Below the pieces are notes generated by a model, which worked only from the letters and a program-made list of their open reading frames with translations, did not search any database and was not told where the DNA came from. The translations under genes and the position numbers were made by a program. From Gemmatimonadota bacterium (GTDB taxonomy: Bacteria; Gemmatimonadota; Gemmatimonadetes; Gemmatimonadales; GWC2-71-9), in the NCBI GenBank assembly GCA_009692115.1, contig SHZU01000001.1, positions 1 through 64,000 of the forward strand: a DNA stretch of 64,000 nucleotides, written 5' to 3'. Positions 1 to 64,000 of this stretch are shown here, in pieces (position 1 is the first letter of the stretch; each line of letters starts with the position of its first letter).

Positions 1-803
1 TGGAGACCGATGTTGCCGGTAAACCATTGCAACACGGGATTCAGCTTGAAGTACGAGCTGCCGCGAATCGCGGCCGTCGCGTAGTCCCATTCCCGATGCT
101 CATGCCAATAGGTATCCTCGAACTGATGCTGGGCGTAGAACAGCCCGATCCCCGCAGAGGCGGCGATGAACATGGCCGGGAAGTAGATCGCGAAGAACGG
201 ACCGAAACCGATCCACACCGAACAGGCGCCGCCGATGACCAGAATCGCGAGATTCGTCGACCAAACGCTGAACCGCTGGAGCTGGTTGAGCGGAACCCCC
301 TTGATCAGCCGTCGCTGGCTCAACATCAAGTAGATCGGCCCGAGCCCAAGCAGCACCAGCGGATGGCGCACAAAGCGGTAGCGCCGTCGTCGTTCGGGGG
401 TGAGTTCGGCATACTCGCATACCGTCATGGTCTCGATGTCGCCGTGTCCGCGTCGATCGAGGTCACCCGCGGAGGCATGGTGCAACGCATGGTCCTTCCG
501 CCACTGGGCAAAGGGCGTCAGCGTCAGGACACCGGTGATCCAGCCGACAATTTCATTGGCCCGCCGCGACTTGAAGAACGACCCGTGGCCGCAGTCGTGC
601 ATGATGATGAAGGTCCGCACCAACAACCCGCCCGCGGGAACCGCCAGCAACAAGGTCACGAGATACGAACCGGCGAGAGACCGGTGCATCAGCCAGAGCA
701 ACCCGGCCAAGGGCAGCAGCGTCGTGAGCAACTGGACGACGGCGCGACGGGTCTCCGGTTGCTGGTACCGCGCGACGACAGCGCCCCACGTAGTTCTCTC
801 CAT
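1..803 (-). CDS. Fatty acid desaturase, 3' end outside window
   Basis: Membrane di-iron acyl desaturase that would introduce a double bond into a membrane-lipid acyl chain. Read leftwards from the ATG at 803 it gives about 267 codons without a stop and runs off the window. The first histidine box HDCGH follows two hydrophobic segments, and the second box (HALHH, then a GHGD) follows a short polar stretch. The third box is expected just past the window edge, since the visible end (near LQWFTGNIG) is the sequence that normally precedes it. A good Shine-Dalgarno (GGGAGGT) lies about 11 nt before the ATG and fixes the start. Substrate position (delta-12 or other) cannot be told. Confidence 0.88.
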   Translation of the reverse strand, partial: MERTTWGAVVARYQQPETRRAVVQLLTTLLPLAGLLWLMHRSLAGSYLVTLLLAVPAGGLLVRTFIIMHDCGHGSFFKSRRANEIVGWITGVLTLTPFAQWRKDHALHHASAGDLDRRGHGDIETMTVCEYAELTPERRRRYRFVRHPLVLLGLGPIYLMLSQRRLIKGVPLNQLQRFSVWSTNLAILVIGGACSVWIGFGPFFAIYFPAMFIAASAGIGLFYAQHQFEDTYWHEHREWDYATAAIRGSSYFKLNPVLQWFTGNIGL

Positions 804-984
804 CAGAGCCGACCTCCCTTACAAAGAGCCTGCCCCTCGGCGGTGAGTCCATCAATGAGGTCCTTCGGGGATAGGGTCGGACGGTTCCCCGACCGGCGTC
901 AAAGCTACTGCCTCCAGGCGGCCGCCACCAACTCGGCCCGGCTCGGCGCGATGCCCCCACCACCCCGGGTCCGCGAAGCCGTAT

Positions 985-3174
985 ATGGTGTATCTTGTTC
1001 CGGTGCTTCGACTGCTCCTCCTCGGCTTGACCGTTCCCCTCTCCGCTCAGGAGCACCGGTCCCCCGAACTGGCCGTCGTCCGCATCGCCCCAGGCACCGC
1101 CGTGCGGCTCGACGGCCAACTCACCGAACCGTTCTGGCAGGCCGTCCCGGCCGCCACGGATTTCCGCCAGCGCGAGCCCGCGGTCGGCCAACCGGCCACC
1201 GAGGCCACCGAGGTCCGGGTCGTGATCGACGGTGCCACGGTCTACATCGGCATCCTGGCCCGGGACTCCCGGCCCGAGCAAGTGATCGCCCGAATCCTTC
1301 AGCGGGACCAAGTCGTCCGGGTTAGTGATTTCGAACCCGGGCTCCACTACCAGGGCGACGATGTGGTCGCGATTCTCCTCGATCCGATGCACGATCGCCG
1401 TTCGGCATACGTGTTCGCGACCAACGCCAATGGCGCCGAGTTCGACGCCCTGGTCAGCAACGACGGCCAAGCCACGAACGCCGACTGGCGGGGCGTCTGG
1501 CAAGTCGCCGCGAGCCGAACGGCCGAAGGCTGGAGTGCCGAATTCGCGATTCCCCTTCGATCGATCCGGTATCCCTCCGACAGCGCGGCCATTTGGGGAT
1601 TCAACGTCGTTCGCTATCAGGCCCGGAGCAACGAGGAATCACTCTGGACCTCGTGGGGACGCGACCCTGAAGGCTTTCATCGGGTGAGCAACGGCGGGCA
1701 CCTCGCCGGGATCGGTGCGCTGCCCCGCCCCGGCACCAACCTCGACGTCAAACCGTACCTCCTCGGCGGAACCAGCCGCGAAGTCGACGGCGACCTGGTC
1801 ACGAACAGCGGCCGGATCGAAGCCGGCCTCGACCTCAAGACCGAGATCGCGCCCGGAATGCTTCTCGATCTCACCGCCAACACCGATTTTGCCCAGGCCG
1901 AGGTCGATGATGAAAAGGTCAACCTGACTCGGTTCAACCTCTTTTTTCCGGAGAAGCGGGACTTCTTTCTCGAGAACGCCGGGATCTTCGAGTTCGGATT
2001 CAGGAGTTCATTCGAGCCGCCGCCGTTCCTGATGTTTTTTTCCCGCCGGATCGGAGTGGCCAACGACGGCCCCGTGCCGTTGCTGGGCGGGCTCCGCCTC
2101 ACCGGCCGCGCCGGGCGCCAGTCGATCGGCGTCTTGAATGTCGTGACCGACCCCGCGTTCGGGGTCCCCCGTCAAAACCATGCTGTGGTCCGGGTCAAGC
2201 GCGACTTCAGCACCGGCGGATACCTTGGCGCGATGGCCACCGACCAACGCTCAGGCGATGACTGGAACACCGCGGGCGGCGTCGACTTCCTGATGCGGCC
2301 AAGCCCCTCGTTCACCGTGCAGGGCTACGCGGCCATCACGACCGCGCAAGCGGCCCGGGCCGGGTACTCGGGCCGGATCGACGCCCAGTATCAGACCGAC
2401 CGGTTCGGAGCCGAGTTGGCCCATCTCTTCGTCGACGGGAACGCCCGGGCCGACCTCGGATTCGTCACCCGGACCGATATCCAACGGAGCGACGCGAATG
2501 TCCGGGTCACGACCCGCCCCAAGCTGCTCGGTCTCCGCCGTCTCGATCTCTTGATGTACGGACAACTCATCACCAATGGCGCCGGCACGGTCCAAGACTG
2601 GATGGTGTCCCCGAACCTCTCCGCCGACTGGAACTCGGGCGATCGCCTTTTTGCCTGGTATACCGGTGGTTCCACCCGGCTGGATGAGGGTTTCGCGCTC
2701 TCCGACAGTGTGCCGGTTCCCGCGGGGCAGTACGACACGTGGTCATTCAATTGGTTCGCGAGCACCAGCCAGCGACGGCCGATCGTGCTTCGAACCAACC
2801 TCACGCTGCAAGGGATGTATGGCGGGACGATCCACTCCCTTGGGGGCGAACTGTCGGCCGCGCCATCGCCCAACCTCGCGCTTGCCTTCAACGTCAATCG
2901 GAGCCTCGTCGATTTGCCCGGCGGAAGCTTCACGGCCGATCTGGCCACCATGAGGCTTACGGTGGCCCTCTCGACCAAACTAGTTGCCAACACCCTGCTC
3001 CAATACAACGCGTTCGAACGGGATCTGGGCGCGAACTTCCGGGTCGGCTACACCTTTCGCACGGGGAGCGACCTGTTCCTGGTGTTCAACGAGCGGCGCG
3101 GCGACGGCACCCGACTCTGGGCTCCGCGGGAGCGGGCCGGTCTGGTCAAACTGACCTATCTGTCGCGGTGGTAG
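985..3174 (+). CDS. Secreted DUF5916 outer-membrane barrel protein with N-terminal CBM9-like domain
   Basis: 729 aa. A signal peptide (hydrophobic run VLRLLLLGL, cleavage near SAQ) is followed by a carbohydrate-binding family 9-like beta-sandwich (about residues 25-210) and a DUF5916 region rich in alternating hydrophobic strands, consistent with an outer-membrane barrel. The DUF5916 signature around FFPEKRDFFLENAGIFEFG is present near residue 320. The C-terminus ends in aromatic SRW as barrels do. The function of the family is unknown; a role in glycan or peptide binding at the cell surface is inference. No clear Shine-Dalgarno precedes the ATG. A second member follows at 3673-6000, separated by gene debris. 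Confidence 0.85.
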   Translation: MVYLVPVLRLLLLGLTVPLSAQEHRSPELAVVRIAPGTAVRLDGQLTEPFWQAVPAATDFRQREPAVGQPATEATEVRVVIDGATVYIGILARDSRPEQVIARILQRDQVVRVSDFEPGLHYQGDDVVAILLDPMHDRRSAYVFATNANGAEFDALVSNDGQATNADWRGVWQVAASRTAEGWSAEFAIPLRSIRYPSDSAAIWGFNVVRYQARSNEESLWTSWGRDPEGFHRVSNGGHLAGIGALPRPGTNLDVKPYLLGGTSREVDGDLVTNSGRIEAGLDLKTEIAPGMLLDLTANTDFAQAEVDDEKVNLTRFNLFFPEKRDFFLENAGIFEFGFRSSFEPPPFLMFFSRRIGVANDGPVPLLGGLRLTGRAGRQSIGVLNVVTDPAFGVPRQNHAVVRVKRDFSTGGYLGAMATDQRSGDDWNTAGGVDFLMRPSPSFTVQGYAAITTAQAARAGYSGRIDAQYQTDRFGAELAHLFVDGNARADLGFVTRTDIQRSDANVRVTTRPKLLGLRRLDLLMYGQLITNGAGTVQDWMVSPNLSADWNSGDRLFAWYTGGSTRLDEGFALSDSVPVPAGQYDTWSFNWFASTSQRRPIVLRTNLTLQGMYGGTIHSLGGELSAAPSPNLALAFNVNRSLVDLPGGSFTADLATMRLTVALSTKLVANTLLQYNAFERDLGANFRVGYTFRTGSDLFLVFNERRGDGTRLWAPRERAGLVKLTYLSRW

Positions 3175-3210
3175 CGCACGATGGGTAGCTGCAACCGAAT
3201 CATCAGACTC

Positions 3211-3460
3211 CCATCACTCGCCCGATCAGCGCAAGCGACGGCCCGGCCAGCCAGCCGCCATCCACCTCGACCGCGCTGCCGGTGGTATAGCCGGCGGCGT
3301 CCGAGCGGGGCGATCGTCTTCACGATCCCGAGCTTGGCCTCCGCACCCGCCTGCTGATTGATCGGCGTGTCGATGGTGCCGGGGCAGACACAGTTCACCA
3401 GGATGCGACGGGGCCCGAGTTCGACGGCCGTCGATCCCAGCGATGCGGCGACCTTCACCC
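3211..3460 (-). pseudogene. Short-chain dehydrogenase/reductase remnant
   Basis: The minus strand encodes the C-terminal part of a classical SDR: VELGPRRILVNCVCPGTIDTP, then IAPLGR. About 20 residues are missing after that and the frame changes. The adjacent frame carries DAAGYTTGSAVEVDGGW and the end LIGRVMGV followed by TGA, which is the normal SDR C-terminus. The Rossmann N-terminus and the Ser-Tyr-Lys catalytic region are absent. Truncation plus deletion plus frameshift make this a dead fragment. It partly faces the dipeptidase fragment on the other strand. Confidence 0.75.
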
Positions 3461-3478
3461 CTGAAAGGCTGAGCGCCG

Positions 3479-3630
3479 GCCCCGTCCGGACCGTCGCGGG
3501 GTTCGAGGACATCTCGAAGCTCCCCGCCCTGATCGCCGGACTGAGAAAGCGCGGGTGGACGGAGCGCGAACCCGACTTGGTTCTGGGCGAAAACTGGCTT
3601 CGGGTCTGGGGCCGGGTGTGGGGCGGTTGA
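3479..3630 (+). pseudogene. Membrane dipeptidase (M19) C-terminal remnant
   Basis: The frame ending at TGA 3630 reads VAGFEDISKLPALIAGLRKRGW and then LGENWLRVWGRVW. This matches the conserved end of renal-type M19 dipeptidases (GxEDvSKlPnLtaxLlxRGw, iLGxNfLRvf). The zinc ligands and the rest of the roughly 350-residue enzyme are missing. The upstream part of the frame is antisense to the SDR remnant and shows no dipeptidase similarity. It is a fragment left by a deletion. Confidence 0.7.
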
Positions 3631-3659
3631 GATCCGGGCGCGCGACCGGCAAACAGCAC

Positions 3660-3665
3660 TAGTTT
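3660..3665 (+). promoter_or_regulatory. Putative -10 box for the second DUF5916 gene
   Basis: TAGTTT ends 7 nt before the ATG at 3673 and there is no Shine-Dalgarno in between, so a transcript would start at or next to the ATG. No convincing -35 hexamer is seen. Belongs to the set of leaderless-type starts described in the findings. Confidence 0.4.
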
Positions 3666-3672
3666 ACAGGCC

Positions 3673-6000
3673 ATGCTCCTCGCCGTCGTCACCGCGCTCC
3701 AGACCGGCCAAGTTCGCCCTGCGCCGCACGTCACACCCCCGCGGATCGAAGCCGAAGTGCGAATCGACGGCATCCTCGGCGAACCCGTCTGGGCCCGCGC
3801 GGCGCGGCTTACCGATTTCTCCCAGTTCAGCCCCTCCGACGGTCGGCCCGCCGAAGACCCGACCGAGGTGCTGGTCTGGTACTCCTCCACCGCGATCCAC
3901 TTCGCCGCCCGCGCCACGGCGCCGCCGGGCAGCGTTCGGGCCCACCTGACCGACCGCGACAAGGGGATCCAGAGCGACGACTACATCGAGATCTACCTCG
4001 GCACCTTCAACGACGGCCGTCAGGCGTTTGTCTTTGCGGTCAATCCGCTCGGTGTTCAGGCCGACGGCTCGATCATGGAAGGGTCGACCCGCCGGTCGGC
4101 CTACGGCGAGGGCGCTGACCGGGGCGGCCGCGAACACCCCAACCTGACCCCCGATTTCACTTTCGAGTCGAAGGGGCGGCTCACCGAAACCGGCTACGAG
4201 GTGGAAGTCCGGATCCCCTTCAAGAGCCTCCGCTACCAAGCGGGTGAGCGGCAGGACTGGTCGCTTCAGATCGTCCGGCGGGTCGCCGCCACGGGACGCG
4301 AAGACACCTGGGCCCCGGCCCAGCGGGCCGCGACCTCGTTCGTGGGCCAAAGCGGCATCATGGTCGGACTCGAAGGACTCCGTCGCGGCCGGGTGCTCGA
4401 GGTCACCCCCATCGCCACCAGCACCGTGAGCGGCGCACCGCGCCTCGGCGGCTGGGCGTACGGCGGAGGCCGGCCCGAACTCGGCGGCAACCTCAAATGG
4501 GGCCTCTCCGCCAACCTCACCTTCAACGGCACGGCCCATCCGGATTTTTCCCAGGTTGAGTCCGACGCCGGCCAGTTGGTGACCGATCCCCGGCGCGCCA
4601 TCTTCTTTGCCGAGAAACGGCCGTTCTTCCTCGACGGGTTCGAGTACTTCACCACGCCGAGTCAGGTGATCTATACCCGGCGGATCGCCGCGCCGATCGG
4701 GGCCGCCAAGATCACCGGCCGAGTCTCCGGAATGAGCTTTGGGTTTCTCTCCGCGATCGACGACCGGGCCACCTCGGCCACCGGACGGAGCCATCCGGTC
4801 AACAACCTGCTCCGGCTTCAGCGCACCATCGGGAGCCGGTCACGGTTAGGCATGGCCTACACCGACCGGGTCGACGGCCGTGACTACAACCGGGTCGGCG
4901 AGATCGACGGGCGGCTGGCGTTGAGCCCGCTCACTAGCTTCTCGTTCTTCGGCGCGGTCAGCCGCGACCGGAACGCAACCGGCACCCGGACTGCCCCGAT
5001 CGGATACGCCGAGTTCCGCCACACCGGGCGGCGGTTCGGGCTTCAGGCCACCCTCAACGCGGTGTCGGACCAGTTCGTGGCCGGGAGCGGGTTCATCAGC
5101 GAGCCGGATATGGTCCAGGTCTCGATCGGCCCGTCGGTCACCTTCTATGGCCGGCGCGGCGCCCTGGTCGAACGGATCAGCACCTCGCTCTACGCCGATC
5201 TGATCTGGGCCTATCCCGATTTCCGGAGCGGCCAGGCCTCGCGCGACCGGCGGGTGATGCAGCGTCTCAACCTGACCCTCCGGGGCGGCTGGGACATCGG
5301 GTTGACCGGATACCGATTCAATTATGGCTACGACCGCCGGCTGTTCCGGGACTACGCCATCCAAGTGCCCGCCGGCGCGGGACGCGACACCGTACCCTAT
5401 CCCGCCGCTCAGCGCCTCCCGTCGCTCGCCGGAGGGCTCACGATCAGCACCCCGGAACTCGCCGGGTTCCTGCTCGACGTCTACGTCGCCTTCGGCAAGG
5501 ATATCAACTACGCCGAGTGGTCTGCGGCCGACATCGCCGTCGGCCGTTTGGGGCTCGCCTACCGGCCGACCCCGAAACTCCGGGCCGAGTCGACGCTGCC
5601 GTTGCAGATCTTTCATCGGGCATCGGACGGGTCGTTCGTGTCGCGGAAACTCCTCCCGCGGCTCAAGGTCGAATATCAGCTGTCGCGGGCGGTGTTCCTC
5701 CGGGTGGTGGGCGAGTACCAGGCCTTCCAGCGCGACAGCCTCCGTGACGATACCCGGACCAACGCCCCGATCCTGATCCGAGACCCGGGCACCGGGCGGT
5801 ATCGCCGGGACCTCGCCCTCCCGGTCGACCAGAACGCCTTCCGGCTCGACCTGTTGTTCTCCTATCAGCCAACGCCGGGCACGGTGTTCTTCGCGGGTTA
5901 TGGAAGCAGTATGGCCGAGGAGGAGGCGTTCCGGTTCCGGGGCCTCAGCCGGTCGCGAGACAATTTCTTCCTCAAGTGGAGTTATCTGCTTCGGCTCTAG
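3673..6000 (+). CDS. DUF5916 outer-membrane barrel protein with CBM9-like domain
   Basis: 775 aa, paralogous in architecture to the protein at 985-3174. A short hydrophobic N-terminus (MLLAVVTALQ) is followed by the CBM9-like module (IEAEVRIDGILGEPVW, about residues 22-200) and a long beta-strand region. The family signature recurs as FFAEKRPFFLDGFEYF near residue 315. The C-terminal WSYLLRL is compatible with a barrel end. The signal peptide is short with this start; no better upstream start exists. Function unknown; surface binding or import of a glycan or peptide is only a guess from the domain pair. Confidence 0.85.
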   Translation: MLLAVVTALQTGQVRPAPHVTPPRIEAEVRIDGILGEPVWARAARLTDFSQFSPSDGRPAEDPTEVLVWYSSTAIHFAARATAPPGSVRAHLTDRDKGIQSDDYIEIYLGTFNDGRQAFVFAVNPLGVQADGSIMEGSTRRSAYGEGADRGGREHPNLTPDFTFESKGRLTETGYEVEVRIPFKSLRYQAGERQDWSLQIVRRVAATGREDTWAPAQRAATSFVGQSGIMVGLEGLRRGRVLEVTPIATSTVSGAPRLGGWAYGGGRPELGGNLKWGLSANLTFNGTAHPDFSQVESDAGQLVTDPRRAIFFAEKRPFFLDGFEYFTTPSQVIYTRRIAAPIGAAKITGRVSGMSFGFLSAIDDRATSATGRSHPVNNLLRLQRTIGSRSRLGMAYTDRVDGRDYNRVGEIDGRLALSPLTSFSFFGAVSRDRNATGTRTAPIGYAEFRHTGRRFGLQATLNAVSDQFVAGSGFISEPDMVQVSIGPSVTFYGRRGALVERISTSLYADLIWAYPDFRSGQASRDRRVMQRLNLTLRGGWDIGLTGYRFNYGYDRRLFRDYAIQVPAGAGRDTVPYPAAQRLPSLAGGLTISTPELAGFLLDVYVAFGKDINYAEWSAADIAVGRLGLAYRPTPKLRAESTLPLQIFHRASDGSFVSRKLLPRLKVEYQLSRAVFLRVVGEYQAFQRDSLRDDTRTNAPILIRDPGTGRYRRDLALPVDQNAFRLDLLFSYQPTPGTVFFAGYGSSMAEEEAFRFRGLSRSRDNFFLKWSYLLRL

Positions 6001-6032
6001 CGGGTCGGCTGGCGGCCCGGAAAACCACACGG

Positions 6033-6038
6033 TACCAT
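6033..6038 (+). promoter_or_regulatory. Putative -10 box before a dead gene
   Basis: TACCAT lies 7 nt before the ATG at 6046 with no Shine-Dalgarno, the same spacing as at other first genes here. It suggests the fragment that follows was once an expressed gene. Confidence 0.3.
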
Positions 6039-6045
6039 ATCCCGG

Positions 6046-6141
6046 ATGAAACCCTCCGAATACACCGCCTTGGATGGCCTCGCGCTCACGCGGGCGGCGC
6101 TCGGGGTTCCACTCGAGGCGCCCAAACCCCTGGTACCGTGA
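6046..6141 (+). pseudogene. Short N-terminal gene remnant, possibly amidase-like
   Basis: 31 codons beginning MKPSEYTALDGLALTRAALGV and ending at TGA 6139-6141. The pattern (M-x-P-x-[ED]-Y-x-x-x-D-x-x-x-L) resembles the N-terminus of amidase-signature enzymes, but no catalytic part follows, so the assignment is weak. The next 260 bases hold no recognisable reading frame, although pieces of frame look protein-like (for example around LLRFAHRPEFADDRTLAEQ near 6190-6245). Confidence 0.3.
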
Positions 6142-6403
6142 AATCTGAGCGCCCGGCCCCCGGGCGGAGCGGACGGACGCGTTCTCCAAACTGCTCCGAT
6201 TCGCGCACCGCCCCGAGTTCGCCGACGACCGCACCCTCGCCGAACAGGAGTTTGGGTCGGATCGCCTGGAGCGAATGGCCCCCACCTGGCCGACGAAATC
6301 GGCGCCGATCAGCAGCTGCTCGGCGCCTTTCTTACTTGGCTCGGCTTCGACTTTGCGCTGATCGAGGGGCCCGACCTCACGCTGGCGCACCGATCCAACC
6401 ACA

Positions 6404-6559
6404 CTCGCCCGCGTCGCGGCGGAGTGCGGCTACTTCGACCAATCGCATTTGATCCGGGACTTTCGGGATTTCGCGGGGGCGGCGCCGGCCGGTTTCCTGG
6501 CGAGCGCGCCGGAGTTCACCGCGTTCTTTACCGCTGGCCCCCCGCCGAGCGGACGGTAG
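6404..6559 (+). pseudogene. AraC-family transcription factor, C-terminal remnant
   Basis: The frame ending at TAG 6557-6559 reads LARVAAECGYFDQSHLIRDF and then FAGAAPAGF. This is the second helix-turn-helix of AraC/XylS regulators (A-x-x-x-G-F/Y-x-D-Q-S-H-x-x-R-x-F-x-x-x-x-G). The first helix-turn-helix and the sensor domain are not found upstream in any frame. About 50 codons survive. It sits beside the amidase-like remnant, so this 570-base stretch is the residue of at least two lost genes. Confidence 0.7.
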
Positions 6560-6571
6560 GCCCCGCCGACT

Positions 6572-7339
6572 TCACCCGGCTCGGGCCAAGAGCCAGAGAA
6601 ACGAGCCGAATCCGATGGCCACGACGGCCCGCCGAACCCACTCTTGACCGACCCGTTGAGCCAGTCGCGACCCGACGTATCCGCCGACCAGACTCGAGGC
6701 CGCCATCACCAACGCCAGCGGCCAGACCACGGCGCCTTTGGCGGCAAACAACAGCGCCGCCACCAGATTAGCCGACAACGCGCCCCAGACCTTGAGGGCG
6801 TTCATCTTGTGAATGTCGGTCAATCCGAAGAGGCCGAGCACGCCTAACGTCAGGATGCCGATGCCGGCGCCGAAGTACCCGCCGTAGATCCCGACAAGGA
6901 ACTGGACCACCAGGAACGCCGGGGGAGGTTTTGGGGCCACCTCGCCGAGCGGCTGGTGGCCGCGGAGCCACCGAACGAGCGGCCCGTTCGAAACGAACAG
7001 GACGGTAGCGCCGAGCACCAGGAACGGCACGATCCGTTCGAACCGGTCGTTGCCGGTGGTGAGCAAGAGCCAGGCGCCGAGAATTCCGCCCAGAATGCCG
7101 GTCACGCCGATACTCGCCACCCAGCCGCCCACGCCGGCAAACTGGCGCCGGTAGCCCCAGAGGCTGCCGAACGCGCCGGGCCAGAGCGCCATGGTGTTGG
7201 TGGTGTTGGCCGTGAGCGGGGCGATGCCGAGCGCCACGAGGATCGGAAAGGTGACTAGGGTCCCGCCGCCGGCGATCGAGTTGATCGCGCCACCGACCAG
7301 TGCCGCGAGCGCGGCCAGCAGGAGTGATCCAACTGGCAT
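6572..7339 (-). CDS. TSUP family (TauE/SafE) membrane anion exporter
   Basis: 255 aa, about eight hydrophobic segments. It starts with the typical GGAINSIAGGGTLVTFP motif of the TauE/SafE family, and the second half repeats it as GIYGGYFGAGIGILTLG. Family members export sulfite, organosulfonates or related anions; the substrate here is unknown. The start ATG (7339) overlaps the TGA of the serine hydrolase by one base (TGATG), so the two are translationally coupled. A longer frame upstream of this ATG lies antisense and inside the neighbouring gene and was rejected. Confidence 0.88.
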   Translation of the reverse strand: MPVGSLLLAALAALVGGAINSIAGGGTLVTFPILVALGIAPLTANTTNTMALWPGAFGSLWGYRRQFAGVGGWVASIGVTGILGGILGAWLLLTTGNDRFERIVPFLVLGATVLFVSNGPLVRWLRGHQPLGEVAPKPPPAFLVVQFLVGIYGGYFGAGIGILTLGVLGLFGLTDIHKMNALKVWGALSANLVAALLFAAKGAVVWPLALVMAASSLVGGYVGSRLAQRVGQEWVRRAVVAIGFGSFLWLLARAG

Positions 7340-8598
7340 CAGGGCGTCACGCCGCGCGCGGCCTCGACGACCCCGCCCAGAAACGCCCGGGACTCGGCCC
7401 ACCGCGGAGCGGCGTCCGGCTCGGGCCATGCGCTCCAGATCACGACGACCATCCGTTCGGCCGGGTTGAGATAGAGGATCTGCCCGAAGATCCCTTCCCC
7501 CTCGAACGCGCCGTCGTGGTTCGGGAGCGCGGCTGGACCCTTCGGGTACGACCACCAGAAATAGCCATAGCCCAGCGGATAGTCAGGATACAACTTGCCG
7601 TACCCGTTCGCGGGAGAGTCGGCTCGAGGGTGGCTCGCCTCGGCGACCCATCCGGCCGGCAGCACCTGCCGGCCCCCGGCCGTACCGCCGCCCAAGATGA
7701 ACTGCCCAAACCGGCCATAGTCGCGAAGTGTCGCGTTGACGCCGCCCCCCGCGAACTCCTGACCCCCGTCGGACTCGAGGCGCCAATACCCGTCGCTCTC
7801 CATCCCGAACGGCTTCCAGATTCTTTCGGACAGGTAGTCCGACAGAGTCTTGCCCGTGGCCGCTTGGACCACCATCCCAGCCAGTTGGGTCTCGCCGGTA
7901 TTGTAGTTGTAGATCGTTCCCGCCGGACCGGCTCGGGGCAACGCTTTCATGACGTTGAGGATGCAGCCCGCCAGCCGGTCCGTGAGACACTGCGTGATCT
8001 TGGCGATGTCAGCACTCCGGTCGGTATAGGCCTCATTGTATTTGACGCCCGAGGCCATCTGCAGGGCCTGCCGAATCGTGACCCCGTCATATGCCGATCC
8101 CGTGAGCGCCGGCAGGTACTTGGTGAGCGGGTCTTCGATGCTCTTGATCGATCCGTCCTGAACCGCCGCCCCCACCAGGGTCGAAACAAACGACTTCCCG
8201 ACTGAGAAGGAAATCCACTTGGTGGCAGCGTCGTTCCCCTGCCGGTATCGCTCATCGAGGATCTTGCCGTCCTTGAGGATCAGCAATCCAGTGACGTGAT
8301 TGCGAACCATGAAACTGTCGATGCCCAAGGCCCGGCTCCCAATCTGATACCGGATCGCCGGGAGCGGCGAGGCCGACTTCGGCAGCGGGAAGACCGTGGC
8401 ACCCCGCGCGAATGCTCGAACCGGCGAGGCCTGGTCCATGTGTCGATACCGGGGCACCTGCTGGTCGGGCCGCAGAAACAGAATATTCTCGGCCAAGCCA
8501 AGCGAGTCGATCGTGGCAACCGGTTTGGAGGCCGAGTCGGCGCAGCCGATCAGGACCGCGACCGCCAGAACGAGCGTCGTCCTGGAGTGAATTGTCAT
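7339..8598 (-). CDS. Secreted serine hydrolase, beta-lactamase/class C esterase fold
   Basis: 419 aa. The N-terminus is a lipoprotein-type signal (LAVAVLIGC, Cys about residue 18). The class C/esterase motifs are SVGK (SxxK nucleophile), YNY (YxN) and a late HDG in place of KTG. The family covers D-aminopeptidases, esterases and penicillin-binding hydrolases acting in the periplasm. The ATG at 8598 has a clear GAGAGG Shine-Dalgarno; the upstream in-frame ATG at 8658 has none. The TGA overlaps the start of the TSUP gene. Confidence 0.88.
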   Translation of the reverse strand: MTIHSRTTLVLAVAVLIGCADSASKPVATIDSLGLAENILFLRPDQQVPRYRHMDQASPVRAFARGATVFPLPKSASPLPAIRYQIGSRALGIDSFMVRNHVTGLLILKDGKILDERYRQGNDAATKWISFSVGKSFVSTLVGAAVQDGSIKSIEDPLTKYLPALTGSAYDGVTIRQALQMASGVKYNEAYTDRSADIAKITQCLTDRLAGCILNVMKALPRAGPAGTIYNYNTGETQLAGMVVQAATGKTLSDYLSERIWKPFGMESDGYWRLESDGGQEFAGGGVNATLRDYGRFGQFILGGGTAGGRQVLPAGWVAEASHPRADSPANGYGKLYPDYPLGYGYFWWSYPKGPAALPNHDGAFEGEGIFGQILYLNPAERMVVVIWSAWPEPDAAPRWAESRAFLGGVVEAARGVTP

Positions 8599-8603
8599 CT
8601 GGA

Positions 8604-8861
8604 TTATCCTCTCATTCGGCGAACCTGAGTATTGGGCGACCAGGTCGTTCGAGTCCAACGATCGTCGGATCCCCGAACCGCGACCGTGATCGATCCGCTG
8701 CCCCAGCTCACCAGTTTGCCCTCGATATCACCGGCCGCCAGCAAGAACCGGTCTCCCGGGTGAAGGCTCGAGAGCGGGCCGGCCGGATCGATTTCGATCT
8801 GGAGGCCAAGGGTCAGCTGACCCGGAGGGGCATAATCGCCCGCGAGATGATAAGTCGACAT
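8604..8861 (-). CDS. Small hypothetical protein
   Basis: 85 aa beginning MSTYHLAGDYAPPGQ. No motif, signal or membrane segment is recognised. The sequence looks protein-like (GDRFLLAAGDIEGKLVSWGSG reads like a small beta fold), but there is no Shine-Dalgarno and no conserved neighbour. It ends 5 nt before the serine hydrolase start on the same strand, so it could be the first gene of that unit. It may also be chance. Confidence 0.4.
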   Translation of the reverse strand: MSTYHLAGDYAPPGQLTLGLQIEIDPAGPLSSLHPGDRFLLAAGDIEGKLVSWGSGSITVAVRGSDDRWTRTTWSPNTQVRRMRG

Positions 8862-8960
8862 GCCGCACGAGATGGAGAAAACGGGTGACCCGGACACCGG
8901 ACCATAAGCTAATCGCGGAGGAGCAGTTTTCCTCGCACCGTGATTTGTTCCGCTCGGTAG

Positions 8961-9323
8961 ATTGAGCCACCGCTGGTCGAAGTGTCCGGCTATGCCACCT
9001 TCGTGATCGCGTTGATCCTCGGGCGGGTCTCCGATATCTATGCGGCCGCGTTCCTGACCCTGGCCATCGGGATCGGGATCGGGATCGGGATCGGGATCGG
9101 GCTCTCCATTACCGCGGTGGCCCTTGAGGAGATGGGGTTCCGCCGCTATCCCAAGCGGAAGGACCTCTATCGGTTGATCGGCCTGGCGGTCATCGAGAAC
9201 TTCGGATACCGCCAGCTGACGACCTATTGGCGGCTTCGCGGGATGGTCAACCTGCTCCAGAAGAAACACAGTTGGGGCACCATGGAACGCCGCGGCTTTG
9301 GGCCGCCCCAGCCGCCTCCCTGA
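8961..9323 (+). pseudogene. Membrane glycosyltransferase (GT2) C-terminal fragment
   Basis: About 120 codons after a TAG at 8958-8960. Two hydrophobic segments are followed by FRRYP and VIENFGYRQLTTYWRLRG, then WGTMERRGF. This is the conserved tail of processive family 2 glycosyltransferases of the cellulose-synthase-like type (last membrane helices plus the R-Q-x-x-x-x-W-R-L-x-G and W-G-x-M-x-R-x-G-F block). The catalytic domain is absent upstream, so this is the end of a lost gene. A GTG at 8982 could still start a 113-aa peptide. It contains a hexanucleotide repeat (see 9066-9101). Confidence 0.7.
9066..9101 (+). repeat. Hexanucleotide tandem repeat (ATCGGG)6
   Basis: Six perfect ATCGGG units encode (Ile-Gly)6 in a membrane segment of the GT2 fragment. 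Unit length is a multiple of three, so slippage changes protein length but not frame. Confidence 0.9.
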
Positions 9324-9401
9324 CCCGGCTAGCCTCACGGTCCTTTCACGTAGCCTCGGTAGATTTAGGGATTACCTTTCCGGCCTGATGGAGATCCTTC
9401 G

Positions 9402-10079
9402 GTGACTCAGACGTTCCGCTACTGCCCGTCCTGCGGGGCTCCGCTCCAGGGGCGGTTCTGCAGCGCGTGCGGCACGGCCGCTGACGCCCCCCATTCGGCC
9501 CGGCCCGCGGGTGGCCGGAATACCGTCCCCTACGTGTTGGGCGCGGCGTTGGTCGTTGCGTTGCTGGGCTCGGTGTTCTGGTCCAATCGGGACCAAACGC
9601 CCCCCCCGCCCTTGCCAGTCCAGGCCACCGGTGGACCGGAGGCCGGAACCCCTCCCGACCTTAGCGCCATGACCACCCGGGAGCGGTTCGACCGGCTCTT
9701 TGAGCGGATCATGCGGGCTAGCGAAGGCGGCGATTCGGCCACCGTCAGGACCTTCTCCCCGATGGCGTTCGCCGCCTACGGGATGCTCGAGGCCGTCGAC
9801 GCCGATGCCCGGTTTCACGCCGCCATGCTTCGAATTGCCACCGGGGACGCTGCCGGGGCCGCCGCCTTGGCCGATACCATTGGCAGCCAGCAGCCCGGCC
9901 ACTTGTTCGCCCCCTTGATTCGGGGCTCGGTGGCCCGGCTCCGGCGGGACCCCGCCGCCGCCGCCGCCGCGCACCGGGAATTTCTGGCGGCCTACCCGGC
10001 CCAGATCGCCCTCACCCGCCCCGAGTACACGGGCCACCAGAACCTGCTCGACAACTTTCTCAAAGAAGCCAAACCATGA
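9402..10079 (+). CDS. Zinc-ribbon membrane protein heading the cytochrome c maturation block
   Basis: 225 aa. The N-terminal zinc ribbon YCPSCG...FCSACG (residues 7-24) is followed by one membrane segment (YVLGAALVVALLGSVFW, about 43-60) and a periplasmic helical region with a TPR-like look. It begins with GTG at 9402, preceded by GGAG. The stop overlaps the ccmF start (ATGA). In that position other bacteria encode a TPR protein of the CcmI/CcmH type, so a chaperone role in presenting apocytochrome c is plausible but unproven. Confidence 0.75.
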   Translation: MTQTFRYCPSCGAPLQGRFCSACGTAADAPHSARPAGGRNTVPYVLGAALVVALLGSVFWSNRDQTPPPPLPVQATGGPEAGTPPDLSAMTTRERFDRLFERIMRASEGGDSATVRTFSPMAFAAYGMLEAVDADARFHAAMLRIATGDAAGAAALADTIGSQQPGHLFAPLIRGSVARLRRDPAAAAAAHREFLAAYPAQIALTRPEYTGHQNLLDNFLKEAKP

Positions 10080-12109
10080 CACTCCTGGGCCAATTTGCGC
10101 TCTGGATGGCATTCCTGCTCTCGATCTACGTGGCAGCCTTCGCCTTCATTCCCAGTTGGCGCCAACGTCCCGACGCCGGGGTCGTCGTCGAACGGTCGAG
10201 CTACGCGATCGCGATCGTCCTCTGGGTAGCGGCGGTGTCGCTCTGGAAGGCCCTCTTCGCGCACGACTTCAATGTCGAGTACGTCGCGTCGTACACCTCG
10301 CGAAACTTGCCCGACTACTACGTCTTTGCCGCGCTGTGGGCGGGCCAGAAGGGATCGCTGCTGTTTTGGGCCTTGGTCTTGGCGAGTTTCGGAGCGATTG
10401 CGCAGGCCGTCACCAGTCGCCGGTACGCCGTGCTCCTGCCGACCGTCGGAGGCGTCACCAGCACAGTCGTCCTGTTCTTCCTGGCCGTGATGCTGCTGTC
10501 GGGGAGCGCCAACCCGTTCGAACGGCTCGCCTTCACGCCGGCCGACGGCAACGGACTCAATCCTCAGCTCCAAAATCCCGGGATGGTCATCCACCCGCCG
10601 CTCCTCTACCTCGGCTACATCAGCATCACCATTCCGTTTGCCTTCGCGATCGCCGCGCTGGTGACCGGCCGAGTCGATACTGGATGGATCCACGCAATCC
10701 GGCGCTGGACCCTGCTTTCCTGGCTCTTCCTGTCGGCCGGGATCACCTTGGGAATGTGGTGGGCCTACGTCGAGCTCGGATGGGGCGGCTACTGGGCCTG
10801 GGATCCGGTCGAGAACGCCAGCTTCCTGCCCTGGCTCACCATGAGCGCGTTTCTCCATTCGGTCATGATCCAGGAAAAACGGGGCATGTTGAAGCGGTGG
10901 AACCTGGGCCTGGTCATCGGGTCGTTCCTCCTGAGTATCTTCGGCACCTTCATTACCCGCTCCGGCGTGATCGCGAGCGTCCACAGCTTCACCCAATCCA
11001 ACATCGGCGCGTTCTTCGTCGGATTTCTGGTCCTGACGGCGTTCGCCAGCTTCTCGCTGCTCTATTTGCGGTGGCCGTCCCTCAAGCCCGAGAGTCAGCT
11101 CGACTCCTTGGCCAGTCGGGAAGCCGCTTTTCTGTTCAACAACCTGCTGTTGGTCGGAATCGCCTTCAGCGTCCTCTGGGGCACCCTCTTCCCGATCCTC
11201 TCCGAAGCGGTCCGGGGCACCAAGATCACCGTCGGCCCGCCGTTCTTCAATCAAGTGAATATCCCGTTAGGTCTCGGCCTCCTGGCCCTGACCGGGATCG
11301 GTCCGCTGATTGCCTGGCGCCAGACGTCCACCTCCAACCTCCGTCGCCAGTTCATTTTCCCGGTGTCCACCGGGATCGTCGTCACCGTCGTGCTCTTGGC
11401 CCTCGGGGTCAGAGACCCCTACGCGATGATGACCTTCGGTCTGGCAGGTTTCGTGTTCGGAACCGTCACCCAGGAGTTCTATCGCGGCGTCCGCGCCCGC
11501 CAGCGGATGCACGGCGAACATCCGGTGCTCGCGTTGGGACGTCTGATTACCAGGAATCGCCGTCGCTATGGCGGTTACTTGGTCCACATCGCAATGGTGG
11601 TCTATTTCGTGGCGTTCGCCGGGATGGCGTTTACCCGGACTCGCGAGGCCACCCTGAGCGTCGGCGACACGGCCACGATCGGGAGCCCGTTCGGATACGA
11701 GTACGCCCTCAAGTTCCTCGGGATTTCCCAGTACGCCGCGTTTAACCGCCAGGTCTCGGTGGCATCGATGGAAGTGACCCGAAACGGGAAGAAGCTCGGG
11801 ATCATGACCTCGGAGAAACGGCAGCACGTCGACAGTTTCGGCAAGCCGACCTTTCAGCCCTCCACCGAAGTCGGGATCCGGAGCGATCTCCGCGAAGACC
11901 TCTACGTCGTGTACGCCGGTTCGGTCGACGGGACCGAACGAAGCACGTTCCGGATTACGGTCAATCCGTTGGTCTGGTGGGTCTGGGCCGGCGGCGTGTT
12001 TCTGATCATTGGAGGACTCATTACGATGTGGCCCTCGACCTGGAATGCCAATCTCCCGCCAATCCGGGAGCGGACCCCAGCGGCCCCTGAACCGGCGGCC
12101 GTCGGATGA
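10076..12109 (+). CDS. ccmF: Cytochrome c heme lyase subunit CcmF
   Basis: 677 aa multi-spanning membrane protein with the tryptophan-rich heme-handling motif WGGYWAWDPVENASF near residue 240 and conserved histidines in flanking helices (for example IHPPLLYLG, residue about 172). It acts in the inner membrane, transferring heme to CXXCH motifs of apocytochromes c (System I). A soluble periplasmic loop lies near the end (about residues 520-630), followed by the last helix. It overlaps both neighbours by 4 nt. Length is typical. CcmABCDE are not in this window. Confidence 0.95.
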   Translation: MTLLGQFALWMAFLLSIYVAAFAFIPSWRQRPDAGVVVERSSYAIAIVLWVAAVSLWKALFAHDFNVEYVASYTSRNLPDYYVFAALWAGQKGSLLFWALVLASFGAIAQAVTSRRYAVLLPTVGGVTSTVVLFFLAVMLLSGSANPFERLAFTPADGNGLNPQLQNPGMVIHPPLLYLGYISITIPFAFAIAALVTGRVDTGWIHAIRRWTLLSWLFLSAGITLGMWWAYVELGWGGYWAWDPVENASFLPWLTMSAFLHSVMIQEKRGMLKRWNLGLVIGSFLLSIFGTFITRSGVIASVHSFTQSNIGAFFVGFLVLTAFASFSLLYLRWPSLKPESQLDSLASREAAFLFNNLLLVGIAFSVLWGTLFPILSEAVRGTKITVGPPFFNQVNIPLGLGLLALTGIGPLIAWRQTSTSNLRRQFIFPVSTGIVVTVVLLALGVRDPYAMMTFGLAGFVFGTVTQEFYRGVRARQRMHGEHPVLALGRLITRNRRRYGGYLVHIAMVVYFVAFAGMAFTRTREATLSVGDTATIGSPFGYEYALKFLGISQYAAFNRQVSVASMEVTRNGKKLGIMTSEKRQHVDSFGKPTFQPSTEVGIRSDLREDLYVVYAGSVDGTERSTFRITVNPLVWWVWAGGVFLIIGGLITMWPSTWNANLPPIRERTPAAPEPAAVG

Positions 12110-12681
12110 ACCGGCGCACCCTGTTGGCCGCCCTCGTGGCCCCAGTCGCCCTTCAGCGGCTCGTGGCTCAGACCCAGGCCCCGAAGACCGGGGCCGCCGA
12201 CCCTCTCCGCGACCCCGCGTCGGTCGGCCAATTGCGGGCCGAGGCCAACCCGCTCGACAACAATGAAACCGTCAAGGATATCGAGCGGCGGCTCAAGTGC
12301 ACCTGCGGATGCAACCTCGACATCTTCACCTGCCGGACCACCGACTTCACCTGCACCTACTCGCCCGAGCTTCACAAAGAGGTCATCGCCCTCTATCAGG
12401 CCGGCCAGAACGCCGATGAGATTGTGGCCGCGTTCGTCGCCAAACACGGCGAGCAAGTTCTGCTCGCCCCACCCGCCCGCGGATTCAACATCCTGGGCTA
12501 TATCCTCCCGACGGTGGCCGTGGTGCTGGCCGCCGGCACCCTTGGCTTCGTGTTGGTGCGCCGACATCGGCTCCGCCTCGAGGCCCAAGCCGCCGCGCCG
12601 ATCCGATCGGCCTCGAGTTCTGGTCTGACGGCGGAACAACAGGCCAATCTCGACCAGGCGTTGAACGAGCTCGACGCATGA
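12106..12681 (+). CDS. CcmH-like cytochrome c maturation protein
   Basis: 191 aa. An N-terminal signal segment is followed by a CcmH/CycL-like domain (about residues 50-130) and a C-terminal membrane helix (IPTVAVVLAAGTLGFVL type, about 137-153). The redox region reads LKCTCGCNLDIFTC and a further Cys soon after, so it has five cysteines where the classical motif is LRCxxCQ. CcmH normally reduces the apocytochrome or CcmG in the periplasm. The start overlaps the ccmF stop (ATGA). The extra cysteines are odd but look like a variant family, not damage. Confidence 0.85.
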   Translation: MNRRTLLAALVAPVALQRLVAQTQAPKTGAADPLRDPASVGQLRAEANPLDNNETVKDIERRLKCTCGCNLDIFTCRTTDFTCTYSPELHKEVIALYQAGQNADEIVAAFVAKHGEQVLLAPPARGFNILGYILPTVAVVLAAGTLGFVLVRRHRLRLEAQAAAPIRSASSSGLTAEQQANLDQALNELDA

Positions 12682-13043
12682 TTCTCGAACTGATAACCGC
12701 CATGCTCCTTGGTGCCTTGGTGCTGTGGATGGCCCTCGGTGCGCTCGGAACCCAGACTACAGACGATGGTCTCGAAGAGGCCGATCCCCTCGAGGAGACG
12801 CCGCGCGGACGGGCCCTGCTCGCCATCAAAGAACTCGAGTTTGACCGGGCCACCGGCAAGGTATCCGACGAAGACTACCAGAGCATTCGCGGCCGCCTGG
12901 CCTTTGAGGCCACCGAGGTACTGGGTCGATCCGCGGCGGTCAGCGCCCCGGCGGTGACGACATTGAGAGGGTGCCCGCAGTGCGGTCCGCGCCCCGAGGC
13001 CGGGGCCCGCTTCTGTTCAGCCTGCGGCTTCCCAGCCGCCTAA
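12678..13043 (+). CDS. CcmI-like small membrane protein with C-terminal zinc ribbon
   Basis: 121 aa. One N-terminal membrane helix (ITAMLLGALVLWMALGAL) precedes a helical cytoplasmic part (RALLAIKELEFDRATGKVSDEDY, the pattern of CcmI N-domains) and a C-terminal zinc ribbon CPQCG...FCSACG. It overlaps the CcmH-like gene by 4 nt and closes the block. The helix-plus-KELEFD part is typical of proteins encoded next to ccmH; the zinc ribbon mirrors the one in the first gene of the block. Its end overlaps the convergent gene by 4 nt. Confidence 0.75.
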   Translation: MILELITAMLLGALVLWMALGALGTQTTDDGLEEADPLEETPRGRALLAIKELEFDRATGKVSDEDYQSIRGRLAFEATEVLGRSAAVSAPAVTTLRGCPQCGPRPEAGARFCSACGFPAA

Positions 13044-13297
13044 GAAAACCGCGACCGAACCCGGGCCAGAATCTGGGCCAGCCGCTCCCCCGAGACCATG
13101 GCCCGGCCCGAGGGGACGAAATACAGGATTACGGAGACGACCGCCACCACCAGCACGTAATACGCGGTCACACTCGAGAACCGGCGCTCCGCCGGGTAGG
13201 TGACCCGGTCGATGACCCGGCGAGCCACACCCTGCCCGCCCCCGCTCGGGACCGCCCCGGGGTTCGTTTGCAGCCTGGGGATATCAATGCTGGTCAT
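13040..13297 (-). CDS. Small single-span membrane protein, unknown
   Basis: 85 aa with a cytoplasmic basic N-terminal half and one membrane helix (AYYVLVVAVVSVILYFVP, about residues 45-62). No domain is recognised. It converges on the cytochrome c block with a 4-nt overlap. No strong Shine-Dalgarno. The composition is that of a real protein and the helix is well formed. Confidence 0.6.
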   Translation of the reverse strand: MTSIDIPRLQTNPGAVPSGGGQGVARRVIDRVTYPAERRFSSVTAYYVLVVAVVSVILYFVPSGRAMVSGERLAQILARVRSRFS

Positions 13298-13476
13298 GAG
13301 GTCTTGGGTGTGAGAAATGGCGCGGAGGCCCGGAAAGTTCCCGGTAGGGCCCCTCCCAAACTACGCCAGGGACTACGCCTCGAGAAGCGGATCGGATTGC
13401 CGCCCCTCGCCGGCTCCTCAACGGTCGGCCCGCTTTGGCCGTACTGTTAATCTCGCACCTCAACCCAAGGCACCCC

Positions 13477-13989
13477 ATGAACTACGCGCTCCCGGCCCTC
13501 GCGGCCATCAGCCTACTGGCCGGACCCCTCGGGGCCCAAAAGCCGGATTTCTCGGGCACCTGGAAGATCAATACCGAAAAGAGCGACCCGATGCTTGTCC
13601 CTTCCGGGGGCGGGGGGGGCGGCGGGCAGCGCCCCGGGGGCATGGCCGGCATCCGTCCGAGCGAGATGTTCATCACCCATTCCGACAGCAAAATGGTCTT
13701 CGAGCAGAAGATGGGCGAGCGGACCGTATTGCTGACCTACTACCTCGACGGCCGGGAGAGCAAGAACCCCGGCATGCGGGGCGCCGAGATGACGACCAAA
13801 TCCACTTGGGTTGAAAACACCATCGTGACAGACGGCGAAAATACCTTCACCACCCCGATGGGCGACATGACCATCAAGAGCCATGAAGTCCGGAGCATGA
13901 GCGACGACAGCAAGACCATGACCATCGTCTCGACTGCCACCACGCCCCGCGGCGAAATGACCCGGAAGACGGTTTACGACAAGGCGTAG
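13477..13989 (+). CDS. Secreted protein of unknown function
   Basis: 170 aa. Signal peptide with cleavage near LGAQ, then FSGTWKINTEKSDP, a pattern common to small secreted proteins of unknown function that begin DFSGxWxLNxxKS. A poly-Gly stretch (residues about 45-52) precedes a beta-rich domain ending TRKTVYDKA. An AAGG Shine-Dalgarno lies about 7 nt before the ATG; upstream in-frame starts would bury the signal peptide. It is a stand-alone gene. Confidence 0.75.
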   Translation: MNYALPALAAISLLAGPLGAQKPDFSGTWKINTEKSDPMLVPSGGGGGGGQRPGGMAGIRPSEMFITHSDSKMVFEQKMGERTVLLTYYLDGRESKNPGMRGAEMTTKSTWVENTIVTDGENTFTTPMGDMTIKSHEVRSMSDDSKTMTIVSTATTPRGEMTRKTVYDKA

Positions 13990-14004
13990 GGCCGCCTCGC
14001 CACC

Positions 14005-14031
14005 CCGCGACCCGAGCTGCCCAGGTCGCGG
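14005..14031 (+). terminator. Hairpin after the secreted-protein gene, weak terminator candidate
   Basis: CCGCGACC pairs with GGTCGCGG across an 11-nt loop. There is no T-run after it on either strand, so intrinsic termination is uncertain. It separates the gene from the oppositely oriented tRNAs. Confidence 0.3.
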
Positions 14032-14079
14032 AACTCAGTGCCCGTGGAGTAACGCAAAGCCAGTGCGAAGTTTGGAGAG

Positions 14080-14151
14080 AGCCAGCGGTCGGGATTGAAC
14101 CGACGACCGCTCGATTACGAATCGAGTGCTCTACCACTGAGCTACGCTGGC
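14080..14151 (-). tRNA. tRNA-Thr (anticodon CGT)
   Basis: 72-nt cloverleaf on the minus strand. Acceptor GCCAGCG/CGCTGGC; anticodon stem CTCGA/TCGAG encloses a loop with CGT, reading ACG. The T-arm GGTTCAATCCC is normal. CCA is not encoded. It follows tRNA-Leu by 37 nt and likely shares its promoter. Confidence 0.95.
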
Positions 14152-14188
14152 AACAACCGGTGAGAAACCATCCTGCAGAACTTCAAAA

Positions 14189-14270
14189 TGCCCTGACTCG
14201 GACTCGAACCGAGATGCCTTTCGGCACTACCCCCTCAAGATAGCGTGTCTACCAGTTTCACCACCAGGGC
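14189..14270 (-). tRNA. tRNA-Leu (anticodon GAG)
   Basis: 82-nt class II tRNA with a long variable arm (TGCCGAAAGGCA). Acceptor GCCCTGG pairs with the 3' end; anticodon stem CTATC/GGTAG, loop TTGAGGG, anticodon GAG. CCA is not encoded. Confidence 0.95.
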
Positions 14271-14279
14271 GCGGAACCC

Positions 14280-14308
14280 ATTATAGGCGGTAACCCAACC
14301 GAGGTCAA
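14280..14308 (-). promoter_or_regulatory. Promoter of the tRNA-Leu/tRNA-Thr transcript
   Basis: On the minus strand TTGACC (14308-14303), a 17-bp spacer and a perfect TATAAT (14285-14280) lie just upstream of tRNA-Leu, whose 5' end is at 14270. This is the best sigma-70-type promoter in the window. It begins only a few bases after the TonB receptor stop. Confidence 0.85.
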
Positions 14309-14319
14309 ATCCCTTCCCG

Positions 14320-16008
14320 TCATTGACTTACCGGTAGCCCACGGCCACCGAACCGGCCACCGCGATACGGCACGATCTCGTTCGTCACATTGGTCCGATA
14401 GAATGCCACGTCGTAGCTGACATCGCTCACGGCACTTTCCGCCCCAAACGTGACCAGGTGCTTGGTGCCGACCTCGTAGGTCGTCGACCGGATTGGTTCG
14501 AGCAGCGGGTTGATCGCCAACACAGTGTCCTGCCCGAAGGTGCCCGCCGGATCAGTCTCGTTGCCCGCCGGGGCCTCCACCCCGCCGCCGACGTTGGCGT
14601 ACATCGAATGCGTTGGGCTCAACCGGTAGTTGACCCCCAACTTCGGCGTCACGCGGGCAAACACCTTTTCATCGCTGAGCTTCGGATTGAGGAAACTCTC
14701 GGAGTAGTAGGTGATCGCGTCGCGCCGGGCCCCAACCGACACGCCGACCTTCCGGCTCACATCCAGCTCGGCCTGAAGGAAGAAGCCCAAATTATTGGCC
14801 CCTTCTCGCTTGTTGTCTCGAAGAGTGCCGCCCCGATTGCCCTCGGGAGTGAGTGAGTAGAAGAGGATCGTACCGTCATGGTAGGCCTCGTCCAGTCCGC
14901 CCAGGAACCGCGCCCGGGTCGTCCCTCCCAGATCGACTGAGTTGGCGTAGACCACGTTCCCGCCGACGTGAACCCGCGTGAAGTCCCGAAAGGTGCCGCG
15001 CTCCGATCGCTGGAGAAATTTCGGGTTGATGTAGAGCAGACTCGAAAGCACGCCACCATGGGGAAAGCGGTGGTCGATGGCCGCACCCAATCGGCCAAGC
15101 CGGTTGTGCCGCCGTTCGCGTCGCGCCAGGTACGTCGCATTGGCCTCGGCCGGATTCTCGTCGACCTCCTCGCCGGTGAGCGGCCCCGGGATCTCGAAAC
15201 TGTTGTCGGCCGCCATCAGGAACAATCCCAGGTGGGTCGCCGGGCCGACCGGACTCACCATCGTGGTGTTGATCAGCCAACGACGGGTCCCGGAGTTCGC
15301 CCGCCATCCTCCGAAGACGGTACGGGTCACCGTGACCGCAAGGCGAGAATCCCCCAGCAAGAGGCCGGCTCGTCCAGCGTATCGCTCGAGCCCGAACCCG
15401 CCCCGCCCGACCTCCATTTCGCCGAACGCCTTTGAAAAATCAGGCACGGTCGAAAGGCTGACGACACCCCCGGCCGCGTTGCCCCAAAGGCTGCCGGCAT
15501 TCGATCGAATGACGTCGATCCGCTGGGTCGCCGCCAAGTCGACGCCATCGAAGGAGGTCCGTCCGTCCGGCTCGGTTTCGGGGAATCCGTCTACCAAGAC
15601 CCTGATGCCGCGAGAGGTTCCCGCGTTCGAGCGATCACCCGCGCCGCGGGCGCCGAACCCCCGGATCACCAACCGAATGTCGCCGGTCCCGGACCGAGAC
15701 TGCGCCAGCACCCCGGGGATCATCCTCAAGGCATCATCCAGGCCAACGCCCCGCCCGCCGAGCCATGCGGACTGACCGACCGTGGTCGTCGCCATCGGTA
15801 TGGAAAAGGTGCTGAGGCCCCGCCGTTCCGCGGTAACGGTCACGGTGGGAAGTACCGGGACACTATCCCGTCCGGTCGAATCCGCCTGGCCGGCCGCCCC
15901 CACCACCGGAACCAGCGTCGCCCCGGCAACCAAGGCAATCAGAACGGTGGGGGCGGAAAGCGGCGACCGGGGTGGCCGAATTCCAAACATCGGGCACGGG
16001 AACATCAC
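14320..16008 (-). CDS. TonB-dependent receptor, C-terminally short
   Basis: 562 aa. Signal peptide, then a plug domain (VLPTVTVTAERR, GLDDALRMIPGVLAQ, IRVLVDGFPETEPDG; about residues 50-170) and a barrel. The family transports siderophores or other large ligands across the outer membrane using TonB energy. The barrel stops after DVAFYRTNVTNEIVPYRGG with an unrelated tail GRGLPVSQ. Complete relatives continue for roughly another 100-150 residues and end in an aromatic residue, so several terminal strands are missing. Start is GTG 16008 or ATG 16005. It lies 5 nt after the preceding gene in the same direction. Confidence 0.85.
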   Translation of the reverse strand: MMFPCPMFGIRPPRSPLSAPTVLIALVAGATLVPVVGAAGQADSTGRDSVPVLPTVTVTAERRGLSTFSIPMATTTVGQSAWLGGRGVGLDDALRMIPGVLAQSRSGTGDIRLVIRGFGARGAGDRSNAGTSRGIRVLVDGFPETEPDGRTSFDGVDLAATQRIDVIRSNAGSLWGNAAGGVVSLSTVPDFSKAFGEMEVGRGGFGLERYAGRAGLLLGDSRLAVTVTRTVFGGWRANSGTRRWLINTTMVSPVGPATHLGLFLMAADNSFEIPGPLTGEEVDENPAEANATYLARRERRHNRLGRLGAAIDHRFPHGGVLSSLLYINPKFLQRSERGTFRDFTRVHVGGNVVYANSVDLGGTTRARFLGGLDEAYHDGTILFYSLTPEGNRGGTLRDNKREGANNLGFFLQAELDVSRKVGVSVGARRDAITYYSESFLNPKLSDEKVFARVTPKLGVNYRLSPTHSMYANVGGGVEAPAGNETDPAGTFGQDTVLAINPLLEPIRSTTYEVGTKHLVTFGAESAVSDVSYDVAFYRTNVTNEIVPYRGGRFGGRGLPVSQ

Positions 16009-16013
16009 CGTCG

Positions 16014-16538
16014 CTACCGTCCCAGACGCTTCGATACCCCAACGGATAAGTCGGTCATCCGTTGGCCCGAGAAGGGGTCCAGCCCGCGGATCCGGACCTC
16101 TCCCCGAAATCCGTAGTTCCCCGTCACGGCAACCCGCACGCCAGCAGCCGCGTGGACCGTTCCGGGAGATGCACCAGGGCCCGTGAGATACTCCGAGAAC
16201 CCCGCACCGACCCCGACATACGGGCGAACGGCGCCGCGGCCCGGCTGGAGCTGGAAGCTGATCTCGGGTAGCAGGTACTTGATGGTTTGCCCGAACCGGG
16301 TCCGATATCGGAAGAACCCGATGCCCGGTTCGATAATGAACAACCGGCCCGTCGGGACGTCGACCCGGACGGCCGCGGCCACCGCGGTGCCTCTGCCCGA
16401 GAGGTCATAGCTCGACGGGCCGGCCAAAAAACTGACCGCCGGAGAGGGCCGTTCCCTGAATTGCGCAGCGGCTGGGACACCGCGGGCCAACAGCCCCGCG
16501 AGGATCACGACGACGACGCCTCCGGAGCCTGGCTTCAT
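16014..16538 (-). CDS. Secreted small outer-membrane beta-barrel-like protein
   Basis: 174 aa. Signal peptide (VVVVILAGLLARGVPAAAQ) followed by alternating beta-strands with a PYVGVGAGF block and an aromatic-poor end KRLGR. It resembles the OmpA-like/OMP_b-brl families of eight-stranded barrels, without a peptidoglycan-binding domain. The start overlaps the stop of the lipoprotein gene by 4 nt, and it precedes the TonB receptor by 5 nt, so the three form one operon. Role unknown. Confidence 0.7.
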   Translation of the reverse strand: MKPGSGGVVVVILAGLLARGVPAAAQFRERPSPAVSFLAGPSSYDLSGRGTAVAAAVRVDVPTGRLFIIEPGIGFFRYRTRFGQTIKYLLPEISFQLQPGRGAVRPYVGVGAGFSEYLTGPGASPGTVHAAAGVRVAVTGNYGFRGEVRIRGLDPFSGQRMTDLSVGVSKRLGR

Positions 16539-16954
16539 TGGCGGGACAGCGTCAGGCTGAAGGTTCCCACCCGGTCCGGAGCCGAGAACGCGATGAAGGC
16601 TCGAAGCTCCGGTGGGTCTGCCGTGAAGGCCAGTCCGTCGAGGTAGCTGCTCCCCGTCAGCCTGACCACGCCGTTGTTCACGGTGTAGGTTCCCGTCAAA
16701 TCATCGTCCACGGCGGTGACCTGCACGCCAGGAACGATCGGGATCGTGACTCGCCCGCTGGCCGTCAAGTCGGCGTTGAGCCGAAGGTTGACCGTTGCGC
16801 CCCGGGACAACAGCTCGTTGGTGGTCCCGTTCACTACGATGACGAACGCTTTAGCCTGATATTGACCGGCAATGTCGGCGGGGCCCAACACCGGATCGCC
16901 ACATCCGACGATCAGGGTGGCCAGTGCCAGGTGCCAAATCCAGAATTGCCTCAC
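16535..16954 (-). CDS. Small lipoprotein with lipocalin-like beta fold
   Basis: 139 aa. Lipobox LIVGC (Cys about residue 18) followed by IAGQYQAKAF and a run of short strands (NLRLNADLTASGRV, LTGTYTVNNGVVRL), a pattern seen in lipocalin-like or META-like small lipoproteins. Initiates at GTG 16954, since the nearby ATG is out of frame. First gene of the operon with the barrel protein and the TonB receptor. Confidence 0.7.
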   Translation of the reverse strand: MRQFWIWHLALATLIVGCGDPVLGPADIAGQYQAKAFVIVVNGTTNELLSRGATVNLRLNADLTASGRVTIPIVPGVQVTAVDDDLTGTYTVNNGVVRLTGSSYLDGLAFTADPPELRAFIAFSAPDRVGTFSLTLSRQ

Positions 16955-16968
16955 ATCCGCCCCCTAGG

Positions 16969-17000
16969 AAAAAACCGAGAGCCGCCCCGGTCAGGGCGGC
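16969..17000 (-). terminator. Intrinsic terminator
   Basis: On the minus strand GCCGCCC and GGGCGGC form a 7-bp GC stem with a 6-nt loop, followed after 6 nt by TTTTTT. It ends the upstream barrel gene (17117-17758) and insulates the lipoprotein operon. Confidence 0.75.
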
Positions 17001-17116
17001 ATCGTGGATCACGAAACAACTCGAAAGAAAGAGGGTACAACGGTAGGACGGAAGCCCGGTCTTGTCGGAGACGCGTGGTTGTGATAGAAACTCCCGCCCT
17101 ACCCCCGCCCCCTATC

Positions 17117-17758
17117 TCACCGGCCCGATTGGAACGTGAGTGCCACGCTCACCATAGCCAACCGATCGTGCAGCGGGGGCAACAGATTGCCGTTACTTCC
17201 CCTGGTTTGGGATCGGTGCTTGAGGAGGTCCACGCTGGGCGTGATGAACAGCGACCGACTCAGCTTGATCTCGTAGCCCGCCCCGGCGGCCCAGCCGAAG
17301 CCATCTTCGTGGAGATCGGAATTCGAGGATTCGAGAACCTCACCCGACCGCGTCAATCCGGCGCCGCCCTTCAGGAAGAACCCGGCCTTCTTCACCGGAT
17401 AGAACTGGCCGATCAACGTCAACCCGCCCAGATAACTCGTGACGTTCTCCTGAATGCTCCCGTCATATCGGCGATCGCCCCACCCAGCCAATTCGACCCC
17501 CAGTCGGAGATTCGGATTGACGGTGCCCCCCATCCGAAGCGAGAACGAGGGCTTGGTGAGCCCGCTGGTATACTCGGTTTCAGGCTCGAACCGGCTCGAC
17601 TCGGTGCCCGCGCCCAGACCAAGACTGATCCAAAACCCGTGGCGGTCACTGGCCGGCGTGATGTCGGTCAAACCTCGGCGACGCTGCCCAGCCGCCTGGT
17701 CCGTCACCGTCAGGGCGAGAAGCAAAGTGAGCGACAAAAACGCAACCCTGTGACCCAT
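17117..17758 (-). CDS. Secreted outer-membrane beta-barrel-like protein
   Basis: 213 aa from ATG 17758. Signal peptide (VAFLSLTLLLALTVTDQAAGQ), then strands such as FWISLGLGAGTESS, LRLGVELAGWG and GFFLKGGAGL, and an end VALTFQSGR. This is the general look of an eight-stranded porin-like barrel. AGGAAA lies 6 nt before this ATG; the upstream in-frame start at 17791 has no signal-peptide logic. Function unknown. Confidence 0.75.
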   Translation of the reverse strand: MGHRVAFLSLTLLLALTVTDQAAGQRRRGLTDITPASDRHGFWISLGLGAGTESSRFEPETEYTSGLTKPSFSLRMGGTVNPNLRLGVELAGWGDRRYDGSIQENVTSYLGGLTLIGQFYPVKKAGFFLKGGAGLTRSGEVLESSNSDLHEDGFGWAAGAGYEIKLSRSLFITPSVDLLKHRSQTRGSNGNLLPPLHDRLAMVSVALTFQSGR

Positions 17759-17946
17759 GGCTGTTTCCTGGTTAGATGTCCACGACAGCATGTCTGACTT
17801 GAACGGAACCCCTTAGAGCAAGCAGTGGGCCGTATTCGTCCCCACCAAGTTATGTTGTTATGCGCGAAGAGCTTATCCACGATCAGGCGGGCGGGCGGGC
17901 CTCGCCGGTTCAACTCACGCTGTCCACCTTTACAGACACTCGATCC

Positions 17947-18681
17947 ATGCCCTTTGGACGCCAGCTCCTCTTCGCCCTGACCGTGTTGGTGGCCTTAGCG
18001 TGCGCCGGCCTGGGTAGCTGGCAGCTCGGTCGGCTCTTCGAACGGCGGGAACGAAACCGCTTGGCGGTCGAACAGAGCCGGTTGGCCAAGGCCGACCTGA
18101 CGACCCAATCCCTCGAGGGCCCGATCGGATTCCGGCGAGTCCGACTCGCCGGGCAATTCGATCCCGACCGCCCGTTCATCATTCGTGGCCGCCTGTTCCA
18201 GGGGACCCCGGGCATTCAGATCATCACGCCGCTGCGGTTGCCGAACCGGGACACCGTAGTGCTGGTGAACCGGGGATTCGTCCCGAGCCCCGACGCCATC
18301 TCGACCTTCGGCCCCGGGCGCTACGCCGAGCCGGTCGACGCGGATTTTGAAGGGATCGCGGTCGCGATCCCGGACGACGGGGACGGACAGCCGCTCGTGG
18401 GGCCGGACGGGGAGACCTGGCGCCGACTGGACCGGACCGCGATGGCTTCGCGGCTTCCCTACCCGATCGCGCCGTACTACGTGATCCGGACCGCCGACTC
18501 GACCACGGCAGAGCACACGATCCGCGGGCGCTCGCTTCCGGTCCGGCTCGACCCGCCGCCCCTCGACGACGGCCCTCACCTGTCCTATGCGGTGCAGTGG
18601 TTCCTGATTGCCGGGTCGGCACTCGGATTCGGGCTGGTGTTCATTCGCCGTCGGCCGACGGTGTCCGACGTGCCGCCCTGA
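17947..18681 (+). CDS. SURF1 family cytochrome oxidase assembly protein
   Basis: 244 aa. Two membrane helices, one at the N-terminus (FALTVLVALACAGLGSWQLGRL) and one at the C-terminus (FLIAGSALGFGLVFIRRR), bracket a periplasmic domain with LVNRGFVP and the end motif HLSYAVQWF, both typical of SURF1. It assists heme A insertion or maturation of aa3/caa3 oxidase. The ATG at 17947 places the first helix at the start; a longer frame to 17860 adds nothing conserved. A TTCAAC-16-TACAGA promoter candidate ends 10 nt upstream. Its last 41 bases overlap the convergent YkgJ-type gene. Confidence 0.9.
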   Translation: MPFGRQLLFALTVLVALACAGLGSWQLGRLFERRERNRLAVEQSRLAKADLTTQSLEGPIGFRRVRLAGQFDPDRPFIIRGRLFQGTPGIQIITPLRLPNRDTVVLVNRGFVPSPDAISTFGPGRYAEPVDADFEGIAVAIPDDGDGQPLVGPDGETWRRLDRTAMASRLPYPIAPYYVIRTADSTTAEHTIRGRSLPVRLDPPPLDDGPHLSYAVQWFLIAGSALGFGLVFIRRRPTVSDVPP

Positions 18682-19045
18682 CCCCGGCCCGCTCGAAGGG
18701 GAAAATCTGGACCAACTCGGGGCGGGTGATGAACTCCGGGCAAATCGTCCGATCGTATTCATAGGGGCCGCCGGTCTCCGCGTCGATCCACGGAAAACCC
18801 CGGCACACCGAGGGATAGTACGGCCGGGTATGTATCGAACAGCCCTGGCCGTTGAAGAACACGCAACGACCGTTCTTGACCCGGGTTCGCCACTCGCCCC
18901 ACCGAGTACGATAGACCTTCCCATCTCCGAATTCAGCGATAATCGCGGCAGCTTCGTCGTCGGAACAGGTGCTGCCGTATGCACAGCACGCGGCATCATG
19001 AGGACAGGGAAAGCACGGCAGCTTCGGCAACTCGGGACGGGCCAT
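18641..19045 (-). CDS. YkgJ/UPF0153 family cysteine-cluster protein
   Basis: 134 aa with the zinc/iron-chelating cysteine-cluster signature: CxxC near the N-terminus (PCFPCPHDAACC), then CVFF...GCSIHTRPYYPSVCRGFPW. The family coordinates a metal and is otherwise uncharacterised. The ATG 19045 is preceded by TAAGAT 8 nt upstream and no Shine-Dalgarno; a GTG at 19051 is the alternative. It lies 11 nt after hutH on the same strand but may have its own promoter. Converges on SURF1 with overlap. Confidence 0.8.
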   Translation of the reverse strand: MARPELPKLPCFPCPHDAACCAYGSTCSDDEAAAIIAEFGDGKVYRTRWGEWRTRVKNGRCVFFNGQGCSIHTRPYYPSVCRGFPWIDAETGGPYEYDRTICPEFITRPELVQIFPFERAGVRAARRTPSADGE

Positions 19046-19056
19046 AGGCACCGATC

Positions 19057-20589
19057 TTAGCCGACCGGATCGAGGAGGGCTAGCGGACCGAGAAGTTCAG
19101 CGAACAGCCCCGTGCCAATGAGGTCCTCGGCCGCGCCGATGTCGGGGGCAAAGTACCGATCCTCGCCGTAGTGGCCGACCCGGGCCCGCACCGCCGAATG
19201 GACTCGCTCGAGAACCGGACTGGTGACGAGCGGCCGGTGGAAGTCGATGCCCTGCGCCGCGGCCAACAGCTCAATCGCGACAATCCGCCGGACATTGACG
19301 GCGATGTCGCCGAGTTTTCGCGCGGCAAAGGTAGCCATGCTGACATGGTCCTCTTGATTGGCGGACGTCGGCATCGAATCCACACTGGCCGGATGGGCCA
19401 AGGTCTTGTTCTCGCTGGCCAGGGCCGCCGCGGTGACATGGGCGATCATGAACCCCGAATTGAGGCCCGGCTCGGCCACCAGAAAAGCCGGGAGCCCCGA
19501 AACCGACGCGTCGGTCAACAGGGCGATCCGCCGCTCGGCCAGCGCCCCGATCTCAGCGGCCGCAATCGCCAGCGTGTCGGCGGCAAATGCCACCGGCTCG
19601 GCGTGAAAGTTCCCGCCGGAAATCACTTCGCCCGTCTCGGGAAACACGAGTGGGTTGTCGGAGACGGCGTTGGCCTCCGTCACCAACGTCGCGGCCGCGT
19701 TTCGCATCAGGTCGAGACATGCCCCCATGACTTGGGGCTGGCACCGAAGCGAGTACGGGTCCTGGACCCGGTCGTCGCCCTCGAGGTGCGAAACTCGAAT
19801 CGCACTTCCGGCCAGGAGCTCGCGATAGCACCGGGCCGCATCGATCTGACCCCGATGACCGCGGACCCGCTGAATCCTTTCGTCGAACGGCGTATCCGAT
19901 CCCTTGGCGGCGTCGACGGTGAGCGCCCCCGCCACCACCGCCGCGGCGTAGACTCGTTCGACCTCGAACAGGGCCCGGAGCGCCATGGCGGTGGACACTT
20001 GGGTCCCGTTCAGCAACGCCAATCCCTCTTTGGCCGCGAGTGTGATCGGGCGAAGGCCGGCGGCCTCGAGCGCCGCTCCCGCGTCCTGAATCACCCCGCC
20101 GACTCGAACCTGGCCTTCACCCATCAGCCCGAGCGTTAGGTGGGCCAGCGGCGCCAAATCCCCGGAAGCCCCAACCGATCCCTGGGTTGGAATACAGGGC
20201 CAGATCCGGGCGTTGTGGAGGGCGACGGCCGCATCGAGGACCTCAGTCCGCACCCCCGAGTGCCCGCGCGCCAGCGACGCGATCTTGAGGACCAGGATCA
20301 ACCGGACCGTGTCATCGTCCAGGAGCGGCCCGACGCCGGCCGCATGCGATCGCACCAGGTTGGCCTGGAGGCGCCCGAGTTGGTCGGCGGGAATCCCGAC
20401 CCGGGCCAACTTTCCGAAACCGGTGTTGATCCCGTAGGCCGGACGGCCCTTCGCGACGATCGCCTCGATCGTCGCGGCAGCGGCGGCGACGACCGCCCGG
20501 CAGCCGGGGTCGAGACTGACCGGCTCGAACCCGGCATCCAGTCCTCGCAAATCGGCAACCGTTAGGCGGCCCGGGGTCACCATCCGCAT
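19057..20589 (-). CDS. hutH: Histidine ammonia-lyase
   Basis: 510 aa. Converts L-histidine to urocanate and ammonia, first step of histidine degradation. The self-forming MIO cofactor tripeptide Ala141-Ser142-Gly143 is visible in [12 protein letters not shown]. Other family blocks are [11 protein letters not shown] and the late [14 protein letters not shown]. The start at 20589 sits 5 nt after the hutU stop with GGGGAAGG as Shine-Dalgarno inside the end of hutU; ATG 20583 is an alternative. Cytoplasmic homotetramer. hutI and hutG-type genes are not in the window. Confidence 0.97.
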
Positions 20590-20594
20590 ACGCG

Positions 20595-22283
20595 TCAGCC
20601 TTCCCCAAGCGCGATGGCCGGGGTGTTGAGGTGATGGGTCCGCACCGCCGCCTTGGCCAGCGGATACCCGGCGTCGGCGTGACGGACGACGCCAATCGCC
20701 GGATCGTTCCAGAGCACCCGGGCCAGGCGGGCATCGGCTTCGGGCGTGCCATCGCACACGATGACCACGCCCGAGTGTTGGGAATACCCCATGCCGACGC
20801 CGCCCCCGTGGTGGAGGCTCACCCAGGTGGCGCCGGCGGCGGTCGCCGACAGGGCGTTCAGAAACGGCCAGTCCGACACGGCGTCGGATCCGTCCAGCAT
20901 CGCCTCGGTTTCGCGATTCGGGCTGGCCACCGACCCCGCGTCAAGATGATCGCGCCCGATCACGATCGGGGCCTTCAGTTCGCCGGATCGGACCATCGCG
21001 TTGAACGCCAGCGCGGCCCGATGCCGTTCCCCGAGGCCCAGCCAGCAGATCCGGGCCGGGAGGCCTTGAAACGCAATCCGTTCGCGGGCTTGATCGAGCC
21101 ACCGGTGGAGCGCGTGGTGCTCCGGAAACAGTTCCTTGACCTTGGCGTCGGTTTTGTAGATGTCCTCGGGGTCGCCGGACAGGGCCACCCAACGGAAGGG
21201 CCCTTTCCCTTCGCAAAACAACGGGCGAATGCACGCGGGCACGAAGCCCGGAAACGCGAACGCATCCACGACACCGCGATCGAGCGCGACTTGACGGATG
21301 TTGTTCCCGTAGTCGATCGTGGGCACGCCCATTCGATGAAACTCGAGCATGGCGCGGACGTGCACCGCACAGGATGCCGCCGCGGCATCGACCAACCGGG
21401 CCCGCTCCGCTTGCGTGCCGGCCCGGGCGGCCTGCCATTCCGCAACCGTCCAGCCGGCCGGCAGGTAGCCATTGACCAAATCGTGCGCCGAGGTCTGATC
21501 GGTCACCGCGTGCGGCCGGGGCCCGCCCCGCTTGGCCAAGTCGACGAACTGCGGCAGCAACTCCGCCGCGTTCCCGAGGAGCCCGACCGACGTCGGGCTG
21601 GTGGCGGACGCCAGGATCGCCAGCGCCTCCTCGATCGACGTCGCTTTATGATCGACATATCGGGTCTGGCGGCGAAAGTCGATCCGCGATTCCTGGCATT
21701 CGATGACGAGACAGTGGGCTCCCGCCAGGACCGCGGCCAACGGCTGGGCGCCGCCCATCCCGCCGAGCCCCGCGGTCAGGATCCACTTGCCGGCCCAATT
21801 GCCTTGGTAATGTTGACGGCCCAGCTCGACGAAGGTCTCATGGGTCCCCTGCACGATGCCCTGCGAGCCGATGTAGATCCACGACCCCGCGGTCATCTGG
21901 CCGTACATCATGAGCCCCTTGCGATCGAGCTCATGGAAATGATCCCAGGTGGCCCATTTGGGCACCAAATTCGAGTTGGCAATGAGGACCCGCGGCGCGT
22001 CGAGGTGGGTCCGGAAGACCGCCACCGGCTTGCCGCTCTGGACCAGCAGCGTCTCCTCCGGCTCGAGCCGACGGAGTGCCTCGAGGATCGCCTCGAAGCA
22101 CTCCCAGTTGCGGGCGGCTTTGCCGATCCCGCCGTAGACCACTAAATCATCGGGCCGTTCCGCGACCTCGGGATCTAGGTTGTTTTGGATCATCCGGTAC
22201 GCCGCTTCGATCAGCCAGTTCCGGCAGGTCAGTTCGGTGCCCCGCGGGGATCGAACCGGACGAGGACCAGCGACGACGGTCAT
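20595..22283 (-). CDS. hutU: Urocanate hydratase
   Basis: 562 aa, full length. Converts urocanate to imidazolonepropionate using tightly bound NAD+ as electrophile. The start region [20 protein letters not shown] and the dinucleotide-binding loop [12 protein letters not shown] are diagnostic, as are [13 protein letters not shown] and YGNNIR. The ATG overlaps the hutC TGA (ATGA) and AAGGAG lies 5 nt upstream inside hutC, so translation is coupled to the regulator. Confidence 0.97.
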
Positions 22284-23023
22284 GGCGACTCCTTGAGAAA
22301 CGAGAACTTTCCCGACAACCGATAGTGGCGAGCTGGGTGAATCAACCGGGCCACACTGGCCACCCGGCCCCGAGACCAGGTTCGACGGTTGAGGACCAAT
22401 ACCGGTTCGGTCGCGCCGATGCCGAGTTCGCGGGCCACGTCCTTCGACGGCAAGTCCGCCTCGATGACGTGCTCCGCCTGCTCGAGCGGGGCGACCCGCG
22501 TCAAGTACGCGTGGGGCGTGGCGACCCGGAAGTCTTGTTCGAGGTAGGCTGGCGCGGAGGCCGGGTTGACGTACCGATCCTCGAGTTGGAGCGGACGCCC
22601 ATCGGCGCGATGGAGGAGGCGGGAGTGAAGGAGCGGCGCTCCGTTCGGGAGGCCGAACGCGGTGGCCAGGGCCGAGTCGGCGGTGGCCGGGCCGAGGGCC
22701 AGGACGTCGGTCGAGTGACGCTGGCCTCGTTGCTCAATTTCGTCCCGAATGCTTCGCACCTCGACCATCGTCGATTCGGCCTTCGGTCCGGCGACGAAGG
22801 AACCGATTCCCTGCACCCGGGTGATGGCCCCGGCATCGGCGAGTTCCCGGAGGGCCCGGTTGGCCGTCATCCGGGAAATCCCGAACTCCCGCGTCAAGTC
22901 GCCTTCGCTGGGCACCCGGTCGCCAGGGGTCCAGACGCCCGCGGCGATTTGGCGGAGGACGTGGCGCTTGAGCCGAAGGTATTGGGGCTCGCCGGGGCGC
23001 GGGGGAACGGCGCGAACGGACAT
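22280..23023 (-). CDS. hutC: GntR/HutC-family repressor of the hut operon
   Basis: 247 aa. N-terminal winged helix of the GntR type ([28 protein letters not shown], about residues 30-75) and a C-terminal UTRA effector domain ([18 protein letters not shown]). HutC repressors are released by urocanate. It is the first gene of hutC-hutU-hutH. The ATG 23023 is chosen because the earlier in-frame start at 23059 would lie inside the promoter and operator. Confidence 0.93.
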
Positions 23024-23030
23024 GGACTCG

Positions 23031-23059
23031 ACGATAGCGGCCTTGTATATACATGTCAA
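23031..23059 (-). promoter_or_regulatory. hut operon promoter with embedded HutC operator
   Basis: On the minus strand TTGACA (23059-23054), a 17-bp spacer and TATCGT (23036-23031) form a good promoter. The spacer contains the perfect palindrome TGTATATACA (23053-23044), which is the TGTA-N2-TACA site known for HutC in Pseudomonas. Repressor binding there would block polymerase, giving autoregulation of the whole operon. The -10 box ends 7 nt before the hutC ATG, so the mRNA is probably leaderless. Confidence 0.85.
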
Positions 23060-23086
23060 GACAAGAGGATTCTCCTGAGCGGCGGT

Positions 23087-23117
23087 TTGACTCCCCGGGC
23101 CGACCGGTCGAGATTAT
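23087..23117 (+). promoter_or_regulatory. Probable promoter of tRNA-Arg
   Basis: TTGACT (23087-23092) and GATTAT (23112-23117) with a 19-bp spacer lie 9 nt before the tRNA-Arg 5' end at 23127. It is divergent from the hut promoter. Confidence 0.5.
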
Positions 23118-23126
23118 CCGGCTATC

Positions 23127-23200
23127 GCGTCCGTAGCTCAATTGGATAGAGCATCAGACTTCGGATCTGAGGGTTGGGGGTTCGAGTCCCTCCGGGCGCA
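23127..23200 (+). tRNA. tRNA-Arg (anticodon TCG)
   Basis: 74-nt cloverleaf. Acceptor GCGTCCG/CGGGCGC, D-arm GCTCAATTGGATAGAGC, anticodon stem TCAGA/TCTGA with loop CTTCGGA, anticodon TCG. T-arm GGGTTCGAGTCCC. CCA not encoded. Confidence 0.95.
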
Positions 23201-23209
23201 TGGTGGGTT

Positions 23210-23228
23210 TCGGCACTCGGCGCTTGGC
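23210..23228. repeat. Copy of the CTCGGCACTCGGC dispersed repeat
   Basis: TCGGCACTCGGCGCTTGGC lies between tRNA-Arg and the AlaX-like gene. Similar runs occur at 28682-28710, 44991-45025 and 46874-46940. Confidence 0.6.
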
Positions 23229-23245
23229 TTCTTCCTTAGGATACT

Positions 23246-24454
23246 TTGGCTTCCCGCCGCTATTACGACGACTCCTATTGCATTGAATTCTCGGCGAAGG
23301 TGATCGAGGTGACCGACGTTGGTGGTCGGCCTGCGATCGTGCTTGACGAGACCTTCTTCTATCCGTCGTCGGGGGGGCAGCCGCACGACACGGGTTGGCT
23401 GGGGGACCGGCGGGTGGTTGAGGTGGTGGTTCGGGAGGTCGACGGGGCGGTTCTTCACATCCTCGATGAAGCGGGTGGGTTGGGAGCCGTGGGCGGGCGG
23501 ATCGACTGGGAGCGTCGGTTCGACCACATGCAGCAGCATTCAGGGCAGCACATCCTATCCCAGGCATTTCTTCAGGTCGCGGCGGCGCCGACGGTGTCCT
23601 TCCACCTTGGCGTCGACTACGTCTCCATCGACATCGAGAGGTTCGGGGTGGACGAGGGAAAGCTGGCGCAGGCGGTTGGACTCGCCAACGACGTGATTGA
23701 GCGGGATCTCGCGATCCGGGCGTGGTTCCCGGCCGAGGATGAGTTGGCCGCCCTCTCGCTCCGGAAGACGCCCGATGTCGATGGGGCTCTCCGGGTCGTG
23801 GCGATCGGTGACTTCGATCGGTCGGCGTGCGGCGGAACCCACGTGGCGCGCACCGCCCAGATCGGGCTGATCCACTGCATCAAGAGTGAGCGATACAAGG
23901 GCGGCCTGCGGGTCGCTTTCCATTGCGGTGGCCGGGCCCGCCGGGACTACGGCGCCAAGCAGCGAATCACCTCGGACCTCGCGGCGGCGCTGACCTGTTC
24001 GATACCCGAATTGCCGGACGCGGTCCGGAGGTTACAGGGCGACCTCCAGGAGGCCCGCCGAGCCCTCGCGAAGTACCACGAGGGCGAACTCGACCGAGAG
24101 GCCGCCGCCCTGCTCGCCGAGGCCACGAACCACGAGGGCGGACGGGTCGTCCGCCACGCATTCGATCGTCGCGCGGTCGAAGACCTGAAGGGGCTTGGTC
24201 TCCGCCTAACGGCCAACCCCGGCATTCTTGCCTTGCTCGGTACCGGTGGCGACCGGGCTCAGTTCGTCCTGGCTCGCTCCGAGGAGTTGGCCATGGATCT
24301 CCGGCCGGCATTGCAGGCCGCACTCGAGGTCGTTGGAGGCGGCAAAGGCGGCGGGACCAGGATCGTCCAAGGGGGCGGCGGAGTGGACGTGCCCGCCCTG
24401 ACCGTGGCCAGAGCGCTCGAGGCGGCCGCGGCCGCCCTCGGACTCCCCCGATGA
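23246..24454 (+). CDS. Stand-alone alanyl-tRNA editing protein (AlaX-type) with DHHA1 domain
   Basis: 402 aa. It matches the C-terminal half of alanyl-tRNA synthetase without the aminoacylation core: a trans-editing domain with zinc-binding HxxxH (HMQQHSGQHILS, about residues 92-103) and CGGTH (about 195), then a coiled linker and a DHHA1 domain ending in GGGKGGG. Such proteins hydrolyse Ser- or Gly-mischarged tRNA-Ala in the cytoplasm. It starts at TTG 23246 with TTAGGA just upstream; no ATG gives the conserved N-terminus. Its TGA overlaps the PAP2 start (ATGA). Confidence 0.88.
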   Translation: MASRRYYDDSYCIEFSAKVIEVTDVGGRPAIVLDETFFYPSSGGQPHDTGWLGDRRVVEVVVREVDGAVLHILDEAGGLGAVGGRIDWERRFDHMQQHSGQHILSQAFLQVAAAPTVSFHLGVDYVSIDIERFGVDEGKLAQAVGLANDVIERDLAIRAWFPAEDELAALSLRKTPDVDGALRVVAIGDFDRSACGGTHVARTAQIGLIHCIKSERYKGGLRVAFHCGGRARRDYGAKQRITSDLAAALTCSIPELPDAVRRLQGDLQEARRALAKYHEGELDREAAALLAEATNHEGGRVVRHAFDRRAVEDLKGLGLRLTANPGILALLGTGGDRAQFVLARSEELAMDLRPALQAALEVVGGGKGGGTRIVQGGGGVDVPALTVARALEAAAAALGLPR

Positions 24455-25056
24455 CTGGCCGGGCCAGGATCATCCGCTTTATCCCGGTCCTAGTCGCTCT
24501 GGCCTTGTTGCTCACCGCGCACGGGCTCGACGGATGGGCCGGGAGTGCGCTCCGACTGCCGTCGGCCAACGATCGGGATTGGGGCCGATTGCTCCGGATT
24601 CTGGGCTATGCCCCGACCTGGCTGGTGATCGCGGCGCTGTTCTGGTTGCAATCGCGGGCGGGGACCGATCGGCCGGAGATCGCCGCCGACTTGGCCCAAA
24701 CCGGTCGGGCCATCCTGGTGGCCGTCGCCGTCGGCGGGATCCTGGCCGAGGTTGCCAAGCTTCTGATTCGGCGGGAACGGCCGGATGGTGACTTTGCCTC
24801 GTATCATTTCGGGGAATTCGCCTCGGCGCCCCTGAGCACCAAGAACCTGGGGATGCCGAGTAGCCACGTCATGGTGGCGTTCGCGGGGGCCGCGACCTTG
24901 GGCCGGCGGTACCCGCGGACCGCACCGGTGCTCCTCGCGCTTGCCGCGGGGTGCGGACTCACCAGGGTCTTTGCCCAGGCGCACTTTCTCAGTGACGTCG
25001 TCGCGGGCGCGCTGGGCGGCTCAGGGGTCGGCTGGTGGGCGGGGCGGCGGGGATGA
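24451..25056 (+). CDS. PAP2 family membrane phosphatase
   Basis: 201 aa, about five to six membrane helices. The three phosphatase motifs are KLLIRRERP (K-x6-RP), PSSHVMV (PSGH-like) and LTRVFAQAHFLSDV (SR-x5-H-x3-D). The family dephosphorylates undecaprenyl diphosphate or phosphatidic/phosphatidylglycerol phosphate at the membrane surface. It overlaps both neighbours by 4 nt, so it is translated with AlaX and SCO1, although no functional link to them is obvious. Confidence 0.85.
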   Translation: MTGRARIIRFIPVLVALALLLTAHGLDGWAGSALRLPSANDRDWGRLLRILGYAPTWLVIAALFWLQSRAGTDRPEIAADLAQTGRAILVAVAVGGILAEVAKLLIRRERPDGDFASYHFGEFASAPLSTKNLGMPSSHVMVAFAGAATLGRRYPRTAPVLLALAAGCGLTRVFAQAHFLSDVVAGALGGSGVGWWAGRRG

Positions 25057-25667
25057 AATTCCGAGTGGCGTGGTTCGCCGCGGCGGTGTTGATCGGATGC
25101 TCGAGCCGCGGCATCCCGGAATTGGCCGGTGATTTGGGTGGCTCGTTGCTCCCAGCCGCGGTGCCCCGACCGAGTTTCGGTCTGACCACGGTGGCGGGCG
25201 AGCCCTACGAGTTTCGGGCCCGAACGGCGGGCCGCCTTACCCTGCTCTTCTTCGGATACACCTACTGCCCTGACGTCTGCCCGGCGACGATGGCCAATCT
25301 CGGCGCGGTGCTCCGGGGTTTGTCGTCGAGCGAGCGGGCACTGATCGACGCGATCTTCGTCACCACCGACCCGGAGCGGGACTCGTCGGCCGTCCTCGGG
25401 CCGTGGCTTGCGAACTTCGAGCCTCACCTCATCGGATTGGTGGGGTCAACCGAGGCATTGCGGGCGGCCCAAATCGCCGCGGGCATCGGGGTGGCGGTTC
25501 GCGAAGACACCCCGAGTGGGGGTTATGCCGTCTCGCATGCCGCCCAGGTTCTGGTCTATTCACCGGACGACTCAGGTCACATCAGCTATCCATTCGGGAC
25601 CCGCCAAGCTCAATGGGCGGTCGACTTGCCCAAGCTACTGGAACGATGGAAAGGCCCGGCCCGATGA
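25053..25667 (+). CDS. SCO1/SenC family copper chaperone
   Basis: 204 aa periplasmic lipoprotein (lipobox VLIGC). The thioredoxin-like domain has the copper-binding C72-P-D-V-C76 motif in FGYTYCPDVCPATM and the downstream histidine in VSHAAQVLVY. It delivers copper to the CuA site of cytochrome c oxidase. The ATG overlaps the PAP2 stop, and its stop overlaps the ctaG start. The GTG/ATG at 25035 is in frame but would place six polar residues before the signal. Confidence 0.92.
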   Translation: MKFRVAWFAAAVLIGCSSRGIPELAGDLGGSLLPAAVPRPSFGLTTVAGEPYEFRARTAGRLTLLFFGYTYCPDVCPATMANLGAVLRGLSSSERALIDAIFVTTDPERDSSAVLGPWLANFEPHLIGLVGSTEALRAAQIAAGIGVAVREDTPSGGYAVSHAAQVLVYSPDDSGHISYPFGTRQAQWAVDLPKLLERWKGPAR

Positions 25668-26452
25668 CGTGGTGGTGTTCGGCGACCGGGGTGCCCTGGG
25701 CATGGGCTTGGAAGCCGTATCCCGGCGTCTGGCTCTTCCTCGCCCTGCTCGGCCTCGGGTTCTACCGGTTTGGCCGCTCCGGCGGAGCGTCAACTCGTCA
25801 TTTCGGCCTCGGCCTGTTTCTGCTGTGGATCGCCCTCGACTATCCCCTCGGCGCGCTCGGCGGCTACCTCGCCGCCGCCCACACCGGACAGTTCATGCTG
25901 ATCGCGCTGGCCGCTCCGCCCCTGTTGTTGCTGGGACTCCGGCCCCGGCTTGCCCAATGGGGTTCGGCCCTCCCTGTCGGCCCAGCGCACTGGCTTCGTT
26001 TCCTCGCTCATCCGGCCCCGGCGTTTCTCGGATACAACCTCATCATGCTGGTCACCCACGTCCCGCTGGTGGTGGATGGGTTGATGACCTCGCAATTGGG
26101 TTCGTTCGCGATTGATCTCCTGTGGCTGCTCTGTGGGTGCCTGCTCTATTGGCCGGTCATAGCGCCCGCGCCGTTCTCTCGGATGGGACCTCCGGTCCAG
26201 ATGGGCTATCTGTTCGTTCAGACGATTCCGGCAACGCTCCCCGCCGCATTTTTGGTCTTTTCGAGCTACCCGCTCTACTCGCTCTACGAGTTGGCGCCCC
26301 GGGTTACCGCCGCGTTGGCACCTCGGTACGACCATCAGGTCGCCGGGCTGATGATGAAAGTGATCGGCGATCCGGTCGTGTGGGTGACCATCGCGGTGGT
26401 GTTTTTCCATTGGGCCAATCGCGAACGCCGCGAGGATCGCCCGGGTGGGTGA
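25664..26452 (+). CDS. ctaG: Cytochrome c oxidase assembly factor CtaG (caa3 type)
   Basis: 262 aa, about seven membrane helices. Conserved blocks of the caa3_CtaG family include WIALDYPLGALG, AAHTGQFMLIALAAPPLL and the conserved histidine-proline HPAPAFLGYNL. It is required for CuA/CuB assembly in caa3-type oxidases. ATG 25664 overlaps the SCO1 TGA by 4 nt. An in-frame extension back to 25403 is antisense-like noise inside SCO1. Confidence 0.9.
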   Translation: MTWWCSATGVPWAWAWKPYPGVWLFLALLGLGFYRFGRSGGASTRHFGLGLFLLWIALDYPLGALGGYLAAAHTGQFMLIALAAPPLLLLGLRPRLAQWGSALPVGPAHWLRFLAHPAPAFLGYNLIMLVTHVPLVVDGLMTSQLGSFAIDLLWLLCGCLLYWPVIAPAPFSRMGPPVQMGYLFVQTIPATLPAAFLVFSSYPLYSLYELAPRVTAALAPRYDHQVAGLMMKVIGDPVVWVTIAVVFFHWANRERREDRPGG

Positions 26453-26480
26453 GGCGGCGCGAGGGACGTCGGCCTGATAC

Positions 26481-26507
26481 CTTTCAGGTCGGCGTACCGA
26501 CTTTCAG
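26481..26507 (+). promoter_or_regulatory. Direct repeat and small hairpin before copC
   Basis: CTTTCAG occurs at 26481-26487 and 26501-26507, exactly 20 bp apart. Between them GTCGG-CGTA-CCGAC forms a small perfect hairpin. It lies 18 nt upstream of the copC start. A copper-responsive operator is possible but unproven. Confidence 0.35.
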
Positions 26508-26524
26508 AGCAGGGATGGCCCGTG

Positions 26525-26884
26525 ATGACTCGATCCTTCAGTGCGGTGGCGTGTGTGGTGGCGTTCATCGGAGCGCCAGCCCTGCTGTTCCACAATGAGC
26601 TAACCAAGAGCGTGCCCGCGGCCGACGCGGCCCTCCCGGCGTCGCCGAAGACGATTCGGCTTTGGTTCGCCGAGAAGGTCGAGCCGAAGTTCAGCAGCAT
26701 CACGCTGCAGAAGCCGGACTCGACCAAGATCGAGATCGGGAAGCCTCAGGCAACCGATGATCCCAAGTCGATTGTCAGTGAGGTTCCGACGGCCCTTCCG
26801 GCCGGGGCCTATGTGATCCGGTGGCGAACCGCCGGCACCGACGGACATGCCGTGCGGGGCAGCTTCAAATTCTCGGTGAAGTGA
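26525..26884 (+). CDS. copC: CopC-domain periplasmic copper-binding protein
   Basis: 119 aa from ATG 26525 (a GTG directly before it could also be used). A signal peptide is followed by the CopC/YobA fold: F-H-N-E-L-T-K-S-V-P-A-A at the mature N-terminus gives the Cu-binding His, and TDGHAVRGSFKF carries the second conserved His. It binds copper in the periplasm and hands it to CopD. AGGGATGG serves as Shine-Dalgarno. Overlaps copD by 4 nt. Confidence 0.88.
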   Translation: MTRSFSAVACVVAFIGAPALLFHNELTKSVPAADAALPASPKTIRLWFAEKVEPKFSSITLQKPDSTKIEIGKPQATDDPKSIVSEVPTALPAGAYVIRWRTAGTDGHAVRGSFKFSVK

Positions 26885-27777
26885 CCTACGCCGTCGTTCG
26901 GTGGCTCGGTTACCTCGCCGCGTTCGGGGTCATCGGCGCCACGGTGTTTCGGCTCTGGCTGGCGCCCCGCATTGCGGGGATGGCGGCTGTGCCGATGCAG
27001 GCCCTTGTCGATCGGGGCGTTCTGGCGGGTCGGATGGCGTCGGTGGTCTTGGCCCTCACGCTGCTCGGCAAACTCTATCTGCAATCCCGCTCGATGATCG
27101 AACCCGACGAACCGCTCTCACCGGAGATCATTCGTTTGGTCATCGCGAGCGCCTGGGGCAAGGGATGGTTGGCCCAAGCGACCGTGGCGCTCGTCGCCAT
27201 GACCGGCTGGTGGGCCATGACGAGGCCGGCGCTGGCGCGGCCCGCTGCCGCCTTGGTGGCCCTCTCGGCGGTGGGACTCGTGCTCGCCCTGCCGCTCACC
27301 GGCCATGCCATCGGCTTGCCGGCCGCGGGGCGGCTTGGCTACCCCCTGACCGTGTTGCACGCCGGTGCCGGCGCCATCTGGCTCGGCACCTTAGGCATCA
27401 TGCTCGTGGTCGTGCTGCGGCGGCCGGATCCCTCGGTTCGCCTGGGGCCCTTGGTCCGAGCGTTCTCAACCGTGGCGCTGCCGGCCGGCATCGTGACGAT
27501 TGGATGCGGCCTGGTGGTGGCCTGGCGATATGTCGGCGGGTTCGACGCGCTGATCGCCACCGTCTACGGCAACGTCCTGCTGGTCAAGATCGGCGCGCTG
27601 GCGGGGATCGCCGCCGCCGGAGCGTACAATTGGCGGATCGTCCTGCCCCGCCTCGAAATCGGCCAGCCCGCACCGATCTCGCGATCAGCCACCCTCGAAA
27701 CCGTGGTCGGTCTCATCCTCCTCGCGATAACCGCAGTGCTGGTTTCCCTTCCCGCTCCGAGCGAGACTCCCCCGTAG
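26881..27777 (+). CDS. copD: CopD-domain copper import membrane protein
   Basis: 298 aa, eight or so membrane helices, starting at GTG 26881 in a GTGA overlap with the copC stop. The CopD signature LHAGAGAIWLGTLGIM is present near residue 160, with TGHAIG before it. With CopC it imports copper across the inner membrane, fitting the oxidase-assembly genes just upstream. The frame could extend upstream only inside copC. Confidence 0.88.
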   Translation: MTYAVVRWLGYLAAFGVIGATVFRLWLAPRIAGMAAVPMQALVDRGVLAGRMASVVLALTLLGKLYLQSRSMIEPDEPLSPEIIRLVIASAWGKGWLAQATVALVAMTGWWAMTRPALARPAAALVALSAVGLVLALPLTGHAIGLPAAGRLGYPLTVLHAGAGAIWLGTLGIMLVVVLRRPDPSVRLGPLVRAFSTVALPAGIVTIGCGLVVAWRYVGGFDALIATVYGNVLLVKIGALAGIAAAGAYNWRIVLPRLEIGQPAPISRSATLETVVGLILLAITAVLVSLPAPSETPP

Positions 27778-27979
27778 TGATTTTCACCGCAACGAGCAAG
27801 GATTGCCGCCTCCCACCAGCCTGATTTTGCGGCTCGCGGGCAGGCATGTGTTCCAGCGCCGTCACTTGCCTCTGGCCCCTGGATTGCTACATAGAGGAAC
27901 GGTAGCCTCAGCCGGGCCCACAGACTCGGTGCAAGAACCGACCGGTTCTCGGGGACGACTTCAGGGAGAACACCGAATC

Positions 27980-28639
27980 ATGAAACGAACTGCATGGCTG
28001 GGCTTGGTACTGGCTGCGGCGGTGGCGCCGGCGGCCTCGGCGCAAGTCGGGCTTTCGATTCGCGCCGGCACCCTCGGGGCCGGCGGTGAGTTGTCGCTGC
28101 AACCCAATCGGTACCTGGGCATTCGGGTGGGCGGCAACTACCTGACCTTCACCCGGAGCGCCACGGGCGATGGGATCGCGTACGACATGACACTGAAGCT
28201 GCAGAGCGGGTCGGGGATCCTCGATCTCCATCCGTTCGGCAATTCGTTGCATCTGTCGGGCGGGATGATTTGGAATTCCAACCAAGGCACCGTCGCGGCC
28301 CGACTGACCGGCCCGATCACCATCGGCCCCCAGACCTATCAGCCCAGCGACGTCGGCTCGTTGACCGGCCGGGTGTCCTATGCTCGGCGCTACGCCCCGT
28401 ATGCTGGCCTCGGGTTTGGCGGCCGGGGGCGGGTCTCCCTGTTGTTCGACCTTGGACTCGTGTTCTCCGGCTTCCCCGAGGTGTCGTTGGCCGGCAGCAC
28501 CAATCTGACGGGCCAAGCCAAATCGATCTTCGATCAGAACGTGATTCAGGAACGCCAGGATATCCAGGCGAACATCGAAAGCCGCCAGTACCTCAAGTAC
28601 TACCCGGTGATTTCGTTAGGTCTCCGCATCGGCTTCTAA
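27980..28639 (+). CDS. Secreted outer-membrane beta-barrel-like protein
   Basis: 219 aa. Signal peptide (WLGLVLAAAVAPAASAQ) then a barrel-like series of strands beginning VGLSIRAGTLGAGGEL and ending YYPVISLGLRIGF, with the terminal Phe typical of outer-membrane proteins. AGGGAG lies about 12 nt before the ATG. A family of similar single-gene barrels of unknown function is common in this kind of genome. The 200 bases upstream hold no other gene. Confidence 0.75.
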   Translation: MKRTAWLGLVLAAAVAPAASAQVGLSIRAGTLGAGGELSLQPNRYLGIRVGGNYLTFTRSATGDGIAYDMTLKLQSGSGILDLHPFGNSLHLSGGMIWNSNQGTVAARLTGPITIGPQTYQPSDVGSLTGRVSYARRYAPYAGLGFGGRGRVSLLFDLGLVFSGFPEVSLAGSTNLTGQAKSIFDQNVIQERQDIQANIESRQYLKYYPVISLGLRIGF

Positions 28640-28681
28640 GTCGACCACCCCGCCGGTGGAGGCGTTCTTCCCAACGTCTCC

Positions 28682-28710
28682 ATCGGCACCCTCGGCGCTC
28701 GGCACTCGGG
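28682..28710. repeat. Copy of the CTCGGCACTCGGC dispersed repeat
   Basis: A run of CTCGGCGCTCGGCACTCGG sits in the 72-base gap between two convergent genes, ending at the stop of the MutS-like gene. Confidence 0.6.
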
Positions 28711-28711
28711 C

Positions 28712-30508
28712 TTATGAGTCGAGGGCCGAGGTCAGACCGATGCTTTTCATGAGTTCGAGGGCGTTACTGCGCTCGACGACGCCGGGTTTGATCCGGTAGT
28801 CGAAGTGGAGTTGGCCGTCGATCAGTTCGTCTTCCAAGTGACAATTCAGGGCGGCGGCTTTCATCGACTTGGCAATCTCGGTCAGGGCCAGGTCGTGGGT
28901 GGTGACGATCCCGACAGCGCCACGAGCCACGAGGCCCTCGAGAATGCCGCGGGCGCCGATAGCGCGGTCGTGGGAGTTGGTACCGCTCAGCATTTCGTCC
29001 AGCAGAAAGAGCACCGGGCCGCCGGTCTCGGCCCGGGTAACGATGGCCTTGAGCCGGAGCACCTCGGCGTAGAAGCGAGACCGGCCTTCCAGGAGGGATT
29101 CGCGGAGGACGAGGGAGGCACCTAACGCGACTTGGCCGACCCGGAAGCGGGTCGACCGGGTCGGAGCGCCGGCAAGGGCCAACACTACATTGGCGCCGAT
29201 CGCTTTCAGGAAGGTGCTCTTCCCCGACATGTTCGACCCGCTCACCATCACCAGCCGGCGGGAGCCGCCGAGATTGAAATCGTTAGGGACCGCGCGGTCG
29301 GACGGCAGCAGAGGATGGGCCATACCGGTCGTCTCGACGAAGGCGCCGTCGGCCACGACTTCCGGAAACGCGTCGGCCGGATGCTCAAAGGCCAGGGTGG
29401 CGAACGACGAGAGGGCTTCGAGCTCGCCGACGGCCTCGAGCCAGCCGACGGCCTTAGTTCCGACCCGGGCCCGCCACCGTTCGATCGCGACCGCAAGCTG
29501 GGTTCCGAACAGCGTGAGCGCGGCCACCGGCATGAAGAGCTGATTGCGACGGGCGTCGAGGAGGTCGACCAGGCGCTCGAGCCGCCGGATCTCCGCTACG
29601 GCGGAACTAGCGCCACTCCAGGCCCCGGCCAGGTGTCTCAGCCGGCCGCTCGCGAACGGGTGATCGGCAACCCGGCTGAGGAGGGCTGCCAGGACCCTGA
29701 GTTCACGGGCCGGGCGTTCGACCGAATGGAGCACCGGATTGGTGCGGACGCTCTGGAACCGCACCACCGCCAGCGACACCAAGTACGACCCCAGGACCAC
29801 GAAACCAGGGATCCAACCCGCGAGCGCGGCGCCGGTGGTCGCGACGTTCGCCACGGCCAAGAGGGCCGTCGCCGGACGAACCCCGGGGGGGAATCCCGCC
29901 GGCGGAGCAGCCAACCACGCCCGAAGCGCGGTCGAGTCGAGGGCACCCCGCGCCGCGGACGCCGCGACCGCAAGGTCGTGGCGGAGAGCCAGGTCTTGGG
30001 CGAGTTCCCGCACCGCGTCATGGCGCGCCCCGATCGTCGCGGCATCCGCGGGCTGAAGCAACCAGGACGCGAGCATCGACGCCCCGGTCTCCGAGCGGGC
30101 CACCGAGATGTAGTGAAAGAGGGAGCCCTGGCCAAACACTTCGAGGTCGGTGGCATAGAGGTGGGCGTCGTCGCGGAATCGGTCGCCCGGGTCGCCGCCT
30201 TCGAGCCAACGGTCTTCGAGCCGGGCCAGTCCGCACTGGTAATACGCCACCGACCGCTCGGCCCGCTCGCGCCGGCGGGCAACCCGTTCGTGCCACCCGA
30301 TCAGGCCCACGAACCCCGCAACGAGTGCGCCGTTGAGCGGCACGGCGGCCCCGCCCCGGTTGGCGACGGCCACCGCCGCCAGGGCGATGATGCCGACGAA
30401 CACGGCCAACCGAGCGAATCCGAGACGGGCAAATCGCCGGTTCAGCCCGGAAAGAAGCCCCTCCGACCGAGCGAGCTCCTGCTGGTAGATGATTGCCGGC
30501 CCGGACAC
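28712..30508 (-). CDS. Membrane-anchored MutS-family ATPase
   Basis: 598 aa. Two hydrophobic segments near the N-terminus (LAVFVGIIALAAVAV and LVAGFVGLIGW, about residues 33-70) and another pair mid-protein (about 205-245) flank a helical MutS core. The C-terminal ATPase has Walker A SGSNMSGKST (about residue 422), Walker B LFLLDEML and the conserved TTHD. There is no mismatch-recognition domain and no Smr nuclease. The family is known from bacterial genomes as a MutS-related protein of unknown role; the membrane anchors argue against normal mismatch repair. Confidence 0.85.
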   Translation of the reverse strand: MSGPAIIYQQELARSEGLLSGLNRRFARLGFARLAVFVGIIALAAVAVANRGGAAVPLNGALVAGFVGLIGWHERVARRRERAERSVAYYQCGLARLEDRWLEGGDPGDRFRDDAHLYATDLEVFGQGSLFHYISVARSETGASMLASWLLQPADAATIGARHDAVRELAQDLALRHDLAVAASAARGALDSTALRAWLAAPPAGFPPGVRPATALLAVANVATTGAALAGWIPGFVVLGSYLVSLAVVRFQSVRTNPVLHSVERPARELRVLAALLSRVADHPFASGRLRHLAGAWSGASSAVAEIRRLERLVDLLDARRNQLFMPVAALTLFGTQLAVAIERWRARVGTKAVGWLEAVGELEALSSFATLAFEHPADAFPEVVADGAFVETTGMAHPLLPSDRAVPNDFNLGGSRRLVMVSGSNMSGKSTFLKAIGANVVLALAGAPTRSTRFRVGQVALGASLVLRESLLEGRSRFYAEVLRLKAIVTRAETGGPVLFLLDEMLSGTNSHDRAIGARGILEGLVARGAVGIVTTHDLALTEIAKSMKAAALNCHLEDELIDGQLHFDYRIKPGVVERSNALELMKSIGLTSALDS

Positions 30509-30529
30509 CCTAACGCCGGATCCGGCGGC

Positions 30530-32002
30530 TCACTGGGCCGGCTCGCGACGAATCGCTTTTCCCGGCGTAACCCCGGGGACCAACGCCCCCTTCCTGACGA
30601 CGACCGTTCCGGCCACCACCACGTACGGAATTCCGGTTGAGGCCTGCCCCGGGTTGGCGAACGTGGCGTTGTCGATGACCGTCGCCGGATCGAAGATCGT
30701 GATGTCGGCATCGGCTCCGACCGCCAGCCGCCCCTTCTTCGCCATGGCCGGCGCCGCACCCGCCACCCGGTCGGCGGGGAGGAGGGTCATCTTCCGGATC
30801 GCCTCCATCAGATCAACCGCTTTTTTGTCTCGGACATAGCGGCCGAGCACCCGGGCGAAGGTGCCGACGCCACGGGGATGTCCCCGCCCCTCCACCAGCG
30901 GCATCGCATCGCTGGCGATCATGATCCCGGGCCGGGCGACCAAGAAATCCACGTTGGCGTCCTTCATCAGATGGATGATGGCATAGCCGCCCTCGCGGTG
31001 ATAGCGGGCAAACGTTGCCGCGGTCAGCCGTTCGCCGGTGGCCGGCCATTCGATGTCGCCATAGTCAATCCCGAGGCGGGCCCGCCAATCGCCGTCGAAC
31101 AGCCCGGTTTGAATCCCGGTCGAGGCCGCCGTATAGGGATAGACCTCACCGGTCACATCGAGACCCCGCGCCCGGGCGGCTTCGATCATGTCGACCACGG
31201 GCTTGGCAAAGACCGAGCTGCTGCTGCCGAGATGCACAAAGTGGGTGGCCGCCCCGCTTACCGCGGCATTGGCCAGAACCTCCTGAACGCCGGCCAAACT
31301 GCCGTTGATCGGATCGACCCCCATCATCCGCAGGTGGGCGTAGATCGGCACGCCCTTCCGTTTGGCGAGTCGGAACAGCATGGCGATTTCTTCCCGGCTC
31401 GCCCCGGGCGACTCGTTCACTTCGAATCCGATCCCGAGCCCGCCGGCGTCGAGGCCCCGCTCCACCGTCGCCTCCAGCGCCGCGAGATGTTCGGCGGTCG
31501 TCGCGCCGTGCGACCAGGCCGGTGGCTCGGTCAACTCCCCCTGGTGGCGGACCGCGGCCGCCTCCGCCAAGGTCTTGGCACCGGTGACCACCGCGATTCG
31601 AGCGGGGATATGGCCCGCCGATACCCCGAAGTTGATGACGGACTTCCCCTCGAGCCCCGCCAGCCACTCGGACACCGGGTACGAGCCTTCTTCCAACTCC
31701 AGCGCCGTGGTTACCCCGTCCTGGACCTGCCATTGCTGCCCGTCGGCCGCCACCGAATGCGAGTGCAAATCGATGAACCCCGGTGAGACGACCAATCCGG
31801 CCGCGTCGATCGTATCGGCGCCGGCCAACGGTGATTCGGAAATGGCCGCGATCCGACCGCCGCGGACGCCGAGCGACCTGGAGGCATCGAGACCCGACGC
31901 CGGATCCATGACCCGCCCGTTCACGATCACCAGGTCGAACGGCGCGTCACCGGTCGGACTGCAGCCGGCGAGCGCCAGGAGGAGTGCCAGCGTTCGTTTC
32001 AT
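30530..32002 (-). CDS. D-aminoacylase-like amidohydrolase lipoprotein
   Basis: 490 aa. Lipobox ALAGC (Cys about 14), then an amidohydrolase barrel of the N-acyl-D-amino-acid deacylase group: VVSPGFIDLHSHS (metal-binding HxH), FEVNESPGA, YAHLR and IASDAMP. The C-terminal small domain ends with ADADITIFDP. It probably releases D-amino acids or dipeptides from acylated peptides in the periplasm. The start overlaps the permease stop by 4 nt (ATGA), which pairs hydrolysis with uptake. A long in-frame extension upstream is antisense noise. Confidence 0.88.
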   Translation of the reverse strand: MKRTLALLLALAGCSPTGDAPFDLVIVNGRVMDPASGLDASRSLGVRGGRIAAISESPLAGADTIDAAGLVVSPGFIDLHSHSVAADGQQWQVQDGVTTALELEEGSYPVSEWLAGLEGKSVINFGVSAGHIPARIAVVTGAKTLAEAAAVRHQGELTEPPAWSHGATTAEHLAALEATVERGLDAGGLGIGFEVNESPGASREEIAMLFRLAKRKGVPIYAHLRMMGVDPINGSLAGVQEVLANAAVSGAATHFVHLGSSSSVFAKPVVDMIEAARARGLDVTGEVYPYTAASTGIQTGLFDGDWRARLGIDYGDIEWPATGERLTAATFARYHREGGYAIIHLMKDANVDFLVARPGIMIASDAMPLVEGRGHPRGVGTFARVLGRYVRDKKAVDLMEAIRKMTLLPADRVAGAAPAMAKKGRLAVGADADITIFDPATVIDNATFANPGQASTGIPYVVVAGTVVVRKGALVPGVTPGKAIRREPAQ

Positions 32003-33444
32003 GACGTTGCCCCTGACGTCGACTCCCCGTCTCCCATAATCGTGCGGCGCTCCGCCCCCTCGCTCAGTCCGGCCCGGGCCGGGGCGGCCGCTCGGAACAT
32101 GGCCACGCCGAGGGCCGCCCACGCGGCCATGACGAGCCACTCAAGAGGAAAGCCCCCTTTCGCATCGAGCCATTGCTGCCGAACCGAGCTCACCATCAGG
32201 AAGACGCTGCCAATGGCGGCCAGCATCGACACGAGTCTACCCGCGGGAATCCGATACGGGCGTGCCCGCTCCGGCTCGGTCTGACGGAGCTTCCACACCG
32301 CGAGCGAGGTAAACAGATACGCGAGGCACGCCGCGGCCGACCCGACATTGACGATCGGCGCGATGCCGCTTCGTCCGAGAAAATCGCCAGCCAGGCCGAA
32401 GGCCGTGACGAACAGGATGGCGGTCACGGGCGATCCGTAGACGGGGTGGAGTTTCGTGAAGGCCGGGGTGATCATCCGCGCCCGCCCGAGGGCGAACAGG
32501 AGCCGGGTGGCGGCGATCGAAGCGCCGTTCCCAACGGTCACGATGCCGAACAGACCGGCCACGAGGACCACTCGCGCCAGGAACTCCGACCCGAACGCCA
32601 TCCGGAACGCCGCCGCGACCGGGAGGTCCTGCGTCACGATCTGCTGCCAGGGCCCCACCATGCCGGCCGCCAGGGCCGCCAACGCGTAGAAGCTGGCGGC
32701 CGCCAGGATACTCAGGACCACGATCAAGCCCAGGGTTCGCGTCGAGGTTCCCTCGGAGCGCTCTTCCATGACCTGAGAAATCTCGTTAAACCCGCCGAAG
32801 AACCACGGCGTGGTGGCCAGCACCGCGATGAAACCGCCCCAGATGGTACCGTCCTTGGCCATGACGAACATCGGCTCGAGATTCGCAGTGGAGCCTCCGA
32901 AGATGCCGGCGCCGAAGAACAGGACGGAAATGCCGATCTTGCCGTAGGTGAGCCAGTCCTGGAACTTGGCCGCGCCGTGAATCCCCCGGTAGTTGAGCAC
33001 GCCGAGCCAGACGGTCCAGACCAAGGCAATGACCAATCCGAGTGCGTGGATCGGCTGGCCCCGCCAAGAGTAGAGCACCGGACCCCCGATCCCGGGCACC
33101 AGCGCATCCAAGATCCAGGCGAGCCCGATCGAGACGTACGGAACGACGGCGGTCATCATCAGGACCAACGCCCAACCGACCGTGAACGACGCGATCCGGC
33201 CAAAGGCGCCGTAGGCATAGACCGCCTCGCCACCGGCCACCGGGTACATCGCCCCAATCTCGGCATAGCAGAGGCCGACCAACGCCATCAGGAGGCCGCC
33301 GACCAGGAACGCCAGCATCGTTCCTACCGGACCCGCCTGGGTGAACCAGAGGCCCATGTAGACGATCCAGCCGACGCCGACGATGCCGCCAAACCCGATG
33401 GAAAAGAGCTGCACGCCACCAAGTGATTTCTTGAGTTCTGTCAT
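31999..33444 (-). CDS. APC superfamily amino acid permease
   Basis: 481 aa, about twelve membrane helices. The first helix carries the GFGGIVGVGWIVY substrate-binding pattern, and FNEISQVMEE follows helix six as in APC transporters. Probably imports amino acids released by the neighbouring lipoprotein; specificity unknown. Downstream of the thioesterase and regulator on the same strand. Confidence 0.9.
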   Translation of the reverse strand: MTELKKSLGGVQLFSIGFGGIVGVGWIVYMGLWFTQAGPVGTMLAFLVGGLLMALVGLCYAEIGAMYPVAGGEAVYAYGAFGRIASFTVGWALVLMMTAVVPYVSIGLAWILDALVPGIGGPVLYSWRGQPIHALGLVIALVWTVWLGVLNYRGIHGAAKFQDWLTYGKIGISVLFFGAGIFGGSTANLEPMFVMAKDGTIWGGFIAVLATTPWFFGGFNEISQVMEERSEGTSTRTLGLIVVLSILAAASFYALAALAAGMVGPWQQIVTQDLPVAAAFRMAFGSEFLARVVLVAGLFGIVTVGNGASIAATRLLFALGRARMITPAFTKLHPVYGSPVTAILFVTAFGLAGDFLGRSGIAPIVNVGSAAACLAYLFTSLAVWKLRQTEPERARPYRIPAGRLVSMLAAIGSVFLMVSSVRQQWLDAKGGFPLEWLVMAAWAALGVAMFRAAAPARAGLSEGAERRTIMGDGESTSGATS

Positions 33445-33465
33445 GACCGGAACGGTAAGGGCAGG

Positions 33466-33852
33466 CTATTTCGGAGTAGCATAGGTACCCCGGCCAACCG
33501 CCACCAGGGTGCCCTGCTCATCGCGGACTTCGATGTCCGCACAGCAGACGGTCCGGCCGACCTTGACCGACTTGCCAATGGCGAAGAGCGCACCGCGCCG
33601 CGCCGGGCGGAGCCAGTCCACCCGGAGGTCGATGGTCGGGAGCCCGTTGCCAACTTCGGTCCAGAGGGCGTAGTCGCCGGCGATATCGATCAGGGCCGCC
33701 ACGACCCCGCCATGATACCAATCGGATCCCTCAGCTCGGAGAAAATCATCTTTGAATGGGAGTTTGATCTCAACCAAGCCGGGCTCGGAGCGAACCAACT
33801 CGAGCCCGAGAAAACGCTGATACGGTGATTCGTGGAGCGAGGGAAGGGTCAC
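33466..33852 (-). CDS. PaaI-type hotdog thioesterase
   Basis: 128 aa single hotdog domain. The motif YHGGVVAALIDIAGDYAL matches the HGG-x-x-x-x-L-x-D active-site helix of PaaI-like acyl-CoA thioesterases. Cytoplasmic. Starts with an ATGA overlap at the end of the XRE-type regulator and is followed 21 nt later by the permease. Confidence 0.88.
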   Translation of the reverse strand: MTLPSLHESPYQRFLGLELVRSEPGLVEIKLPFKDDFLRAEGSDWYHGGVVAALIDIAGDYALWTEVGNGLPTIDLRVDWLRPARRGALFAIGKSVKVGRTVCCADIEVRDEQGTLVAVGRGTYATPK

Positions 33853-34505
33853 GCGGCTCCGCCCAACGGCACGCCGGGGCCCGAGGGGATCAAGTCAGGA
33901 AAGAGTCCGCCCAACGCCCGCTCCCAGAACCGGCCCAAGTCACGGAGCATCGCCACCCAGCGATCGCCCGGGGTTCCGTCGAGACCATCACAGCCCACGG
34001 CCGTGGCGGCCAACAACGGCTGGAAGATGAAGGCGGTGAGCTTGGCCCGAATGACGCGGGGGTCGGTCGTCGCTCCGATGATCGGTCGATCGGGCGTGGC
34101 GGGAAGATCCCGAAGGCGTTGCTCCAACTGGACTAGAACTCGAATCAGCGGCCAGGCCGCATGCGGCACCGTGATCCGGCGACCCGGGCTCCCCGATTCC
34201 GGCAGGAAGCCGGCCCACCCGGCAACCGGGATCGTTCCGTCGTCACTCGCGGAGCCATCGAGGAACCACTCAACCGGAAGGCCGTACGCACTAGCCAGCC
34301 GTTCCAACGTCGCCGAGCCCGGCTTTCGGGCCCGACCAGCGTGGATTTCCCGGAGGCTCGCATAGGGGACGCCGGCATGAGCCGACGCCTCGACCAGGTC
34401 GCCATCATGGACGTCGTCCACCAGCCTTCGGACGCGGGCGGTGACTCGGCTCCATGAGGCGGCTATCGGCGCTGGGGGGCGCCCTCGGCGTCGTTCTTTG
34501 AGCAT
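33849..34505 (-). CDS. XRE-type helix-turn-helix regulator
   Basis: 218 aa from ATG 34505. The N-terminal domain (about residues 25-80) has HTH character: DLVEASAHAGVPYASLREIHAGRARKPGS, then LERLASAYGLPVEWFLDG as in Cro/C1-type repressors. The C-terminal 130 residues are helical and not recognised. It heads regulator-thioesterase-permease-amidohydrolase and is divergent from a small Cys-rich gene, with ordered repeats between them, which suggests self-regulation. Confidence 0.7.
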   Translation of the reverse strand: MLKERRRGRPPAPIAASWSRVTARVRRLVDDVHDGDLVEASAHAGVPYASLREIHAGRARKPGSATLERLASAYGLPVEWFLDGSASDDGTIPVAGWAGFLPESGSPGRRITVPHAAWPLIRVLVQLEQRLRDLPATPDRPIIGATTDPRVIRAKLTAFIFQPLLAATAVGCDGLDGTPGDRWVAMLRDLGRFWERALGGLFPDLIPSGPGVPLGGAA

Positions 34506-34568
34506 GAACGTCGGTTGTTGGGGATGTCGTAAACTACCGCCCCGATTTCGTTCCGCCAGAGGCGATGG

Positions 34569-34618
34569 GCAACTTGTTGCCAATTGGCGCGTTGAGTCCC
34601 GGTTGACAATCCGTTGAT
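34569..34618. promoter_or_regulatory. Operator-like repeats between the XRE regulator and the divergent gene
   Basis: A perfect inverted repeat GGCAAC-TT-GTTGCC lies at 34569-34582. It is followed by three direct GTTGA copies at 34592, 34603 and 34614, exactly 11 bp apart, so on one face of the helix. The middle copy forms part of TTGACA (34604-34609), a -35 candidate for the rightward gene with TACGTT at 34629-34634 (19-bp spacer). Confidence 0.5.
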
Positions 34619-34659
34619 ACCTCGCAGTACGTTGGGGCAGCCTCGACCACCGGACCCCA

Positions 34660-34911
34660 ATGCTCCACTACGCCTACATCTTGCCGTATTGTGCCACCTG
34701 CCAACACTGGACCGGAGGCCGAAGGGCCGGCCGGGACGAAGGCCGGGTCTACACCCCGCGGCACGCCACCATCGGAACCTGTGACTGCCCGCACGGACAC
34801 TGGCGCGGCCGCCTCAAGCCCGGCGAATCAAACTGCCCCCATTGGCAAACATGGGCCGACATGGACGGGGCGGCCGACCCTCGAAAGCCCCGAAAACCGG
34901 ACGGGGAATAG
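34660..34911 (+). CDS. Small Cys/His-rich protein, unknown
   Basis: 83 aa. A CxxC pair (YCATCQHWTG, residues 11-14) and a later CDC plus CPHW give four or five potential zinc ligands in a compact arrangement. Similar CxxC-HW...CPxW small proteins occur scattered in bacteria without a known role. No Shine-Dalgarno. Divergent from the XRE gene and 33 nt before ggt. Confidence 0.6.
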   Translation: MLHYAYILPYCATCQHWTGGRRAGRDEGRVYTPRHATIGTCDCPHGHWRGRLKPGESNCPHWQTWADMDGAADPRKPRKPDGE

Positions 34912-34931
34912 ACGCTCGCGCCTCGGGCGTC

Positions 34932-34937
34932 TAACCT
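34932..34937 (+). promoter_or_regulatory. Putative -10 box for ggt
   Basis: TAACCT ends 7 nt before the ggt ATG at 34945 with no Shine-Dalgarno between. Leaderless-type start; no clear -35. Confidence 0.4.
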
Positions 34938-34944
34938 TCGCCCC

Positions 34945-36654
34945 ATGGATACTTCTCGTTGTGCCGGGTTCGTCCTGGTTGTTGGGCTGGCCGCCGTGCC
35001 GGGTCAGATCACGGCTCCGACCGTTTCCTCGAAAACCGGGCTCGTGGTCTCGACCTCCGGCTTGGCCTCCGACGCCGGCGCAGCCATCCTCCGGGCCGGA
35101 GGCAACGCCGTCGACGCGGCGGTCGCGACGGCGTTCGCGCTGGCGGTGACCTACCCAGGTGCCGGGAACATCGGGGGGGGCGGCTTCATGGTCATCCGGC
35201 TGGCCAACGGAACGGCCACCACGATCGACTACCGGGAGCGGGCTCCGCTAAGAGCGACCGGGACGATGTACCTCAACGCCTCGGGCCGGATCGAGCGGAC
35301 GTTGACCCGGGAGGGCTATCTCGCGCCCGGGGTACCGGGAACGGTGCGGGGCTTGGCCCTGGCCCACCGGAAATACGGCCGGCTGCCGTGGCAGCAGGTG
35401 GTGATGCCGGCGGTGGTCCTCGCCCGAGACGGCTTTCCCCTCTCACCTTCTTTGGCGGGTGCGCTCAACTGGCTGGTCAAGGAGACGGCCGGCAAGTTCC
35501 CCTCAACCGGGTTGGCCTACGGCAAACCCGGCGGCGGAGAGTGGACGGCCGGCGACCTCCTGGTTCTCCCCGATCTTGCCCGGTCGCTCGCATCGATCGC
35601 GACCGAGGGGCCCAACGCGTTCTACACCGGCCGGATCGCCGATCAAATCTCGGCCGCGATGGAAGCCCACGGCGGGATCATCTCGAAAGCGGACCTTGCG
35701 GCCTACCGGCCGGTGGAGCGGCCGCCGGTTCGAGGCTCCTTCCTCGGCCACGAGATCATTTCGATGCCGCCGCCGAGTTCCGGCGGCACGGCCCTGGTCG
35801 CCATGCTCAATATCCTGGAGCGCTTCGAGATCGCCAAGCGGCCCCGGTTCGCGCCGATGACGCTGCACTTGATGATCGAGGCCCAGCGGCGGGTGTACCT
35901 CGATCGGGCCGAGTTCCTCGGCGATCCGGATTTCACCACCATTCCCGTGACCCGGCTCACGAGCAAGGCCCACGCCCGGACCCTCGCGGGGTCGATCGAC
36001 ACGACCCAAGCCACCAACAGCGTCGCGCTAGCCGAGGGCCGGATTCCGGTGACCGCCGACGACGAACCGAACGAAACCACCCACTTCTCCGTGGTCGACC
36101 GGCTCGGGAACGCCGTGTCGAACACCTTCACGCTGGAGGGCGGCTTTGGCTCCCGGGTGGTAGTCGACGGCGCCGGGTTCCTGCTGAATAACGAAATGGG
36201 CGATTTCAACAAGAAGGCCGGAACCACGACGACCGACGGCGATATCGGAACGGCACCGAACCTGATCATCCCCGGAAAGCGGATGCTCTCCTCGATGACC
36301 CCGACCATCGTGACTCGGGGTGGCCGGGTCGTCTTGGTGACCGGTTCGCCCGGGGGCCGGACGATCATCAACACGGTTCATCAAATCGTGCTCAACGTGA
36401 CCGCGTTTGGCATGGATGCCCGCCAAGCGGTCGACGCACCCCGGTTCCATTCTCAGTGGCTCCCGGATCGGGCGGATTTCGAGGCCGGGGCTATTCCTGA
36501 ATCAACGGTGGCCGCGCTCAAGACGCTCGGACATACGATCCGAATCGGTGGGGAAATCGGGGACGGACATAGCATCGTGATCGACCCGACAACCCGGATC
36601 GCCTCGGGGGCCGCCGACCGCCGGAGCGCCGACTCGAAAGCGTCTCCTCGATGA
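34945..36654 (+). CDS. ggt: Gamma-glutamyltransferase
   Basis: 569 aa. Signal peptide, then the two-subunit precursor. Autocleavage is expected before Thr378 in NETTHFSVVD, the catalytic N-terminal threonine of the small subunit. The oxyanion/substrate block SSMTPTIV and SPGGRTIINTV are present, as is IGGGGFMVIRLANG in the large subunit. Degrades glutathione and gamma-glutamyl peptides in the periplasm. Stop overlaps the next start (ATGA), coupling it to an arginine-deiminase-fold hydrolase. Confidence 0.95.
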   Translation: MDTSRCAGFVLVVGLAAVPGQITAPTVSSKTGLVVSTSGLASDAGAAILRAGGNAVDAAVATAFALAVTYPGAGNIGGGGFMVIRLANGTATTIDYRERAPLRATGTMYLNASGRIERTLTREGYLAPGVPGTVRGLALAHRKYGRLPWQQVVMPAVVLARDGFPLSPSLAGALNWLVKETAGKFPSTGLAYGKPGGGEWTAGDLLVLPDLARSLASIATEGPNAFYTGRIADQISAAMEAHGGIISKADLAAYRPVERPPVRGSFLGHEIISMPPPSSGGTALVAMLNILERFEIAKRPRFAPMTLHLMIEAQRRVYLDRAEFLGDPDFTTIPVTRLTSKAHARTLAGSIDTTQATNSVALAEGRIPVTADDEPNETTHFSVVDRLGNAVSNTFTLEGGFGSRVVVDGAGFLLNNEMGDFNKKAGTTTTDGDIGTAPNLIIPGKRMLSSMTPTIVTRGGRVVLVTGSPGGRTIINTVHQIVLNVTAFGMDARQAVDAPRFHSQWLPDRADFEAGAIPESTVAALKTLGHTIRIGGEIGDGHSIVIDPTTRIASGAADRRSADSKASPR

Positions 36655-37583
36655 CCGCCCGGGCCGCTTCGCATGTGTTGTTGGTCGCACCCAACGAGTA
36701 CCGAACCAACGCCGAGACCGCCGAGTCGAATGCGTTCCAACGCGCCGTGGACTCGACCGAGGCCGGCATCCTGGCCGCCCAGGCGGTCGAGCAACATCGC
36801 GCGCTTCGGAATCTGCTGGTCGATCATGGCGTTCAGACCACGGTTGTCCGGAGCCTTCGGGAAACCCCCGACGCTGCGTTCTGCAACAACTGGTTCTCAA
36901 CTCATCAATCCTCGACCGATACCCCGGCAACCCTGGTCCTGTACCCGATGATGGCCCCGAGCCGGCGGATCGAACGACGGGCGGAACTGGTTCGGATGCT
37001 CGGCCAGTGGTACCCGCGCCGGATCGACTTCTCGGCTCGGGAGACCACCGGGGCGTTCCTCGAAAGCACCGGGAGCCTCTGCCTGGACGATACCAATCGG
37101 GTGGCCTATGCCGCGATTTCGATCCGGACCGATTTCGATCTCACCCGCGAGTGGGCCCGGTCCCTCGACTACCGCCTGGTGGCGTTCGACGCAACGGACG
37201 CCGAGGGTCTTCCCTACTATCACACCAATGTGATGATGTTCCTGGGCCACGGCCTGGCCGGGATCTGCCTGGAATCGATCACCGAAACCGGGCGGGCCGG
37301 GATGGCAGAACGCGCCGCGGTCGAGGCCAGCCTTCGGGACGGCGGGTTCGAGATTCTGCCGATCACCCGGCGCCAGGTCCTCGCGTTCTGTGGAAATTGT
37401 CTGCCGCTGGTGAACGACCAGGGCGAGCCACTCTTGGTCATGTCCACGGAAGCCTACCGCGGATTTCCGGCCCCGGACCGGGCGATCATCGAGCGGCACG
37501 CGAGGATTCTTCACACCGATCTCGCGGCGTTCGAGGCGCTCGGCGGTGGGTCGGCTCGCTGCCTGCTGGGCGAGCTCTTCTAG
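36651..37583 (+). CDS. Arginine deiminase-fold hydrolase (CtlX-like)
   Basis: 310 aa, cytoplasmic. Guanidine-modifying fold with NNWFSTH near residue 80, ESTGSLCLDD (about 141), YHTNVMMFLG and the C-terminal catalytic-type Cys in FCGNCLPL. This matches proteins annotated as citrulline utilisation hydrolase CtlX or arginine deiminase-related protein. Likely acts on a ureido or guanidino amino acid. Forms an operon with ggt by a 4-nt overlap. Confidence 0.85.
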   Translation: MTARAASHVLLVAPNEYRTNAETAESNAFQRAVDSTEAGILAAQAVEQHRALRNLLVDHGVQTTVVRSLRETPDAAFCNNWFSTHQSSTDTPATLVLYPMMAPSRRIERRAELVRMLGQWYPRRIDFSARETTGAFLESTGSLCLDDTNRVAYAAISIRTDFDLTREWARSLDYRLVAFDATDAEGLPYYHTNVMMFLGHGLAGICLESITETGRAGMAERAAVEASLRDGGFEILPITRRQVLAFCGNCLPLVNDQGEPLLVMSTEAYRGFPAPDRAIIERHARILHTDLAAFEALGGGSARCLLGELF

Positions 37584-37586
37584 TCT

Positions 37587-38066
37587 CTAACTTGGCTTTG
37601 TAATTTCTCCAGGCAAAGACGGAAAGTGACGTTCTGTTCGATGTCGCTTCACCAATTCCGGGTTGCCGATAGCTCCTCGCAGGCTCTCCCCGAGCCGGCG
37701 GAGCTTTCCTGAGGAAATGTCGACCACACAGTAGGTCGAAGTGCCCCGTGCCAAGAGCGCTTGGTCCGCCTGCCGGGTGATTTGATAGTACCGATCGCAG
37801 GTCAGCGGCGTGCAGGTCGGCACCCAGGTCACCACCGTGAGCCCTTCCCCGACGAACGCCGGCAAGAAGTAGTCGAGCTCGTGGCGCATCACTACCCATC
37901 CGACCCCGGAAACGGCCGCTGGGTCAACCCGGGCCCGGGTCACCTCCCAATGGCGGGTCGCGGCCTCCAGCATCCACCGGAGGTAGTTGACGTTATTGGC
38001 GTGGCCCAGTTCGTCGATGTCAGCTGGGCTGACCGTCACTTGGATCTGAAAGCCGACCACGCTCAC
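37587..38066 (-). CDS. 4HBT-type acyl-CoA thioesterase
   Basis: 159 aa single hotdog domain. DIDELGHANNVNYLRWM is the catalytic pattern of 4-hydroxybenzoyl-CoA thioesterase-like enzymes (D-x-D-x-x-G-H-x-N-N). It starts at GTG 38066, in a GTGA overlap with the upstream permease stop. A much longer frame upstream is antisense noise. Cytoplasmic; substrate unknown. Confidence 0.88.
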   Translation of the reverse strand: MSVVGFQIQVTVSPADIDELGHANNVNYLRWMLEAATRHWEVTRARVDPAAVSGVGWVVMRHELDYFLPAFVGEGLTVVTWVPTCTPLTCDRYYQITRQADQALLARGTSTYCVVDISSGKLRRLGESLRGAIGNPELVKRHRTERHFPSLPGEITKPS

Positions 38067-39361
38067 GACTGGCGCCCCCGCCGCGAAAGGTACCAATTGC
38101 CCGACGCCAAGCCGACGACGAGCAACAGAATCCAGAACTCCTTCTGGCTCATGCGGGTGGCCATGGCCAACGAAAAGGCGCACCCCGTGATCCAGAACAG
38201 GGGGCCGACCGGCAAGCGAAACCGGGCGGCTGGGAGGGCCGGGTCTTTGCCGTCCCGGCGCCGGAGCACCGGCACGGCACAGCAGACCAGGAAATAGACC
38301 ACCAGCCGAGTGGCGACCGACAGGGTGAGGTTGCTCAAGAACCCGCCGCTCATAGCCAGGGCCATCGAAATGACCGCGAGCACCACGATCGAAACCACCG
38401 GCGTCCGGTACCGATCGTGGACCTTGGCGAAGGCCGCGGGCAGGACCCGGTCTTCGGCCATGGCATAGGTCAGGCGCGGGGTGGCCACCATGGCCCCGCC
38501 GAACCAGCCGATCAGGGAGAGCAGCGCGCCCATGACCATGAACGCGGCCCCCGCCGGGCCCACCAGCACCCGGGCCGCCTCGGCCAGGGGCCGAGGATGC
38601 GCCGCGGGATTGGCGAGCGCGAGCGTCGACACGACCTGGACGCCGGTGTAGAGAGCGGCGCACGCCACCAGGGCCACGAACAAGGCGAAGGGCGCGTCGC
38701 GCTCGGGGTTCTTGGCCTCGCCGAGCGGCACGATGGCGTTCTCAAACCCGCCGTAGGCAAAGATCAGGATCATCAGGGCATCGGCCCAGGCAAAGGCCGT
38801 GAGGGCCGGCCCCGGCACCGATTCAACGGCGCCTCGGGCCAGCACGAGTCCGAGGCCGATGACCACAAACAGCGCCAAGGGCACCACTTTGACGATGATC
38901 AGGACGTTGCTCAACCACGCCCCGCTCTTGACGCCCCTGATGTTGATCCACGCCAAGCCACCGAGCAGGATGATCCCGACGATCGCTTTGCCCCACCAGC
39001 CTTGGACGGCCGGGACAAATTCCGCCAAGTAGATGGCGAAGAGATTGATGTTGGTGGCCATCGAGGCCAGCCGGGTGAGATACTGGAGCCACCCGACTTG
39101 GACCCCGACGAAGTCGCCATAGGCAACCCGGGTGTACAGAAACGGCCCCCCGGTTCCCGGGAATCTCGACGCCACTTCGGCAAAGCACGCCACGATGACC
39201 GCAATCGCCGCGGCCGCCAGAATCAACGCCACCCAGGCCAGCGGGCCCACCTTGCCGGCCACGAGCGACGGAAGCCCGTAGACGCCACTCCCGAGAATGC
39301 CGTTCAGCACCAGACCGGCCAGCGTCCACCGGCCCAGCGTGCGGACCAACTTGTCGGACAT
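38063..39361 (-). CDS. APC superfamily amino acid permease
   Basis: 432 aa with about twelve helices. The first helix has GLVLNGILGSGVYGLPSLVAG, the unwound substrate-binding segment of APC transporters, and helix six has FAYGGFENAIVPLGEAKNP. Likely an amino acid importer or exchanger. The previous gene on this strand is the secreted M20 amidohydrolase (39369-40700), ending 7 nt upstream, so hydrolysis and uptake are again paired. Confidence 0.9.
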   Translation of the reverse strand: MSDKLVRTLGRWTLAGLVLNGILGSGVYGLPSLVAGKVGPLAWVALILAAAAIAVIVACFAEVASRFPGTGGPFLYTRVAYGDFVGVQVGWLQYLTRLASMATNINLFAIYLAEFVPAVQGWWGKAIVGIILLGGLAWINIRGVKSGAWLSNVLIIVKVVPLALFVVIGLGLVLARGAVESVPGPALTAFAWADALMILIFAYGGFENAIVPLGEAKNPERDAPFALFVALVACAALYTGVQVVSTLALANPAAHPRPLAEAARVLVGPAGAAFMVMGALLSLIGWFGGAMVATPRLTYAMAEDRVLPAAFAKVHDRYRTPVVSIVVLAVISMALAMSGGFLSNLTLSVATRLVVYFLVCCAVPVLRRRDGKDPALPAARFRLPVGPLFWITGCAFSLAMATRMSQKEFWILLLVVGLASGNWYLSRRGRQS

Positions 39362-39368
39362 GGCCGGC

Positions 39369-40700
39369 TTAGCGATCGGCGGTCTTGCCGGTCGCGCTCA
39401 GCTTGAGATAGTCGATCGCCAGATTGGCCATGGCCCGGACGCCGGTCGGCAGGGCAGCCTCATTGGCAAAGAACAGAGGCGAGTGATTCCGGGGCGCGGT
39501 TGCCGGATCGGCCCCCTCGGGAAGGACCCCAAGGAAGAAAAACAGACCGGGGATGTCCTTGGTGAAGGAGGGAAAGTCTTCCGACCCGGTGATCGGGACA
39601 CTCAACTGCAGACCCCCCGCCCCAGCGGTCCGCTTCAACGTTGCCAGCATCTTCTCGGTGAGCGCGGGGTCGTTATAGGTCAACAGCCCGCCCTCGGGAA
39701 TCTTCACGACGGCGGTCGCCCCCGAGGCCTTGGCAATTTCTTCAGCGGTGCGCCGGACCCGCATGTGGATGTCCTTCCGCTGCCCCTCGTCGAAGGTCCG
39801 GATGGTGCCGACCATGACGACACTGTCGGGAATGATGTTGCCCCGGTTGCCGCCTTGAATCGACCCGATGGTCACGATGGCCGGATTGAAGGTCACGTCG
39901 ATTTGGCGACTGGTAATGGTCTGGAGGGCCAACACGATCTGCGAGGACACCACGATTGGGTCCACCCCGCCCCACGGCATCGCGCCGTGGGTTTGGCGGC
40001 CTTTGACGACAATCTCGAGTCCGTCAGGCGCGGCCATCGCGCCACCCGGCCGATAGGTCAATTCTCCGACTGGACCCGGCCAGACATGGAGACCGAAAAT
40101 GGCGCTCGGACGCGGGTTCTCAAGGGCGCCCTCCTTCACCATCATCGGTGCCCCGCCGTCCTCGCCCGCCGGCGGTCCTTCCTCGGCGGGCTGAAAGATG
40201 AATTTGACCGTGCCCGGAATGGCGGCCTTCATCCCCGCCAATACTTCCGCCACGCCCATCAAGATCGCGACATGGTTGTCGTGGCCACAGGCATGCATGA
40301 CCCCGACCTGGGCGCCGTTGTATTCGGTTCGGACGGTGCTGCGAAACGGCAGATCGGCCTGCTCGGTCACGGGCAACGCGTCCATGTCGGCTCGCAGGGC
40401 CACGACCGGCCCCGGCTTCCCACCCTTGAGAACGCCGACCACGCCAGTATGGGCCACCCCGGTGCGAATCTCGATTCCGAGGGAGCGGAGGTGCTCGGCC
40501 ACCAACTTGGACGTCCGGAATTCCCGATTGCCGAGCTCGGGGTGTTGGTGGATGTCGCGCCGCCAAGCCACCACTTTCGGCATGACTTGCTCGAGCCGGG
40601 TTTCAATCTCACGGCCGAGATCGTCGCCGCCCCGCTTCTGGGCCTCCGCCGAATGAACCACACCAATCAGTGCCATCAAGACGAGAAGCGTACGGACCAC
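39369..40700 (-). CDS. Secreted M20 family amidohydrolase
   Basis: 443 aa. Signal peptide (TLLVLMALIGVVHSAEAQ) followed by an M20D-type metallo-amidohydrolase: WRRDIHQHPELGNREF, ALRADMDALP, HACGHDNHVA and FQPAEEG hold the metal ligands and the catalytic Glu. Likely hydrolyses N-acyl or indole-type amino acid conjugates. I choose GTG 40700 over the ATG at 40712 because a perfect GGAGGT (40710-40705) lies 5 nt before that GTG and inside the longer frame. Confidence 0.88.
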   Translation of the reverse strand: MVRTLLVLMALIGVVHSAEAQKRGGDDLGREIETRLEQVMPKVVAWRRDIHQHPELGNREFRTSKLVAEHLRSLGIEIRTGVAHTGVVGVLKGGKPGPVVALRADMDALPVTEQADLPFRSTVRTEYNGAQVGVMHACGHDNHVAILMGVAEVLAGMKAAIPGTVKFIFQPAEEGPPAGEDGGAPMMVKEGALENPRPSAIFGLHVWPGPVGELTYRPGGAMAAPDGLEIVVKGRQTHGAMPWGGVDPIVVSSQIVLALQTITSRQIDVTFNPAIVTIGSIQGGNRGNIIPDSVVMVGTIRTFDEGQRKDIHMRVRRTAEEIAKASGATAVVKIPEGGLLTYNDPALTEKMLATLKRTAGAGGLQLSVPITGSEDFPSFTKDIPGLFFFLGVLPEGADPATAPRNHSPLFFANEAALPTGVRAMANLAIDYLKLSATGKTADR

Positions 40701-40800
40701 GATGACCTCCATATTGTGAGCGGGAATAGCTGTAAGCTACATGGCGCCGGTCGTTCCCCAAGCCCCGAACCCCTTCGGTGCCGAAATAGCCCATTCCGCC

Positions 40801-40806
40801 TAGATT
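40801..40806 (+). promoter_or_regulatory. Putative -10 box for the aminotransferase operon
   Basis: TAGATT ends 6 nt before the ATG at 40813, with no Shine-Dalgarno. Leaderless-type start heading a four-gene chain. Confidence 0.4.
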
Positions 40807-40812
40807 TAGGTC

Positions 40813-42123
40813 ATGGCGACCACCGCTTCCGCCGACCTCGATTTCGGCAACCAGCCTGACCTCGACCGTTCCCTGTCCGCCATGGTCCGCCGGCTCCGAG
40901 GATCGGTGATCCTCCGGATCGCGGGTGAAGTCCGGGCCATGATCGCCGCCGGCAAGCCGGTCTGCAATCTGACCGTCGGCGACTTCGATCCGAAGCAATT
41001 CCCGATTCCCGCCGTGCTTCGGGACGCCGTCACCCGGGCACTGGCCAACGGCGAAACCAACTACCCCCCGTCAGAGGGACTGCTCGCGCTCCGGAAGGCC
41101 ATCGCCGACTACGTCGAGCGCGAGCAGGGAGTCCGCTACCCGATCGAGTCCGTTCTGGTCGCCGGAGGCGGCCGGCCGGTGGTCTACGCCGCGTTTCGCG
41201 CCGTCCTCGATCCGGGCGACACGGTGGTGTATTCGGTCCCGTCGTGGAACAACGACTACTATGCCGAGATCACCGATGCGAAATCCATCGCGATCGAGGC
41301 CACCCAAGAGAACGGTTTCCAGCCGACCTTGGCGCAGATCGCGCCCCATCTCCCGACCGCCGCCCTGCTGTGCCTTTGTTCGCCGGGGAACCCGACCGGC
41401 ACGATGATGGACCCGGAGCAACTCCGGGCGATTCTCCAGGCCGTGGTTCAGGAGAACAAGGCGCGCCGGACGGCCGGTCGCCGTGAGCTCTTTGTGTTCT
41501 TCGACCAGATCTACGGGTCGCTCATCTTTCCGCCGGCGCTCCACTTCAATCCGTTGGCCCTGGTGCCCGAGGCCGCGCCCTATGTGATCGCCCTCGACGG
41601 GATTTCCAAGGCCTTCGCCTCGACGGGACTCCGCCTCGGGTGGACCCTCGCCGCGCCCGCGATCATTGCCCGGCTGAAGGACCTCCTTGGCCACGTTGGC
41701 GCCTGGGCGCCCAGGCCGGAACAGGTCGGCACGGCGGAGTTCTTGGCCAACCCGGCGGCCATTGCCGCCTACCGAACGGATATGCACCGGGGCATCAAGG
41801 CCAGACTCGACGCCCTGTACCAGGGCTTCGAGCGCCTCAAGGCCGAGGGCCTAACGGTCGACTGCATCGATCCCCAGGGAGCGATCTACCTGTCGCTCCG
41901 GTTGGATTTGGTCGGCCGGAGCATCGACGGGCAGCCGATCCGCTCGAACGAGGACATCCGCCAACTCTTGTTGGAGCAGGCCGGGCTCGCGGTGGTGCCG
42001 TTTCAGGCCTTCGGGCTGGCCGGCGACTCGGGCTGGTTTCGGATTTCGGTGGGCGCCTGTTCGCTGGCCGATATCGAGCAAGCCTTCCCCCGGGTCAAAG
42101 CTTTGCTCCTTCGGGTTCGTTGA
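40813..42123 (+). CDS. PLP-dependent class I/II aminotransferase
   Basis: 436 aa, fold type I. The Schiff-base lysine is Lys266 in ALDGISKAFASTGLRLGW; the phosphate/substrate arginine is in the C-terminal FRISVGACS. LCLCSPGNPTG is the typical cofactor loop. Probably an aspartate or aromatic aminotransferase; the exact substrate cannot be told. First gene of a chain with the plug-only protein (TTGA overlap), the protease and the FHA protein. Confidence 0.9.
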   Translation: MATTASADLDFGNQPDLDRSLSAMVRRLRGSVILRIAGEVRAMIAAGKPVCNLTVGDFDPKQFPIPAVLRDAVTRALANGETNYPPSEGLLALRKAIADYVEREQGVRYPIESVLVAGGGRPVVYAAFRAVLDPGDTVVYSVPSWNNDYYAEITDAKSIAIEATQENGFQPTLAQIAPHLPTAALLCLCSPGNPTGTMMDPEQLRAILQAVVQENKARRTAGRRELFVFFDQIYGSLIFPPALHFNPLALVPEAAPYVIALDGISKAFASTGLRLGWTLAAPAIIARLKDLLGHVGAWAPRPEQVGTAEFLANPAAIAAYRTDMHRGIKARLDALYQGFERLKAEGLTVDCIDPQGAIYLSLRLDLVGRSIDGQPIRSNEDIRQLLLEQAGLAVVPFQAFGLAGDSGWFRISVGACSLADIEQAFPRVKALLLRVR

Positions 42124-43511
42124 CCCAACCGACTCGGATCGCCGGGGCTCCCGGACTCGCGATGGCCGCGCTGTTCGGTCTCGTTTCCGGGGCCGGGGCT
42201 CAGCCACCCCGCCCGATGTCGGGGTCGGTGCGGGGCATCGTGGTCGACAGCCTCCTCGGCAACGGCCCGTTGGCCAATGCCACGATCGAGCTGGTCGAAC
42301 TCGGCCGGGCCACCCTGTCGGACGCGCGGGGCGTCTTTCGATTCGACAGCGTCCCGGGCGGGCGTTACACCCTCTCATTCACCCACGCCACCCTCAGCAG
42401 CATCGGCTTCTCCCCGGCCGACCGAGTCATCCAGCTCGGAGCCGGCATCGATATCAGCGTCACCCTGGCCACTCCCAATGGGGCCTCGCTTTACCGTCGG
42501 CTCTGTCCCGGGGTGCCCGAGCCGAAGACCGGCATGCTGCTTGGCACCTTGGCCGATGCGGCGTCCGATGCCGTCATCCCCGGCGCGGAGGTCAAAGGGG
42601 AATGGACTGAGATCACGGTGTCCCGAACGGCCGCCATGACCCGTCGGCCGCGCCAAGTCCGGGCGACCGTCGATCCGAACGGTCGGTTCCAACTCTGCGG
42701 CATTCCAAGCGACGTGGCGGTCCTGGTCCGGGCCACCGCCTCGGGAGTGACTGGGCAGGCGATCGAGCTCCGGCTCGAGGATCGGCCGTTCGCCATCCGC
42801 CGCCTTACGATCGACGTGGCGGACACCACTCGACCGGCCACCGCCCGCGTCTCCGGCAAGGTGACCGCGGACGGCCTGCCCCTGGGCGACGCCCAAGTGT
42901 TGGTGCTCGGCACCGACAAGGTGGTCAAGACGGGCGCCGACGGCGCGTTTACCCTCGAGGGCCTCAAGGGCGGCACCCAGATGATCGAAGCGCGGGCCAT
43001 CGGGTATTCGCGGCAACGAGTTCAGATCGAAGTTCGCCCGGCGCACGAGGTGACCACGACGTTGGCCCTGAGCCGAGCGGCCACCACGATGCCCGAGCTC
43101 AACGTGACGGCCAGAAACCGGACCCGATCGGAGTTCGAGCAACGGCGGCTCACGAACATCGGCGGATATTTTCTGACCCGGGAGGATATCGTCCGCAAGG
43201 GATCGATCCGGACGGAAGACCTGTTTCGAGGTTTGGCCGGGATCACGGTCGAGCCGGTCGGCATCAACGATTACCGGATCGTTTCGCTTCGGGGCGGCAG
43301 TGGCTTCTCCTCGGTCTGCGAGCCGTCGGTCTTCATCGACGGGCTTCGGATTCCGCTCGACCCCGAGGCCGGCTTGTCCTTGCCGGTGCTCCCGGATGAC
43401 ATCGAAGGCATCGAGATTCACCAGGGACCCGGCAGCGCGCCGCTCCAATACCGGGCCATGGGCCAAAATTGTGGCGTGATTCTGATTTGGACTCGCCGGG
43501 GCGCACGGTGA
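42120..43511 (+). CDS. TonB plug-domain protein without barrel, with CarboxypepD-like repeats
   Basis: 463 aa from TTG 42120. A signal peptide (MAALFGLVSGAGAQ) is followed by two carboxypeptidase regulatory-like beta domains (SVRGIVVDSLLGNGPLANATIEL, about residues 38-110; VSGKVTADGLPLGDAQV, about 240-320). The end is a TonB receptor plug (MPELNVTAR, IRTEDLFRGLAGITVEP, EPSVFIDGLRI). The protein stops at LIWTRRGAR, where a receptor would begin its barrel. So it looks like a periplasmic or surface plug module with no channel. Overlaps both neighbours by 4 nt. Confidence 0.8.
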   Translation: MTQPTRIAGAPGLAMAALFGLVSGAGAQPPRPMSGSVRGIVVDSLLGNGPLANATIELVELGRATLSDARGVFRFDSVPGGRYTLSFTHATLSSIGFSPADRVIQLGAGIDISVTLATPNGASLYRRLCPGVPEPKTGMLLGTLADAASDAVIPGAEVKGEWTEITVSRTAAMTRRPRQVRATVDPNGRFQLCGIPSDVAVLVRATASGVTGQAIELRLEDRPFAIRRLTIDVADTTRPATARVSGKVTADGLPLGDAQVLVLGTDKVVKTGADGAFTLEGLKGGTQMIEARAIGYSRQRVQIEVRPAHEVTTTLALSRAATTMPELNVTARNRTRSEFEQRRLTNIGGYFLTREDIVRKGSIRTEDLFRGLAGITVEPVGINDYRIVSLRGGSGFSSVCEPSVFIDGLRIPLDPEAGLSLPVLPDDIEGIEIHQGPGSAPLQYRAMGQNCGVILIWTRRGAR

Positions 43512-44779
43512 CCCGCCCGGCCCTGATCGGGCTGGTGCTCCTGCTGGTCCCGGCTGCCGCCGGCATCGCCCAACCGCCGGCGGCCGACGAAGTGTCGGCC
43601 GCGGTCTTCCGGCGATTTGCCGACCACACCGCCAAGATCCAAGTCGTCGAATCAGGATCCGGTGCCAAGGCCTCGCTCGGATCGGCCTTCTTCGTGAACG
43701 CCGCCGGCCACCTCCTCACCAACTATCACGTGGTGGCGGAGGCGGTCGACGACCCGCGGTACCGGATTGAGTGGCTCGATCAAACCGGGGCCGCGCACGC
43801 CGGGCGAATCCTGGCGGTGGACGTGATCCGGGACCTCGCGGTGGTCGGCACCGACCGGCCCACCACTCGGTTTTTCTCACTCGGACCGGTGCCGATCGCC
43901 AAGGGGACCCGGATCTATTCGTTAGGCCATCCAGAGGATTTGGGACTCAGCATCGTCGAAGGGGTCTACAACGGCCTCCTGGAACACACGCTCTACCCCA
44001 AGATTCATTTCAGCGGCCCCCTCAACTCCGGGATGAGCGGTGGCCCGGCGCTGACCCGGACCGGCGAGGTGGTCGGCGTCAATGTTGCCAACGCCGGCAA
44101 CTCCCTCAGTTTCCTGGTGCCGATCGACGCCGCGCTGCCGTTGCTGGCCCGCGCCGCCGAGGCCGGCGACGACGAACCGGATTTCGCCGCCGACATCGGC
44201 CGCCAGATCTTGGACAATCAGGCCGGCTATCTCAGCACGTTGTTCCAAGGCTCCGACTCGACGGTGCGGATCGGTCCGTTCGCGCTTCCGACCCAGCCGG
44301 CGCCGTTCTTCCGATGCTGGGCCGATGCCAACCGGGACGAGGACGCGCTCTTCGAATCGGTCGACCACCAGTGCTCCACCGACGACGCGATCTACCTCTC
44401 CGGCTCCCAGTCTTCCGGCATCGTGGCGCTGACCCACCGGGTGCTGGTAAGCCGCGGGCTCAGTCCGCTCCGCTTCTTCAGCCTCTACACCGCCGAGTTT
44501 CGCCAGCAGCGGAACGACTTCGACTTCCCGGACGACGTGACCGACTACCAATGCCAGAACAACAACATCCGCCACCATGGGATGGTGATGCGGACTCAGT
44601 TCTGCGTCCGGCGCTACACCAAGTACGAGGGGCTCTACGACGCGGAACTCAAGGCGGCGGTACTGGGCGCGCGTGACGCGGGTGTGGTGACCTCACTCAG
44701 CCTGTCCGGTGTCAGTTTCGAGAACGCCCAGCGCCTGACCAAGAAATACCTGGAACGGATCCGATGGGCGACCCGCTGA
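43508..44779 (+). CDS. Secreted trypsin-like serine protease
   Basis: 423 aa from GTG 43508. Signal peptide (LIGLVLLLVPAAAGIAQ), then a chymotrypsin-fold protease with a complete triad: His74 in TNYHVV, Asp109 in VIRDLAVV and Ser177 in NSGMSGGPAL. After residue about 235 a further domain with four cysteines (FFRCWAD, DHQCSTDD, DYQCQNN, QFCVRRY) has no known family. No PDZ domain, so not a standard DegP. Linked by overlaps to the plug-only protein and the FHA protein. Confidence 0.88.
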   Translation: MTRPALIGLVLLLVPAAAGIAQPPAADEVSAAVFRRFADHTAKIQVVESGSGAKASLGSAFFVNAAGHLLTNYHVVAEAVDDPRYRIEWLDQTGAAHAGRILAVDVIRDLAVVGTDRPTTRFFSLGPVPIAKGTRIYSLGHPEDLGLSIVEGVYNGLLEHTLYPKIHFSGPLNSGMSGGPALTRTGEVVGVNVANAGNSLSFLVPIDAALPLLARAAEAGDDEPDFAADIGRQILDNQAGYLSTLFQGSDSTVRIGPFALPTQPAPFFRCWADANRDEDALFESVDHQCSTDDAIYLSGSQSSGIVALTHRVLVSRGLSPLRFFSLYTAEFRQQRNDFDFPDDVTDYQCQNNNIRHHGMVMRTQFCVRRYTKYEGLYDAELKAAVLGARDAGVVTSLSLSGVSFENAQRLTKKYLERIRWATR

Positions 44780-45843
44780 TCATCGAAGTGACCGATCACC
44801 GGGGCCGGGTGCAATCGCGAACCCGCCTCGACCCCGGAACGCCGGAGATCACGGTGGGCCGGGCCCTTCGGTGCGACGTGATCCTCGATGATCCGTACGC
44901 CGACCCGCGGCATCTGGTGATTTCGCCAACCGACGACGGGGGCTGGCGCTTCGCCGACCTCGGATCGGTCAACGGGGTGGGGGTCGGATCCTCGGCACTC
45001 GGCACTCGGCGCTCGGCACTCGGCCGGCGTCAGGAGGGCAGGATCGCGGCGGGGGTCGAGCTCAAGGTTGGGCGTTCGGTCCTGCGGTTCGTGTCACCCG
45101 ACGCGGCGGTTCCCCCGGCCCTGTTCGATCCGGCCCAGCGGGCGGGGATCGCCCGCCGGTTGTTCGAGCCCCGCATCATGATCGCCATCTTCGGGGTCGC
45201 GGTGGCGTTCTCGGCGGCCACCCAGTACCTCGGCAGCACCCGGTCCGTCGACGCCGCGGATCTGATCACGCCAGGCCTGGCGGTTCTGATCTTGACGTCG
45301 CTCTGGGCGACCGGCTGGGCGTTTACCAACCGGCTGATCGCGCAGCGGTTTCGGTTCCTGGCCCACTTCGCGTGGGCGGTGTTGATCACGACCGTCGGGG
45401 CGGCGTTGATCGCGGCGCGGGAGTGGGCCGGCTTCTTCGTGCCGTCGGCCAACCTCGCTGGAATCGATGTCCTGATTTGGTGGTCGGTCGGGGCGCTGCT
45501 GTTGGTCGGTCACTTCGAGCTGGTGGCGGAGTGGTCCCGGACCAAGCGGTGGGTCGTCGCGACGGCGGCCACCGGGGTCCTGGCGATTGCGGGCGTGGTG
45601 CTGAACCGATCCGCGGCTCTCGGCGAAGGCATGGTGACCCGGCGGACCGGAGCGCTCAAACCAGTCGACGTTCGCTACCTTCCCGCCACGACACTCGACG
45701 GCTTCGTCAACGATGCGGCCGGCCTGAAGGCAAAGGTCGACGAGACCGAAGCCGGCGAAACACCTGGCGTTAGGCGTACCCCGCCGGGTTCATCGACTGC
45801 CACCGCCACACATCCTCACACATCCGGTCGACCCCGAGAGTAG
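44764..45843 (+). CDS. FHA-domain integral membrane protein
   Basis: 359 aa. An N-terminal FHA domain (EITVGRALRCDVILDD, RHLVIS, FADLGSVNGV; about residues 27-113) that binds phosphothreonine peptides in the cytoplasm precedes four or five membrane helices (about 140-285). The C-terminal part faces the periplasm. The FHA loop after SVNG contains about 15 extra residues coded by a dispersed DNA repeat (44991-45025). The last about 24 residues are antisense to the galE 3' end and look like read-through tail. It overlaps the protease by 16 nt. Confidence 0.82.
   Translation: MGDPLIIEVTDHRGRVQSRTRLDPGTPEITVGRALRCDVILDDPYADPRHLVISPTDDGGWRFADLGSVNGVGVGSSALGTRRSALGRRQEGRIAAGVELKVGRSVLRFVSPDAAVPPALFDPAQRAGIARRLFEPRIMIAIFGVAVAFSAATQYLGSTRSVDAADLITPGLAVLILTSLWATGWAFTNRLIAQRFRFLAHFAWAVLITTVGAALIAAREWAGFFVPSANLAGIDVLIWWSVGALLLVGHFELVAEWSRTKRWVVATAATGVLAIAGVVLNRSAALGEGMVTRRTGALKPVDVRYLPATTLDGFVNDAAGLKAKVDETEAGETPGVRRTPPGSSTATATHPHTSGRPRE
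44991..45025. repeat. Copy of the CTCGGCACTCGGC dispersed repeat inside the FHA gene
   Basis: About three and a half units of CTCGGCACTCGG type, read in frame as S-A-L-G-T-R-R-S-A-L-G-R-R. Same unit as at 23210, 28682 and 46874. Confidence 0.8.
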
Positions 45844-46780
45844 CCTCCCAACCAAGTTCGACTTTGGCGCGGGTCGGATCGGCCCAGCACTCCGCGGCAT
45901 CACCCGGCCGGCGGGGAGCCAAGCGGTGGTTGATCGGTTTGCCGGCCGCGCGGGTAAACGCGGCAACCATTTCGAGGACGCTGTACCCCTGCCCCGTCCC
46001 CAGATTATAGGTCACGAGACCGGGCTTGGTCTTGAGCTTGTCGAGCGCCTTCAGGTGGCCGATGGCAAGATCCGTCACGTGGATGTAGTCGCGTACGCCG
46101 GTCCCATCGCGGGTCGGGTAGTCGGTCCCATATACCGTCAACTGGGCCAGTTTGCCAACGGCCACCTGGGCGATGTACGGCACCAGATTATTGGGAACCC
46201 CATTCGGGTCCTCGCCGATCCGGCCGCTCGGGTCCGCCCCACTCGGATTGAAGTACCGGAGCAACGCGATCTGCCAATTCGGCTCCGCGCGAAACAGGTC
46301 CCGCAGCATGTCTTCGATGAACAGCTTGGACCGGCCGTACGGGTTGACGGCGGCCAGCGGGAAGTCCTCGGTGATCGGGACCTGATCCGGATCGCCGTAG
46401 ACCGTGGCTGAGGAGCTGAAGACCAGGGTCTTGACCCCGAACTGCTTCATGACCTCGAGGAGGACGATCGTGCCGTTGATGTTGTTGTCGTAGTATCGGA
46501 GCGGCTGGCCCACCGACTCGCCGACCGCTTTCAGGCCGGCAAAGTGGATGACCGATTCGATTGGGGTGGAGCGGAAGACTCGATCGAGGCCGGCCCGGTC
46601 GCGAATGTCGACCCGGTGAAACGGAATCGCTTTGCCGGCCAACTCGCCAACCCGAACGAGGGCGGCCTCGTGACTGTTACTGAGATTGTCGACGACCACG
46701 ATGTCGTGGCCAGCCCGGAGCAGTTCGAGGCACGCGTGGCTCCCGATATACCCCGCCCCGCCCGTCACCAAAATCGTCAT
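45770..46780 (-). CDS. galE: UDP-glucose 4-epimerase
   Basis: 336 aa, full length. NAD-binding TGGAGYIGSH at the N-terminus, catalytic SSSATVYG (Ser) and YGRSK (Tyr-x-x-x-Lys), plus the substrate-binding YFNPSGADPSGRIGE. Interconverts UDP-glucose and UDP-galactose for surface glycans. GGAG lies about 9 nt before the ATG. It begins 15 nt after tRNA-Lys on the same strand, so it may be read from the tRNA promoter. Its last 74 bases overlap the convergent FHA gene. Confidence 0.95.
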   Translation of the reverse strand: MTILVTGGAGYIGSHACLELLRAGHDIVVVDNLSNSHEAALVRVGELAGKAIPFHRVDIRDRAGLDRVFRSTPIESVIHFAGLKAVGESVGQPLRYYDNNINGTIVLLEVMKQFGVKTLVFSSSATVYGDPDQVPITEDFPLAAVNPYGRSKLFIEDMLRDLFRAEPNWQIALLRYFNPSGADPSGRIGEDPNGVPNNLVPYIAQVAVGKLAQLTVYGTDYPTRDGTGVRDYIHVTDLAIGHLKALDKLKTKPGLVTYNLGTGQGYSVLEMVAAFTRAAGKPINHRLAPRRPGDAAECWADPTRAKVELGWEATLGVDRMCEDVWRWQSMNPAGYA

Positions 46781-46794
46781 TTCAAACTCCGCAA

Positions 46795-46867
<73 letters not shown>

Positions 46868-46873
46868 GTCCAT

Positions 46874-46940
46874 CTCGGCACTCGGCGCTCGGCATTCGGG
46901 ACTCGGCCGAGTGCCGAGTGCCGGGTGCCGGGTGCCGAGT
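46874..46940. repeat. Long inverted repeat of CTCGGCACTCGGC units between two tRNAs
   Basis: Two arms of 33 bases meet at CTCGG|CCGAG with essentially no loop. Pairing outward gives one mismatch and five G-T wobbles on the plus strand. The arms are built of the same unit as the repeats at 23210, 28682 and 44991. On the transcribed minus strand the wobbles become A-C mismatches, but a strong hairpin remains. Confidence 0.85.
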
Positions 46941-46944
46941 TCTA

Positions 46945-47016
46945 TAGCCCCAACGGGAATCGAACCCGTGTTACCACCTTGAAAGGGTGGTGTCCTAACC
47001 GTTAGACGATGAGGCC
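46945..47016 (-). tRNA. tRNA-Glu (anticodon TTC)
   Basis: 72-nt cloverleaf. Anticodon stem CCACC/GGTGG, loop CTTTCAA, anticodon TTC. D-arm TCGTCTAACGGTTAGGA is typical of tRNA-Glu. First acceptor pair is G-T. Confidence 0.93.
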
Positions 47017-47029
47017 AGGATCGTGGTCA

Positions 47030-47102
47030 TACCGCTAACGGGATTCGAACCCGTGTTCTAGCCTTGAGAGGGCTATGTCCTAGGCCTCTAGACGATAGCG
47101 GC
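47030..47102 (-). tRNA. tRNA-Glu (anticodon CTC)
   Basis: 73-nt cloverleaf. Acceptor GCCGCTA/TAGCGGT, anticodon stem TAGCC/GGCTA, loop CTCTCAA, anticodon CTC. Reads GAG, the favoured Glu codon in a high-GC genome. Confidence 0.93.
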
Positions 47103-47117
47103 GCAACTACACATCCA

Positions 47118-47190
47118 CAGGCCCGGAGGGAATCGAACCCCCAACCCCCGGTTTTGGAGACCGGTGCTCTACCAATTGAGCTACGGACCT
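47118..47190 (-). tRNA. tRNA-Trp (anticodon CCA)
   Basis: 73-nt cloverleaf. Acceptor AGGTCCG/CGGGCCT, anticodon stem CCGGT/ACCGG, loop CTCCAAA, anticodon CCA, discriminator G. Confidence 0.95.
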
Positions 47191-47222
47191 ACAATCCGGC
47201 GATGACAATCACGGTCAACCAG

Positions 47223-47297
47223 GGTGGCTGACGGGGATCGAACCCGCAACCTCCGGAACCACAGTCCGGCGCTCTAACCGATTGAGCTACAACCACC
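47223..47297 (-). tRNA. tRNA-His (anticodon GTG)
   Basis: 75 nt including the encoded extra 5' G(-1) opposite C73, the histidine identity element. Acceptor GTGGTTG/CAGCCAC, anticodon stem CCGGA/TCCGG, loop CTGTGGT. First tRNA of the cluster. Confidence 0.95.
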
Positions 47298-47314
47298 ACG
47301 CGGCCAAGTCGGCA

Positions 47315-47344
47315 AAACTACGGCCCCCCGGCACCGCCGGTCAA
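47315..47344 (-). promoter_or_regulatory. Promoter of the tRNA-His-Trp-Glu-Glu-Lys cluster
   Basis: On the minus strand TTGACC (47344-47339), an 18-bp spacer and TAGTTT (47320-47315) end 17 nt before the tRNA-His 5' end. The -35 hexamer is identical to that of the tRNA-Leu promoter at 14303-14308. Confidence 0.7.
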
Positions 47345-47635
47345 GCCCTTGGTATCACCCGCTTTGGCCCGGCGCTCCCCGGTGGACCCGACGGCCCAAT
47401 CCCCGGCCTGGAACTTGCCAAATACTCGGGGTGCGAACAATTTCTTGACGCCATGGCGCAATGAGTTTTGGACGGTACCCGGGTCCGAATAACCGCCAGA
47501 AAACGCCCTGATTTTTGATCGCAAAGCGAACAGATGCAAGGAGTTACCGGTTACATACTGAGGCAAGTCGTGGCCCCTGACCGACTCGAATTCAGTCAAC
47601 GCAGCACTCAGAAGTCGAACACTTGGAGGACGCAT
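47345..47635. other. Intergenic region upstream of the RCC1 lipoprotein gene
   Basis: About 290 bases between the tRNA promoter and the lipoprotein start. No conserved reading frame is seen. Local AT-richer stretches (GCAACAATTTCTTGACG around 47436-47452 and TGATTTTTGATCG near 47508-47521) could hold the promoter of the rightward gene, but no good hexamer pair stands out. GGAGG at 47625-47629 is its Shine-Dalgarno. Confidence 0.5.
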
Positions 47636-49780
47636 ATGCAGTGGCGTTCAGCCTGGGCTCGACGAGTGGCGCTTCCGTCGCTCGTTGCCCTGGTCGCGGC
47701 AGGTTGCAGTCAGAATGAGGGCCCGAACGGGCCCCGGATCGCGGCTCTCAAGATCGTCTCCGGCAGTGGCCAGACCGGTCCGAGCGGTACCTTGCTCCCC
47801 CAGCCCCTCGTCGTTCGAGTGGCCGATCAGCGAGACGAACCAGTTGAGGGCGCGGTAGTGAGCTTCGCGGTTGGTGGCGGCACCGGGGTCACCACACCCC
47901 AAGTCGACACCGCCGACGCCAACGGGTTCGCCCAGACGACGTACCGCCTCGGCGGATCGCTCGGGGTCCAAACCGTGACCGCCACCTTCGCTGACCTTCC
48001 TGCGGTGTCCTTCGCGATCAACGCGACGACCGCGCCCGCCAGCAAGCTGGCCGTCAACTCCGGCGATGCCCAGACCTCCAAGGTCGGCAATGCCCTAACG
48101 AACGAAATCACAGTCAAAGTGACCGACGCGTTCGACAATCCGAAGACCGGCGTCCCGGTGGCCTTCGCGGTCCTCACCGGCGGCGGCACCGTGTCCTCGC
48201 CGACGGTTCTGTCCGATGCCCAAGGCATCAGCCGAGTCCGGTGGACTCTGGGCACGATCGCCGGGACCCAGGCCCTGAGCGCCTCGGCCGGATCGATTAC
48301 CCCCTTGTCATTCACCGCGACGGCAACCCCGGAAGCGGTGGCGCAGATCCTGGTGATCAGCGGCGCCGGCCAGACCGGAACGCCAGGCGGGCCGCTCGCC
48401 GACTCGATCGTCGTCAAGGTCGCCGACCAATTCGGCAACGGCGTCGGCGGCGTGACGGTCGACTGGGCGGCGAGCGCAGGGAGCGGGTCGGTGAGTCCGT
48501 CGACCACCGTGTCCAAGTCGACCGGTCGCACGGCCGCCAAATGGACCATCGGTTCCAACGGCGGTCCGATGTCGCTTACCGCCACCGCTGGAACGGTCAG
48601 TGCCACGATTTCCGGCGCGGCGTTCGTCGTGTTTGAGTCGATCACGGCCGGCGGACGAAGCACCTGCGCCATCGATGACGGCGGCGTCCTCTACTGCTGG
48701 GGCTTCAACGGAGACGGTCAACTCGGGATTGGGCAGGATGCCGCGGGCAGCGGACCGATCTACGCGGTACCCCAGGCGGTTCCCCCGATCGGTAACCAGA
48801 CGTTCGCCACGATGAACGGCGGCCTGTTCCACAGCTGCGCCGTCACCTTCTCGCACATCGCCTATTGTTGGGGCGACAACAACAACGGTCAACTCGGGAT
48901 CGGATCGAACACCCGGTCGGTCAACTCGCCCAACTCAATCAAGCCGGCAATTCCGTTCATCAGCGTCTCGGCTGGGCGGGTCCACAGCTGCGGCATTTCC
49001 ATCGGCGGCCGGGGCTACTGCTGGGGCGACAACGAGCGCGGTCAGTTAGGCGCGAGCATCGCGTTCGACACCACCACCGTTCCCGGCTCGACCTTGATCA
49101 CGTTCCACGATGCCAACGCCCCCGTCGAGCTCGGCTCGCCGTTCGGCGCCGGCACCTACTTCTTCGGCCCCTGGGATTGGTCCGCCATCGCGGCCGGTGG
49201 GGTCCACACCTGTGCCATCCGGCAGGGCGGCGCGGCGTACTGTTGGGGTCTGGGCCGCGAAGGCCAACTCGGCAACGGAGCGAATTTAGTTGACGGGTAC
49301 TTCCCGCAACTGGTGTCGGGCGGCAACGTGTTCGACTCGGTGGCCGCGGGCTACAAACATTCCTGCGCCCTCACCGGGGCCGGGGCCGTTTGGTGCTGGG
49401 GTGACAACGCCGACGGCCAACTCGGCAACGCCGGGAATGCGGGGAGCAACATCCCGGTTGCGGTCGGTGGCAGCTTGGTATTCGGATCGATCTCGGCCGG
49501 ATACGGTCATACCTGCGGTCTCCTCGCCACCGGCGAAGCGTATTGCTGGGGCCGGAACAGCAAGGGTCAGCTCGGCAACGGCAGCACGACGTCTCAGAAC
49601 GCGCCGGTAGCGGTGGCCGGCGGACTCCGATTCAAGAACTTGGGCGCCGGGGACTTCCACACCTGCGGTGTGACCACGGGCAACGTGGCCTACTGTTGGG
49701 GTGACAACGAATACGGGACCGTCGGCGACGGCAGCCAGGCGCAACGGACCGCGCCAACCAAGATTCGGTTCCAACGCTGA
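47636..49780 (+). CDS. Surface lipoprotein with Ig-like domains and an RCC1-type propeller
   Basis: 714 aa from ATG 47636, preceded by GGAGG. Lipobox LVAAGC (Cys about 23). Three bacterial Ig-like (Big_1/invasin-type) domains follow, each opening like KIVSGSGQTG and V-x-V-x-D-x-x-x-N/E-P-V-x-G-V (about residues 35-335). The C-terminal half has about seven RCC1-like repeats, each with AG-x-x-H-x-C-A/G and Y-C-W-G-D-N-x-x-G-Q-L-G. The two Cys per repeat probably form disulfides in a seven-bladed propeller. A display or adhesion role at the cell surface is inference. Confidence 0.88.
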   Translation: MQWRSAWARRVALPSLVALVAAGCSQNEGPNGPRIAALKIVSGSGQTGPSGTLLPQPLVVRVADQRDEPVEGAVVSFAVGGGTGVTTPQVDTADANGFAQTTYRLGGSLGVQTVTATFADLPAVSFAINATTAPASKLAVNSGDAQTSKVGNALTNEITVKVTDAFDNPKTGVPVAFAVLTGGGTVSSPTVLSDAQGISRVRWTLGTIAGTQALSASAGSITPLSFTATATPEAVAQILVISGAGQTGTPGGPLADSIVVKVADQFGNGVGGVTVDWAASAGSGSVSPSTTVSKSTGRTAAKWTIGSNGGPMSLTATAGTVSATISGAAFVVFESITAGGRSTCAIDDGGVLYCWGFNGDGQLGIGQDAAGSGPIYAVPQAVPPIGNQTFATMNGGLFHSCAVTFSHIAYCWGDNNNGQLGIGSNTRSVNSPNSIKPAIPFISVSAGRVHSCGISIGGRGYCWGDNERGQLGASIAFDTTTVPGSTLITFHDANAPVELGSPFGAGTYFFGPWDWSAIAAGGVHTCAIRQGGAAYCWGLGREGQLGNGANLVDGYFPQLVSGGNVFDSVAAGYKHSCALTGAGAVWCWGDNADGQLGNAGNAGSNIPVAVGGSLVFGSISAGYGHTCGLLATGEAYCWGRNSKGQLGNGSTTSQNAPVAVAGGLRFKNLGAGDFHTCGVTTGNVAYCWGDNEYGTVGDGSQAQRTAPTKIRFQR

Positions 49781-49812
49781 CCTGACTGGGGCATGGAATA
49801 AGGGGAGGCCGT

Positions 49813-49836
49813 GGAGGCCGGGGCAACCCGGCCTCC
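49813..49836 (+). terminator. Terminator-like hairpin after the RCC1 lipoprotein gene
   Basis: GGAGGCCGGG pairs perfectly with CCCGGCCTCC over 10 bp with a GCAA tetraloop. Only TTCC follows, so the U-tract is weak. It lies 33 nt after the stop codon. Confidence 0.65.
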
Positions 49837-49851
49837 TTCCATATCCAGCCC

Positions 49852-50219
49852 ATGATGCCTGATTCCTCCACCCGGGCCGCGGCCGACGAGCTCTCGATTC
49901 TCCTCGAAGCCTTGTCATCCCAGCTCGTGGTCATCGACGCCGAAGGCCACGTGACGGCGGCCAACCGTGCCTAGCGAGACCAGACCCGGATCACCGACTA
50001 CTCCACTGTCTTCCAGATGGTGGCCCGGCCGGACTTCGCGCTTCCAACGAGGGTTCGGCAGGGCATCGAGCGAGTCCAACCCGGGGTCGATCCAGAATTC
50101 GTCACCGAATTTGCGGTGCCGAATGAGGGCGGGCGGCGAATGTGGTGAGTCACCGGCTGATTGCGCCGCCAGGTGCCCCATCCGATTCGGTGGAGGCCTG
50201 GAAGGAGCGGGTCCGATGA
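49852..50219 (+). pseudogene. PAS-domain sensor protein, broken
   Basis: From ATG 49852 the frame reads LSILLEALSSQLVVIDAEGHVTAANRA and then hits TAG where PAS proteins have Trp. The same frame continues RDQTRITDYSTVFQMV to GGRRMW, where a TGA follows. One base has been lost there, since the next frame reads VSHRLIAPPGAP to a TGA at 50217-50219. The first stop fits TGG to TAG. No kinase or cyclase domain follows; ctaA starts 31 bases later. Confidence 0.7.
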
Positions 50220-50250
50220 ATTCGAGGACCCGGGCGGCTATTTTGGAGGC

Positions 50251-51150
50251 ATGTCACTTCGGCAACTAGCCCGGGCCACGCTCGGCTACAATCTCCTCAT
50301 CATCGTCTGGGGCGGCTACGTCCGGGCGTCGGGATCCGGCGCGGGCTGCGGCCGGCACTGGCCGCTCTGCAACGGCGTGGTGGTGCCCCGAGACCCCGCG
50401 ATCAACACCATGATCGAGTTCGCCCACCGGCTGACCAGCGGCCTGGCGCTGGTGGCGGTGGTGTGGCTCTGTGTCGCGGCGTTCCGGGCCACCACCCGAG
50501 GGCACCGGGTGCGGCGGGCCGCGGTGCAGAGCCTGATCTTCATCATCATCGAGGCCTTGGTGGGCGCCGGCCTGGTACTGCTCGAACTCGTGGCGGACAA
50601 TGACTCCGGGCTCCGGGCGGTCTATCTGGCGGTGCATCTGGCCAACACCTTCTTCCTGTTGGCCTTCCTGACCCTCACGTGGCTCTGGGCCGACCGACCG
50701 GATCCGGGGCCCCAACCGGCCACCGTGCCGGGACTGGCTCGGCTCGGCTGGTTCACGCTAGCCGCCATCCTGGTGGTCGGCGTCACCGGTGCGATCACTG
50801 CCCTGGGCGACACGTTGTTTCCGGCGGAGTCCCTCCGAGCCGGTCTGGCGCAAGACTCCTCGCTGACCGCCCACTTCCTGCTCCGGCTCCGAATCATTCA
50901 CCCGGCGCTCGCCATCGGGGCGGCGCTCGGGGGAACCTGGGTGGCGGTTCGGGCAATCCGGGCCGTCCAAACGCAGCTGGTTCAGACGGCGGGGCGCTGG
51001 TTGATCGGGTTGTTCGTGGCCCAAGTGGCAATCGGAGTGGTCAACTTAGTGTTGCTGGTACCGGTGCCGATCCAGCTGCTTCACTTGCTGATGGCAGACC
51101 TGGTGTGGGTGGCCGCGGTGGGCATGACGGCCGGGCTCAGGGAGGCCTGA
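50251..51150 (+). CDS. ctaA: Heme A synthase (COX15/CtaA)
   Basis: 299 aa, eight membrane helices in two four-helix halves. The heme-ligand histidines are visible in FAHRLTSG and HLANTFFL of the first half and in RIIHPALA and LLHLLMAD of the second. GGYVRASGSGAGCGRHWPLCNG is the loop with the paired cysteines. Oxidises heme O to heme A for aa3/caa3 oxidase. TTTTGGAGGC supplies the Shine-Dalgarno; a longer in-frame start lies in the PAS pseudogene. Confidence 0.93.
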   Translation: MSLRQLARATLGYNLLIIVWGGYVRASGSGAGCGRHWPLCNGVVVPRDPAINTMIEFAHRLTSGLALVAVVWLCVAAFRATTRGHRVRRAAVQSLIFIIIEALVGAGLVLLELVADNDSGLRAVYLAVHLANTFFLLAFLTLTWLWADRPDPGPQPATVPGLARLGWFTLAAILVVGVTGAITALGDTLFPAESLRAGLAQDSSLTAHFLLRLRIIHPALAIGAALGGTWVAVRAIRAVQTQLVQTAGRWLIGLFVAQVAIGVVNLVLLVPVPIQLLHLLMADLVWVAAVGMTAGLREA

Positions 51151-51167
51151 GCCCAGTCGCTTCCGGA

Positions 51168-52400
<1,233 letters not shown>

Positions 52401-52406
52401 GTTTCG

Positions 52407-52985
52407 CTATGCCCTAGTCGCTTCGATGTTGATGATGATCTCGACTTCGTCGCCGAGCCTATTGACGCCTTCCACCAGTCGGTTCCACCGGAGGCCGTAT
52501 TCGAGGCGGTTGATCTTGGTCGGGGCGGAAAATCCGATCTTCTGTTTGCCCGCTTCGGCCGGACCGAAGGTACCCCCGAATTCACCCTGCAGCACCACGG
52601 ACTTGGTCACCCCGCGAATCGTCAAGTCGCCGATGACCCGGAGGGCGGAGCCGGTGGCCTCGACCTTGGTGCTTTAGAAGGTGATCGTCGGGAAGCTGTC
52701 GACCGCAAGGAAATCAGCCGAACGAAGGTGAGTATCCCGGCGGTCACTCTTGGTGCTGATGCTCGCCGCCTGGATCGCGACCGCGACTGATCCGCCTGAC
52801 AATTTGGCCGGGTCGGTCAAGATTTCGCCGGTCCATTGGGTAAAGGTTCCAGGAACCGTGGTCACGAAATGCCGGACTTTGAACGAGACCTCCGAGTGGA
52901 CCGGGTCGACCGTCCACTTGACCGAATCAACGTGGGAAACCGCCGGGCCGGTCGCGAGCGTTGCAACGGCAATCAACAGCAGCAT
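52407..52985 (-). pseudogene. YceI family secreted lipid-binding protein, in-frame stop
   Basis: From ATG 52985 the minus strand encodes a signal peptide and a YceI lipocalin-like domain (WTVDPVHSEVSFKVRHF, then TDPAKLSGGSVAVAIQ). At 52676-52674 a TAA interrupts SFPTITF-*-STKVEATG. The frame continues unshifted to GVNRLGDEVEIIINIEATRA and a normal stop at 52407, about 193 codons in all. A single AAA or AAG to TAA change explains it. The first half could still be made as a truncated peptide. Confidence 0.8.
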
Positions 52986-53010
52986 TTCAGGTCCTCGCAG
53001 ATTGGACGCA

Positions 53011-53886
53011 TCACGGTCGTTCGATCGGCATCCGGACCGCATTGCCCCACTCGGTCCACGATCCGTCGTAGTTGCGAACATCCGCATAGCCGAGCAGGTA
53101 GGTCAGAACAAACCAGGTATGAGAGGAACGTTCCCCGATCCGGCAGTACGTCACCACGTCGTCGGTGGGCTTCAGTCCCTGCTCCCCCTCGTAGATCGCT
53201 CGCAGTTCTTCGGCGGTCTTGAAGACATGGGTGTCGGGATCGACGGCCCGGGCCCAGGGGACATTCTTGGCCCCCGGAATGTGGCCGCCGCGGATGGCAC
53301 CCTCATTCGGATAATCGGGCATGTGCATCCGCTCGCCGCGGTACTCCTCACCGCTCCGGACGTCGATCAACCGCCGGGCGGCCCGGACATGCACCAAGAC
53401 ATCATCCCGGAGGGCCCGAATCGGGGCGTCCTTGCGTTGCCCCACGATCAAGCTCCCGGGCGAGAGCGTCGGACGATCGGTGACCAGCGGCCGCCCTTCC
53501 TCGGCCCACCGCTGCCGGCCGCCATCCATGATCCGGAGCCGCTCGAGACCGTAGAGCCGGAAGACCCAGAACGCGAAGGTGGCCCACCAGTTGTTCCGGT
53601 CGCCGTAGAACACAATGGTGGTGTCTTGGTCAATGCCCTTGGCTCGGAGGAGTTGCTGCATGGTCTCCGGCATCAGGTAGTCGCGGACGATCTGATCGTT
53701 GAGTTCGGTGACCCAATCGATCTTGGCCGCGCCCGGAATGTGGCCGGTTTCGTAAAGCAAGACATCTTCGTTGGATTCCAACAACCGGACCTTCGGATCG
53801 CCTAAGTGGTCCGCCACCCACTGGGTGCTGACCAGCGTTTCCGGTGCGGTATAACCTCTTGATTCAATTGGGGTTACGGTATTCAT
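53011..53886 (-). CDS. Thiosulfate/3-mercaptopyruvate sulfurtransferase (tandem rhodanese)
   Basis: 291 aa with two rhodanese domains (about 18-140 and 165-285). The C-terminal one is active: [10 protein letters not shown] carries the persulfide-forming Cys with the CRxGxRS loop of thiosulfate sulfurtransferases. [10 protein letters not shown] is the typical end. Upstream of the broken yceI gene on the same strand. A second enzyme of this kind is at 56143-56994. Confidence 0.93.
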
Positions 53887-53940
53887 GGTCGCTCTCGATC
53901 CTGGGACGGTCCCGGTATTACGACCGGGAAGGTCGGAATG

Positions 53941-54480
53941 TTAAGGGAGCGGCCCGCCGCCGAGAAGGTCGTCGAGAACCCGGTCGACGACCTCCGAGGT
54001 CTCGCCCTCGACGACCCGGCGGAGCACATCGGCCGCTTCGAGCCCAAGATTGTCGGGGTGTTTTCGGTCTTTGGCAAAGCGGACGATCAGGCCAAGGAAT
54101 ATCATGCCCTGGGGCGTGGGCTCAGGGGAGTCGGCCTGGGTGGTCGCCTCGAAGCTCGGCACCGACGCGGCCCACGGCTCCTCCGGTTCGCCCTGACGCT
54201 CCCCGGCCACCTCAACGAGCGCAAACAGCCGGCATTGGAGGCCGGGTGCTTCCTCTTTGGCCGCCAACACCAGCTGGGCCGGCTCTCTGAACAAGCCCTT
54301 GCCCTCGATCAACGCCGCGACTTCCTCGGGAACGGCGCACCGGGCAATCAGCCGCTCGTCGAGGTAGGTCGCGAGCCCGACCAGGTCGGCGGGGACCCGT
54401 TCATCGGCAATCCGCCGGACCGCGATGGGCAGGGGGCGGTCGGTGGCGGCGACCACGACCTCGGATTCGGATTCAGACAT
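53941..54480 (-). CDS. Hypothetical cytoplasmic protein
   Basis: 179 aa, acidic, no signal peptide or membrane helix. Sequence such as DRPLPIAVRRIADERVPADLVGLATYLDERLIARCAVPEE is ordered and protein-like, but no family is recognised. The ATG is preceded by TAGATT 8 nt upstream and no Shine-Dalgarno, a leaderless-type start. Confidence 0.65.
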   Translation of the reverse strand: MSESESEVVVAATDRPLPIAVRRIADERVPADLVGLATYLDERLIARCAVPEEVAALIEGKGLFREPAQLVLAAKEEAPGLQCRLFALVEVAGERQGEPEEPWAASVPSFEATTQADSPEPTPQGMIFLGLIVRFAKDRKHPDNLGLEAADVLRRVVEGETSEVVDRVLDDLLGGGPLP

Positions 54481-54488
54481 GACGAGTG

Positions 54489-54494
54489 AATCTA
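54489..54494 (-). promoter_or_regulatory. Putative -10 box for the hypothetical gene
   Basis: TAGATT on the minus strand ends 8 nt before the ATG at 54480. It is back to back with the promoter of the O-antigen-ligase-like gene. Confidence 0.4.
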
Positions 54495-54510
54495 AGTTGG
54501 TCGCCAGCGG

Positions 54511-54538
54511 TTGACGGGTGGGCCAGCCAGTCTACTAT
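54511..54538 (+). promoter_or_regulatory. Promoter of the O-antigen-ligase-like gene
   Basis: TTGACG (54511-54516), a 16-bp spacer and TACTAT (54533-54538) end 6 nt before the ATG at 54545. A good promoter placed so that the transcript starts at the start codon. Confidence 0.6.
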
Positions 54539-54544
54539 CCGGCC

Positions 54545-56146
54545 ATGATTGAAAATCCGTCCGTTCGGGCTCTGGACTCGTCGGGTCTGGACCGGGCAAC
54601 CGGAATTCTGGCCGCCGCCCTCCTTGGCATCGGAGCGGTGGCCGTGGTGCTGGCGGTGCTGCCTTCGGCCCTGTTCGACCTTGACCGGTTCACGGTGCCG
54701 AAAGAGTTGGCGTTGCTGGTGACCGGGTTGCTGGCCGGCGTCATGGTGTTGCTTCGGGCCGATCGGATCGAACTGGGCATGGCTGAGCTCGGGCTGGCTG
54801 GATTCTCCTTGTTGAGCGTCGCCAGTGCCGTCGCGGCCACCAACCGGTGGATTTCCTTTCGGGCACTCGGGATCACCGTCGGCGGCCTGGCGGTGTTCTT
54901 CGTGGCCCGCATCATCGCCGGCCGCTTGGGCCGGGGCGCGGTGGTGGTTCCCCTCCTCGTGGCGGTCGTGATGGCGGGGTCGACCGGACTGTTCCAAGCC
55001 TACGGCTGGTCCTCCAACGTCCTGGCCGATACGCGGGCGCCGGGAGGCACCCTCGGCAACCGCAACTTCATGGCCCACCTGATGGTGCTCGGACTGCCCC
55101 TGGCCGGGTGGTTGGTGGCCTCGGCGCGCGGCCGGCTGGCCGGGGGCTTGGGGGGGGTGGCGATCGCCGTCATGATCGCGGCGACGGTCCTGTCCCGGTC
55201 GCGCGCAGCCTGGGTCGGCGCGGGGACCGTGGTGGTGGTGGCCTCGCTCGCGGCGCTGGTGACTCGGGGCGGCCCACCCCGGATCTCGCGGCGGCGGCTC
55301 ACCGGACTGGTGCTGGCCGGAGGATTGGGGGCCCTGGCGGCGCTGGTGGTCCCCAACCATTTGGAATGGCGCTCCTCGTCACCGTACCGCGACTCGTTCC
55401 GCGATGTCCTCAACTACCGCGAGGGGTCCGGGCGAGGGCGCCTGATCCAGTATCAGAACAGTCTGGAGTTGGTCCGGCAAGATCCCTTCTTCGGCACCGG
55501 GCCCGGAAACTGGCTGGTGAAGTATCCGCTGGTCACGACGCCTAACGATCCCTCGTTCGACCGCGACGATCCAATCCCGACCAATCCCTGGCCGTCGAGC
55601 GATTGGATCGCCCTGGTGGTGGAGCGAGGCCCGCTCGGGGCCGGGTTGTGGCTGGTGACCGGCCTGGCCTTCGGATTGGTGGCGATCCGGCGGGCCCGGG
55701 ACCCCGACCATGGCGCGGCGGCCATCGCCGGCCTCGCGCTCTTGGCCGGGGCGGCGGTCGAAGGGCTGTTCGATGCGGTGTTCTTGCTGGCGCCACCGAC
55801 GATGGTGGTGATGGCCGGGATCGGCGCGTTGCTGCCGGCCACGCGGCCGGTCCGCCATCTGGCGATTGCCGGCCGACGGCTCCGCTCGCTCGGATGGTTT
55901 GTGCTGGTAACGGGTGGTCTGGCCGCCAAGAGCGGAGGCCAAGCCGCCACCATCCTGTCGGCGGGGAATGGATGGTCGCCAAGGGACATGGAGGCCGCGA
56001 TCCGGTTCGATCCGGGAAATTACCGGCTGCACTTGTTGCTGGCGGCGCGAACCGGATGTCCGGCTGCACTGCCGCACGCCTTGGCCGCCAAGCGGGCCCT
56101 GCCCTTCCACCCGGCGCCGGCCCGCCTCCTCCGGCGGTGCCGCTAA
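54545..56146 (+). CDS. O-antigen ligase/polymerase-like membrane protein
   Basis: 533 aa, about eleven membrane helices, with the large periplasmic loop and GTLGNRNFMAHLMVLGLPL and SRSRAAWVG blocks of the Wzy_C/WaaL superfamily. The loop motif GRGRLIQYQNSLELVRQDPFFGTGPGNW contains the Arg and the G-x-G-x-G-N-W typical of the family. It joins or polymerises glycan chains at the outer face of the inner membrane. The stop overlaps the convergent sulfurtransferase by 4 nt. No other glycan cluster genes adjoin. Confidence 0.85.
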   Translation: MIENPSVRALDSSGLDRATGILAAALLGIGAVAVVLAVLPSALFDLDRFTVPKELALLVTGLLAGVMVLLRADRIELGMAELGLAGFSLLSVASAVAATNRWISFRALGITVGGLAVFFVARIIAGRLGRGAVVVPLLVAVVMAGSTGLFQAYGWSSNVLADTRAPGGTLGNRNFMAHLMVLGLPLAGWLVASARGRLAGGLGGVAIAVMIAATVLSRSRAAWVGAGTVVVVASLAALVTRGGPPRISRRRLTGLVLAGGLGALAALVVPNHLEWRSSSPYRDSFRDVLNYREGSGRGRLIQYQNSLELVRQDPFFGTGPGNWLVKYPLVTTPNDPSFDRDDPIPTNPWPSSDWIALVVERGPLGAGLWLVTGLAFGLVAIRRARDPDHGAAAIAGLALLAGAAVEGLFDAVFLLAPPTMVVMAGIGALLPATRPVRHLAIAGRRLRSLGWFVLVTGGLAAKSGGQAATILSAGNGWSPRDMEAAIRFDPGNYRLHLLLAARTGCPAALPHALAAKRALPFHPAPARLLRRCR

Positions 56147-56994
56147 CGCTCGATCGGGGTATCGTCGCGAGCGCCCCACTCGGCCCACGAGCCATCGTAC
56201 ACGGCGTAGTCGCGATGGCCCACGACCTCGAGCGCGAGGGCAACGACGCACGCGGTGGCCCCCGATCCGCACGACGCCACCACCGGCCGGCCGAGGTCCA
56301 CGCCCGCGGCCCGAAACCGCTGCTCGAGCTCCGGTTTGGCCAGCAGCAACCCATCCGGCCCCACCAGGCTCGCGAACGGCAGGTTACGCGCCCCGGGGAC
56401 GTGCCCGAGACGAAGCCCGGGACGGGGCTCCGGGTCGCGCCCCTCGAACCGCCCTGCGGCCCGGGCGTCGACCAGGGTAACCTCTTCCCCGCCGACCAGC
56501 GCCAACACGGCGCCGAGATCTTTCACCAACGCCCCGTGCCAGTCAACCGAGTGGGGCACCGGGACCGGGACCACGGCACCGGATTCGGTCGGCCGGGACT
56601 CGGCGCGCCACTTGGCGAGCCCTCCGTCGAGCACGGCTACCGACCGGTGGCCCAGCACTTTGAGATGCCACCAGACCCTCGGGGCGGTCATCTGGATGCC
56701 GGAGCCGTCATAGACGACCACGGCATCATCGTTGCCGATGCCGAGGGCCCCGACCTGGGCACCCGCGACCGCGGGGTCCGGCAACATGTGGGGCAGCGGG
56801 CTGGCCGGGTCGGCCAGCTGATCGAGGTCCCAGAACACCGCGCCGGGAATGTGGTGCGCCAGGTACTCGGCCTTCGGAGCTCGCGCCATGGCCGGCAGGT
56901 ACCAGGACGCGTCGACGACCACGAGGCCGGGTTGTCCAAGGCGAGCGGCCAACCATTCGGTACGGACGAGCGGGCCGGGCAGCGTCGGGCTCAT
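56143..56994 (-). CDS. Sulfurtransferase (tandem rhodanese)
   Basis: 283 aa, two rhodanese domains. The C-terminal active site is SCGSGATACV, the CG-S-G-x-T loop of 3-mercaptopyruvate sulfurtransferases, and the end is YDGSWAEWG. TGGAG lies 8 nt before ATG 56994. It is divergent from sufE (53 bases between starts), so a sulfur-transfer partnership is plausible. Confidence 0.93.
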   Translation of the reverse strand: MSPTLPGPLVRTEWLAARLGQPGLVVVDASWYLPAMARAPKAEYLAHHIPGAVFWDLDQLADPASPLPHMLPDPAVAGAQVGALGIGNDDAVVVYDGSGIQMTAPRVWWHLKVLGHRSVAVLDGGLAKWRAESRPTESGAVVPVPVPHSVDWHGALVKDLGAVLALVGGEEVTLVDARAAGRFEGRDPEPRPGLRLGHVPGARNLPFASLVGPDGLLLAKPELEQRFRAAGVDLGRPVVASCGSGATACVVALALEVVGHRDYAVYDGSWAEWGARDDTPIER

Positions 56995-57046
56995 CGGTCG
57001 GGCTCCAGGTAGATTGGGGCGTGCTCACCCAATTTGGCCCGGCTTC

Positions 57047-57457
57047 ATGACGATCGACAAGTTGATCCAGCGATTCGGGTCCGCCGACCGAGGCACCCGG
57101 CTCGACGCCCTCCTCGACGCCTCCAAGAAACTCCCGGAGTTGCCCGACCGGTTCCGGGACGACCGGGATCGCGAGGCCCATCGGATCGCCGAGTGCCAAA
57201 CGCCGGTTTTTTTGTGGCTCGAGCGCGAGGGCGATTTGGTTCGGCTCCACGCCGACGTGCCCCGCGAGTCGCCGACCGTACGGGGCTTTCTCTCGCTCTT
57301 GGTCCGGGCGCTCGACGGCCGGCCGGTGACGGATGCCGCGAGCCTGCCGGTCGACCTGCTCCACTTGATGAAGCTCGACGAGGCCCTTGGCATGATGCGG
57401 ACGCAGGGTCTCAGTGCGATCGTCCAGCGGGTTCGCCGGGCGGCCGGGGCGCTATGA
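57047..57457 (+). CDS. sufE: SufE-family sulfur acceptor
   Basis: 136 aa. LDALLDASKKLPELPDR, ECQTPVFLWLE with the sulfur-accepting Cys, and the closing helix QGLSAIVQRVR match SufE. It takes persulfide sulfur from a cysteine desulfurase for Fe-S cluster assembly. TAGATT lies 31 nt upstream. Stop overlaps the CPBP gene (ATGA). Confidence 0.88.
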   Translation: MTIDKLIQRFGSADRGTRLDALLDASKKLPELPDRFRDDRDREAHRIAECQTPVFLWLEREGDLVRLHADVPRESPTVRGFLSLLVRALDGRPVTDAASLPVDLLHLMKLDEALGMMRTQGLSAIVQRVRRAAGAL

Positions 57458-58203
57458 CGGGTGCCGAGGCCGAACCCGCCGGGGTCGGGATGGTCGGTTT
57501 CTGGTTCCTGGTTTTGATCGGCGGGGTGATCCCCTGGGCCGCGTGGCGGAGCCGCAGCCGACTGGCAACCGCCGCGCTGCCTCCCAAAAAGCGCTACCTG
57601 GCCGGCGTCATTGTTCAGCAGTTGGCGCTGACCGGATTGTCGGTGGCGACCGCGTGGTCCCTCGGCATCCCGCTCTTCGCACCTTATTTCCCAACGGTTG
57701 GCCACTGGCTAGCCGCCCTCGGGGTCTTGGCCATGGCCATGGCGGTGTTTCTCGGATGGCCCGAGTGGCGGCGGCAGGCAGCCCGGGGGGACCGGCGGGT
57801 CCAGTTGATCGCACCGATCGATGCGACCGACCATGCGCTCTGGACAGCGGTATCGGTTCTAGCCGGCATCGGCGAAGAAATCACGTATCGGGGGGTGTTG
57901 TTCTGGATCGGGCACCAGATGACCGGGTCGGCGGCGGCAAGTGTGGCCATTGCCGCCGCGATTTTCGGGGTTTCCCATCTGGTCCAGGGGTGGCCGGCCG
58001 TTCTGGTGATCACGGGCTTCGCGGTGGTGTTCCACGGGCTCGTGATGGTGACCGGCTCCTTGTATCCGGCGATGGTCGTTCACATTCTCTACGACCTGAT
58101 CGCCGGCTTCAGCTACGGGCGCTACGTCCGGGCGTTGGCCCGCTCGAACTCTTTCATGAACTCGACCAACGCGACGACGCTCGAGCGGGGGCAGGCGTTG
58201 TAG
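57454..58203 (+). CDS. CPBP family intramembrane metalloprotease
   Basis: 249 aa, six to eight helices. The three CPBP/Abi motifs are present: EEITYRGVLFW, FGVSHLVQG and HILYDLIAG. The family cleaves or processes peptides within the membrane. The ATG overlaps the sufE stop. The last 27 codons (from about RALARSNSF) are antisense to the serC 3' end and are probably not conserved. Confidence 0.85.
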   Translation: MTGAEAEPAGVGMVGFWFLVLIGGVIPWAAWRSRSRLATAALPPKKRYLAGVIVQQLALTGLSVATAWSLGIPLFAPYFPTVGHWLAALGVLAMAMAVFLGWPEWRRQAARGDRRVQLIAPIDATDHALWTAVSVLAGIGEEITYRGVLFWIGHQMTGSAAASVAIAAAIFGVSHLVQGWPAVLVITGFAVVFHGLVMVTGSLYPAMVVHILYDLIAGFSYGRYVRALARSNSFMNSTNATTLERGQAL

Positions 58204-59213
58204 ATGCTGGCCCGCATTCCGCCGGCCGAGCGGTGCCCCTTGAGGCCGGCCAAGCCGTTCTTTTCAGCCGCGGCGCAAAACTGATTCTCCAACTCTTCGG
58301 TCGGCGCCCGGAAGCAGACATTCATCAGCGACCGGCTCCCGGCGGCCACGGTGCCCCGGAAGAACGCCGACTGATCGATAAAGTCATAGAGCAACTTGGC
58401 TTTTTCCTCGTTCCGCTCGGCCATTGCGGTCAAGCCGCCGGTTTCGGCGATCCACTTGAGGACCTGGCCAACCATGTAGATCGCCATGGTCGGTGGCGTG
58501 TTGTGGAGCGACTTCTCCTTGGCGTAGGTCCGGTACTGCATCATGGTCGAGATGCCGGACGGCCCGACCTCGGTCAAGTCGTCGCGCACGATGACGACGA
58601 CGATACCCGAGGGACCAAGATTCTTCTGGGCGCCGGCGTAGATGAGGCCGTACTTGGCGACGTCGATTGGCCGGCTGAACATGTCACTCGAAGTGTCGGC
58701 AATCAGCGAGACGCCGGCCGGCACCGCGGGCTCGGTGCGCCACTGGGTACCATAGATCGTGTTATTGGTGGTCAGGTGGACATACGCCGGATTGTCGGAG
58801 TAGCGGATAACATCGGCCGGCGGAATCTCGGTGAAATTCGAGCCTTTTCCAGACACCGCCTCATGGGTGGCCCCGAATTTCCTGGCCTCTTTCACGGCCT
58901 TTTCCGACCAGACGCCGGTGATCAAGTAGTCGGCGGTCCGGCCGGCGGGCAGCAGGTTCATCGGGACCATCGCGAACTGCTGGGTGGCGCCGCCCTGGAT
59001 GAACAAGACCCGGTAGTTGTCGGGAATCCCCGCCAGCTTCCGGGCATCGTCTTCGGCTTCGGCGATGATCTTCTCGAAGACTTTGCCCCGGTGGCTGTGC
59101 TCCATGATGCCCATGCCGGAGCCGGCGACGTTCCAGACGTCCCGTTGCGCCGCTTTGAGCACCGATTCCGGCAGGACGCCGGGACCCGCATTGAAATTGT
59201 GGACCCGTTCCAT
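58122..59213 (-). CDS. serC: Phosphoserine aminotransferase
   Basis: 363 aa. NFNAGPGVLP at the N-terminus and the cofactor lysine Lys197 in YAGAQKNLGPSG are diagnostic, with TNNTIYGTQW and HRSAGGMRASIYNA. Second step of serine synthesis (and of pyridoxine synthesis in some bacteria). It begins one base after the serA stop, in an operon DUF1015-serA-serC. The 3' end overlaps the CPBP gene by 82 nt. Confidence 0.96.
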   Translation of the reverse strand: MERVHNFNAGPGVLPESVLKAAQRDVWNVAGSGMGIMEHSHRGKVFEKIIAEAEDDARKLAGIPDNYRVLFIQGGATQQFAMVPMNLLPAGRTADYLITGVWSEKAVKEARKFGATHEAVSGKGSNFTEIPPADVIRYSDNPAYVHLTTNNTIYGTQWRTEPAVPAGVSLIADTSSDMFSRPIDVAKYGLIYAGAQKNLGPSGIVVVIVRDDLTEVGPSGISTMMQYRTYAKEKSLHNTPPTMAIYMVGQVLKWIAETGGLTAMAERNEEKAKLLYDFIDQSAFFRGTVAAGSRSLMNVCFRAPTEELENQFCAAAEKNGLAGLKGHRSAGGMRASIYNACPRSSVVALVEFMKEFERANART

Positions 59214-59214
59214 A

Positions 59215-60429
59215 CTACCGCCTTAGCTCAGTCAAATCGACACTGATGACATTGGGGTTCCCGTCCTTGATTTCATCGATGGCATGTTGACTGGGCAACC
59301 CGGTGACATGGACCCGGGCGCTGGCCGCCTCCGATCCATGATAGGCGATGTTCTCGACCTCTTCGACATTGATCTTTTCGTCATAGAGCACTCGGAACAC
59401 ATGGGCCAGGACACCCGGTTTGTTCTGGTGCCGAACCGACAGCACGTGGGTGGCCGAACTCTTCGCCAGCCGGTTCACGCAGTGGAGCGCGACGCCCGAT
59501 TTGGTAAACTGTCGGACGATCCGGATGACCTCGTGGGCAATCGCGGTCTGGGCCTGATCGGTGGAGGCACCGATGTGATGGGTTCCGTAGACCCCGGCCG
59601 ATTTCGCCAGCACCGAGTCGAATTGCCCCTTCGAGGCCCCGGGCTCGCCTTGGTACACATCGAGGCCGCACCGGATCCCCTTGGTGGCCATCGCGTCGAG
59701 CAGCGCCGCTTCGTCCACCACCGAACCCCGGGACGTGTTGATCAGGTAGGCGCCCGGCCGCATGGCCCCGAGGAACTCGGCGTTGACCAAGTGCTTGGTC
59801 TCCGGAGTCGAGGCGACGTTGACGGTAACGGCATCGGCCTGCCGGGCCACGTCGAGTGGCGTCTCGGCGTAGTCAATGCCGAGTTCAAGGCAGTCCTGGA
59901 GTGTGAGCTGGCGGGACCAGGCGATGACTTTCATGCCGAACGACAGCGCCCGCTTGGCAATTTCGCGACCGATCTGGCCGAGGCCGACAATGCCCAGCGT
60001 CCGCCCGTAGAGGCCGCGGGCCTTCGAGTACTCGCCCTTGTTCCACTCGCCCCGGCGGAGCTCGATGACCTGATCGGCCACCCGGCGGTCCAGCGACAGG
60101 AGCAGCGCCATGACCAGCTCGGCGACGGCGATCGAGTTTTTTCCGGGACAGTTCGACACGAAGATGCCGAGCCGGGAGGCGGCAGCCACGTCGATCGTGT
60201 CGATGCCGGCGCCGGCCCGGATGACCAGAGCGAGGCGAGGCGCCTTTTTCATGGCGTCCTCGCCGACCTTCTTGCTCCGGACAATCAGAATATTGGGATC
60301 GACCTCATGGAGCACATCACCCAGTTCGTCGGGCTTAAGGTCCGGCCGGACGACCACGTCGAGTCCCAAGTCTTTCAACCCATCGATGCCGACCTTGTCG
60401 AATTTGTCGGCAATAAGCACGCGTGTCAT
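59215..60429 (-). CDS. serA: D-3-phosphoglycerate dehydrogenase
   Basis: 404 aa. Rossmann motif GIVGLGQIGREIAKRA and the catalytic NTSRGSVVDE and HIGAST blocks, followed by an ACT domain (about residues 330-400; HQNKPGVLAHVFRVLYDEKINVEE) that binds serine for feedback control. First committed step of serine synthesis. Lies 15 nt after the DUF1015 gene. Confidence 0.96.
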   Translation of the reverse strand: MTRVLIADKFDKVGIDGLKDLGLDVVVRPDLKPDELGDVLHEVDPNILIVRSKKVGEDAMKKAPRLALVIRAGAGIDTIDVAAASRLGIFVSNCPGKNSIAVAELVMALLLSLDRRVADQVIELRRGEWNKGEYSKARGLYGRTLGIVGLGQIGREIAKRALSFGMKVIAWSRQLTLQDCLELGIDYAETPLDVARQADAVTVNVASTPETKHLVNAEFLGAMRPGAYLINTSRGSVVDEAALLDAMATKGIRCGLDVYQGEPGASKGQFDSVLAKSAGVYGTHHIGASTDQAQTAIAHEVIRIVRQFTKSGVALHCVNRLAKSSATHVLSVRHQNKPGVLAHVFRVLYDEKINVEEVENIAYHGSEAASARVHVTGLPSQHAIDEIKDGNPNVISVDLTELRR

Positions 60430-60444
60430 AACCCGCAGTCCTGG

Positions 60445-61680
60445 TCAGTCGAGGGTGTGAACAAAGATGCCGCTTTTTAGTTTCGGCTCAAACCAGGTGG
60501 TCTTGGGCGGCATGATGCCGCCGCCGTCGGACACCAGCATGACTTGCTCGATCCGGACGGGATATAAGGCAAACCCGATGGCCATCTCACCGGAGTCGAC
60601 CCGGCGTTCCAGTTCCGCCGTGCCCCGGATGCCGCCGACAAAGTCGATCCGTTTGTCGGCCCGGATGTCGCCGATGCCGAGGATCGGTTCGAGGATCCGG
60701 TCATAGAGCAATTCGGCATCGAGCGACTTGATCGGATCTTGGCCATTGATCGATTCCGGCGAGAGCTCGAGCCGGAACCACCGCCCGGCCAGATAGATCC
60801 CGAAGACCCACTGGCGATCCGGGGCCGGGTGGGTGGCTTCGGCCAGGGAGCCGACTTGCCGGAGCCGGTCGAGCACCTGCTCCACCGATAAGCCGTTCAG
60901 ATCACGAACCACCCGGTTGTAGGCCATGATCTCGAGCTGATTGGCCGGAAAGAGCACGGCGAGAAACCAGTTGTACTCCTCGAGCCCGGTGTGGCGCGGA
61001 TTCCAGCCCTTCCGCTCATTGCCGGCCCGCCAGGCGCTGGCGGAGCGGTGATGGCCGTCCGCCACGTAAGCCGCGGCGATCCGCCGGAACGCATCGATGT
61101 AGGTGTCGGAGTTCTTGATGATCCAAACCCGGTGCCGAACGCCCTCGGAGGTGAAGTTGTAGATCGGATTGGCCCGCATTTCGGCGGCGGCGAGCCGGTC
61201 GAGGTACAGCTGGCCCGGGTACGTCAGGAACACCGGCTCGGCATTGGCGTTGAGCGTGAGCACGTGCCAGGTCCGATCGTCCTCTTTGTCCTTCCGGGTC
61301 CGTTCGTGCTTTTTGATGACGTCCTGCTCGTAGTCCTCAATATGGACGCAGCCGACGACGCCGACCTGGGACCGGCCATCCATCGTGAGTTCGTAGAGAT
61401 AGAGCGACGGATCCCGGTCCTGAATCAGGGTTCCGTCGAGCATGAATGCCTTGAGGTTGTCGCGGGCCTTGAGATAGACCCGTTCGTCGTACGGGCCAAC
61501 ATCGGGCGGGAGGTCGATATCCGACCGACCGACGTGGAGGAAACTGAACGGGTTGCCCTGGGCCAATTGGGCGGCTTCGGCACGGTCCACGACGTCGTAG
61601 GGAGGAGCCGCAACCCTTGCGGCGACACTCGGTTCGGGGCGCCACGCGCGGAAGGGTTTGAGACGGATCGTTGGCTCCAG
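60445..61680 (-). CDS. DUF1015 family protein with an unusual start
   Basis: About 411 aa if read from CTG 61680. The conserved family N-terminus IRLKPFRAWRPEPSV...APPYDVV lies in frame between a TAG (61692-61690) and the first ordinary start codon (GTG 61590), with no ATG, GTG or TTG in between. NPFSFLHVGRSDIDLP, ADGHHRSASAW and MPPKTTWFEPK are DUF1015 blocks. The family is often next to serA; its role is unknown. Initiation at CTG 61680 or ATC 61668 is likely, or the gene starts at 61590 without about 30 conserved residues. Confidence 0.85.
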   Translation of the reverse strand: MEPTIRLKPFRAWRPEPSVAARVAAPPYDVVDRAEAAQLAQGNPFSFLHVGRSDIDLPPDVGPYDERVYLKARDNLKAFMLDGTLIQDRDPSLYLYELTMDGRSQVGVVGCVHIEDYEQDVIKKHERTRKDKEDDRTWHVLTLNANAEPVFLTYPGQLYLDRLAAAEMRANPIYNFTSEGVRHRVWIIKNSDTYIDAFRRIAAAYVADGHHRSASAWRAGNERKGWNPRHTGLEEYNWFLAVLFPANQLEIMAYNRVVRDLNGLSVEQVLDRLRQVGSLAEATHPAPDRQWVFGIYLAGRWFRLELSPESINGQDPIKSLDAELLYDRILEPILGIGDIRADKRIDFVGGIRGTAELERRVDSGEMAIGFALYPVRIEQVMLVSDGGGIMPPKTTWFEPKLKSGIFVHTLD

Positions 61681-61705
61681 AAAAGGGGTCTAGCAGCCTC
61701 GCATC

Positions 61706-62983
61706 CTAGCCGCCGGATGGCGACCCCGTCAAGACCACGGAGCCCCCCTTCATCACGAATTTAACCCGCCGAAGGGCCGCGACCGCCTGGGTGGGGTCGC
61801 CGTCGACGGCAATCAGGTCGGCTAGGAGGCCGACCGCGACCCGCCCCCGGTCGTCGAGGCCGAGGACCCGGGCGTTGACGCTGGTGGCCGCCTTGAGGGC
61901 CGCCAGCGGGGTCATCCCGTAGTCCACCAGAAGCTCGAGTTCCCGGACGTTATCGCCGTGGGCAAAGACGCCGACGTCGCTCCCGTTACAAATGGTGACC
62001 CCGGCGTCGAGCGCGGCCTTGACACTGGCCCGTTTGGCCTTGATATCGTCCGGTTCGGGGTCGGTCCCCTTCTTCCAGCCCCGATACTGATCGACCGCGT
62101 CCCCGGCCGCCACGGTCGGACAGAGGGCCACCCCGCGCTCGGCCATCAGGCGGAAGACCTCGGGGGTCCCGTCGTCGCCGTGGTCGATAGTGCGCACCCC
62201 GGCAAGGGTGGCGCGCCGCATCCCCTCGGCGGTCGTGGCATGGGCCACGACGAAGCGGCCGCTGGTCCGGGCGGTCTCGACAATCCGGGTCAATTCCTCG
62301 ACCGAGAAGGTCGGGCGGGCCTCGCCCTTGGGGCCCCAGCGATAGTCGGCGTAGACCTTGATCCAGTCGGCGCCTTTCCCGATCTGGCGCCTAACGACCT
62401 TGGTCAGTTCTTCGACCCCGTCGGCTTCTTCGGCTCCCTGGGGAACCTGCCAGCGGGGGTCGAAGCCCTTCGGCGCATAGCTGCCGGTGGCCACGATGGC
62501 CCGGGTGGTGGTGAGGATCCGGGGACCCGGGATGATCCCCTGGTCGACGGCGGCCTGGAGCCCGACGTCGGCGTCATCGGCCCCCTCGGTGCCCAGGTCC
62601 CGGACGGTGGTCCATCCGGCCATCAGGGTTTGCCGGGCGTGGTTGACGGCCCGGGCCACCCGGAGCGCGAGCGGTTCCTTGAGCACTTGGTCGACCCAGG
62701 GCGTCTCGTCGTAGGGATGGAGCAAGAGGTGCGAATGGGCTTCGATCAGCCCTGGCAGCAGGGTCAGGCGAGGCAGCGGGATCCGCTGTCCTCCCGTAAG
62801 GTTCGGTCCGACCGCCACGATCCGCCCGGCCCGCACCGCCACCCGCCAGCCGACGCGGAGCGAGTCGCCGTCGAACACCCGGGCCGGTTCGAGTACGATC
62901 GCGGTGGTATCAGGACGGGCCTGGGCCAGGCCGGTGGCCCAGGTTCCGGCGCCGAGGGCGAGTCCGATCAAGACGCTACGCAT
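61706..62983 (-). CDS. Secreted amidohydrolase of the imidazolonepropionase-like group
   Basis: 425 aa. Signal peptide ([19 protein letters not shown]), then a metal-dependent amidohydrolase: [16 protein letters not shown] (HxH), DWIKVYADY (bridging Lys), VAHATT and IDHGDDG (His ligands), CNGSDVGV (Asp). Similar secreted enzymes act on Xaa-Pro dipeptides or amide-linked substrates. It ends near the DUF1015 start; GGAG lies about 7 nt before the ATG. Confidence 0.88.
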
Positions 62984-63091
62984 GGCAACTCCTATTAGCC
63001 GATGGAATCGAGCCGTTGGTTCCGGGCGGCCGCCGTGTCGGCGATATCGAGGGCGCGGTTGATGCCGCGATCACGATCAGGGGTCGGATGC

Positions 63092-63979
63092 TCATGGGGC
63101 ACCGTCGTCCGCCACGAGGGCCAACCAGTCGCCGCGGCGACTCAAGGCCAGGCGGCTGATCGAACCGGGCACGGCCAGTGTGGCGACGACGGTCCAGTCC
63201 CCGTCTCCAGTCCGGCGAAACAGGTCCTTGCCCGCCGCCGTCAGCAGGCTTCCATCGGGGAGCCAGACAAAGAAATCGGCGCCGGCCGGTAGCTTGGCAA
63301 TGGGCGTCCGCGCCAAGGTTGCCGGATCGATGTCAACAACCCACCACTCCTTCTCCGCCATCCGGTGAGTGACCGACAGGGCCTTCGACCCCCGCGAGGG
63401 CTGGAGGGCGCGTCCGATGTCGGATAACGCGACCCGTGACTCCCCGGTGGTCAGGTTGGCCAACCGCAGCGTCGACGGCGACCCCAGCACGAACAGCCCG
63501 ACCGTCGTCGGACTGAGCCAGGCCTGGTAGCCGACCGGCTTGATCCGATCGAATAGGAGCCGAGGCGCGCCGCCCTTCAGCGGAAAGGCCCACAGGCGCT
63601 GGGTTGAATCAGCCTCGACCCGGATTACCGCGATGTCGGAAGTTCCTGGAATGACGGTGGCCGAGTACTCGCTTTCGGGCGTGGCGGTAACGGCGACCGT
63701 CTGGCCGGTGGCCAAATCGACCCGGAAGATGTCCGATTGGTCGGTGCCCTTCGGACCGCCCCCGTGAATCGCCGTGTAGAACAGCGACTTCCCATTGGGC
63801 GAGAAGGATGGCTGATTGTCGAAACCCTTCCGATGGGTCAGGTTCTTCGGCGCCCCAACTATCAGCTTCGCGCCCTGGGTCTTGATCGGCACTAAGTAGA
63901 TGTCGGTGGCTGGGGGGGCCTGGGCTCCGGCCGGCCCAGCAACGCCGGCCAAACCAGCGACGAAGAACCATCCGCGCAT
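63092..63979 (-). CDS. Secreted TolB/WD40-like beta-propeller protein
   Basis: 295 aa. Signal peptide (FFVAGLAGVAGPAGAQ) followed by propeller blades of the PD40 type: FDNQPSFSPNGKSLFYTA, QSDIFRVDLATGQTVAVT and similar repeats to the end. Periplasmic; function unknown. Its stop overlaps an ATG (63095) of a 39-codon frame that reaches into the next gene and is not convincing. The gene starts 21 bases from the window edge. Confidence 0.75.
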   Translation of the reverse strand: MRGWFFVAGLAGVAGPAGAQAPPATDIYLVPIKTQGAKLIVGAPKNLTHRKGFDNQPSFSPNGKSLFYTAIHGGGPKGTDQSDIFRVDLATGQTVAVTATPESEYSATVIPGTSDIAVIRVEADSTQRLWAFPLKGGAPRLLFDRIKPVGYQAWLSPTTVGLFVLGSPSTLRLANLTTGESRVALSDIGRALQPSRGSKALSVTHRMAEKEWWVVDIDPATLARTPIAKLPAGADFFVWLPDGSLLTAAGKDLFRRTGDGDWTVVATLAVPGSISRLALSRRGDWLALVADDGAP

Positions 63980-64000
63980 CGTTGCTCACTTTCCGGGAAT

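Follow-up and report, generated by a model that had tools for sequence, protein, structure and literature searches.

The window, which comprises the first 64,000 nucleotides of contig SHZU01000001.1 from a Gemmatimonadota bacterium, carries on its minus strand a gene of the DUF1015 family (60445..61668), the first of an operon that continues with serA and serC. The second gene, serA, encodes a phosphoglycerate dehydrogenase-like protein (59215..60429, minus strand; PF02826 and PF00389), and the third encodes a serC-like aminotransferase of class V (58122..59213, minus strand; PF00266). The DUF1015 protein matches PF06245 with 330.7 bits, against a curated cut-off of 25.8, and is thus a member of this family; profile positions 1–324 of 325 correspond to residues 3–318 counted from an ATC codon at 61668. 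Read along the minus strand, the frame is TAG(61692) ACC CCT TTT CTG(61680) GAG CCA ACG ATC(61668) CGT CTC AAA CCC TTC CGC GCG TGG, confirming the first-pass annotation, which had reported a DUF1015 frame devoid of ATG, GTG and TTG between TAG 61692 and GTG 61590. Its placement of the conserved N-terminus upstream of this GTG is borne out as well, because the PF06245 match covers the profile from position 1. The proposed start codon ATC (61666..61668, minus strand) gives a protein of 407 residues, as compared with 381 from GTG 61590 (61588..61590, minus strand), the first downstream canonical codon, which would remain unused. A Shine-Dalgarno core, GGAG (61675..61678, minus strand), lies 6 nt before the ATC, and upstream of it on the same strand are found the in-frame TAG (61690..61692), which is not conserved in relatives, and a promoter-like match made up of a −10 box TAGGAT (61703..61708) that recurs in relatives and, at N18 spacing, a −35 box TTGACG (61727..61732). 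With a transcription start placed 6–7 nt past the −10 box, the predicted 5′ leader is about 28 nt long (61669..61697, minus strand). An ATG at 61704, in frame but upstream of TAG 61692 and missing from the first-pass annotation, was rejected as a start; it overlaps the −10 box (61708–61703) and would precede the predicted transcription start.

Orthologs were searched first in 61 relatives and then in 102 genomes of the GTDB family, 28 of which contain a DUF1015 ortholog by a threshold of E 1e-60. Opposite ATC 61668, these genes have ATG in 17 cases, ATT in 5, ATC in 4 and GTG in 2, with no other codon observed, so that ATT or ATC occupies the conserved place in 9/28 and ATG or GTG in 19/28 (the genes of G017 and G036 are cut by contig ends; their start codons are counted and both are included in the tree described below). 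Within the window's genus, ATT or ATC is present in all five orthologs found (G000, G001, G002, G003 and G005), each from a separate assembly; the sixth congener, G004, whose assembly is 84% complete, gave no DUF1015 match and is not counted. The remaining ATT/ATC genes (G007, G114, G033 and G022) come one from each of four further genera. The first-pass annotation had raised the use of a rare initiation codon, with ATC 61668 among its candidates, and had proposed comparing the start codon in close relatives; the nine orthologs that keep ATT or ATC at the aligned codon, including all five congeneric ones, support that reading. In a sample of 395 genomes of the phylum, two more orthologs were found, one with ATG and one with TTG. 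At 79 loci outside the phylum the N-terminus invariably stands behind an ATG, which lies one codon before the ATC-aligned position in 78 and at the same codon in one, suggesting that, within the genomes compared, the non-AUG start is confined to this GTDB family. The ACG at 61671, which aligns with the ATG of those 78 loci, was also considered as a start and rejected: among the nine genes ACG is found in G000 and G001 only, and it lies 3 nt after GGAG.

The pattern of nucleotide change argues that the ATC/ATT codon is a start rather than an internal isoleucine codon. Between G000 and four congeners, codons 1–25 after the start show 13, 4 and 54 differences in codon positions 1, 2 and 3, respectively, summed over the comparisons; for the 24 codons that precede it the sums are 67, 72 and 63; third-position-dominated change thus begins after the ATC, indicating that coding begins there. 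At the protein level, N-terminal conservation with seven relatives likewise begins at the codon following ATC, and in an AlphaFold2 model the first ten residues have a pLDDT of 97. A Shine-Dalgarno sequence stands at normal spacing to the ATT/ATC codon in 9/9 genes. The GGAG/GAGG core is present in 9/9 ATT/ATC genes versus 4/19 ATG/GTG genes (Fisher p = 1.0e-4), a core picked after a looser motif set had been tried (9/9 versus 8/19, p = 0.004); these and the leader statistics count related genomes as independent, which makes the p values too small. ATT is also more frequent at the start (5/9) than among the internal isoleucine codons of these genes (29/157; p = 0.014). Five of the genes (G000, G003, G001, G002 and G007) lack any canonical codon from the upstream stop to the ATT/ATC, and in G002 a TGA lies two codons before the ATT. 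The other four (G005, G114, G033 and G022) are not decisive by themselves, because each has an in-frame canonical codon upstream of the ATT/ATC; G114 also has a TTG at about codon 2. On these comparative data, translation of the DUF1015 gene very probably starts at ATC 61668.

Other starts fit these data poorly. Programs limited to ATG, GTG and TTG would call GTG 61590, the first canonical codon after the upstream stop, leaving the upstream 26 codons untranslated. However, those 26 codons match DUF1015 from the first profile position, are conserved as protein with changes mostly in third positions, and correspond to an N-terminus that all 79 relatives outside the phylum include behind an ATG. 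Nor is the downstream canonical codon shared: in the five congeners it falls at codons 26, 25, 75, 18 and 25, and in G001 its use would remove 75 residues. Initiation at GTG 61590 is accordingly very improbable.

The promoter region bears on a second alternative, namely that translation begins at CTG 61680 on a leaderless mRNA transcribed from the TAGACC box, both elements having been put forward in the first-pass annotation. The CTG is in frame, and some orthologs do have a −10 box 6–11 nt before their ATG. Yet in the nine ATT/ATC genes the codon at this place is CTG, AAG, GAG, TTG, CGG, AGG, GAG, TGT and CAG, an in-frame TGA separates the aligned place from the start in G002, and the codons from CTG to ATC are not conserved. 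The GGAG core overlaps the CTG itself. TAGACC, which includes the in-frame TAG, lacks the final T of a −10 box and is not conserved either; the single promoter-like site between 60300 and 62200 is instead TTGACG-N18-TAGGAT at 61732–61703 (9/12 matches; shuffled sequences average 0.2 such sites), which comes with a leader. In addition, passages of PMC9031893 report that CUG on leaderless mRNA in E. coli is much less efficient than AUG. A leaderless CTG start is thus very improbable. The third alternative, a recent loss of the ATG or a sequencing or assembly error in a decaying gene, draws on the ATG at the aligned codon of orthologs elsewhere in the family but can practically be dismissed, given that ATT/ATC is common to the separate assemblies of five congeners and to four other genera, which overturns both the recent start loss that the first-pass annotation had suggested and the sequencing error that it had considered, and that the reading frames of all nine genes stay open for some 400 codons with changes mostly in third positions, unlike a pseudogene.

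Initiation at ATC 61668 would instead take place on a leadered message. TAGGAT ends 34 nt before the ATC, rather than the roughly 6–10 nt that would mark a leaderless start, and because this −10 box lies well upstream of the start, the DUF1015 mRNA is predicted to have a leader. TTGACG-N18-TAGGAT, or the same arrangement with TAGCAT, recurs in 9/9 ATT/ATC genes 30–61 nt before the start. Among the 19 ATG/GTG genes, the −10 box lies 6–11 nt before the start in nine, a leaderless-like arrangement, and 38–52 nt before it in five; in the remaining five no promoter was found by the same rule. Leaderless-like and leadered forms of one operon therefore seem to coexist in one family. Every AUU/AUC start thus belongs to a gene with both a leader and a Shine-Dalgarno sequence, which fits the account, in passages of PMC9031893, that leaderless mRNAs of E. 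coli are translated from AUG, other codons being far less efficient. Six loci with ATG orthologs (L009, L041, L045, L047, L049 and L050) have the TAGGAT/TAGCAT promoter 8–10 nt before the start.

A tree of 33 rows was built from the 28 orthologs and five outgroup rows; the accompanying codon-group table covers the AUU/AUC rows versus the outgroup only. Six AUU/AUC rows (the window's genus plus G114) cluster together with 98/98 support, and a second group, with 96/96, unites 18 ATG/GTG rows. The other AUU/AUC rows (G007, G033 and G022) branch together with the ATG row G006 in an unresolved part of the tree beside both groups. The whole tree calls for a minimum of two switches between canonical and noncanonical starts; AUU/AUC may have been gained once and then lost again, or may be ancestral in this family. 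On the sequence comparison, the AUU/AUC start is apparently a long-kept trait of one part of the Gemmatimonadota family.

The gene for initiation factor IF3 itself appears to use a noncanonical start in this lineage. infC is present in 94/102 family genomes, and 50 loci were read from 49 genomes chosen by score or by the presence of a DUF1015 ortholog (L183, from the window's own genome, L133–L162 and L184–L202; G009 twice). The infC start reads CTG in 50/50 of these loci, the window's own genome included, and 49/50 have a Shine-Dalgarno sequence by the rule applied; some loci also contain an in-frame upstream canonical codon, at places that differ between genomes. The CTG in every locus read points to the use of non-AUG starts in this family, and the lineage would thus keep at least two of them, one in the gene for IF3. 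By comparison, infC of E. coli starts with ATT and that of Streptomyces with ATC, according to passages of PMC5472188. We also estimated how often a conserved N-terminus lacks a canonical start by comparing 384 kb of the window's own contig with three congeneric contigs. A first criterion flagged 78/143 pairs and was abandoned as too loose; the final test flagged 6/48 genes, and 6/50 after doubling the own sequence, which added two genes. On inspection by eye, five of the six flagged genes proved to possess a canonical codon at the point from which similarity is genuine, the BLAST alignment having run on into upstream sequence; of the 50 testable genes, DUF1015 alone was judged to have a conserved N-terminus without a canonical start. 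A search of the open-licence literature returned no paper on the DUF1015 start or on infC CTG starts in Gemmatimonadota.

Position, conservation, Shine-Dalgarno core, promoter-like site and gene order are evident from the sequences, and on this basis we propose how the start may work. A leadered mRNA would be made from TTGACG-N18-TAGGAT; the GGAG core, 6 nt upstream, would guide initiation, and initiator fMet-tRNA would start translation at ATC 61668 of an intact gene. The weak AUU/AUC codon is of a kind against which IF3 discriminates, and the strong Shine-Dalgarno sequence may partly compensate for it. The weak codon would thereby probably keep the level of the DUF1015 protein under that of SerA and SerC, with an output that may respond to IF3.

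Passages of PMC5472188 describe as very few the noncanonical bacterial starts characterised experimentally, and three known systems invite comparison. sigR of Streptomyces has a conserved GTC start that is repressed by IF3 and yields less product than its operon partner (passages of PMC5472188). As described there, it resembles the DUF1015 gene in its conserved noncanonical start, strong ribosome-binding site, first place in the operon and misplaced start in annotation, and the excess of its operon partner can be likened to DUF1015-serA-serC; it differs in that its codon is GTC, its product is a sigma factor and its IF3 control is experimental, whereas the DUF1015 start is deduced from sequence comparison. 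The infC starts of E. coli and Streptomyces are the same codons as in DUF1015 and are IF3-repressed (PMC5472188, in part), but infC is autoregulated, whereas the DUF1015 product is a likely metabolic protein. Closer in the latter respect is pncA (BBE22) of Borrelia burgdorferi: according to passages of PMC13398362, it encodes an essential metabolic enzyme that starts at AUU and still appears in truncated form in databases. The DUF1015 gene would likewise encode a metabolic enzyme with N-terminal residues before the database start and AUU as the true start; the pncA start is experimental and from one species, while the DUF1015 AUU/AUC start is traced by sequence through nine genomes of five genera. 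By analogy with sigR and pncA, the ATC/ATT start would hold the DUF1015 protein low and tie it to IF3. A low output relative to SerA and SerC is likely on this analogy; that a response to IF3 is the kept function of the AUU/AUC start is a tentative proposal.

The main rival for a function is drift under a strong Shine-Dalgarno sequence: AUU/AUC would be the real start yet have no regulatory role, the codon having become nearly neutral in one lineage. Relaxed selection would look alike, the distribution can be accounted for by as few as two changes on the tree, and the Shine-Dalgarno core is present in 9/9 genes. On the other hand, a single substitution would turn ATT or ATC back into ATG, and still five GTDB genera have held on to the weak codon; ATT and ATC exchange with each other, and nearby only G006 has ATG. 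A start without any role is a possibility to be taken seriously. Whichever holds, the DUF1015 start has been conserved in five genera and belongs to the first gene of a metabolic operon, and the natural ATG/ATT/ATC/GTG series at one site is material for testing the effects of weak starts. Gene finding restricted to ATG, GTG and TTG would cut 26 conserved residues from the protein.

As to what the start may control, the AlphaFold2 model of the DUF1015 protein (mean pLDDT 92.7) was compared with known structures. It matches the free serine kinase SerK (5x0k; Z 14.1 over 222 residues, rmsd 4.8) and SbnI (5uje; Z 12.6 over 210 residues, rmsd 3.6), and all nine PDB chains with Z ≥ 5 are SerK, the Pyrococcus protein 1vk1 or SbnI, with ParB next at Z 4.5. 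By prediction, therefore, the protein shares the ParB/Srx fold of SerK (Thermococcus) and SbnI (Staphylococcus), but is longer, with 407 residues as compared with about 240; in a profile search at E 0.1, no sequence of any PDB chain matched. No serB was recognised by TIGR00338 in the window's own genome (best E 0.35), and 0/102 family genomes have a match above the cut-off, with weaker matches in 16. The serine-kinase fold, the serA and serC neighbours and the lack of a recognisable serB make DUF1015 a candidate for the missing phosphoserine step: judging from the model, the protein would convert O-phosphoserine and serine into one another and may take the place of SerB. Papers that mention DUF1015 are, by title and abstract, not about its function, and the passages of PMC5764234 contain no DUF1015. 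The full combination, a SerK-like DUF1015 enzyme that closes the serine pathway under IF3-dependent AUU/AUC control alongside a CUG-started infC, is speculative and rather unlikely as a whole; if true, such control would couple serine production to the state of translation initiation.

The gene order around DUF1015 is widely kept. serA follows next in 25/26 genomes with downstream sequence, at a gap of 13–58 nt in 21/25 and 91–156 nt in four. In G002 (L036, L006), serC comes directly after DUF1015, and serA is missing from its usual place.
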